41,976 bases of DNA from Rhodospirillales bacterium (GTDB lineage: Bacteria; Pseudomonadota; Alphaproteobacteria; Acetobacterales; Acetobacteraceae). The notes under the pieces are model-generated. The model was not told the origin of the DNA, searched no databases, and was given only the letters and a program-made list of their open reading frames with translations. Location: NCBI GenBank assembly GCA_028869595.1, contig JAGWRU010000034.1, forward strand, positions 1-41,976, given 5' to 3'. A program made the position numbers and the translations under genes. How positions within the stretch are numbered: the first letter of the stretch is position 1; every line of letters starts with the position of its first letter. Positions 1-41,976 of this stretch are shown piece after piece.

Positions 1-34
1 CAATCCGGTATCCCAACCGCGCTGCCAGATTTGC

Positions 35-727
35 ATGTCACAGATGTCGTCGATCCAAGACCGCTTGCGGGCGGCCATACTGGGGCTGGAAATCAGCCCC
101 GGCGAACGCTTGAGCGAGCGCGGGCTGGAGGAGCGCTTTGCCGCCTCCCGCACCCCTGTTCGCGCGGCTTTGCTGCGGCTGGAAGCCGAATCGCTGGTCG
201 CCCGCGATGGCCGCCATTGGATCGCCGCCCCCATCGATCTCGGTGAAATCGCCGCGCTAATGGAATATCGCGAAGGGCTGGAAGGCGAAGTGGTGCGCCT
301 GGCCTGTCGGCGCGCCAGCCATCCCGACCTCGCCGCTCTGGGCAGCCTCCTCGATGAAGGCGAGCCCGGGGCACCACGCGAGGCATGGCATCGCATCGGT
401 ACGGAATTTCATGTCGCGCTCGCGCGCCTGTCGGGAAACCGATTTCTTGCCGAAGCCGTCAGCGCGGCGATGACCCGGCTCGACCGGCCGCGCTGGCTGG
501 AGGTGGCGACGCATGCGACCCGGGCCCAGGCCTGGGCGGAGCATCGGCGCATTCTGTCGCTGATCCTCGCCGGTGCCGGCGATGACGCCGCCGATGCCGC
601 GCGCCATCACGTCCGCCGCACCGCAGACGCTTTGCTGGCCGCGCTGGCCGAAGACCGTCGAGGCCTGCGAGCGCGCGGCTTCGCCGTCATCGGCGCGGCC
701 GCGCGCGGCGATGGAGCGCCGGCATGA
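35..727 (+). CDS. GntR-family transcriptional regulator (FadR/FCD-like)
   Basis: N-terminal wHTH 'IQDRLRAAILGLEISPGERLSERGLEERFAASRTPVRAALLRLEAESLV' typical of GntR; all-helical C-terminal ligand domain. Confidence 0.9.
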   Translation: MSQMSSIQDRLRAAILGLEISPGERLSERGLEERFAASRTPVRAALLRLEAESLVARDGRHWIAAPIDLGEIAALMEYREGLEGEVVRLACRRASHPDLAALGSLLDEGEPGAPREAWHRIGTEFHVALARLSGNRFLAEAVSAAMTRLDRPRWLEVATHATRAQAWAEHRRILSLILAGAGDDAADAARHHVRRTADALLAALAEDRRGLRARGFAVIGAAARGDGAPA

Positions 728-1935
728 CCGAGCCCGCGGATGCCCAGAGCGGAGAGGAATACTGGTTCCGCAACCTTCTGGTGTGTGTGTTCGGCTCCTT
801 CACGACGCTGGTCGCGATGACGCTGCTGCTGCCCTTTCTGCCGCTCTATATCGCCCAGCTCGGCGTGCGAGATCGCGCCGATGTGGTGCAATGGTCGGGC
901 ATCGTCTTCGGCGCAACCTTCTTCGCCGCCGCGCTGGTCGCCCCGCTCTGGGGAAGGCTGGCCGATCGCTATGGGCGCAAGATCATGATGATCCGTGCCA
1001 GTCTCGCCATGGCCGTGGTGATGTCGCTGATGGGCATGGCACAGAATGTCTGGCAACTTCTCGCTTTGCGGCTGCTCGCAGGATTTCTCGGCGGATACTC
1101 CTCGGGCTCCACTATTCTGGTCGCCACCCAGACGCCGAAGGCGCGCGCTGCCTGGGCGCTCGGGATACTCGCATCGGGCGTGATGGCCGGAAATCTTGCT
1201 GGGCCCCTGATCGGTGGGTTCCTGCCGCCCTTGATCGGCATTCGCGCCACGTTCCTGGCGGCCGGGGCGGCGATCTTCGTCGCCTTCCTGGCGACCGCAT
1301 TCCTGATCCGCGAGGCGCGTCGCCCGGCCATCGGCACGCGCAAGCCGAAAGCCGGCTTCGCCGCCGTGCCGGACAAGCGCGCCGCCATGGCCATGCTGGC
1401 CACCGGCATGCTGCTGATGTTCGCCAATATGTCGGTCGAACCGATCATTACGATCTATGTCGCGCAGTTCGAGCCTGCCTCGCGCGTCACCATCGTCTCG
1501 GGCTTCGCGATGTCGGCAGCAGCGCTCGGGGCAATCCTGGCCGCGCCGCGCCTGGGACGTCTGGCCGATCGGATCGGCCATTGGCGGGTGATCGGCTGCA
1601 GCCTGGCGGCCTGCGCACTCCTCCTCATCCCGCAGGCCTTTGTCACGGCCGGCTGGCAGATCGTGGCGCTGCGCTTCGTCATGGGCCTTGCGCTGGGCGG
1701 ATTGCTGCCCTGCATCGCCGCAGTGATCCGTCATAGTGTACCGGAGGATGTGGTGGGAGGAATTCTGGGTTACTCGACCTCCTCCCAATATGTCGGGCAG
1801 GTTGCCGGCCCGCTGGCTGGCGGCTTCGTCGGCGGAAATTTCGGCATGCGCAGCGTGTTTCTGGGCACCGCGGCGCTGATGGCGGCAGGTTCTGCTTTTG
1901 TCTTCACGGTCCATCGGCGCCTGCGCAAAGCCTGA
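724..1935 (+). CDS. MFS transporter (drug/proton antiporter-like)
   Basis: 12-TM-like hydrophobic protein; 'GRLADRYGRKIMM' loop 2-3 motif and its repeat 'GRLADRIGHW'; overlaps the GntR stop by 4 bp. Confidence 0.9.
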   Translation: MTEPADAQSGEEYWFRNLLVCVFGSFTTLVAMTLLLPFLPLYIAQLGVRDRADVVQWSGIVFGATFFAAALVAPLWGRLADRYGRKIMMIRASLAMAVVMSLMGMAQNVWQLLALRLLAGFLGGYSSGSTILVATQTPKARAAWALGILASGVMAGNLAGPLIGGFLPPLIGIRATFLAAGAAIFVAFLATAFLIREARRPAIGTRKPKAGFAAVPDKRAAMAMLATGMLLMFANMSVEPIITIYVAQFEPASRVTIVSGFAMSAAALGAILAAPRLGRLADRIGHWRVIGCSLAACALLLIPQAFVTAGWQIVALRFVMGLALGGLLPCIAAVIRHSVPEDVVGGILGYSTSSQYVGQVAGPLAGGFVGGNFGMRSVFLGTAALMAAGSAFVFTVHRRLRKA

Positions 1936-2011
1936 CATGCGGGCGGCCATGCCGCCATTTCGCCCCAATCATGCCGGGAGAGAGACAAAGTGCGGGCTAT
2001 AAGCAGCCGCC

Positions 2012-4714
2012 ATGGATGCACCGGCCCCACCGCTCACGAGATTCCGCCTGCTGTCGCCCTGGCGCATGGTGGCAGTGGCCGCCATCGCATTGATGAGCGG
2101 GCTGATCTGGGCCTGGGTCGCGCATGCGGTGCCGGTGCCCGCGGCACCGATGGGCGCTGGCGGGAAGCCGATCGACGGGTTTGCCTTCTCGCCGTTTCGC
2201 GCCGGCGAGTCACCGGTGCTGCAACACCTGCCCAGCATCCGCGAGATCCGCGCCGATCTGGTCCGGCTGGCGCCACTGACCGATCATATCCGCACCTACA
2301 CCGTGCAAGGCACGCTGGGCGATATTCCACGCCTTGCCGCGCCGCTGGGTTTCAAAGTGACGCTGGGCATCTGGCTTGATCGCGACAAGGCGCATAACCG
2401 CGCCGAACTCCGCCGCGCCATTGCCATCGCCCGACACAACCGCGATGTCGCGGCGGTGGTCGTCGGCAACGAGACGCTGCTACGCGGCGATCTGCGGGTT
2501 GGCCAATTGCTTCGAGGCATACAGACCGTCCGCGCGGCGGTGCATGTGCCGGTCACCACCGCCGAGCCATGGCATATCTGGCTCGCCCACCCCGAGCTGG
2601 CCGCTGCCGTCGATCAGATCACCGTGCATATCCTGCCTTATTGGGAGGGCGTGCCGGAGCACGACGCCCTGACCGAGCTGCGCAAGCGACTGGCTATGCT
2701 GCGCGCCGCCTATCCCGGCAAGCCGATCGTCATCGGCGAAACCGGCTGGCCGTCCCAAGGCGCGACGATCGGCGGGGCGATCGCCAGCCCGACACGCCAG
2801 GCCCGTTATATCCGCACCTTCCTCGCCGCCGCGCCCAGCCTGCATGCCCGCTACTTCCTCATGGAAGCCTTCGATCAGCCCTGGAAGACCGCGACCGAGG
2901 GGCGGGCTGGCGGATATTGGGGATTTTTTACACTCGGACGCGCGGTGAAATTCGGCATGGTCGGCCCGGTATCCGATCATCGCGCATGGCCGGAATGCGC
3001 GGCGGCCTCGATAGTGACGGGCAGTGTGCTGGCGTTGCTGTTCCTGTGGGCGCGCACCGATCTCTCGGCCATCGGATCGGTGGGCACGATCCTGCTATGT
3101 CAGGCTGTAGCCTCGGCTGCGGTCATCGTGCCGATGCGTATGGGCGAGCTCTATCTGCCGCCCGGCGTCGCGATCGCCTGGATCGCGCTGATTCTGGCGC
3201 AATCGATCCTGTTCCTCGTCATCCTGACCGAGGGGTTCGAAATGATGGAAGCCCTCTGCGCGCCGCGCCGGCGAACGCGGCCGACAGGCGATGTGATGAG
3301 AGGTCATGCCATGCCTGCCGCGCAGCCTTTCGTCTCGATCCACATGCCCATCTGCAACGAGCCCGCCGTGCTCGTGTGCCGCAGCCTCGATGCGCTGTCG
3401 CGTCTGGATTATGCGCATTTCGAAGTCCTGGTGATCGACAATAATTCCTCCTCGCCGGCCGTGTGGGAGCCGGTGGCTCAGCATTGCGCCCGGCTCGGCG
3501 CACGGTTCCGCTTTCTGACCCTCGGGGAATGGCCCGGTCACAAGGCCGGCGCCTTGAACGAAGCCTTGCGCCACACCGCGGCGGAAGCCGCGCTGATCGC
3601 CGTGCTGGATGCGGATTATGAGGTATCACCTCATTGGCTGCGCGAAGCCGTCCCCTGTTTCGACGATCCCGAGCTGGGGTTCTTCCAATCGCCGCAGGAT
3701 TACCGCGATCGCGAAGAAAGCCTGTTCAAAAGGCTGCTCTACTGGGAATACGCGGGCTTCTTCTCCATTGGCATGCGGGTTCGCAATGATTGCGACGCGA
3801 TTATCCAGCACGGCACGATGACCGTCATCCGCCGCACGGCATTGATCGGTGTTGGCGGCTGGGCGGAGTGGTGCCTGACCGAAGATGCCGAGCTGGGCTT
3901 GCGGCTTCTCGCGGCGGGATGGCACTCGCTTTACCATCCTGTACCTCTGGGTCACGGCGTCATGCCGGACGACCTGGGGGCGTGGCGTCGGCAGCGCGCG
4001 CGCTGGGCATTCGGCGCGATGCAGATCTGGCGCCGGCATGGCGCATCCATGCTGCTTGCCGGCAAGGACAGGCTGAGTCTTCCCCAGCGCCGGCACTTCA
4101 TTGCCGGCTGGCTGCCATGGCTCGCCGATGGCATCGGACTGGGCTTTCTGGTCGGCTCGCTGATCTTCTCCGTCATGATGATGCTGGCACCGCATCTCGT
4201 GGCAAGCCCCTCCTCTCTGTTCGTGCTGCCTGTGCTCGCCTCCTTCCTCTATCGCGTGGCACGGATGCTGGTACTCTATCGCTGCCTTGTTCCGTGCAGC
4301 CTGCGCGACCGGATCGGTGCGACCTTTGCCGGCCTCGCCCTCACCCACAGCATCGGATTTTCGGTGCTTGCCGGGCTTGCGGGACGCAAGCGGCCGTTCA
4401 ACAGGACGGCAAAATTGCAGCCCATGCCGCGCTTGATGCAGGCGCTCGGCCAGGTCCAGCTCGATATGGCGCTGCTGGCATCAGGCGCGGGTATCCTTTT
4501 CGCCCTGGCAGCTCTGCCCGTACATGACCGAGCGACGCTGCTGTGGATGGCGCTGCTCGGCGTGCAGCTGATCCCCTCCGCAGCGGCCATCCTATTGGCA
4601 GCATTGGCGACAGCCGGTCCCGGCAAGGGTAAGCGCGCCGCGCCGTGGACGGTCCAGGCTGGCCAGCGGTTGCGCCCGGTGCGCTATGCCTCGCGAATCA
4701 GATTGGGCGGCTGA
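2012..4714 (+). CDS. Fusion protein: N-terminal GH17 (beta-1,3-glucanase/transglycosylase-like) plus C-terminal GT2 processive glycosyltransferase (NdvB/NdvC-like beta-glucan synthase)
   Basis: GH17 catalytic signatures 'VVVGNE' and 'VIGETGWPSQ'; GT2 signatures 'VSIHMPICNE', 'VLDADYE', 'LTEDAELGLRLL', 'RRQRARWAFG', followed by TM helices. Confidence 0.85.
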   Translation: MDAPAPPLTRFRLLSPWRMVAVAAIALMSGLIWAWVAHAVPVPAAPMGAGGKPIDGFAFSPFRAGESPVLQHLPSIREIRADLVRLAPLTDHIRTYTVQGTLGDIPRLAAPLGFKVTLGIWLDRDKAHNRAELRRAIAIARHNRDVAAVVVGNETLLRGDLRVGQLLRGIQTVRAAVHVPVTTAEPWHIWLAHPELAAAVDQITVHILPYWEGVPEHDALTELRKRLAMLRAAYPGKPIVIGETGWPSQGATIGGAIASPTRQARYIRTFLAAAPSLHARYFLMEAFDQPWKTATEGRAGGYWGFFTLGRAVKFGMVGPVSDHRAWPECAAASIVTGSVLALLFLWARTDLSAIGSVGTILLCQAVASAAVIVPMRMGELYLPPGVAIAWIALILAQSILFLVILTEGFEMMEALCAPRRRTRPTGDVMRGHAMPAAQPFVSIHMPICNEPAVLVCRSLDALSRLDYAHFEVLVIDNNSSSPAVWEPVAQHCARLGARFRFLTLGEWPGHKAGALNEALRHTAAEAALIAVLDADYEVSPHWLREAVPCFDDPELGFFQSPQDYRDREESLFKRLLYWEYAGFFSIGMRVRNDCDAIIQHGTMTVIRRTALIGVGGWAEWCLTEDAELGLRLLAAGWHSLYHPVPLGHGVMPDDLGAWRRQRARWAFGAMQIWRRHGASMLLAGKDRLSLPQRRHFIAGWLPWLADGIGLGFLVGSLIFSVMMMLAPHLVASPSSLFVLPVLASFLYRVARMLVLYRCLVPCSLRDRIGATFAGLALTHSIGFSVLAGLAGRKRPFNRTAKLQPMPRLMQALGQVQLDMALLASGAGILFALAALPVHDRATLLWMALLGVQLIPSAAAILLAALATAGPGKGKRAAPWTVQAGQRLRPVRYASRIRLGG

Positions 4715-5652
4715 TCGCCCGCCAGAATTGCGACGATCCCGTCCAAAGCGAGATGGCCCATCGCCTCGCGGGTCTGCAGCGTCGCACTGCCGAGATGCGG
4801 CAGCAGCACGACATTCTCCAGCCGCAGATAGTCAGGGTTCAACGCAGGTTCGCCCTCGAAGACATCGAGACCGGCATAGGCGATATGGCCGCTCCGCAGG
4901 GCGGCGATCAGCGCGGCATCATCAATCAGCGTGCCGCGGGCGGCATTCACCACCCCCGCGCCCTTCGGCAATTGGGCAATCCGAGCCGCGTTCAGCCAAT
5001 GATACGTATCGCCGCCCCCCGGCGCATTGAGCGACAGCACGTCGCAGGCAGCCAGAAATCCCGCATCATCGGCGTGATAGATCGCGCCCATATCCTGCCC
5101 CGACGGCAGAGGCGCGATGTCGCGGTAATGGATTTCCATGCCGAAGCCGCGCGCCATGACCGCCAGTTCCCGCCCGATCCGGCCCATACCGAAAATGCCG
5201 AGGCGTCGGCCGGCAATACCGACCCCGAGCAATTGCGTCGGCGCCCAGCCGGTCCAACCGCCGGATCGCACCAGTCGTTCGCCCTCGCCGGCGCGGCGCG
5301 AGGCGGCCAGCATCAGCAGCATGGCGCATTCCGCAGTCGCGCGGCTCAACACACCCGGGGTGTTGCAGACGGCGATGCCACGTCGCGCTGCGGCCGCGAT
5401 ATCCACATGATCATAGCCGACCGAAAATGTCGCGATCACGCGTACCGTGTCCGGTAGGGCGGCGATCGTCGCGGCATCCAGCTTTTCCGCCGGGCAGCAT
5501 AGAATGGCGCTGGCGCCTTGGGCTGCCTGGGGCAGCGCCGACGGATCGCAGGGGCGATCATCGCGATTCAGCCGCGCATCGAATTCCCGCGCCGCCCGCG
5601 CCTCGATCGCTTCGGGCAACCGCCGCGTAACCAGCAGAACCGGCTTGGACAT
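4684..5652 (-). CDS. NAD(P)-dependent D-2-hydroxyacid dehydrogenase (glyoxylate/hydroxypyruvate reductase-like)
   Basis: 'LGIFGMGRIGRELA' Rossmann motif; catalytic 'VVNAARGTLID', 'GLDVFEGEP', 'LLPHLGSAT'; start chosen at MSKPVLL inside the longer ORF. Confidence 0.88.
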   Translation of the reverse strand: MSKPVLLVTRRLPEAIEARAAREFDARLNRDDRPCDPSALPQAAQGASAILCCPAEKLDAATIAALPDTVRVIATFSVGYDHVDIAAAARRGIAVCNTPGVLSRATAECAMLLMLAASRRAGEGERLVRSGGWTGWAPTQLLGVGIAGRRLGIFGMGRIGRELAVMARGFGMEIHYRDIAPLPSGQDMGAIYHADDAGFLAACDVLSLNAPGGGDTYHWLNAARIAQLPKGAGVVNAARGTLIDDAALIAALRSGHIAYAGLDVFEGEPALNPDYLRLENVVLLPHLGSATLQTREAMGHLALDGIVAILAGDQPPNLIREA

Positions 5653-5672
5653 TCCCTGCCTCCCTCCCAACC

Positions 5673-6641
5673 TTAGCGCCACAGCGGATCGCGCGGCGCC
5701 TGACCTGACAGTACCAGCGCTGCATTGTCCAGCGCGCGAAATCCCATCCCATCGCGGGTTTCCTGCGTGGCGCTGGCTATATGCGGTGTCAGAAACACAT
5801 TCTGCAGCTTAGCAAAACGCAGATCGAAATCCGGCTCGGCACGGAAGACATCGAGGCCGGCAGCGAATAGCCGCCCCGATTGCAGGGCATCGAACAATGC
5901 ATCCTCATCGACCAGGCCGCCACGCGAGACATTGACGAAGACCGCGCCCGGCGGCAGCAAGGCCAAGGTCCGGGCATTGACGATACGATCGGTGGCCGCC
6001 CCGGCCGGAGCGTGCAGCGTCAGAATATCGCATTCGGGCAGCATCGCCTCAAACGTCGGAACATAGCGCGCACCGGCTTCCAGCTCCGCCGGCAGGCGAT
6101 TGCGGGAGTGGTACAGCACCTCCATCCCGAACCCGCGGGCACGCGCAGCGACCGCCCGCCCGATGCGTCCCATGCCGAAAATCCCCAGGCGCTTGCCGCT
6201 GACCCGTCGCCCGAGCAATTCGCCCTGCCCGATCCGCCGACGCCATCCCTCGCGCATGATCTTCTCATATTCATAGCCGCGCCGGCACGCGGCCAGGATC
6301 ATCAGCATGGTGTGATCGGCGGTGCAATCGGTCAGCACGTCCGGCGTATTGGTGACGATCAGCCCGCGCGCCCTGGCGGCGGCAATATCGATATGGTCGT
6401 AGCCGACCGATACGGTCGCGGCGACCCGGACGCTGGCCGGCAGCGCCGCTATGGCAGCGCCGTCCAGGCGCGTGGTGGTGGTAAAGAGCAGCGCCGCGGC
6501 CTGATGGGCATTCGCCGCAGCCACGAGTTCCGTCCCGCTCATGTCATCCTTGCCATCGGCGATCACGGCATCGAATTCATCGCGCGCACGCGCGACGACG
6601 CCTTCGGTGGTCAGACAACCCAGCACAAGACGAGATTTCAT
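5673..6641 (-). CDS. NAD(P)-dependent D-2-hydroxyacid dehydrogenase, paralog of the neighbouring gene
   Basis: 'LGIFGMGRIGRAVAARARGFGMEV', 'FVNVSRGGLVDEDAL', 'GLDVFRAEP', 'LTPHIASAT'. Confidence 0.9.
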   Translation of the reverse strand: MKSRLVLGCLTTEGVVARARDEFDAVIADGKDDMSGTELVAAANAHQAAALLFTTTTRLDGAAIAALPASVRVAATVSVGYDHIDIAAARARGLIVTNTPDVLTDCTADHTMLMILAACRRGYEYEKIMREGWRRRIGQGELLGRRVSGKRLGIFGMGRIGRAVAARARGFGMEVLYHSRNRLPAELEAGARYVPTFEAMLPECDILTLHAPAGAATDRIVNARTLALLPPGAVFVNVSRGGLVDEDALFDALQSGRLFAAGLDVFRAEPDFDLRFAKLQNVFLTPHIASATQETRDGMGFRALDNAALVLSGQAPRDPLWR

Positions 6642-6712
6642 AGCTTGTTTCTCCCTGCCCCTTTATCGCCGGGACCTGGCGATTGCGGAAGGGGGCAGTG
6701 CGAGGCAAGCTA
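6641..6712. repeat. Interrupted nested inverted repeat filling the divergent intergenic region
   Basis: TAGCTTG(6641-6647)/CAAGCTA(6706-6712); CTGCCCC(6655-6661)/GGGGCAG(6692-6698); ATCGCC(6665-6670)/GGCGAT(6678-6683), read directly from sequence. Confidence 0.8.
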
Positions 6713-6717
6713 TCGGA

Positions 6718-8013
6718 ATGACGATCAATCTGACCCCCGACCTAGACTTGGCGGAACGTCTTTTCCAGATGCTGCGCGAGGCGACGGCAAGCGCCGATGG
6801 TCGCGGCGTTACCCGCGACGCCTATGGTCCGGGTGAAGCAAAGGCTTTCGCCATCGTCACGGCCGAGGCCGAACGGCTTGGACTGCACCTTCAACGCGAT
6901 GCCGCCTGCAACCTGCTGATGACCCTGCCCAGCCAGGATCGCAGCGCCAAGCGTATCGTGCTGGGAAGCCATCTGGACAGCGTCGCCAATGGCGGCAATT
7001 TCGACGGCGCGGCAGGCGTGCTGGCCGGGCTTGCGATCCTTTCGGGATGGCGCAAGGCGGGCTTCGTGCCGCAGGTCGACGTCTCCGTCCTCGCGATCCG
7101 GGCGGAAGAAGCCGGTTCCTGGTTTCCCACCTCGTTCCCCGGCAGCCGCGCCGCGCTCGGCCGCCTTCCCGCCGAGGCGCTGGACCTGCCGCGTCAGGAT
7201 AGCGGGAAGCCGCTGCGCGCCTATATCCGCGACAATGGCGGCGACCCCGAGGCAGTGGCGGCCGGGCGGGCCATGCTGGGGTCGGAGAATGTCGATAGCT
7301 ACCTGGAGTTGCATATCGAACAGGGGCCGGTTCTCGATACGGCGGGCATTCCGGTCGGCATCGTCTCCGGGATCCCAGGGGCGCGGCGGCTGCGCGCCGG
7401 GCGGGTGATCGGACAATATAATCACTCCGGCGCGACGCCGCGCCGCTATCGCGCCGATGCGGCACTCGCCCTTGCCGAGCTGGCCTATCGCCTCGACGAG
7501 GTCTGGTGCCGACTTGAAGCGCAGGGCCATGTGCTGGTGTGCACGTTCTGCGTCCTCGCGACGACGGCCGATGCCGGCTTCACAAAAATTCCGGGCGAGG
7601 CCGTGTTTCAGCTCGATATCCGCAGCGTCGACACCGCCAGTACCGCCGCCATGTACAACGCGTTTTACGAGCTCGCGGGCGAGATCGCCGCCCGCCGCGG
7701 CGTGCGCATCGAACCCGGCGAGGAGACCACCAGCCTGCCCAGCACGATGGATGGCCTCATGCAGCAGCAACTCGCACAGGCCGCGCGAGACGCCGAGGTC
7801 GGCTTCCTGTCCATGCCATCCGGTGGCGGGCATGATGCCGTCGCCTTTGCCCAAGCAGGCATTCCCTCGGCCATGCTGTTCGTGCGCAATCAGAATGGCA
7901 GCCACAACCCGGATGAAGCGATGCGGATGGAGGATTTTGCCGCCGCGCTCGATGTGATGAATCGCTTCGCGCTGGCACGCGCGCGCCACCATGATGACGG
8001 CCAAGCCGTCTGA
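6718..8013 (+). CDS. M20-family Zn-dependent hydrolase (allantoate amidohydrolase / N-carbamoyl-L-amino-acid hydrolase-like)
   Basis: 'LGSHLDSVANGGNFDGAAGVLAGL', 'EEAGSWFPTSFPGSRA', 'ELHIEQGPVLD', 'MPSGGGHDA'; start set at MTINLTPDLD. Confidence 0.88.
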   Translation: MTINLTPDLDLAERLFQMLREATASADGRGVTRDAYGPGEAKAFAIVTAEAERLGLHLQRDAACNLLMTLPSQDRSAKRIVLGSHLDSVANGGNFDGAAGVLAGLAILSGWRKAGFVPQVDVSVLAIRAEEAGSWFPTSFPGSRAALGRLPAEALDLPRQDSGKPLRAYIRDNGGDPEAVAAGRAMLGSENVDSYLELHIEQGPVLDTAGIPVGIVSGIPGARRLRAGRVIGQYNHSGATPRRYRADAALALAELAYRLDEVWCRLEAQGHVLVCTFCVLATTADAGFTKIPGEAVFQLDIRSVDTASTAAMYNAFYELAGEIAARRGVRIEPGEETTSLPSTMDGLMQQQLAQAARDAEVGFLSMPSGGGHDAVAFAQAGIPSAMLFVRNQNGSHNPDEAMRMEDFAAALDVMNRFALARARHHDDGQAV

Positions 8014-8109
8014 TCGACAGAATTCCATGCAGCCCCATCAAAGCCAGGCGACACGCCAAAGGCTAAGACTGGATTGGCGGCGCAACCGCAGGATGGCGCC
8101 TGCCACGCC

Positions 8110-9150
8110 ATGGAAAACGAAAATGCCCCAACCATGACGCTGCGCCTGTCGGTTCTCGATCAGTCGACCATCGTGGAGGGGCGCGATCCTGCCTCATCCA
8201 TCCGCGAAAGCATCGCCCTGGCACAGCATGCCGAGGCGCTGGGTTATGCGCGCTACTGGTGCGCCGAACATCACGCCTCGGCCGGCCAGGCGGGCACGGC
8301 ACCGGAAATTCTGATCGCTGCGATCGCCATGGTCACGGATCGCATCCGCGTCGGTAGCGCCGGAGTGATGCTGCCGCATTACGCCAGCCTGAAAGTGGCC
8401 GAGCAATTCCGTGTGCTGGAAGGCCTTGCTCCCGGGCGCATCGACCTCGGGCTTGGCCGCGCGCCCGGTTCGGATTACCGCACCGCCCGTGCCCTCAATC
8501 CGCTTGCCGATCAGGCCGCCGATCATTTCCCCGAGCAGGTGCGCGATCTCAGGGACTGGCTGGCCGGCACGCCCCTGATCGAGGGGCATCCGTTTCGCGA
8601 CATCGTCTGCCAGCCCTCCGGCCCCACCGTGCCGGAAATGTGGATTCTTGGCAGCTCCGATTACGGCGCCCAGGTTGCCGCCTATTTCGGACTGCCTTTC
8701 TGCTTTGCCGCCTTCATCACCGACGGGGCGGGCCTTGCACACGCTTTCGATTTGTATCGCGAAGGCTACCGGCCCAGTGCGCGTCATCCCGCCCCCTATG
8801 CGTCGGCATGCGTCTGGGCACTCGCCGCCGAGAGCGAAGCCGAGGCCGAGCGGCAGGTATCCAGTCGCGCCATACTGCGACTATGGCGCGACCAGGGGCG
8901 ATTTGCCGCTCTGCCCTCGCCGGAGGCGGCAATCGCCGCGCGCGATCAGCTGACCGCCGCCGAGCGCGCGCGCTACGAGCAGCACCGCACACGCGCCCTG
9001 CACGGTACCGGCCCGGCGGTTGCCGAGGCGCTGCGCCAACTCGCCGATGAACACCGCCTCGATGAAATCGCCGTGCTGACGACGATGCATGATGCCGAGG
9101 CTCGGCGACGTTCCTATGCCCTGCTGGCCGCTGCCGCCGGGCTTTCCTGA
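8110..9150 (+). CDS. LLM-class flavin-dependent oxidoreductase (bacterial luciferase-like)
   Basis: 'LSVLDQSTIVEG', 'ALGYARYWCAEHH', 'GSAGVMLPHYASLKVAEQFRVLEGLAPGRIDLGLGRAPGSD'. Confidence 0.9.
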   Translation: MENENAPTMTLRLSVLDQSTIVEGRDPASSIRESIALAQHAEALGYARYWCAEHHASAGQAGTAPEILIAAIAMVTDRIRVGSAGVMLPHYASLKVAEQFRVLEGLAPGRIDLGLGRAPGSDYRTARALNPLADQAADHFPEQVRDLRDWLAGTPLIEGHPFRDIVCQPSGPTVPEMWILGSSDYGAQVAAYFGLPFCFAAFITDGAGLAHAFDLYREGYRPSARHPAPYASACVWALAAESEAEAERQVSSRAILRLWRDQGRFAALPSPEAAIAARDQLTAAERARYEQHRTRALHGTGPAVAEALRQLADEHRLDEIAVLTTMHDAEARRRSYALLAAAAGLS

Positions 9151-9194
9151 CATTCCACGTCAATCGTCCAGCCGCAGCCACGGAAGCACAGCCC

Positions 9195-10229
9195 ATGCAG
9201 GTATTCTGGAATTCCGACTCCGCCCGCCACGCCCCGCAATTCTTCCTGCAACGCGGCCAGGTACGCGCCCATTACGAAATTCCCGCCCGCGCCGAGGCGC
9301 TTCTCGCTGCCTGCCAGGCGCTGGGTCTGCCCATCGCGATGGCCGCCCCGGCCGATCTCGCCTCCCTGCAAGCGGTACATGATGCTGCCTATCTGGCTTT
9401 TCTCGCCGATGGCTACAGCGCCTGGAGTGCGCTTGCGGATGCCGGGCCCGAAATGGTGCCCAACATCCACCCATCGCCGGAGATGATCGCGCTCCATCGG
9501 ACGCCACCCGCCAGCATGATCGGCAAGCTCGGCTGGTTCACCGCCGATCTCGCCTGTCCGGTCGGTCCCGATACCTGGCTGGCCGCGCGTGCCGGCGCCG
9601 GCGTGGCACTGGCGGCTGCGGCCCATCTCGCCCGGCACCGATCAGCCTATGCGCTGACGCGCCCGCCCGGGCATCACGCCTATCGCGGGCGCGCGGGCGG
9701 GCATTGCTACCTGAATAACGCGGCCATCGCCGCCGAGGCATTGCTCCGGCACGGCGCCGCGCGGGTGGCGATTCTCGATATCGACAGCCATCACGGCAAC
9801 GGCACGCAGTATATCTTCTACGCCCGCCAGGACATCTTCTTCGCCTCCGTGCATGGCGATCCGAGCGGCTATTATCCCTGGTATGTCGGACATGCGGACG
9901 AGCGTGGCATCGGACCGGGGGAGGAGAAAAACCTCAACCTGCCGCTGCGTCTTGGCAGTGGCGACGCAGAATGGCTGGGCGCCATCGGCACTGCCCGTGC
10001 CGCGATAGAAAAATTCCAGCCCGATGCGCTGGTCGTCAGCCTGGGCTTCGATGCATCCCGCGACGAACCTCTGGCAGCGCTTCAGGTGACCGAGGATGGA
10101 TTTGCCCGGGCGGGAGAAATCATCAGCGCGCTGCGCCTGCCGACGGCCATCATCCAGGAAGGTGGATACAACGTCGCTGTCATGGGCACGCTGCTGACGC
10201 GCTTTCTCTCCGGGTTCAGCACGCATTAA
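9195..10229 (+). CDS. Histone deacetylase / acetylpolyamine amidohydrolase family protein
   Basis: 'LTRPPGHHAYRGRAGGHCYLNNAAIA', 'ILDIDSHHGNGTQYIFY', 'VVSLGFDASRDEP', 'IQEGGYN'; Zn ligands and catalytic His pair present. Confidence 0.9.
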   Translation: MQVFWNSDSARHAPQFFLQRGQVRAHYEIPARAEALLAACQALGLPIAMAAPADLASLQAVHDAAYLAFLADGYSAWSALADAGPEMVPNIHPSPEMIALHRTPPASMIGKLGWFTADLACPVGPDTWLAARAGAGVALAAAAHLARHRSAYALTRPPGHHAYRGRAGGHCYLNNAAIAAEALLRHGAARVAILDIDSHHGNGTQYIFYARQDIFFASVHGDPSGYYPWYVGHADERGIGPGEEKNLNLPLRLGSGDAEWLGAIGTARAAIEKFQPDALVVSLGFDASRDEPLAALQVTEDGFARAGEIISALRLPTAIIQEGGYNVAVMGTLLTRFLSGFSTH

Positions 10230-10253
10230 CCAGGGCTTTGGCATGCTCGCGCG

Positions 10254-11777
10254 ATGATGATCGCGCATTGCCAGAGCTTCGCCTTTTCCGGCATCGATGC
10301 CGTTCCCGTGGATGTGCAGGTGCAGCTTGCCTCCGGGTTGCCGGCATTTCTTCTGGTCGGCCTTGCCGAACGCGCGGTCAATGAAGCGCGGGAACGAGTG
10401 CGGGCCGCGCTTGCTTCGATGGGCCTGTCCTTGCCGCCCCGCCGGGTGCTGATCAACCTCGCACCCGCCGATATCGTCAAGGAAGGCAGTCATTTCGACG
10501 TACCCATCGCGCTCGCGCTGCTGGCGGCGATGGATGTCATTCCCGCAGGCGCCCTGGATGGCGTCGCCGCGCTCGGGGAATTATCGCTCGATGGCCGCCT
10601 GCTGGCGGTGAATGGGGTATTGCCCGCCGCCATTGCCGCATCGGGCGCCGGGCAGAATTTGATCTGCCCGGCAAGCCAGTCGCGCGAAGCGGCCTGGGCG
10701 AGCGGATTGCAGATTCACCCCGCCGATACGCTGCTGGAGTTGATCAATTTCTTTCGCGGTGCCGCGCCGCTGCCGCTGCCCGATCCGGCAGAGCTGGACG
10801 CAAGCGGGCCGGGAAACGAGCGCATGCTCGATCTGGCCGATGTGCGCGGCATGGAACTGGCCCGTCGCGGGTTGGAGATTGCAGCCGCGGGCGAGCATAA
10901 TCTGCTGATGATCGGGCCGCCTGGTTCCGGAAAATCGATGCTCGCCGCGCGCATGCCCGCGCTTCTACCCGATCTTTCGCCGATCGAAGCGCTGGAAGTC
11001 AGCATGGTCCACAGCGTTGCCGGCATGCTGAAAAACGGCAGGCTGCTGCGCCGCCCGCCATATCGCGAACCGCATCACGGTGCCAGCCAGGCAGCCCTTG
11101 TCGGCGGCGGACAGCGGGCCCGGCCGGGCGAGATGTCGCTGGCGCATTGCGGGGTACTGTTCCTGGACGAGCTGCCGGAATTTCCCCGCCACGCCCTGGA
11201 GGCGTTGCGCCAGCCCATGGAAACCGGGCGGGCGACGATTGCGCGGGCGGCCGCGCATGTCACATATCCGGCACGATTTCAGCTGGTCGCAGCGATGAAC
11301 CCATGCCGCTGCGGCTATCTCGACGACGCCGGCAAGGCATGCACGCGCGCACCGCGTTGCGGCGAGACCTATCAATCGCGGATCAGCGGCCCGATTCTGG
11401 ATCGCATCGATCTGGTCGTGCATGTCGCACCGGTCAGTCCGGCGGAACTCGCGCGCGCCCCGCGCGGAGAAAGCAGCAGCACCGTTGCCAGGCGCGTAGC
11501 CGCCGCGCGGCAGCGCAGGCGGGATCGTACCGAAAGCGAAAATAAGCCGAGATCCGGCGATGGCTACGACGCCGCCATCTGTCTGTCACCGGAAGCGGGC
11601 GATCTGGCCGAAAAGGCGATGGAGCGGCTTGGCTTGTCGCCGCGCAGTTACACGCGGTTGATCCGCGTGGCCCGGACCATTGCAGACCTCGCCGCCGCCA
11701 CAGAAGTTGCGCGGGAGCACGTGGCAGAGGCGCTGATGTTCCGCCACCGCCCCTTGCGCGGCGCGGGCGGTTACTGA
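10254..11777 (+). CDS. comM: YifB/ComM-family Mg-chelatase-like AAA+ ATPase
   Basis: N-terminal Lon-S5-like 'FSGIDAVPVDVQVQLASGLPAFLLVGL', Walker A 'GPPGSGKSMLA', 'PYREPHHGAS', 'LVAAMNPCRCGY'. Confidence 0.92.
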   Translation: MMIAHCQSFAFSGIDAVPVDVQVQLASGLPAFLLVGLAERAVNEARERVRAALASMGLSLPPRRVLINLAPADIVKEGSHFDVPIALALLAAMDVIPAGALDGVAALGELSLDGRLLAVNGVLPAAIAASGAGQNLICPASQSREAAWASGLQIHPADTLLELINFFRGAAPLPLPDPAELDASGPGNERMLDLADVRGMELARRGLEIAAAGEHNLLMIGPPGSGKSMLAARMPALLPDLSPIEALEVSMVHSVAGMLKNGRLLRRPPYREPHHGASQAALVGGGQRARPGEMSLAHCGVLFLDELPEFPRHALEALRQPMETGRATIARAAAHVTYPARFQLVAAMNPCRCGYLDDAGKACTRAPRCGETYQSRISGPILDRIDLVVHVAPVSPAELARAPRGESSSTVARRVAAARQRRRDRTESENKPRSGDGYDAAICLSPEAGDLAEKAMERLGLSPRSYTRLIRVARTIADLAAATEVAREHVAEALMFRHRPLRGAGGY

Positions 11778-12235
11778 GGCGTAACGGTCACCTGCACAGC
11801 CAGCCCGCCCTCTCCCGGAAGCAGCTTCACGGCGAAACGGTCGATCCCGTGATAGTAAGGGGCCGGGGTATAGTCGATCCGTGTGCCATCGCCGACCGTG
11901 TGGATATAGATTTTACCGTGCAGCGGCGACTGCACCACCAGCCCCGCATCGAACGCGCCACCGCCCGGCTTGGTCAGCGTCACTGCACACCAACCGCCGC
12001 TATTGGCCAGCGTCATTTTCGTGGACGCATTCTGTCCAGGACGCACCGATACCGGCTGAACGGCGCAGCGCGTGGCTGCACCCACCTGATCGATCGCGTA
12101 GAGTCTGGTATTGGAAACCGGGGCTTGCGGCTTGGCACAGCTCGAAAGCGCGGTGAGAAGCAGAAGGCACAGAATGCCGGCCCGTTTCGAAGTCGCCGGC
12201 GTGGTCAGTTCGGAACGCATTCTACGCATCACCAT
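11771..12235 (-). CDS. Small putative lipoprotein/secreted protein
   Basis: 'AGILCLLLLTALSSCAKPQAP' lipobox-like signal peptide; the longer 359-aa ORF upstream part is an antisense artefact over the next gene. Confidence 0.6.
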   Translation of the reverse strand: MVMRRMRSELTTPATSKRAGILCLLLLTALSSCAKPQAPVSNTRLYAIDQVGAATRCAVQPVSVRPGQNASTKMTLANSGGWCAVTLTKPGGGAFDAGLVVQSPLHGKIYIHTVGDGTRIDYTPAPYYHGIDRFAVKLLPGEGGLAVQVTVTPQ

Positions 12236-12378
12236 GCAAGATTTTCCGCTTCCTTCGCCCTTCGCCCGTTGCAGAAATCGGGGATGGAGGGCAGCACAAC
12301 GAGTCGCCAGGGCCGGAAGCGCCGCCCTAAGAACCAAACATCCGCCCGGCGCGCAAGCCGCATCTCGGTGAAGCGCGG

Positions 12379-13188
12379 TCAGTTGCCTGCCTGCACGAAG
12401 CGGCGCGCGGCAATCGGCATGGCGCGATAGAATGCCAGGCCATGGGCCGCACCGCCCGGGACGGTGCCGCGAGCCGCAACGCCGATCATCGGCGCCCGAC
12501 CAAGCAGAACCCCGCCCACGGCCCGGCGGGGAGGCAGAAACCCCATAGCCTGGCTGGTGGTCACCATCGGGTGCGCCAAGGTCGCGGCCCAGGCATCCAC
12601 CAGCGCCCCGCCGGCAGCACCAGGATCGCCGCCGGTGCGATGCCAGACAGCCATCACTTTCGCTTGATAAGGAATGCCGAGTTCGGGGGTCGCGGAATGA
12701 TACATGCCGGCCGCTTTCGGCCAGGCACCGGTTGCGGCAAAAAGCCGGTTTAGAAAACGTGCCGCATAAGCGGCATTGGCCATCGGATCGAACGCGGTCT
12801 GCAGGTTGGGGAAGGCCGCCGGATGGTGCAGCAGGTTGACCTGCAGGCATCCGACATCGATCGATCGAATGCCCCTTGCCTGTGCGGCACGCACAGCGGC
12901 AATCGCCTCCTCCCGCGTCGCGTAGAATGCCCCCTGACCGCCGATATCGACCGACCAGGGCCAGGGCGCCATCTGCCCAGTCCGCGGATCCGGCCGCCCG
13001 GTTTCCACCATGCCGATCGCGGCAAGCAGGTCGTGAGGGATACCGAAATCCCGCTCCGCCACGGCAATTGCCTGCGTGCAGCCGCCCGCCCAGGCCATCG
13101 GCGCGGTGAAGGGAAGGCGTTGCGGAGCGGCTCTGGCTTGCTCACCGGCCAGCAACAGGATGAAACACATGAGGCATAAGCGGCGCAT
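12379..13188 (-). CDS. Lytic transglycosylase-domain protein
   Basis: Signal peptide 'LCLMCFILLLAGEQARA'; SLT-like 'IPHDLLAAIGMVETGRPD', 'DVGCLQVNLLHHPAAFPNLQTAFDPMANAAYAARFL', 'AAGMYHSATPELGIPYQAKV'. Confidence 0.8.
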   Translation of the reverse strand: MRRLCLMCFILLLAGEQARAAPQRLPFTAPMAWAGGCTQAIAVAERDFGIPHDLLAAIGMVETGRPDPRTGQMAPWPWSVDIGGQGAFYATREEAIAAVRAAQARGIRSIDVGCLQVNLLHHPAAFPNLQTAFDPMANAAYAARFLNRLFAATGAWPKAAGMYHSATPELGIPYQAKVMAVWHRTGGDPGAAGGALVDAWAATLAHPMVTTSQAMGFLPPRRAVGGVLLGRAPMIGVAARGTVPGGAAHGLAFYRAMPIAARRFVQAGN

Positions 13189-13265
13189 GCGACGCTTATC
13201 GCGCGGATCGGTTAGCGAAGCCTTTCGCCGCGCATCGCACGCGATGCTGCACTGCAAAATTCCGC

Positions 13266-13294
13266 TTGCAATGCGGTTGGCATTCTCCTAGATT
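13266..13294 (+). promoter_or_regulatory. Predicted sigma70-type promoter for the sRNA
   Basis: TTGCAA (13266-13271), 17-nt spacer, TAGATT (13289-13294). Confidence 0.55.
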
Positions 13295-13300
13295 GTGCAT

Positions 13301-13387
13301 CGCAGCAATGCGGCTTTGCCGCGCTGTCTGCTTTCTTGGACGTTTCCTCCCTAAACTTGGCGGCCCCACAAGGGCCGCCATTTTTTT
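13301..13387 (+). ncRNA. Candidate trans-acting sRNA, alpha-r8/MmgR (suhB RNA)-like
   Basis: Own promoter; 5' hairpin CAGC-aat-GCGGC-ttt-GCCGC-GCTG (13303-13326); single-stranded stretch with TTTCCTCCCT; perfect 9-bp terminator stem plus T7; no plus-strand ORF that it would serve. Confidence 0.72.
13358..13387 (+). terminator. Rho-independent terminator
   Basis: TGGCGGCCC CACAA GGGCCGCCA TTTTTTT. Confidence 0.9.
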
Positions 13388-13438
13388 ATCTGAACAGGGA
13401 TGCGCCGACGCTGCATATGGCCGCTCGGCATCGATATT

Positions 13439-14362
13439 TCATTCGAACGCGGCAGAAAACAGCGTGATCAATTTTTCCATTTTACGACGCATCATGTTAT
13501 ATTCGTCCCCTGCCATAATGTCTGGATCTCTCATGTATAACACCCTTGGGACTTCCAACTGAATTACGTCGACTTTTATGCGCGGATTTCCATAGTATTT
13601 CGTAATATATCCGCCTGAATATGGATTATTGATCGCGCATTTTTCTCCCACCTTTTCAATGGCGCCCTCCATTTTCTTTGTGACCGAGGCGCTGCACGCC
13701 GCGCCATGAGCGTCACCCAGAACAAAGGCCGGGCGGGCTTCCTCGGCGCCCCAAACCGGCGGCATCGAATGACAATCGATCACGATGCATCGGCCGAAGC
13801 GGGCCCGGGTTTCGTCGATCAGACCACGAAGCTGATCGTGGAATGGCTGCCAGCACGTCTCGATCCGCTGTTCCGCCTCGTGAAAACGCAGCTTCTCCCG
13901 ATAGATCGGCTGGCCATTCGCCACGACCCGCGCAATGGTCCCCAAACCGGCATCGATTCGCGGTCCGGATACACGCACACCCTGCGGCAGGGTATCTGCG
14001 AACATCGCCGGGTCCAGCTCCCACTTCTCGCGATTCGCATCGCAATATGCGCGCGGGAATGTCGCGACGAGCAAGGGCATGCCGTAAAGCGGCGCCGCAC
14101 CGAACAAATCATCAACAAACGCATCCTCGCTGAAACGCAGCTGATGCGCAGTCAGGCGCGACTGGGAACGAAATGCCTGCGGATAGTCACGCCCGGAATG
14201 ACAGGAAACCACGATCACCGGCGCACGCACGCGGTCGGGACGCAACAGCATGGTCGGCCTTCCCCCCGGCGGGCGGAAGCTGGTATTGAGCGGGCTCATC
14301 GCAGGGCGTGCATCCATCGGCGTGGGCGGCTCGTCATCGCGGTACTCCTCATTCAGCGACAC
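13439..14362 (-). CDS. N-formylglutamate amidohydrolase family protein
   Basis: 'VIVVSCHSGRDYP', 'CIVIDCHSMPP', 'FVLGDAHGAACS', 'NNPYSGGYITKYYG', 'VIQLEVPRVLYM'. Confidence 0.88.
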   Translation of the reverse strand: MSLNEEYRDDEPPTPMDARPAMSPLNTSFRPPGGRPTMLLRPDRVRAPVIVVSCHSGRDYPQAFRSQSRLTAHQLRFSEDAFVDDLFGAAPLYGMPLLVATFPRAYCDANREKWELDPAMFADTLPQGVRVSGPRIDAGLGTIARVVANGQPIYREKLRFHEAEQRIETCWQPFHDQLRGLIDETRARFGRCIVIDCHSMPPVWGAEEARPAFVLGDAHGAACSASVTKKMEGAIEKVGEKCAINNPYSGGYITKYYGNPRIKVDVIQLEVPRVLYMRDPDIMAGDEYNMMRRKMEKLITLFSAAFE

Positions 14363-14408
14363 CGATCGGACCAGAATCGCGATGCCGCGACAACCGCATC
14401 AGAGCCGC

Positions 14409-14437
14409 TTGCGATGCAGCGCATGCCCATGTAGAAG
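14409..14437 (+). promoter_or_regulatory. Predicted tRNA promoter
   Basis: TTGCGA, 17-nt spacer, TAGAAG, about 16 nt upstream of the tRNA 5' end. Confidence 0.45.
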
Positions 14438-14453
14438 CCTGTTCCCGTTCGGA

Positions 14454-14528
<75 letters not shown>

Positions 14529-14592
14529 CCCGAACGCGCCATCATCGCGAACCCGGGGGTCATATCACCCTCCGGGCGGTACATGTGGCGCA

Positions 14593-15270
14593 TCATTCTT
14601 TTCCAGGATATTCGCACCAGCGCCGGCCCACGCAACGCTCGCATTCCGGCTTGCGCGCCTTGCACACATAGCGTCCGTGCAGGATTAGCCAGTGATGCGC
14701 ATGCAGCAGATATTTGCTGGGAATCACCTGCATCAATCCGCGCTCCACCGCCAGCACGCTACTCCCCACGGCCATCCCGGTCCGATTTGCCACGCGAAAA
14801 ATATGCGTATCCACGGCCAGAGTCGGCTCGCCGAAGGCGACGTTCAGCACGACATTGGCGGTCTTGCGCCCGACCCCCGGCAAGGCCTCCAACGCCGTCC
14901 GGTCTCTGGGTACGATCCCCTGGTGTTCGGCCAGCAAGCGCTCTGACAAGGCAATGACGTTGCGTGCCTTGTCACGCCAGAGCCCGATATGGCGGATATG
15001 CTGCGCGACTGCCGCCTCACCCAGCGCCACCATGGCGGACGGGGTCGCGGCGCAAGTGAACAAACCCGCAGTTGCGCGATTGACCGAGACATCGGTGGCC
15101 TGCGCCGAAAGGACGACCGCGACGAGCAGCGTATACGGGTCGCGATAGTGCAACTCGGTGCGCGGCTCGGGATTGGCCACAGCCAGCGCCGCCATGAACC
15201 GGCGCACCGCATGGCGCGTCATGGGTCTGACTTGCGCTTCTTCCGGCGCGCTTCGATGATCAGCGGTCAC
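14593..15270 (-). CDS. nth: Endonuclease III
   Basis: 'LVAVVLSAQATDVSVNRAT', HhH 'LEALPGVGRKTANVVLNVAFGEPTLAVDTHIFRVANRTG', FeS 'CKARKPECERCVGRRWC'; true start may be nearer 15222. Confidence 0.95.
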   Translation of the reverse strand: MTADHRSAPEEAQVRPMTRHAVRRFMAALAVANPEPRTELHYRDPYTLLVAVVLSAQATDVSVNRATAGLFTCAATPSAMVALGEAAVAQHIRHIGLWRDKARNVIALSERLLAEHQGIVPRDRTALEALPGVGRKTANVVLNVAFGEPTLAVDTHIFRVANRTGMAVGSSVLAVERGLMQVIPSKYLLHAHHWLILHGRYVCKARKPECERCVGRRWCEYPGKE

Positions 15271-15287
15271 TTGATCGCCCCAGCGCC

Positions 15288-15809
15288 ATGGTTTTCCACT
15301 CGCACGGTCCTGTTACCCCGCCCGACGAGGCGGAGCAGGACGAACCGCTTCTGTTTCAGGCACGGATCACACCGTTTCGCAGCGCGACGGTGCGCGCCCT
15401 TCGCAATATCTCGATCGCGTTGACGGCGGCAAGCGCGGCCACCGCCCTTCTGTGCATTCTGGCGGGGGCATGGGTCGTTGCGGTATTCAGCGGGATCGTC
15501 TGTATCGCGGCCATTGCGGCCATCTGCGGCCAGGCGCGCGTCGACCGATGCTGTGAGGTGATCGAACTGCGCGCGCACTCGCTGCTGCTGCACAAAACCG
15601 ACCGTGGCGGGACGCGCACCACCGCGCGCTTCAACCCGCACATGATCGAAGTGCGACATCATGTCATGTCGGATGGAAGTTCCGACGTCGCCGTGCATCA
15701 TTTTTCGGGGGCAGTAAAGATTGCAACCTTTTTGCATGAAAAAGAAAAATACGAACTAAAATGCAGACTTCATGAAGCCATATCAAAATTACGAAGAGAA
15801 GAGCTTTGA
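15288..15809 (+). CDS. DUF2244-family integral membrane protein
   Basis: 'ARITPFRSATVRALRNISIALTAASAATALLCILAGAWVVAVFSGI' plus 'ELRAHSLLLHKTDRGG', as remembered for DUF2244 proteins. Confidence 0.65.
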   Translation: MVFHSHGPVTPPDEAEQDEPLLFQARITPFRSATVRALRNISIALTAASAATALLCILAGAWVVAVFSGIVCIAAIAAICGQARVDRCCEVIELRAHSLLLHKTDRGGTRTTARFNPHMIEVRHHVMSDGSSDVAVHHFSGAVKIATFLHEKEKYELKCRLHEAISKLRREEL

Positions 15810-15841
15810 AGCGGCAGATAGCAGCAGGCAATAATCCAGTT

Positions 15842-16297
15842 CTAAGCTTCGACCGGCCCCATTGACTTGATCAGGTCGAATACTTTTTTCCTGATTGAAG
15901 GATCGGTGATGCGATAATATGCGCGCACCAACTCCAACGTCTCCCGCCGATTGAGCGAATCATCTGCCGACGCTTCGGGAATCTCCTGAATCCCGGCGGT
16001 ACGGCGCGGCAGACCGCCCCCGAAGGAGGAGGCGATATTGTCCGGCATGTCATCGAAGAAGAAGCTGATCGGCACATCCAGCACGCGGGAGAGATCGAAC
16101 AGACGGGACGCACCGACGCGATTGACCCCCCGCTCATATTTCTGGACCTGCTGAAACGTCAGACCCAACGCTTCGCCCAGCCGCTCCTGGGACATGCCGA
16201 GCAAGGTTCGACGCAACCGAATGCGCGAGCCTACATGAACATCGATCGGGCTCGGGCGCGACTCCTTCTCGCCCCCCGCTTGATCCATGCGCGCCAT
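15842..16297 (-). CDS. XRE-family HTH transcriptional regulator
   Basis: 'VGSRIRLRRTLLGMSQERLGEALGLTFQQVQKYERGVNRVGASRLFDLSRVLDVPISFFFDDM'. Confidence 0.93.
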   Translation of the reverse strand: MARMDQAGGEKESRPSPIDVHVGSRIRLRRTLLGMSQERLGEALGLTFQQVQKYERGVNRVGASRLFDLSRVLDVPISFFFDDMPDNIASSFGGGLPRRTAGIQEIPEASADDSLNRRETLELVRAYYRITDPSIRKKVFDLIKSMGPVEA

Positions 16298-16463
16298 ACC
16301 CGGTCCCCCTCATTCATCCATGAGCTTCTACGCCTGATGATCGGTCGCGCCCCCGGGGAGACCTCGGTGTCGGCTGCTTCATCAACCCGTCTGATAGCTT
16401 GTGAAAACCCTAACCGCACAACCGTAAATTATCAAGGCCAGAACAAAATTAACGGGGATTGTA

Positions 16464-18026
16464 TCACGGAGCGGCGATATTCTTAAAATCCGTAGATTTT
16501 TTGCGCCGCAACAATCGAAGGCGACTACCAGCAATCCCTAAACCGAATATCAATACAGCGATCGCAATCGGATCAATCAATCCCATCTCCGAAAATAATG
16601 TCCGCGGTAGAAACCCAGTCAGGCGTCCCATAACTACGCCTCTTTTTTGCAATCCAAGGCGTCTTATCACGCGTCCATAGGGATCAAAGAGCGCCGATAT
16701 GCCGGTATTCGCGGCACGCATCAGCGGCAGCCCTTCTTCCACTGCCCGCAGCCGTGCGGCGGTGAAATGCTGTCGCGGGCCGGAGGAGTTCCCGAACCAG
16801 GCATCGTTCGTAATATTCACGAGCCAGGAAGGACGATCCTTCTCGTCCACGATCTCGGCCGGAAAGATGGATTCGTAGCAGATCAACGGGCCGAATGCGG
16901 GCAACCCGATGACATGCATGGTCTTCGGCCCCGGACCTGGCACAAATCCTCCGCCCGGAACCAGTTGAATGCCCAGGGGCAGCCATGCCGGCTGATATTC
17001 GCCGCCCGGCACGAGATGCCATTTGTCGTAGACCCCATCCAGTTTCGCATCGGGAAGAATTGCGACCAGACTGTTCCGCGGCCTGCCATCCCGCCCGAAG
17101 CGCACCGTGCCGGCGAGTACTGTGGCGCCTTGCGCGGCCTTGGCAATCGCCTCGCGGGCAGCGGGATCCTGCACCAGCAAGTAGGGGCTTGCCGTTTCCG
17201 GCCAGATGATCACCCGAACAGTCTGCGGGTAGGCGGTCGCCATCGCGCTTGCCGCCTGGCGGGTCAGGTCCAGATAGGTCGTAAAGGTCTGTGCGACGAA
17301 GCGGCGATCCCATTTCTGCCCCTGGGCGATATCGCCCTGGATCAGTGCCACCGAAACCGGCGGGCCAGCCGGTGCCTGACCAAGGCGCAGCCATCCCAGC
17401 ACCGGCCAGAGCATCAGTATGGCAATGGCACTCCAACGCGCCCGGCCTCTCAAGGCCGGGATGGCGGCAACCAGAATCGTCAGCAATGTCAGGAGATGGA
17501 CGCTGCCCCAGGCAGCCGGCTGCACCATGATCGTGCCAAGCGTGCCGGGAAACGCCCACATGCTGCCCCATGGGTTCCACGGAAAACCCGTCAGCGTGAA
17601 CTGCCGCGCGATATCAGCCAGGGTCCATGCCCCGGCAAGCACCAGAACGCGCGGTAAGCCAGGGGCCGCGCAACGTGCCAGGCCGGCCGCCACGGCGATA
17701 AAAACCGCCAGGATCGCGGCGATGGCCGGAACCGCCAGCGGCACCAGCCACCAGAATTTCGCAGCCTCAAACAGGATCGCCTCGGTGATCCAATAAAGGC
17801 CCAGCAGATGGTGGCCGAAACCGAACCACCAACCGCGCCGCGCCGCCTTGCGCCAGCCCGGTGCGTTGCCGATCAGGATCAGCAAGCCGGGCACCGCGAT
17901 CCATAGAACCGGCAACAGAAAATAAGGCGGCAAAGCCAAAGCCGCAGCAACGCCGAAGAGAAACGCGGCCCCGTCCGCCCGGATTCCGGACAGTCGGGCA
18001 AGCCAATCGCTTAGTTTCTGGATCAT
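16464..18026 (-). CDS. lnt: Apolipoprotein N-acyltransferase
   Basis: Multi-TM N-terminus plus nitrilase domain with E/K/C: 'IIWPETASPYLL', 'DKWHLVPGGEYQP', 'ICYESIFP'. Confidence 0.95.
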   Translation of the reverse strand: MIQKLSDWLARLSGIRADGAAFLFGVAAALALPPYFLLPVLWIAVPGLLILIGNAPGWRKAARRGWWFGFGHHLLGLYWITEAILFEAAKFWWLVPLAVPAIAAILAVFIAVAAGLARCAAPGLPRVLVLAGAWTLADIARQFTLTGFPWNPWGSMWAFPGTLGTIMVQPAAWGSVHLLTLLTILVAAIPALRGRARWSAIAILMLWPVLGWLRLGQAPAGPPVSVALIQGDIAQGQKWDRRFVAQTFTTYLDLTRQAASAMATAYPQTVRVIIWPETASPYLLVQDPAAREAIAKAAQGATVLAGTVRFGRDGRPRNSLVAILPDAKLDGVYDKWHLVPGGEYQPAWLPLGIQLVPGGGFVPGPGPKTMHVIGLPAFGPLICYESIFPAEIVDEKDRPSWLVNITNDAWFGNSSGPRQHFTAARLRAVEEGLPLMRAANTGISALFDPYGRVIRRLGLQKRGVVMGRLTGFLPRTLFSEMGLIDPIAIAVLIFGLGIAGSRLRLLRRKKSTDFKNIAAP

Positions 18027-18068
18027 GAAGACCGGCTACACGGGGCTGCCGACTGCGACAAGGCGCTT

Positions 18069-19583
18069 CTAGACGCCGGCGTGGCGACGCGCGGCGGCCA
18101 GCACCCCTTCCAGCAACCGGTCGATATCGGCATGGGTCGAGCGGTGATTGACGATCGCCGCGCGGATCGCAACCACACCGTTGATCTTCGTGGTCGATGG
18201 CGCCGCGATTCCCGCTTCCTGCAGATCCGCCACGATCTCGGCATTGAGCGTATCCAGATCCCCGTCCACATCGATGACCCGGAAACACACGATGTTGAGG
18301 GCAACCGGAGCGAGCAATTCCAGCCCCGCCGTGACCGCTACCCGGCGAGCCAGATACTGCGCCAGATCGCAGCTGTGATCGACCACCGCGCCAAGCCGGC
18401 GCGTACCATAGGTCTTGATGGTCATCCAGACTTTCAAGGCGCGGAAACCACGCGACAAATCCGGCCCCAGATCGCAGGGCCAGGGCGCGCCCCCCGCCAA
18501 CCCCCGGACATCGCGGCGCAGATAATCGGCAGAGCTCGCGAATGCGGCGCGATGGATCAGCGGATCGCGCACCACGATACAACCGGCATCGTACGGCACC
18601 TGCGCCCATTTATGGAAATCGAAGGCCACCGAATCCGCCCGCTCGATCCCGTCAAGCAGCCCCCGCCGCGTCGGGGAAAGCCGCACGAGGGCGCCAAACG
18701 CACCATCGACATGGAACCAGATTTCATGCGCCGCGCAAAAATCGGCCAGCCTGGACAGATCGTCGATCGCGCCGGTATCGACCGTGCCCGCCGTGCCGAC
18801 CACCAGGAACGGCTTGAAGCCATCGTCGATATCGCGGGCAACCGCCTCGGCCAATGCCGCAAGATCCATGCGTCCCGCCTCGTCGCAGGCGATCAGACGC
18901 AAGGCATCGGTGCCAAGGCCGGTCATATCCATCGCCCGGCTGATGCAATTATGGGCCGCAGCCGAGCTATAGGCCCGCAAGCCTGACATCCCGACGCCGT
19001 GCCGGCGCACCCCGGGTCCAAGGCATTGGGTGCGCGCGACCAACACACCGATCATATTCGCCATCGACGTGCCGGTTACCAGAACCCCCGATGCGGCAGC
19101 CGGGAAACCCAGCATTTCCGCCGCCCAGCGGATGACCTGCCGCTCCACCTCGATCGGCGCATGGTCGCGGCCGCCGAGATTGGCGTTCAGGCTGGCAGCG
19201 AGCATTTCCGCCAACATCCCCACCACCGTCCCGGCGCCATGGACCCAGCCGAAAAATGCCGGATGGCGGTTACCGGTTGCGTAGGGACGGATGGTCTCAC
19301 GAAACTGGTCATACGCCGCAGCCAGACCTTGCGGCTGTTCCGGCAGCGCCTCCCGCAGGGCCTGACGCCGCGCCTGGGGCATCTTGGTCCAGACAGGCTG
19401 CGTGCGCAAACCGCTGATATCGTCGATCGCCTCGTCCAGCATGCGATGCGCATCGCGCCGCAGCGCCGCCCAATCCGCGGGATCAAGCGATGCTCCCTCG
19501 GTCGGAAACGGAATGCCGGACAGGCTGACAGCATCGACACGCTGGGACGTCACGTTCTTCTCTTGCTCATTAATTACCGTCAC
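18069..19583 (-). CDS. PLP-dependent group II (aromatic amino acid-type) decarboxylase
   Basis: 'WFHVDGAFGAL', 'SVAFDFHKWAQVPYDAGCIVVRD' (PLP-Lys), 'GTAGTVDTGAIDDL'. Confidence 0.88.
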   Translation of the reverse strand: MTVINEQEKNVTSQRVDAVSLSGIPFPTEGASLDPADWAALRRDAHRMLDEAIDDISGLRTQPVWTKMPQARRQALREALPEQPQGLAAAYDQFRETIRPYATGNRHPAFFGWVHGAGTVVGMLAEMLAASLNANLGGRDHAPIEVERQVIRWAAEMLGFPAAASGVLVTGTSMANMIGVLVARTQCLGPGVRRHGVGMSGLRAYSSAAAHNCISRAMDMTGLGTDALRLIACDEAGRMDLAALAEAVARDIDDGFKPFLVVGTAGTVDTGAIDDLSRLADFCAAHEIWFHVDGAFGALVRLSPTRRGLLDGIERADSVAFDFHKWAQVPYDAGCIVVRDPLIHRAAFASSADYLRRDVRGLAGGAPWPCDLGPDLSRGFRALKVWMTIKTYGTRRLGAVVDHSCDLAQYLARRVAVTAGLELLAPVALNIVCFRVIDVDGDLDTLNAEIVADLQEAGIAAPSTTKINGVVAIRAAIVNHRSTHADIDRLLEGVLAAARRHAGV

Positions 19584-19589
19584 GCCCGA

Positions 19590-20627
19590 TCATGCCGCCG
19601 CCGCCGAACGTTCCAGCTCCAATACGGTCTTGTCCGTCACCGGGTCGGCCAACACATCGTAATCAAAGACATCCTCGACGATATACAAGGGCCTGAATTT
19701 GGCCTCGTTAAACACCCGTCCGAGATATTCGCCGATCACGCCCATAGTCATAAGCTGTACGCCGCCCATGAACAGCACCACCGTCATCAGACTGGGATAG
19801 CCCGGGACGGAATTGCCGAAAATTACGGTGCGCAGGACGATCTGGCCACCATAGATCAGTGAAAAAACCGCAACCATCATGCCGAGATATGTCGCAATTT
19901 TGAGCGGCATGACCGTGAAGCCGGTAATCCCCTCCAAAGCCAGGTTCCACAGCCGCCAATAGGTCCATTTGCTGCGGCCAGAGTAGCGCGGCGTGCGGTC
20001 ATAGGGCACCGCTGTGCTGGCAAAGCCGATCGAGGCAAAGAGCCCTTTCATGAACCGGTGATGCTCCCGATACTGACGGACCGCGTCCACCGCGCGGCGG
20101 CTCAACAGCCGGAAATCACCGACATTGCGCGGCAGGCGCACGCGCCCGAGCCGTTCCATCAGGCGGTAGAACAAGCTTGCCGTCACCCGCTTCAGCCAGC
20201 CATCGCCGGCCCGCGCGCGACGCTGTGCATAGACCATATCGAAGCCGCGCCGCCATTCCGCGACCAGTGCGGGGATCACTTCGGGCGGGTCCTGCAGATC
20301 CGCATCGATCACGATCACCGCATCGCCATCCGCATGATCGAGCCCGGCGGTCACCGCCACCTCCTTGCCGAAATTGCGGGACAGGCGAATGACGGAAATA
20401 TTGGCATGGTCGTAGAGAAGCTTGCGCAGCACGAGCCGGGTGCAGTCATCGCTTCCATCATCGACATACATGGCCCGCCACCGGCCCAGGCCTTCCATAC
20501 TGGCCTGCAGCCGGCGGTGGAATGCGAAAAGACAGGCGCTTTCATTGAATACCGGGATCACGACGGTCAATTGCGTATCCGTCTCCCGTCCGGATTGACG
20601 CCGCTCGGCTTCCGTGATCGTCAGCAT
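19590..20627 (-). CDS. GT2 polyprenyl-phosphate glycosyltransferase (GtrB/DPM1-like) with two C-terminal TM helices
   Basis: 'LTVVIPVFNESACL', 'AVIVIDADLQDPPEVIP', 'RNVGDFRLLSRRAVDA', 'GRSKWTYWRLWNLALEGITGF'; start set at MLTITEAERR. Confidence 0.88.
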   Translation of the reverse strand: MLTITEAERRQSGRETDTQLTVVIPVFNESACLFAFHRRLQASMEGLGRWRAMYVDDGSDDCTRLVLRKLLYDHANISVIRLSRNFGKEVAVTAGLDHADGDAVIVIDADLQDPPEVIPALVAEWRRGFDMVYAQRRARAGDGWLKRVTASLFYRLMERLGRVRLPRNVGDFRLLSRRAVDAVRQYREHHRFMKGLFASIGFASTAVPYDRTPRYSGRSKWTYWRLWNLALEGITGFTVMPLKIATYLGMMVAVFSLIYGGQIVLRTVIFGNSVPGYPSLMTVVLFMGGVQLMTMGVIGEYLGRVFNEAKFRPLYIVEDVFDYDVLADPVTDKTVLELERSAAAA

Positions 20628-20727
20628 GCTGCACCCCTGTCGCGCGCCGATGCCGTTGGCACCCCGCGCTCCATGCTGGGCAGCCGACGCTAAGGATGGG
20701 TAAAGCACTGCGAGCGCTGAATGGCGC

Positions 20728-22290
20728 ATGGATGTCACCCGCCGCTTTCGTGCACCGCCGGTATTGGCCGCGCTCGCCTTGGCGGCGATCGTATTTCTAA
20801 GCGGTGCCATGACCCGCGGGCGTGAGTATGACGAGCAATACACTCTGTTTCTGACCGGCGGCATCGTCCGCCCGCATTATCCCGCGACGATCACCACCCC
20901 GGCGACGCTGCATGCGCAATGGCGCAGCCAGGCAGCGCCGGTCACACCCCATATGATCGCCCAGGGATTGCGCTGCTGCGACGTGCATCCGCCACTTTAT
21001 TTCTGGGTTGCCGCGCTGTGGCGAAGAATTGCCGGCGCAAGCGCACCGGGCCTCGGCCTGCTGCCGATACGCTTGCTGTCGGCGATCGCCGCAATGCTCG
21101 CTTTGTCCGCCATCGCCGCCATCGCCTGCGCCGCCGATATCGCTCCAGCGCTGGCGGTTCTGCTGACCGCCGGCTGCTATGCATTTGCCTATACCGCTTT
21201 TACCGCGCGGGATTTTGCCGTCGCCGAGGCGTTTCTGCTGGCTGGGCTGCTCGCCGCGCTGCGCACCACTATGGCGGATACCGGCAGGGCGGCCATGCCA
21301 CGCGCCATGCTATGCGGATTACTGCTCGGCGCGGCCTGCTTCACCAATTATCTCGCGGTCTTCACGGCCGGCACCGTGCTTCTATGGCTGCTGATCCGAA
21401 GGCCGCGTGCCGGTATCCTCGCGCTGCTCGCCTGCGCTGCCTTCCTGCCTGCGGGGGGATATTTCTTTCTCGCGCAGCGGAATGCCCGGCCCGGACAATT
21501 TCCGCGATTTTCCCTACCCCACGCCCTGGAACTGCTCGCCCGGGACACTGGCGCTGCGCTGTTCGGAGGACTGCCAGAGTACATGCCGGCGGATATGCGG
21601 GCGTTGACCGTCGCGGCGCTGGGCCTGGTACTATGCGCGATCGCGGCCGCCATGATCGCATGCCGCCCGAGGCCGTACTGGAACGCGTCCCGCCTTCTCC
21701 TCGCTTCCTGCTTTCTCGCGCAGCTTGCGGGCCTCCTAATGCTCGGGCTGGTCTTCGACAACACCCCGATCGAAATTCGCTATCTCTGCTTTCTCTGCCC
21801 GTTTTTCGGCATTCTCGCCGCAGCCTGCGTGCAGCGGCGCGGCCTGCCCCACCCGGCCGGCCTGGCCGTGCTCGCGATCCAAGCCGCTGCCGTTCTGGGT
21901 CTCCTGTTCATGCCGCAGACGATGCAGCCGATCGAGCCGACATTGCGGATAATCCGCGGCATGGCGCGGCCGGGCAGCGTCGCGCTGATCCCGTACGGCG
22001 ATGACGGGGTCGGGGTGGCCGGCGCACTCGTGAATGGTGCTCCAGGCGGCTTGCCGGTGCTGGTTTTCAGAGATCTTTCCCGGCTTCCCGCCCTCAGTGA
22101 CCGGGCCCAGCTGCTGCTGGTGGATATGCGCACCGATCAGGCCAGCATCCGAGAGGCCGACGCCATTGCGACGATGCTCCGGCACGAAGGATGGGTGCCG
22201 CAGCAACACGGCACGCAGGTCATCGTCTATCGGCGCTCATCCAAGAATACCGGACGCGCCAAGCACTGCGGCACCGGCAAGAACCCATAG
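20728..22290 (+). CDS. GT-C (GT39/ArnT-like) membrane glycosyltransferase
   Basis: First-loop acidic motif 'REYDEQYTLF', 'DVHPPLYFWVAALWRR', around 10 predicted TM helices. Confidence 0.7.
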   Translation: MDVTRRFRAPPVLAALALAAIVFLSGAMTRGREYDEQYTLFLTGGIVRPHYPATITTPATLHAQWRSQAAPVTPHMIAQGLRCCDVHPPLYFWVAALWRRIAGASAPGLGLLPIRLLSAIAAMLALSAIAAIACAADIAPALAVLLTAGCYAFAYTAFTARDFAVAEAFLLAGLLAALRTTMADTGRAAMPRAMLCGLLLGAACFTNYLAVFTAGTVLLWLLIRRPRAGILALLACAAFLPAGGYFFLAQRNARPGQFPRFSLPHALELLARDTGAALFGGLPEYMPADMRALTVAALGLVLCAIAAAMIACRPRPYWNASRLLLASCFLAQLAGLLMLGLVFDNTPIEIRYLCFLCPFFGILAAACVQRRGLPHPAGLAVLAIQAAAVLGLLFMPQTMQPIEPTLRIIRGMARPGSVALIPYGDDGVGVAGALVNGAPGGLPVLVFRDLSRLPALSDRAQLLLVDMRTDQASIREADAIATMLRHEGWVPQQHGTQVIVYRRSSKNTGRAKHCGTGKNP

Positions 22291-22773
22291 CGGGTGCAGA
22301 CGTGAGCGCAGAAACAGCCATGTCGCGCAGCCGGTGAGAAGCGCGGCGCGCCAATCGGTCGTCGTCGTCCGTACCAGCAGCGCCGCCCCGGCCATCACCA
22401 GCCCGACCGTGACCGGCACCAGCCCGCGCTGAATGCGATCCCGCCAGGGCGCACCGCGCACCCGGTGCCACATGCCGGCGATCACGAATGTCAGCAGCGA
22501 GGATGGTGCGCAAAGGGCAATGGTTGCAGTCAGCGCGCCAAGAAGTCCGGCCACACTCCACCCGATCAGCGCGACGACCAGCATATTCGGTCCCGGCGCG
22601 GCCTGCGCCAGGGCATAGAGGGCGGCAAAATGCCGCGCGCTCATCCAGTGATGGACATCCACCACCTGGCGCTGCATCTCCGGCAGGATCGAATTGCCGC
22701 CGCCGAAGGCGAGCAACGACAATTGCGAGAAGATGCCGGCCAGCGCACCGAGATCGGACATCCCCCCGGTCAT
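22237..22773 (-). CDS. Chromate transporter, C-terminal-type CHR subunit
   Basis: 'LSLLAFGGGNSILPEMQRQVVDVHHWMSARHFAALYALAQAAPGPNMLVVALIGW'. Confidence 0.88.
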   Translation of the reverse strand: MTGGMSDLGALAGIFSQLSLLAFGGGNSILPEMQRQVVDVHHWMSARHFAALYALAQAAPGPNMLVVALIGWSVAGLLGALTATIALCAPSSLLTFVIAGMWHRVRGAPWRDRIQRGLVPVTVGLVMAGAALLVRTTTTDWRAALLTGCATWLFLRSRLHPLWVLAGAAVLGASGILG

Positions 22774-23339
22774 TGGGCTGCCCTGCGGCCGAACCAGGCC
22801 AGCCCGATCGACAGCGGCATCATCACCACCAGCACCGGCAGCATGGGCCAGCCGAGCAGGGCCACGGCAGCGAAAGTGACAACCGCGACGATCATACCCG
22901 CGATCGAGGCGCGTAAAGGTGCCGCGATGCGCAAAGCGGTCGCCAATACCAGCGCGCTTGCCGCCGCCGCCAGACCGGTGAACATGTGGCGGATGATGCC
23001 GACCTGACCATACCGGTTATACAACACCGCCAGGCACAGAATGATCGCCATCGGCGCCGCCATCAGCCCGGCCAGCGCGGCAATCGCCCCCCGCCAGCCG
23101 GCGAAGCGCGCGCCGAGCGCGACCGAGACATTGATGACATTCGGCCCCGGAAGGAACTGGCACACCGCCAGAAGATCGTTGAACTCACTGGCATTCAGCC
23201 ATTGCTTCTGCTCGACGATCATGCGCCGCGCCCAGGGCAGAACCCCGCCGAAGCCGCAGACGCCGACATACAGGAAGCCACGGAACAACGTGCCCGGATC
23301 GGGGATTGGCGCCGGTGCGGTGTCCTGGGGTATCGTCAT
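22770..23339 (-). CDS. Chromate transporter, N-terminal-type CHR subunit
   Basis: 'GFLYVGVCGFGGVLPWARRMIVEQKQWLNASEFNDLLAVCQFLPGPNVINVSVALG'; 4-bp overlap with its partner. Confidence 0.88.
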   Translation of the reverse strand: MTIPQDTAPAPIPDPGTLFRGFLYVGVCGFGGVLPWARRMIVEQKQWLNASEFNDLLAVCQFLPGPNVINVSVALGARFAGWRGAIAALAGLMAAPMAIILCLAVLYNRYGQVGIIRHMFTGLAAAASALVLATALRIAAPLRASIAGMIVAVVTFAAVALLGWPMLPVLVVMMPLSIGLAWFGRRAAQ

Positions 23340-23403
23340 ACGATCTGGATAGCGCGCGACGCGCCACACACCAAATCTCGACCCGTCCGCTGGAGCCGCT
23401 GCG

Positions 23404-24261
23404 ATGATCGAACCCCCTGCCAAACCGGTCCTGCTCGGACTGCTCGGCGCGCCCATCCGTCATTCCGCCGCACCGCGCATGCATGAGGCGGCGGGCGCTC
23501 ATTGCGGCATACGCGTCCACTACCAGCTGATCGAGGTGGCCGAGGCGAGCGCAGCGACGCTGCGTATGCTCCTCGGCAGCATCCGCATGATCGGCTTCGC
23601 CGGAATCAACGTCACCTTCCCGTACAAGGAGGCGGTGCTGCCGCTGCTCGATTCGCTTGACGATACGGCACGCGCCGTGGGGGCAGTGAATACCATCACC
23701 ATCCGCGATGGCCGACTTTATGGGCACAACACGGATACGACCGGCTTCGAAAAGGCCCTGCGGGAGGAGATCGCCAGGATCGGACAGGGCCCCGTCGCGC
23801 TGATCGGCGCCGGCGGGGTCGGACGCGCGGTCGGGTTCGCGCTCGCCCGCCTAGGCATCGGCGAAATCCGCATCGTTGACCGCGACACCGCAAAGGCGGA
23901 GAGCCTGGCCCGCGATCTTAGCGCATCCTGCCACGCGCATGCCTGCGCGGATGCCGAAAGCGCCTGCGACGCGGCAGAAGGCGTGGTCAACGCCACCCCG
24001 GTCGGCATGCTGCCCAGCACGGCTCTGCCCATTCCAGCCAAGCTGCTGCGCCAGGAACAATGGGTTGCCGATGTGGTCTATTACCCGCTCGTCACGCCGT
24101 TTCTTGCCGCGGCCCGTGCCATCGGGGCAACCACGGCAACGGGCCGGGCCATGACCGTGCATCAGGCGGCGGATGCCTTCCAGCATTTCACCGGGATCAA
24201 GCCACCCCTGGCGCCGATCCAGGAAGCATTCGATGCCGTGATCGCCGCCCGCGCCGGGTGA
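23404..24261 (+). CDS. aroE: Shikimate dehydrogenase
   Basis: 'LLGAPIRHSAAPRMHEAA', 'GINVTFPYKEAVLPLLD', 'GAVNTITIRDGRLYGHNTDTTGF', 'IGAGGVGRAVGFAL'. Confidence 0.93.
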   Translation: MIEPPAKPVLLGLLGAPIRHSAAPRMHEAAGAHCGIRVHYQLIEVAEASAATLRMLLGSIRMIGFAGINVTFPYKEAVLPLLDSLDDTARAVGAVNTITIRDGRLYGHNTDTTGFEKALREEIARIGQGPVALIGAGGVGRAVGFALARLGIGEIRIVDRDTAKAESLARDLSASCHAHACADAESACDAAEGVVNATPVGMLPSTALPIPAKLLRQEQWVADVVYYPLVTPFLAAARAIGATTATGRAMTVHQAADAFQHFTGIKPPLAPIQEAFDAVIAARAG

Positions 24262-25196
24262 TGCGGCCAGTCTGGATTCTGCTTGCCGCCTGGCTTGTCG
24301 GCATCCCGGTCGCCGCGCGCGCGGCCTGCGTCCCGGATCATCCGATCCATGTCCCCCTGCAGGAAACCCCGGTAGGGCCGGTGGTCGCGGTATCGGTGAA
24401 TGGTCAGCCGGCACGCTTCCTTCTCGATACCGGCGCCAGCCGCAGCGAGGTGACGGCAGCGGCAATGCGGCGCCTGCATCTGCCCCGCGATCCCTGGAGC
24501 AGCACGACGATTCGCGGCGTGGGCGGCGCGCAGCGCCAGCCGGACGCCGATCTTTCGCGGTTGGAACTGGCGGGCGTGTCGCTGCACCGCCACCGGCTCG
24601 ACCAAGCCCTGGTGCTGGCGGTGGGAGCATCGCCGGTGCTGACACGGTTTGGCATCGATGGACTGCTCGGCGTCGACATCCTGGCCGGCTTCAACCTCAC
24701 GCTCGATCTTCACGCGGGGACGTTGTCGCTTCTTCCGGCCACGGCCTGCGACAGCGCCATTCCCCGCTGGGCGCACGGGCGCGAACCAGTACCGGGTATC
24801 CATCCACAATGGCAGTGGTTGCTGGTTCCGACGCGGATCGATCACACGATCCTGCTCGGGCTGATCGATACCGGCTCGGCCGGAAGCGTCATCACCGCTG
24901 CCGGGATGCGTCGGCTGTCAGGCGCCGCAACCGCCGCGCCGGGGGATCGGCGCAGCCAACTCACCGGCCAGGGGGCGGGAGAGGTGACGATCTGGCTCCA
25001 CCGCTATGCCGCATGGTCTGTGGGCAAAGAGAGCGTCAGCCCGGCCCAAATCTGGACTGGACCGGTGGCGATCTCGCCACTGGTGCAGATGATCATCGGC
25101 CGGGACTGGCTGCGCAGGCACAGAGTATGGATTTCCTACGCAACCAGCCGGATCGCCTTTACCGCGGCAGCCACCGCCTCATCCGGCGTGCGCTGA
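24261..25196 (+). CDS. Secreted retropepsin-like aspartic protease with two DTG repeats
   Basis: Signal peptide; '[22 protein letters not shown]' and '[22 protein letters not shown]'; start TGATG-coupled to aroE stop. Confidence 0.8.
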
Positions 25197-27833
25197 CAGA
25201 TTCTGGCGGATCGTATGCAAGGCAAGCTCGGCCTGCGCGGCATCGGGGCCACCCGCCTGGGCGAGTTCGCGCCGCCCACCGCCGCCCTTGCCGCCGATCG
25301 CGGCACTCGCCGCGCGCACCAGATCAACCGCGCTGACGCGTTCGACGAGATCGGGTGACACGGCGACGACCAGGCTCACTTTGCCCTCCGCCGTCGATAC
25401 CAGGGCGACCACGCCACCGCCATTCTGCTTGACGATCGTCTCGGCCAGCCCCTTCAGATCTTTGGGCGCGACATCGCCCAGATTGCGCGCCACCAGGGAT
25501 AGATCGCCGATCATCTCGGCATGGATGGTGCCGCCGCCGGCACCGGTGGCAAGCTTATGCTGCAGCTCGGCGATCTGACGTTCCTGCCGACGCCGCTCCT
25601 CGAGCAGCGCCTGAACCCGTCCGGGTGCTTCGGAAGGGCTGGATTTCAACGTGCCGGCGATTTCGGCCAGTCGCTGTTCGATCTGCGCGACATGAGCCAG
25701 CGCCGCAGCGCCGGCGACTGCCTCGATCCGGCGCACGCCGGCGCTGACCGCACCTTCGGCCAGGATTTTGAACAGCCCGATATCGCCGGTCCGGCGTACA
25801 TGCGTGCCGCCGCATAATTCGATCGAATAGGCAGGCTTGTTGCCATCGCCCGCGCCCATCGACACGACGCGCACCTCCTCGCCATATTTTTCGCCGAAAA
25901 GCGCCATGGCGCCGAGTTCGACAGCGGCATCGGGCGTCATCAGGCGGGTCGTGACCTCGGCGTTTTCCCGGATGCGGGCATTCACCTCGCCTTCGACCCA
26001 GGCAATGTCCTCGCTCGTCAGCGGGCGCGGCTGGGAGACGTCGAAGCGCAGACGATCCGGTGCGTTGAGGCTGCCTTTTTGCGCGACATGCTCGCCCAGG
26101 CGCCGGCGCAAGGCTTCGTGCAGCAGATGCGTCACCGAGTGATGCGCGCGGATCGCCGAACGACGCTCATGATCCACCTGCGCCTGAACCGCCTGTCCGA
26201 TGCGCGCCGTCCCCGTCTCTACCTGTCCGAGATGAACGAACACGTCGCCCGCCTTCTTCAGGGTATCGGTGATCCGGATGCGCAGCCCGTCGCCGCTTGA
26301 GATCACGCCGGTATCGCCGACCTGCCCGCCGCTCTCGGCGTAGAACGGGGTTTGATTGAGGATGACCGCAAGCGCGGCGCCGGCCGGCGCGTGATCGGTG
26401 ACGACCCCGTCAACCACCAGCGTCCGGATTTCCGCCTCGGCCGATTCCGTGCTGTAGCCGAGGAATTCGGTGGCTCCGACGGCATCCTTGACCTCGAACC
26501 AGACGCGTTCGGTGGCTGCTTCGCCGGAGCCGGACCAGGCGGCACGGGCACGGGCGCGCTGTTCGGCCATCGCCGCATCGAACCCTGCGACATCGACGTC
26601 GCGCCCTTCTTCGCGCAGCGCGTCCTGAGTAAGATCAAGAGGAAAACCGAACGTATCGTATAGTCGGAACGCAACACCGCCCGGCAGCGCCTGGCCCGCG
26701 CCGAGATGGCGCGTCTCCTCGGCCAGCAGATGCAGCCCGCGCTCGAGCATCTGCTTGAAGCGCGTTTCCTCCAGACGCAGCGTCTCCTCGATCAGGCTTT
26801 CGGCACGCTGCAATTCGGGATAGGCCGCGCCCATCTGCCGCACCAGCGCCGGCACGAGGCGGTACATCACCGGCTCGCGCGCGCCCATCATGGTCGCATG
26901 ACGCATGGCCCGGCGCATGATGCGGCGCAGGACATAGCCGCGCCCCTCATTCGACGGCAGTACGCCATCGGCAATCAGGAAGGCGCTGGCGCGCAGATGG
27001 TCGGCAATGACGCGATGGCTGACGCGATGCGGCCCGTCCGGGTCCTGGCCGGTGATCTCGGCGCTGGCCAGGATCAGGGCACGCAGCGTGTCGGTGTCGT
27101 AGTTATCATGCTTGCCCTGAAGAATGGCCGCAACCCGCTCCAGTCCCATGCCGGTATCGATCGAGGGGCGAGGCAAGGCGACGCGGGTGCCGGGCGGCCC
27201 CTCCTCGAACTGCATGAAAACCAGATTCCAGATTTCCACGAAGCGATCGCCATCGGCATCGGCGCTGCCCGGAGGGCCACCGGGAATATGCGATCCGTGA
27301 TCGTAGAAAATCTCGGAACACGGCCCGCATGGGCCGGTATCGCCCATGCGCCAGAAATTATCCGAGGTATCGATCGGAATGATGCGGCTGTCAGGTAGGC
27401 CCGCAACCTTCTTCCAGATCGCCGCTGCTTCATGGTCCTCGGAATAGACGGTTACCAGCAACCGGTCCGAAGGTAGCCCGAATTCCTTGGTGACCAGGTT
27501 CCAAGCATAAGGAATAGCAGATTCCTTGAAGTAATCTCCGAAGCTGAAATTTCCCAGCATTTCGAAAAATGTATGATGCCGCGCCGTATAGCCGACATTA
27601 TCCAGATCGTTATGCTTCCCTCCGGCGCGCACGCATTTCTGTGCCGTCGTTGCCCGCACATAAGGACGCCGTTCTTGACCGGTGAATACATTTTTGAACT
27701 GCACCATGCCGCTATTGGCGAACATGAGCGTCGGATCATTACGCGGAACGAGAGGCGAACTCTCGACCACCTGATGATCGTTCCGAGCGAAATAGCTCAG
27801 AAAACCGGCACGAATATCGTTGCTGCTGGCCAT
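25179..27833 (-). CDS. alaS: Alanyl-tRNA synthetase
   Basis: '[47 protein letters not shown]', '[13 protein letters not shown]', '[17 protein letters not shown]'. Confidence 0.98.
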
Positions 27834-27963
27834 GGCTTCTGGTGGGGTCCCCGGTCAACCGCGACATGCGGACGAACGCGAGCAAGTAGCGCAGGCCGAG
27901 GCCAGTGTCACGCCGGCAGCGAAGCGAATCTTCCCCCGCCGGCGCGCACATGGATATAGGCGA

Positions 27964-29004
<1,041 letters not shown>

Positions 29005-29237
29005 GATGGGTCTCCCGACTGGTTTGGCCCCCGCAGCCGGACCATCCGAGCATGCGGCCGATGATCACCATGCGAGCGATGCGCGGCGCACCGAATAATC
29101 GCAACAGTTTTGGCGCATCACATGGAAACAACCTTAACGGGTATATCGCAGAATTTTTCCACCATACACCCCTTAAAGTTGAATATCTCGCCGAATCGCC
29201 TCGCGCGTTTCTGTTCTGTTCTGATTGCTAATCCCAA

Positions 29238-30515
29238 TCACTCCGGCGGCGCAAGCCCGATCCGCGCATGCTTCGCGCCTTCCGGCAGGGCTGGCGCCGC
29301 TGCCATGGCCAGGCTTGCCTCCACCGCCCGACACAGCTCCTCGGGCGTATAAGGCTTTGCCAAAAACTGGACATTCTGGCGCGAAAGCATGGTTCGCACC
29401 GCCGGATCGACATAGCCGGAGGTCAGAATGGCGGCCAGGGAAGGTGAGGCGGAGCGCATCGCCGCGACCAGGCTGGCGCCATCCATACCTGGCAGCGCGA
29501 TGTCGGCGATCACCACCGACAGATCAGGATCGCCCGGATCGCGCCCCCAGCGGCGTGACCGTTCCAGCGCCGCCTCGGCCGAATCAAGGCCTACCACATC
29601 CCAGCCATCACGCAGCAGGATACGCTCCGCCAGCCGGCGCAGCGATTCCTCATCCTCGACGATCAGCACCCGGCGTCCGGCGCCGGCGGGACGCGAGGGG
29701 GAGATATTTTCCTGCCGACCCGGCGCCTGTGATGCGGCAGGCGTCATCAGACATGGCCAGTCCAGACGAAAACGCGCCCCCTGCCCCGGCGCACTGGTGA
29801 CCGCCACCTCCCCGCCGGAGGCATGCACCGCCGCGCGCACGCTCGCCAATCCCAGACCCCTCCCCCCCTGGGCACCGCGTGTCGTGACATGCGGATCGAA
29901 AATATGCGGCAGCAGTTCCGCAGCAATCCCGTGGCCGGTATCGGCAACCTCGATGACCAGACGAGGGCCCGGGGAAGCCGGGGCTGCATCCTCTGGTGCG
30001 GCACCGATGCGCGCCGCGCGCCGGACGCGGATGGTCAACGTACCGCCATCGGGCATGGCCTTGGCCGCATTGGCTGCGAGGTTAAGAAAAACCCGATCGA
30101 ACCCGGAATGATCGCAGGCAATGCGAGCCCCCCTGCCCCCTGGCACGAGATTCAGGGCGATGGCCGGGCCGAGCAATCGCCGCAGCAGGGGGGCAAGCGC
30201 CAGCAAGGCGGCATCGGGATCGATTGGCGAGGCGTCGCGTGCCGCCTCTCCGGCGTGATCAAGCAGAAGCTGTACCAGCGCGGCACTGCGCGCGACGCCC
30301 TGACGAATATCCGCGACCGCCTCCGTCACCTGCGGCTCGCCCGCCGCCTGATCGGCGATCGCCGTCGCGGCACTGAGAATGACGGCAAGAAGGTTATTGA
30401 GATCATGGACGATGGCAGGGCGCGATACATCATCAGCGATCCCGCCCTCGCCGGCGGCATCCGCGACGGGTCGCGACGGCATCTCAGGATCCGGTTGCAT
30501 CGCGATGGCCGTCAT
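29238..30515 (-). CDS. Soluble hybrid histidine kinase/response regulator, CckA-like
   Basis: H-box 'IVHDLNNLLAVI', N-box 'NLAANAAKAMPDGG', 'VADTGHGIAAELLPHIFDPHVTTR', 'GGRGLGLASVRAAVHASGG', receiver 'VLIVEDEESLRRL...VVIADIALPGMDG...LAKPYTPEEL'; no TM segments. Confidence 0.85.
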   Translation of the reverse strand: MTAIAMQPDPEMPSRPVADAAGEGGIADDVSRPAIVHDLNNLLAVILSAATAIADQAAGEPQVTEAVADIRQGVARSAALVQLLLDHAGEAARDASPIDPDAALLALAPLLRRLLGPAIALNLVPGGRGARIACDHSGFDRVFLNLAANAAKAMPDGGTLTIRVRRAARIGAAPEDAAPASPGPRLVIEVADTGHGIAAELLPHIFDPHVTTRGAQGGRGLGLASVRAAVHASGGEVAVTSAPGQGARFRLDWPCLMTPAASQAPGRQENISPSRPAGAGRRVLIVEDEESLRRLAERILLRDGWDVVGLDSAEAALERSRRWGRDPGDPDLSVVIADIALPGMDGASLVAAMRSASPSLAAILTSGYVDPAVRTMLSRQNVQFLAKPYTPEELCRAVEASLAMAAAPALPEGAKHARIGLAPPE

Positions 30516-31582
30516 GACGGCGAGTGCGCGCGGCGGCCGAGACGCCAGACATAGGCGATGATCTCCGCCACTGCCTTATAATGCTCCGCCGGGATATCCG
30601 CATCGAGCTTCACGGTGTACAGCGCCCTGGCCAGCGGCGGATTGGCGACCAGAGGAACATTATGCGCCATCGCCGTCTCCCTGATCCGCATCGCCATGGA
30701 ATCGACCCCTTTGGCCACCAGTTTGGGCGCCCCTCCAGCCGCGCGGTCATAGGATAATGCTACTGCATAATGCGTTGGGTTGGTAACAACCACAGTGGCC
30801 TTCGGCACCGCGGCAAGCATGCGCCGGCGGGCGCGCTGGGTCCGGATCTGGCGGATGCGCGCTCGGATTTTGGGATCGCCTTCCGCTTCCCTGGCTTCCT
30901 CGCGTATTTCCTGGCGGCTCATGCGCAGGTGACGCCCGTGCCGCAGGCGGACCCAGAGCAGGTCCAAACCCGCGATCCCTGCCTGCGCCAAGACCGATGC
31001 CAACAGAATATGGCCGATCAGCGCCCCCAGACGGACCAGCCATTGCCGCGGCTCCTCGATCAGGGCGAACGGAAGCTGGCGCATCCCGCTGGCCGCCGAA
31101 GCCCACACGATCCCGCCGATCGCGATGATTTTGGCGATCGACTTGAGCGCCTCCACCCCCGCATCACGGGAAATAATCCGACGCAGCCCGGCGATTGGGC
31201 TGATGCGGGATAAATCCGGACGCAGTGCCGCCGGATGGATCAGAAATCCGGTCTGCAGCAGCGAGGCGCTGACCCCGCCCAGCAACGCGCCCATCACGAA
31301 CGGGGCAGTGGCGCGAAGAAATAACACGCCGCATTGGGTAAAGGCCGTGGCACCGGCCCCCGGCACTTCCGCGCCGGCATGCGCGACGATGGCGGCAAGA
31401 CCCCGTCCCAGAACCCGCGCAGCAGACGCCGCCATGAAATGGAAGGCCAGCACGGTCCCGACCATACCGCCCAGGACCACGGCTTCTCGCGAAAGGGCGA
31501 CCTGACCTTCCTGACGTGCCCGCTGCAGCCGCCGCGGTGTCGCGGCTTCTGTCCGGTCCTCCGATGTCGCGTCATCGGCCAT
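30512..31582 (-). CDS. flhB: Flagellar export protein FlhB
   Basis: 'DRTEAATPRRLQRARQEGQVALSREAV'; 'VVTNPTHYAVALSYD' autocleavage NPTH. Confidence 0.97.
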   Translation of the reverse strand: MADDATSEDRTEAATPRRLQRARQEGQVALSREAVVLGGMVGTVLAFHFMAASAARVLGRGLAAIVAHAGAEVPGAGATAFTQCGVLFLRATAPFVMGALLGGVSASLLQTGFLIHPAALRPDLSRISPIAGLRRIISRDAGVEALKSIAKIIAIGGIVWASAASGMRQLPFALIEEPRQWLVRLGALIGHILLASVLAQAGIAGLDLLWVRLRHGRHLRMSRQEIREEAREAEGDPKIRARIRQIRTQRARRRMLAAVPKATVVVTNPTHYAVALSYDRAAGGAPKLVAKGVDSMAMRIRETAMAHNVPLVANPPLARALYTVKLDADIPAEHYKAVAEIIAYVWRLGRRAHSPS

Positions 31583-31588
31583 ATTGGC

Positions 31589-32380
31589 TTACATCCAGCC
31601 GACCAGACGGGAAAAATCCGCGGCCATGCTCTCGCTCCAGACGCGCAAAAGCGCCTGCATCGCGACCAACAGCAGCAAAGTGCCACCCATGATCTGACCG
31701 GGCAGACCGATAAAGTAGACCTGCATTCGTGGCACCAGCCGCGCCACCATGCCAATGGCGGTCTGCCAGCCAAGAGACGCAAGAATAAATGGCGAAGCGA
31801 GGCGGAATGCGATCAGAAAGCATCGCGATACCTGCCGTGCCATCAGCACCGCGCCGTCGCCCGCAGGCAGCGCGGCGCCTGGGTGGATCACTGAAAAGCT
31901 CTCGGCCAGGGCACCTAGCGGAATCGCATACAGCCCGCTTGCCAGCAGTACCGCCGGTGCGAGGAGGTCGAACAAGCGTCCTAACGCGGGCTCCGCCGCG
32001 CCGGTGAGGCTGTCGGGGGTAAGAATATTCGACAGCCCCAGCATCGCCGCCACGAACTGTCCTGCCATGCCGAGCGAGGCCACCACGGCCCGTGCCATCC
32101 AGCCGATCCATAGCCCAACCACCAGCGAGGCCAGCACCATGGCCGCGAAGCCTGCGACCGTTCCCGGCGCTGGCGGCATCAGCGCTTGCGTGCCGGGCAG
32201 CAGCAGCAGGGATACGCCACCGGCAAGGCCGGCGCGCACCATCATCGGACTTGCCGCCTCTCCCAATCCCGGCAACAGCGACACCGAACCCACGACACGC
32301 GCAAGGATCAGCGAAAACGCAAAGGCATCGCGCAGCATCGCAGCCTGAAGCACCGCATCCGCCGCACCCGGCGGCGTCAC
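31589..32380 (-). CDS. fliR: Flagellar export protein FliR
   Basis: 'FSLILARVVGSVSLLPGLGEAASPMMVRAGLAGGVSLLLLP'; position between flhB and fliQ. Confidence 0.93.
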   Translation of the reverse strand: MTPPGAADAVLQAAMLRDAFAFSLILARVVGSVSLLPGLGEAASPMMVRAGLAGGVSLLLLPGTQALMPPAPGTVAGFAAMVLASLVVGLWIGWMARAVVASLGMAGQFVAAMLGLSNILTPDSLTGAAEPALGRLFDLLAPAVLLASGLYAIPLGALAESFSVIHPGAALPAGDGAVLMARQVSRCFLIAFRLASPFILASLGWQTAIGMVARLVPRMQVYFIGLPGQIMGGTLLLLVAMQALLRVWSESMAADFSRLVGWM

Positions 32381-32649
32381 GATCCACCGATGGCGATAAA
32401 GCGATCCATCAGGAAATGGACATAATCAGCCAGCGTGCTGAACATGAACGGTCCCAGCAGCACAAGCGAGACGCCGATCGCCAGCACTTTCGGCACGAAG
32501 GCGAGCGTTGCCTCGTTGATCTGCGTTACCGCCTGAACAAGGGAAATCAGCAAGCCCACAACCAGCCCGGCCATCAATGGCGGCGCTGCCATGCGCAACG
32601 TTACGCCCAGCCCGTCGCGTAGAATTCCCGCTATGTCGGCGGCATTCAT
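32377..32649 (-). CDS. fliQ: Flagellar export protein FliQ
   Basis: 90 aa, two TM; 'AAPPLMAGLVVGLLISLVQAVTQINEATLAFVPKVLAIG'. Confidence 0.96.
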   Translation of the reverse strand: MNAADIAGILRDGLGVTLRMAAPPLMAGLVVGLLISLVQAVTQINEATLAFVPKVLAIGVSLVLLGPFMFSTLADYVHFLMDRFIAIGGS

Positions 32650-32659
32650 TGGCGGACTT

Positions 32660-32971
32660 TCAGATCGGCATCTTCATGATGTCCTGGTAGGCCTGCACGA
32701 CGCGATCGCGGATCACGGTCGCGGTCTGCAACGTCAGCTGCGCCTGGGCAACTGCGGTGACGACTTTGGTGATATCGCCGCCGCCGGCGATCCCCTGCAT
32801 GCTGAGCGCCTCTGCCTTGTTGCCGGTATCGATCGCCGTTTGCACGGCGCGATCCAGCGTTGCCGTGAAGCCTTGACCGATCGGTGTGTCCACAGCACCG
32901 GTTGCATCCGTGCGCGCATAGGCCGCGGCCGCCGCCGATGGCGTGACGACCAATGTCGGAATTGCAGCCAT
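32660..32971 (-). CDS. fliE: Flagellar hook-basal body protein FliE
   Basis: 'GGGDITKVVTAVAQAQLTLQTATVIRDRVVQAYQDIMKMPI'. Confidence 0.93.
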   Translation of the reverse strand: MAAIPTLVVTPSAAAAAYARTDATGAVDTPIGQGFTATLDRAVQTAIDTGNKAEALSMQGIAGGGDITKVVTAVAQAQLTLQTATVIRDRVVQAYQDIMKMPI

Positions 32972-32975
32972 CCTC

Positions 32976-33383
32976 TTACTTCAGCATGTTGATGGTGCGT
33001 GTCAGCATCGCTCTGGTCGCCTGCATGACCGATAGATTGGCGCTGTATGTCCGTTCCGCATCGCGCATATCCATGATCTCGACAAAGCTGTTCACGTTGG
33101 GCAGCGCCACATAGCCTTGCGCATTCGCTGCGGGATTGGCCGGGTCATAGCGCAATGGCTGCGGACTGGGATCAGTCGCGATCGCCTCCACCCCGACCAG
33201 CGGCGCGCCGGTCGAGTGGTCGATGTGATCGGCAAACTGGATCGTCTTTCGCCGATAGGCAGGCGCGCCCGGGGTCGATCCGGTCGTGTCCTGATTGGCA
33301 AGATTTTCCGCGATGACGCGCAGCCGTGTCGCCTGCACATCCATTCCGCTGGCGGAAATCGACAGGGCCTTCGATAGTTCCAT
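32976..33383 (-). CDS. flgC: Flagellar basal-body rod protein FlgC
   Basis: 'ALSISASGMDVQATRLRVIAENLANQDTTG...YVALPNVNSFVEIMDMRDAERTYSANLSVMQATRAMLTRTINMLK'. Confidence 0.97.
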   Translation of the reverse strand: MELSKALSISASGMDVQATRLRVIAENLANQDTTGSTPGAPAYRRKTIQFADHIDHSTGAPLVGVEAIATDPSPQPLRYDPANPAANAQGYVALPNVNSFVEIMDMRDAERTYSANLSVMQATRAMLTRTINMLK

Positions 33384-33384
33384 C

Positions 33385-33786
33385 CTACTTGCCCAATGCG
33401 GTGTTGAACATGCCGAGATAGGTCTTGTAGAGGCTGGAGACGAATTGCTGCGTCGTCTGCGTATCGGCGATCCGCGTCAGCTCCGTATCCAGCGAGACGG
33501 CATTACCATCCGGGGCACGCCCCTCCGGACGCACGCGTCGATCGGGCTGCATGCCGCCGCTTTCGGGCGCGGCGAGATGCCCGGGATCGGTGCGGACCAG
33601 CCTGCGCTGGGCATCCCCCAACTCTGTCGCGAAGGGGGGTACATCGACCGGCTTCCAACCCGGGGTATCGGCATTGGCGATGTTTTCGGACAGCAACGCT
33701 TCGCGGCGATCCGCCCAGGCGAGGCGCTTTTCGGCCAGCTGAAACAGCCCCGCCTCGAGAGGAAGATCCTGGGATAGATCCGGCAT
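33385..33786 (-). CDS. flgB: Flagellar basal-body rod protein FlgB
   Basis: 'RREALLSENIANADTPGWKPVDVPPFATELG'. Confidence 0.95.
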   Translation of the reverse strand: MPDLSQDLPLEAGLFQLAEKRLAWADRREALLSENIANADTPGWKPVDVPPFATELGDAQRRLVRTDPGHLAAPESGGMQPDRRVRPEGRAPDGNAVSLDTELTRIADTQTTQQFVSSLYKTYLGMFNTALGK

Positions 33787-33936
33787 CGAAGCGATCCTGT
33801 TCTGCCGGCATGAAGCTGCGCGCGAAATGTCAACGAATGGTGTACGTCACACCAGCGTATGTTTCGGTTCTGGCAAGCCTTTGCTAATGCGCGGCTGTTC
33901 CTATCGCCGCATGCGATCTGACATCCATACCGCGCG

Positions 33937-34221
33937 ATGACGGTCCCTCCCTCTCTCTCGGTGGACGCGCACAATCTGGAAGATGCCGCACAGGGCCTGA
34001 TCGGCGTCATGCGCTGCGCATCCCGACTGGTTGCGACCCAGCGCAGCGTCGATCTTGCGGGGCTCGATCACCAGGTCGGTCTGATCTGCGCCAAGATCCT
34101 CGATCTTCCCCTGTCGGAAGGCCATGCGCTTCGGCCCTGCCTTCTGCGCGCGCTGCACGAAGCCGATGCGCTGATGCAGATGCTGACCCGTGATCGGACG
34201 AACCTGCAGCCCGAACCGTAG
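33937..34221 (+). CDS. Uncharacterised small protein upstream of fliO-fliP
   Basis: 94-aa ORF filling the gap between divergent flgB and fliO; start/stop consistent with a short operon. Confidence 0.55.
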   Translation: MTVPPSLSVDAHNLEDAAQGLIGVMRCASRLVATQRSVDLAGLDHQVGLICAKILDLPLSEGHALRPCLLRALHEADALMQMLTRDRTNLQPEP

Positions 34222-34255
34222 CGCCGCAGCGCGCTCAGCCGGAAAATGCCGCGCC

Positions 34256-34534
34256 ATGTCTCCTCTGCTGACTGAACTTCCCCGTATGGCGGCCGCTCTG
34301 ATCGTAGTGCTGGGTTGCGTCTGGCTTGCCGCGCGCATCGCGCGTATGCGGCAATGGGCCAGGTCGCGCCCCCACGCCGAACAGATTTCGGTCCAATCCC
34401 ATGCCACTATTGATCCAAGGCGCCGCGCGATCGTGATCCGATGGAACGGGCAGGCGTTTCTGGTCATGACGGGACCCGCCGGGGACATCCTGCTCGGCTC
34501 CCACCCCGTGACACGGGACGGGGTGGAGGCATGA
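34256..34534 (+). CDS. fliO: FliO-like flagellar biosynthesis protein
   Basis: Short TM-anchored protein 'AALIVVLGCVWLAARIARM...VQSHATIDPRRRAIVIRWNGQAFLVMTGPAGDILLG'; 4-bp overlap with fliP. Confidence 0.72.
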   Translation: MSPLLTELPRMAAALIVVLGCVWLAARIARMRQWARSRPHAEQISVQSHATIDPRRRAIVIRWNGQAFLVMTGPAGDILLGSHPVTRDGVEA

Positions 34535-35274
34535 AGCGGGGGATGCTGCTTGCGGTGTGCCTGCTGCCTCTGCTGGCAGTCGGCGCGCATGCGCAATCGC
34601 TGAATATCGATCTCGGTTCCGGCAGTCAGCCGGGTGCGACCGATCGCATCGTGCAACTGACCGCGCTGATCACCGTTCTGTCCATCGCGCCGTCGCTGCT
34701 GGTCATGGTCACTGCCTTCACGCGTATCGTCATCGTGCTGTCTTTACTGCGCAGCGCGCTCGGCACGCAGACCACGCCGCCCAATATCGTGCTGATCGGA
34801 TTGGCGCTGTTTCTTACCTTCTTCGTGATGCAGCCGGTGTTGGAGCAGGCATGGACCTCCGGGCTACTGCCCATGAGCAACGGACAGGTTGCCCAGCTTG
34901 AGGGGTTGCGCCTGGCGGCGGAACCGTTCCGGCGCTTCATGACGGCCAATCTGCGTGACAGTGATCTACGGGTATTCCTCGACCTTGCGCATCTGCCGAT
35001 GCCCGCCGCGCATACGAGCATTCCGTGGCGGGCGCTGATCCCGGCCTTCATTGTGGGCGAACTGCGCCGCGCCTTCGAAATGGGCTTCCTGCTCTACCTT
35101 CCCTTTCTGATCATCGACCTGGTGGTGGCCAGTATTCTGATGAGCCTGGGCATGATGATGCTGCCGCCCAGTGTCGTGTCCCTGCCCTTCAAGCTGATTT
35201 TTTTCGTGCTGATCGACGGCTGGCGGCTGGTTGCCGGCAGCCTGGTGCAGAGTTTCGGGCATAGCGGCGGGTAG
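34531..35274 (+). CDS. fliP: Flagellar export protein FliP
   Basis: 'RIVIVLSLLRSALGTQTTPPNIVLIGLALFLTFFVMQPV', 'AFIVGELRRAFEMGFLLYLPFLIIDLVVASILMSLGMMMLPPSVVSLPFKLIFFVLIDGW'; start set at MKRGMLL. Confidence 0.97.
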   Translation: MKRGMLLAVCLLPLLAVGAHAQSLNIDLGSGSQPGATDRIVQLTALITVLSIAPSLLVMVTAFTRIVIVLSLLRSALGTQTTPPNIVLIGLALFLTFFVMQPVLEQAWTSGLLPMSNGQVAQLEGLRLAAEPFRRFMTANLRDSDLRVFLDLAHLPMPAAHTSIPWRALIPAFIVGELRRAFEMGFLLYLPFLIIDLVVASILMSLGMMMLPPSVVSLPFKLIFFVLIDGWRLVAGSLVQSFGHSGG

Positions 35275-35280
35275 GCGCGA

Positions 35281-36165
35281 CTATACGCGGCGGATGCGCC
35301 CGGTCAGGCCGGCTGCGATGGCCGCCCCGCCCAGCACCAGGATCGCGGCGGCGAACAGGGTCACGCCGCCTGGCGCGGCACCGACTGCCACCAGCAACGC
35401 GGTGGAAAGCAGCGGGGCCAGATAGGATAGCGCCCCCAGCACCGGCAGCGGCCCATATTTGGTCGCGTAATCCCAAGCCACGAAAGCGAAGCCGGTCGGC
35501 CCCAGGCCGAGGATTAGGAGTGCGCAAAGCTGGCGCGCATCGGGAACCACCGTGCGCGGCTCGATCGCCAGATGAGCCAGCGCCGCGGCCAGTGCGACGC
35601 CGCCGCATACATCGAGGATGACAAGACTGCTGACGCCGGCAAAGCGCCGATTGAAAACGGAGTAGGCCGCCCACACCACGGCGCAGGCCAGCGCGGCGGC
35701 GTAGCCGACAAGAGCGGCGCTATGCAATGAAGGATGGCGCATCACCACCAGCACCGTGCCGCAAAGACCGAACGCCGCACCGATCACATGCCGCAGCCGC
35801 ATGCCCGCGCCATCCGCCAGCAACGCGGAAAACAGCACGATCAGGAGTGGCCAGAGGTAATTGATCAGGCTCGCCTGATCCGCCGGGGCATGGGCCAGGG
35901 CATAGAAATAGAGCGCGTGATAGAAGAACAGCCCGGAAAACGCGGTCAGAAGGGCACCCAGGTCCGGCCTGCTACGTTCCCGGTGCCCGCGCTTGAGCAG
36001 ACGCAGACGCAGGAGCAGCCCCAACGCGAAGGCCACGGTAAAGCTGATGCTCATCAATTCGAGCGGCGGCACCCCGCGCGCCTGCACCGTCACCGCGGCC
36101 AGCATCGACCACAGCAGGATCGCCACCAGCCCGGCGACGAGCGCGCCTATCGCGCGGTCGCGCAC
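35281..36165 (-). CDS. EamA/DMT-family transporter
   Basis: Ten hydrophobic segments; 'ALAHAPADQASLINYLWPLLIVLFSALLADG'. Confidence 0.88.
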   Translation of the reverse strand: MRDRAIGALVAGLVAILLWSMLAAVTVQARGVPPLELMSISFTVAFALGLLLRLRLLKRGHRERSRPDLGALLTAFSGLFFYHALYFYALAHAPADQASLINYLWPLLIVLFSALLADGAGMRLRHVIGAAFGLCGTVLVVMRHPSLHSAALVGYAAALACAVVWAAYSVFNRRFAGVSSLVILDVCGGVALAAALAHLAIEPRTVVPDARQLCALLILGLGPTGFAFVAWDYATKYGPLPVLGALSYLAPLLSTALLVAVGAAPGGVTLFAAAILVLGGAAIAAGLTGRIRRV

Positions 36166-37034
36166 GACTTGCCCGGCAGATGGCGGGCGATATAGGGCGG
36201 CAGACAGAAAGACGCGGTATGGATTTCCGGGCTCCAGTACCGCGTCGTGCCAAGAATCTTCGCCGCGGCGGCACGCCGGGCGATCTCCTCGGTCGCGATC
36301 GTGTTCAGCCCTGCTTCCTTGGCCGCGAAGCCCAGCGTCATGAAGCCGCCGACATAGGTCGGCACAGCCGCGACATAGGCCGTCACCGCGGGAAAGAATG
36401 CACCCCGCCGGGCGCTGGTCTCGCGCAATTCATCGGCCTGCATGAAGGGCACGCCGCACTGGTTGACGATCAAACCGCTTGCGGTCAGGACGCGTGCGCA
36501 ATGGGCGTAGAATTCATCCGTGAACAGCACTTCGCCGACGCCGATCGGATCGGTGCTATCGACGATGATGACGTCGAAACTGCCATCGGCGGCCTTCTTC
36601 ACATAGTCGATGCCGTCGCCGACGATCACCTCCGCCCTCGGATCGGTCCAGGCATCGCCGCCGATCGCGGGCAGAAACTCCTTTGACAGGGCGATGACGT
36701 CGCCGTCGATCTCCACCATCACGGCGCGTTTGGTCGTCGCGTGCTGCAGCACGCGGCGCAGCACACCGCCATCGCCGGCGCCGATGATCAGCACATTCTC
36801 CGCCTTGCCATGCGCCAGCAGCGGCACATGGACCAGCATTTCCTGATAGACGAATTCATCTGCCTCGGTGATCTGGATCACGCCATCCAGCACCATGACG
36901 CGGCCATGCGTCTCACTTTCGAAGATCGCAATATCCTGGAAAGCGGATTGCCTGCGCGCGAGTTCGCGCACCACGCGGAAGCGCTGGCCCCAGGCTGGAT
37001 ACAGCGTCTCGTTGATCCACATATCGGTCGGCAT
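36147..37034 (-). CDS. speE: Spermidine synthase
   Basis: 'VMVLDGVIQITEADEFVYQEMLVHVPLLAHGKAENVLIIGAGDGGVLRRVLQH', 'IIVDSTDPIGVGEVLFTDEFY'; start set at MPTDMWINE. Confidence 0.95.
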   Translation of the reverse strand: MPTDMWINETLYPAWGQRFRVVRELARRQSAFQDIAIFESETHGRVMVLDGVIQITEADEFVYQEMLVHVPLLAHGKAENVLIIGAGDGGVLRRVLQHATTKRAVMVEIDGDVIALSKEFLPAIGGDAWTDPRAEVIVGDGIDYVKKAADGSFDVIIVDSTDPIGVGEVLFTDEFYAHCARVLTASGLIVNQCGVPFMQADELRETSARRGAFFPAVTAYVAAVPTYVGGFMTLGFAAKEAGLNTIATEEIARRAAAAKILGTTRYWSPEIHTASFCLPPYIARHLPGKSCATAR

Positions 37035-37192
37035 GTGACCCTCGCTTTGCGCGACGAAACGTGACGACCGCCAGCATGCAAGCCGCGGGTCGAAACGCGC
37101 CATGATGATCCAAAAAGAACCGGGACACGCGGATCGTTCCGCCTATCCCGCACCGTGATCGAGGCGAAACCGGGCGGCTTTCGCCCCGTCGA

Positions 37193-37642
37193 TCAGACCA
37201 CCAGACCGCGGCGCTGCTCACCCAGATGGATGGAGGTCGGGCTGAAAGCCTTCTTCAGCACGGGAATGGACAGATACGGATCGCAGGTGCCGCACATGAA
37301 AATATCTACGGCAGCAAAATCACGCTCCGGCCAAGTATGAATGGAGATATGGCTCTCGGCGAGGACAACAACGCCAGAAACACCGCCATTCGGCGAAAAA
37401 TGGTGGAAGTGGCTGTGCAGTATCGTTGCGCCTGCTTCGATCGCGGCAGTACGCAATGCTTCATCGATCAGCTCCGGCTGATCGAGATTACTGGCGCCCC
37501 ACAGATCGATCAGCAGATGCGTGCCGGCGAAGCGCACGCCGTTCCGTTCCACGAAATAGTCTTTCGGCAGCTCGGCGCCATCGGATTTCTGGTTCTCGCT
37601 CGGAATATCCGAGACCATCCCCAGCGGGCTGAGTGCGTTCAT
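37193..37642 (-). CDS. speD: S-adenosylmethionine decarboxylase proenzyme, bacterial class 1B type
   Basis: '[15 protein letters not shown]', self-cleavage motif '[11 protein letters not shown]', '[13 protein letters not shown]'. Confidence 0.93.
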
Positions 37643-37673
37643 CGCGTACCCTCCTACCAGCAGACGGCCTGTT

Positions 37674-37698
37674 GGGCATCCGGCGATTTCCGGAGCCC
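37674..37698 (-). promoter_or_regulatory. Hairpin in the predicted speD 5' leader
   Basis: Plus-strand GGGC-a-TCCGG-cgattt-CCGGA-GCCC, 9 bp with one bulge, between the predicted promoter and the speD start. Confidence 0.4.
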
Positions 37699-37717
37699 CC
37701 TGGGGCCAAGGCGGCGG

Positions 37718-37746
37718 GAGATAGGCAAAGGGGGGCGGGGGCGCAA
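37718..37746 (-). promoter_or_regulatory. Predicted speD promoter
   Basis: On minus strand TTGCGC, 17 nt, TATCTC. Confidence 0.4.
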
Positions 37747-37794
37747 GTGATATTTACGGGTAGCTGCCAGTTTTCTGCGAAACGGCGTGGCAGG

Positions 37795-40665
37795 TTACGG
37801 ATTTACCGTCTGAATATCCCGCGTCATCTGTCCGGCGAGTGCGGCCTCGTGCGCCGCGCGGTGCAAATCGGCGAGATCGGTGATCGGCGCGGCGGTCAGC
37901 AAGGTGAACAGATCACCAAGCGGCCCGCCCGCCATCCTGGCGGCATTCTGTGCCCGTAACGCCGCCAGGCCCGACTGATCGCCGGCCTGGGCGGTGGCCG
38001 TCGCCAGGCGAAGCAAGGTCCGTCTTTGCGCATCGTCAATCGGACCGGAGGCAGGGATCGTCTTCGCGACATAGGATGCCAAGGCATGCTCGGCCCCAGG
38101 CCAGTCCTTGGCCTGCTCGAGGATCGCGGCGCGCGCGGCATCGGCCTGCGGCGTATTCAGCGTCGCGAGAGACGCCGCTGCCGCCGTGGCATGTCCGAGC
38201 GCGGCATCGACTTTGGCCATCAGCATGGCCCGGTGCTGCGTCAATGCCGGGCGCAGTTGCGGCGAATCCGAGTCTGCCAGCACCTGACGCGCGGCCTCGG
38301 CATCGCCCTGGCGCAGCAGCACGCGGGCCAGCCTTGCCCCGAATGTCGCCTTGGCGCCTGGGCTGGGCGCGGCCTGCATCAAGCGCTGAAGCAATGGCAC
38401 GGCGCGATCGGGAAGATCGAGAGAAAGCAACCGGTCGGCGAGATGCCCATCCAGCACCTCTCCCGCCGGTCCGCTCGGCAGCAGATCGGCATTGTCATCG
38501 AGCAGCGCCACCAGAGTCGCCGGTGCCATCTTCGCTGGCGCATCCGCCTGCAGCATCGCCGCGAATATTTTACGCAACCTGGCCTGCAATTCCGGTCGGG
38601 CGGTGGGAAAAAGCTGCTCGCTTCGGCGCAGCATCGCCAAAGATCGGCGCCATGCGCCGGCACGCGCATCGAGATCGGCCAATTCCTCGCGCAATGCCCG
38701 TTCCCGCCGCCCGCCCCGCCAGGCGTAGAGCAGCCGGTCCAGCGCCTCGGCTGCCCCGCGCGCGCCCAGACGTCCGGAAGCCAGACGCAGATTGACCGCA
38801 CGCACCGCCGCGCGGGCGTGGGTTTCGCGATTCCGGCTCAAGGTCAGGCGGTCGAACATTGCCAGGGCCCCGTCCACGTCCCCATGCTTCTGCTTCAGCA
38901 GCGCGCGGGCGAAATCCAAGCGATGATCGCCTGGATGCGCCGCAAGGATCGCCGAGGCCGCCTTGTCTGCCCCACCTTCAATCATCGTCTCGGCCGCGAT
39001 CGGCAGGAAGCGGTCGCGCAGCGGCGCGGGCCACGTCTCGATCAGCGGGGCGGTCACGCCCAGAATCGCCGCCGCGTCCGGCGCGCCCGGATGCCCCTCC
39101 GCCTTCCGCAGCGCGCGCCATAGCGCGATATCGTCAAAGCCGGACAGGCGCGGATCGGCCAGCGGATCGGGCTCTCCCTCGGGGCGGCGCGGATCTCCCG
39201 CGATGATCCGTGCGATTTCGGCAAGCGCCAGATGCCCTGGGCGAACCGCCTCGGCCGGGTCTTCGCTGGCCGCGAGACGCAGCACCCCATCCGCTTCCGC
39301 CCCCATTCCCAGGGCAAGCATCGCCTCGGCCACGGCGCGGCGGGGCTTTGCGCGCGCCAGCGACGGCGCCTCGGCGGCGGCCTGCATACGGTCCTGCAAC
39401 CGCCGGAGCAGAGCGCGGATCGGCCGATCGGGGAAATCGAAGCGCGCGGCCAGAGAAGCAGCATCGGCGTCGCTCAGCCCACCCGGTATGCCGGCACTAT
39501 GCAGGAGACCTGTGCCGCCATTGTCCAGCCGATAGCCGCCTGGTGTGACGCTGAAATGCAGCCCGTCGGATAAGGGTCGCACCGCCACGCCTTGCCAGGT
39601 GGCGAGAAGTCGGAATTGCGGCGCATGGATCGCAGCGGGCACCCCTGCACCGGCATCCCGCTCGGTCCCGACCAGAAGCGTATCGCCGGATAAGGGATCC
39701 GACAGACGAACCACCGCAGCCCGCCCGGGTGCGATGATCTGAAGCGCGGCATGGGCGGGTCGCAGCGGCAGTGGTTGAAATGCCATCCGCTCCCGCCGCA
39801 CGGCCACACGCCATCCTTGTGGATCACGTATCAGCGATATCGCCATGGCCGGATCGAGGGGAATGCGCAGCAAAGTGCCCCCTGCAAGCGGAACGACTTG
39901 GGTATTGCCGAGCAGCGGATCTCCCCGCACCGCCCCGAGGTCGATGGCTTCGCGCCGGTCGAATACGACCATTCCGAAACCACCACGGCGAAATGCTGCC
40001 GCCCCCACCTCGGAGCCGAATGGCAGCAGCATCACCGCCCCATCCCCATGGCTGTCGAGTGGTCGCGCGGCGAGCCCGAGCGATGCGGCGGCCGGCGCCG
40101 CGATGGGGCTCGGCACCGACACGCCGGTGGCGGGCATCGGCGCCGCCTCGACGGGCACCACCGGCGCCGGCGCCGGTGATGGCGGTGCGACATCGGCATG
40201 CCTGGCCGACGCGGGTGCCGCCGCAGGGGGCGCGATCGGCGGATGATCAGGCAATCGCCGGGCAGAAGCCTGGACGGGATGGGGGCCGGCTTCCGGCATT
40301 GTGCGCGGCGCGGGCTTTGCCAGAACGTCGATGACCAGCCGATCGCCCAGGCGCATGGATCGCAGATGGGCGCCCGCCTGAAGCCGGAATATCGCGCCGT
40401 CGGCGACACGCTGCATGCGCATCAATCCGGGCGGCCGATGGCGAGGCAGATCCAGTGGGCGGTGTCCGGCCAGCACCAGCCGGTATTCGTCCCGCCCGAT
40501 CGCCTGCAGATGGGCGGCGATCGGTCCACGAAAATCAAAGACCATGCGCACGAAGCCCGGGTGCCGTCCCGTCCTGACCGATACCGGGCGGACCGGTTCC
40601 GTGCCATGCGCCGCAGCACATAGCGCCGGAACGATCAGGAGCGCGGCCAGGAAGGAGCGCATCAA
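37795..40665 (-). CDS. Large secreted protein with N-terminal AMIN-like region, Pro/Ala-rich linker and C-terminal TPR-like helical repeats; co-operonic with cheZ/cheY
   Basis: Signal peptide 'MMRSFLAALLIVPALCAAAHG'; 'GFVRMVFDFRGPIAAHLQAIGRDEYRLVLAG' AMIN-like; helical repeats in the C-terminal half; start overlaps the cheZ stop. Confidence 0.7.
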   Translation of the reverse strand: MMRSFLAALLIVPALCAAAHGTEPVRPVSVRTGRHPGFVRMVFDFRGPIAAHLQAIGRDEYRLVLAGHRPLDLPRHRPPGLMRMQRVADGAIFRLQAGAHLRSMRLGDRLVIDVLAKPAPRTMPEAGPHPVQASARRLPDHPPIAPPAAAPASARHADVAPPSPAPAPVVPVEAAPMPATGVSVPSPIAAPAAASLGLAARPLDSHGDGAVMLLPFGSEVGAAAFRRGGFGMVVFDRREAIDLGAVRGDPLLGNTQVVPLAGGTLLRIPLDPAMAISLIRDPQGWRVAVRRERMAFQPLPLRPAHAALQIIAPGRAAVVRLSDPLSGDTLLVGTERDAGAGVPAAIHAPQFRLLATWQGVAVRPLSDGLHFSVTPGGYRLDNGGTGLLHSAGIPGGLSDADAASLAARFDFPDRPIRALLRRLQDRMQAAAEAPSLARAKPRRAVAEAMLALGMGAEADGVLRLAASEDPAEAVRPGHLALAEIARIIAGDPRRPEGEPDPLADPRLSGFDDIALWRALRKAEGHPGAPDAAAILGVTAPLIETWPAPLRDRFLPIAAETMIEGGADKAASAILAAHPGDHRLDFARALLKQKHGDVDGALAMFDRLTLSRNRETHARAAVRAVNLRLASGRLGARGAAEALDRLLYAWRGGRRERALREELADLDARAGAWRRSLAMLRRSEQLFPTARPELQARLRKIFAAMLQADAPAKMAPATLVALLDDNADLLPSGPAGEVLDGHLADRLLSLDLPDRAVPLLQRLMQAAPSPGAKATFGARLARVLLRQGDAEAARQVLADSDSPQLRPALTQHRAMLMAKVDAALGHATAAAASLATLNTPQADAARAAILEQAKDWPGAEHALASYVAKTIPASGPIDDAQRRTLLRLATATAQAGDQSGLAALRAQNAARMAGGPLGDLFTLLTAAPITDLADLHRAAHEAALAGQMTRDIQTVNP

Positions 40666-41330
40666 TCGAAGCTCGCGAGCAGCCGGTCGATATCGGACTG
40701 GTCCATCGCGGCCGCCGGCAACTGCGGACCGTTCAGCAGGGCCGCCTCGTCCAGCCCGGCGGCGGCCAGCTCGCGCTCCGGCGTGACGATCGGCGCGCCC
40801 TCCGGACGCCCGAACGCGGCAACGATATGCGCGACCTTCGCCTCGATCGCCTTGAGGGTGGTCACGACCTTGGTGATCCGCTGTCCCGTAATGTCCTGGA
40901 AGCTGCAGGCCTCGTAGATGCGCGTGGTGGCATCCTGCAATTGCGCGGCGGCCGGTCCATTCAGATCCGAGGCCACCTGGTCCAGGGTCTCGCAGGTTTC
41001 CAGGATCGCCTCGGTCGCTGCCGCCGTATGCGCGACGATCGCATCCAGCTCATCCGTGGCGAAGGGAATATCCGAGCCGGTGATATCGTCCACCCGCAAT
41101 GCTGCGATTTCCGCCTTGGCCGATGCGATGGTGCGTCCCAGCTCCTCGATTTCAGACAGCAGCGATGTCTCCTGCGCACTGAGATCGCCGCGCATGGAGC
41201 TGACGACGGCACGGACGATCTCGGCAACCGCCTCCGGCTCGGCCTCCGGGTAGCGTTGGCGGATGGCAGCCAGACGCTCGGCCAGGATTGCCTGAGGGAT
41301 GACGGCCGGGCCTTGATACGGATCAGCCAT
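40662..41330 (-). CDS. cheZ: CheZ-type chemotaxis protein phosphatase
   Basis: 'YEACSFQDITGQRITKVVTTL' (CheZ catalytic Q motif) and C-terminal 'MDQSDIDRLLASFD' CheY-binding-like tail; start set at MADPYQGP. Confidence 0.8.
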   Translation of the reverse strand: MADPYQGPAVIPQAILAERLAAIRQRYPEAEPEAVAEIVRAVVSSMRGDLSAQETSLLSEIEELGRTIASAKAEIAALRVDDITGSDIPFATDELDAIVAHTAAATEAILETCETLDQVASDLNGPAAAQLQDATTRIYEACSFQDITGQRITKVVTTLKAIEAKVAHIVAAFGRPEGAPIVTPERELAAAGLDEAALLNGPQLPAAAMDQSDIDRLLASFD

Positions 41331-41709
41331 TGCCGAGCACCTTCTCGATTTTTTCGCGCAGCGTCTCGGCGTTGAACGGCTTGACGATATAATTCGAGAC
41401 ACCGGCCTGCTTGGCCACCACCACGTTTTCCGCCTTGCTTTCGGCCGTCACCATGATGAACGGCAGAGTCTTCAAGCGCGCATCGGCGCGCACTTCCTGC
41501 AGCAGTTGCAGCCCGGTCATCGGGCTCATGTTCCAGTCGCTGATCACCAGACCGAAATGATTGCTGCGCAGCTTGGCGAGGGCCTCGGATCCGTCCGTCG
41601 CCTCCTCGACATTGTTGAAGTCGATTTGCTTGAGAAGATTGCGGATGATGCGCAGCATCGTCTTGTAGTCGTCCACGATCAGCACGCTCATGGATTTGTC
41701 GATCGTCAT
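41323..41709 (-). CDS. cheY: Single-domain response regulator CheY
   Basis: 'MSVLIVDDYKTMLRIIRNLLKQIDFNNVEEATDGSEALAKL...LVISDWNMSPMTGLQLL...IMVTAESKAENVVVAKQAGVSNYIVKPFNAETLREKI'. Confidence 0.95.
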   Translation of the reverse strand: MTIDKSMSVLIVDDYKTMLRIIRNLLKQIDFNNVEEATDGSEALAKLRSNHFGLVISDWNMSPMTGLQLLQEVRADARLKTLPFIMVTAESKAENVVVAKQAGVSNYIVKPFNAETLREKIEKVLGNG

Positions 41710-41748
41710 TTCTTGTCTCCTGTCAGCATCGGGCCGTCAGCCGCCTGC

Positions 41749-41976
41749 ATGGGGGGAAGCCGCCGGTTCCGCCAGCCGCTGCACGCCTCCGACAACCACG
41801 ACGCCGGCGGCAACGCGGTCAAGGTCGTGGTCGATGGCTTCGACCACAAGGCCCGGGACAGCTTGCACGGCTATTGGGATACGCAGTTCGTCGAGGCGCT
41901 GGGTAGGCCGCCGGCTCCTCTGGCAAAACAGCCGCTGCTGCGGATGACGCCGGGACAGGAAGCCGCTGCCTCATCA
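41749..41976 (+). pseudogene. 5'-truncated S1/P1-type nuclease remnant, running off the window edge
   Basis: Translation from 41749: MGGSRRFRQPLHASDNHDAGGNAVKVVVDGFDHKARDSLHGYWDTQFVEALGRPPAPLAKQPLLRMTPGQEAAASS, matching the S1/P1 'HQPLHA.D..D.GGN...NLH..WD' region; the N-terminal half is absent because cheY begins 40 bp upstream. Confidence 0.7.

Follow-up and report, generated by a model that had tools for sequence, protein, structure and literature searches.

The question raised by this locus is what transcript, if any, is ended by a terminator on the plus strand between two genes that are both carried on the minus strand. In the window, the whole 41,976-nt stretch of DNA analysed here, the divergent neighbour (12379 to about 13190, minus strand) is termed lytic-transglycosylase-like from inspection by eye and had no match in a Pfam search, and the convergent neighbour encodes an N-formylglutamate amidohydrolase (FGase; 13439–14362, minus strand; PF05013, E 1e-65). 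On the plus strand, the closest gene on the upstream side is comM, whose end at 11777 leaves a gap of about 1.5 kb to the start predicted below. The initial annotation had proposed an unannotated sRNA of the αr8/MmgR (Rfam suhB) family at this position; its account of the flanking genes was correct, and the perfect terminator stem-loop it described (13358–13380), followed by a T7 tract (13381–13387), was confirmed base by base. The complete element, TGGCGGCCC-CACAA-GGGCCGCCA-T7 (13358–13387, plus strand), has nine pairs, six of which show double-sided compensatory changes in relatives. A strong terminator between convergent units could also close an unseen long plus-strand transcript, or be the remnant of a convergent terminator, without any RNA function. 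This is very improbable, and the conservation of core and 5′ hairpin across genera, the presence of a separate promoter and a covariance-model match all argue against it.

A cmscan search of the whole window returned two Rfam matches above cut-off, a tRNA and RF00519 (suhB/mmgR). The latter was located at 13323–13394 on the plus strand and scored 50.6 bits (E 1.3e-7) against a gathering cut-off of 41 bits, in agreement with the proposed family membership. The tRNA gene (14454–14525, plus strand, 71.7 bits) lies just past the FGase gene and is ordinary. Matches to rpsL_pseudo, RybB and STnc250 at the sRNA locus fell below cut-off and were rejected as reflecting the terminator. With the start set 6–7 nt past the −10 box and the end set at the T7 tract, the predicted sRNA covers 13301–13387 on the plus strand (about 87 nt). 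The segment 13300–13387 folded at −38.9 kcal/mol (z −4.06), and 0 of 200 dinucleotide shuffles folded as well. The 3.44-Mb draft host genome (86.7 % complete) contains a single over-threshold RF00519 copy, and over-threshold matches were present in 29 of 40 related genomes.

The predicted RNA opens with the hairpin GCAGCAAUGCGGC-UUU-GCCGCGCUGUCUGC (13302–13331, plus strand), as seen in the minimum free energy (MFE) fold; homologous segments fold as well. The hairpin originally described, CAGC-AAT-GCGGC-TTT-GCCGC-GCTG, was found by base-by-base check at 13303–13326, but it is distinct from GCCC-UUCUU-GGGC, the weak stem that the Rfam model places immediately ahead of the core. The fold of the window sRNA lacks the Rfam stem, as do 51 of 59 distinct GGAC-type segments within the Acetobacteraceae, whereas 8 of 12 segments taken outside the family form it. 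The Acetobacteraceae, in which the stem is mostly missing, thus have a variant 5′ structure, with the longer 5′ hairpin in its place. RNAalifold did not return the 5′ hairpin on the MAFFT alignment, in which this region misaligns, and conservation was therefore assessed from single-sequence folds compared with shuffles. The 60 distinct 40-nt homologous segments had a mean z of −3.0, with 95 % below −1 and at least nine pairs in each.

Downstream of the hairpin lies the anti-Shine–Dalgarno (anti-SD) core UUUCCUCCCU (DNA TTTCCTCCCT; 13343–13352, plus strand), an exact copy of the αR8 core (PMC12559287), as the initial annotation had stated. The decamer occurs once in the 42 kb window when both strands are searched, and it sits in a largely unpaired stretch where a single 3-bp stem is its only contact in the MFE fold. 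In 18 aligned copies the core UUCUUGGACGUUUCCUCCCUAAACU was invariant, as was the surrounding block from UUCUUGG to UUUCCUCCCUAAACU. Both hairpins, whose conservation in relatives had been singled out beforehand, vary in sequence yet retain pairing. A 98-aa open reading frame with a TTG start (13266–13562) also traverses the locus, and a short peptide could in principle be its product. However, this frame reads across the terminator and on into the FGase gene, and stem and loop lengths differ among relatives by non-multiples of three; a peptide is very improbable.

The order in which FGase converges on the sRNA, with the lytic-transglycosylase-like gene beyond it, recurs across the Acetobacteraceae. 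In relatives, αr8 is convergent to FGase, whose 3′ end and the core are about 65–230 nt apart, and the opposite side is occupied by the transglycosylase-like gene. An αr8 copy beside one or both of these genes was present in 18 of the first 24 family genomes, host included. In another 30 loci, retrieved with the box-plus-core pattern described below, FGase was found in 15, the transglycosylase-like gene in 19 and both in 10. Similar FGase loci were also found in Acetobacteraceae bacterium KSS8 and KSS12. Relatives show the same neighbourhood as the window, and a putative FGase gene is the usual neighbour of αR8 in the literature (PMC12559287), as the initial annotation had indicated. Based on the over-threshold RF00519 match, the exact 10-mer, the fold z-score, the invariant core combined with varying paired stems, and the FGase neighbour, the locus is on grounds of sequence and structure clearly a genuine, previously unannotated αr8 (MmgR/Sis) sRNA gene and not a new kind of system. 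Members of this known family act by blocking translation of genes for carbon use. What appears to be new is the clade-specific 5′ part and a conserved pair of PhaR-type operators.

The predicted promoter is sigma-70-like, TTGCAA-N17-TAGATT (13266–13294, plus strand), with the hexamers at 13266–13271 and 13289–13294 as first reported. It was not listed by a promoter consensus scanner and its match to consensus is only modest; the hexamer positions are repeated in the FGase-linked copies of relatives. This promoter is flanked by two exact matches to TGCRNYGCASMA, the consensus site of the PHB repressor PhaR that footprinting and a motif search established in Bradyrhizobium (PMC6201568). The upstream putative operator is TGCAGTGCAGCA (13245–13256, minus strand), and the start-site putative operator is TGCATCGCAGCA (13296–13307, plus strand, about −5 to +7), a near-palindrome with a further minus-strand match at 13293–13304. 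The only other plus-strand match in the 42 kb, at 40607, was dismissed as chance, being inside the coding region of a minus-strand ORF (37795–40665). In Sinorhizobium meliloti, PhaR binds the mmgR promoter in EMSA, at a site containing TGTGCACCGCAGCA (PMC12542648). No published report of a PhaR operator pair at αr8 in the Acetobacteraceae was found in the openly readable literature searched.

The distribution of these boxes across the family was uneven between two types of αr8 copy. An exact box at most 130 nt upstream of the core was present in 26 of 35 type-A copies, against 0.04 expected from mononucleotide shuffles, and a PhaR-type box was present in 3 of 18 type-B copies. The type-B paralogues (L051, L052, L055–L057, L060, L062, L064, L066, L067, L071, L072, L075, L078, L081, L083 and L085) share the layout of core and terminator but differ in having another 5′ hairpin, a CCUGCCGUGUGACUGGCG lead-in and mostly no PhaR box. 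This subfamily is marked by CCTGCCGTGTGACTGGCGTTTCCTCCCT and a strong AGGAAGAGG/CCTCTTCCT hairpin, and no type-B copy was found in the host draft genome. A strict box-plus-core pattern, with the start-site box 25–45 nt from the core, occurred in 90 of the 200 family genomes searched, spread over 51 of 102 genera; the reversed pattern gave 0 matches in the same 200 genomes. The PhaR domain PF07879 was encoded in 83 of the 90 pattern-bearing genomes vs 76 of the 110 without the pattern (Fisher p 4e-5), an association that is overstated because the species are related, and for the same reason the genome counts are not independent. The strict pattern was lacking from 76 of the 159 phaR-bearing genomes. 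One relative carries tandem box-bearing αr8 copies about 185 bp apart (G128:C89:2320–2376 and 2505–2561).

It could be argued that the sRNA is not regulated through these PhaR-like boxes at all, and that the start-site box is kept because its GCAGCA doubles as the 5′ arm of the hairpin that opens the RNA. Consistent with this, the 3′ half of the box overlaps that arm, and the L021 copy retains a hairpin with changed arms and without the start-site box. However, the 5′ half of the box (TGCRNY), largely upstream of the RNA, is also conserved; the second box, upstream of the −35 element and outside the RNA, is retained in many copies; and the homologous site is bound by the S. meliloti protein (PMC12542648). 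Absence of PhaR control is accordingly regarded as unlikely. That FGase-linked αr8 in the Acetobacteraceae belongs to the PhaR regulon through a two-operator promoter, with the start-site operator built into the first hairpin, is moderately probable.

Genes for PhaR, Hfq, NtrC and two phasins are all present in the host genome. One host phasin gene also has two PhaR-type dyads upstream (TTTGTGCAGTGCACAAAA and TGCTGCGGTGCAGCAAAA; L094:1184–1262), like S. meliloti phaP1 and phaP2. In S. meliloti, MmgR is Hfq-dependent and lowers PHB and phasins; NtrC raises MmgR and AniA/PhaR lowers it (PMC8401924). In Caulobacter crescentus, SisA uses its αR8 core to repress mRNAs, pairing with them close to the start codon, as tested by compensating changes and with Caulobacter Hfq, and SisA is sponged by CrfA (PMC12559287). 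The window locus shares the UUUCCUCCCU core, the terminator and the PhaR/AniA promoter box with MmgR (TGTGCACCGCAGCA there, TGTGCATCGCAGCA here), but differs in having two PhaR-type boxes in the promoter, in replacing the Rfam-model stem GCCC-UUCUU-GGGC with a longer, stable 5′ hairpin, and in length (77 nt for MmgR, about 87 nt predicted here). It has the core motif and the terminator in common with SisA–SisD, and sisA also adjoins an FGase gene (PMC12559287), whereas a single over-threshold copy was found in the host (draft genome, 87 % complete).

The same parts are present as in MmgR and SisA, and the locus is therefore best read as an anti-SD riboregulator of carbon metabolism under PhaR repression. 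More specifically, we assign a probability of roughly 0.8 to a PhaR-repressed, Hfq-dependent, trans-acting chromosomal sRNA of the αr8 (MmgR/SisA) type that blocks translation of carbon-use mRNAs. Transcription would run from about 13301 to the terminator at 13387. The resulting RNA, about 87 nt long, would consist of the 5′ hairpin, an invariant unpaired central part containing UUUCCUCCCU and a terminator with a U-tail suited to Hfq. PhaR (AniA) would occupy the operators upstream of the −35 element and over the start point and thereby repress the gene, which would be released when PHB granules titrate PhaR away. The core, together with Hfq, would then pair with purine-rich ribosome-binding sites and block translation of mRNAs for carbon use and storage.

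Candidate targets were sought in the host genome. Pairing of the core with the start regions of the two phasin mRNAs gave −12.1 and −13.3 kcal/mol, values equalled by 38 and 26 % of random 52-mers respectively. This is background, so a direct MmgR–phasin link is unsupported in the host. The full complement of the core, AGGGAGGAAA, occurred twice in the host genome, at the sRNA itself and in one leader. This sole perfect 10-mer complement in a leader (AGGGAGGAAAGCATG; L108, G000:C185:4007–4021) precedes a gene of the enolase/mandelate-racemase superfamily, and it was rejected as a target since the Shine–Dalgarno sequence (SD) with the 10-mer complement is not kept in orthologues. With no AGGGAGGAAA beyond this leader in the host draft genome, there is no obvious CrfA-like sponge with a full 10-mer. 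A looser SD search, AGGGAGGA-N2-10-ATG, found 10 places vs 0 for the reversed pattern, half of which precede identifiable genes (a CoA transferase, SCO1/SenC, a racemase-family protein, a MetE-like protein and an MFS transporter). These genes are weak predictions of sRNA targets, drawn from a motif search, and an anti-SD core is inherently unspecific.

A second sRNA candidate, resembling AbcR and with hairpins and a terminator, was observed elsewhere in the host genome (L002:712–832; G000:C22) and also at L053, L058, L086 and L143–L162. Its 25-nt string GTCTCCCAGACGTGAAGCCTCCCTG (L002, 763–787) was found exactly in 83 of 200 family genomes, and its Rfam matches were sub-threshold only (suhB and SorX). 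The candidate lies downstream of a LysR-type regulator (PF03466), with a thioredoxin-reductase-like gene also present in many loci. By its LysR neighbour the L002 copy is like AbcR, which lies beside lsrB/vtlR (PMC8844928), and the candidate may merit either a new Rfam family or placement within AbcR.

For the window, these results add the annotation of a regulatory RNA gene to a genome that has been little studied, and they supply a rule that can be tested throughout the family. The PhaR–αr8 link, established biochemically in S. meliloti, is visible in sequence in about half of the family genera sampled, suggesting an ancient carbon-storage circuit and not one peculiar to rhizobia. If FGase-linked αr8 is indeed under PhaR control, the abundance of a global anti-SD repressor would follow the state of PHB storage well beyond the Rhizobiales, and the paralogous type-B αr8 copies would escape PhaR control. 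The comparison of copies carrying PhaR boxes with mostly boxless paralogues offers a ready test of why many species retain several αr8 genes.
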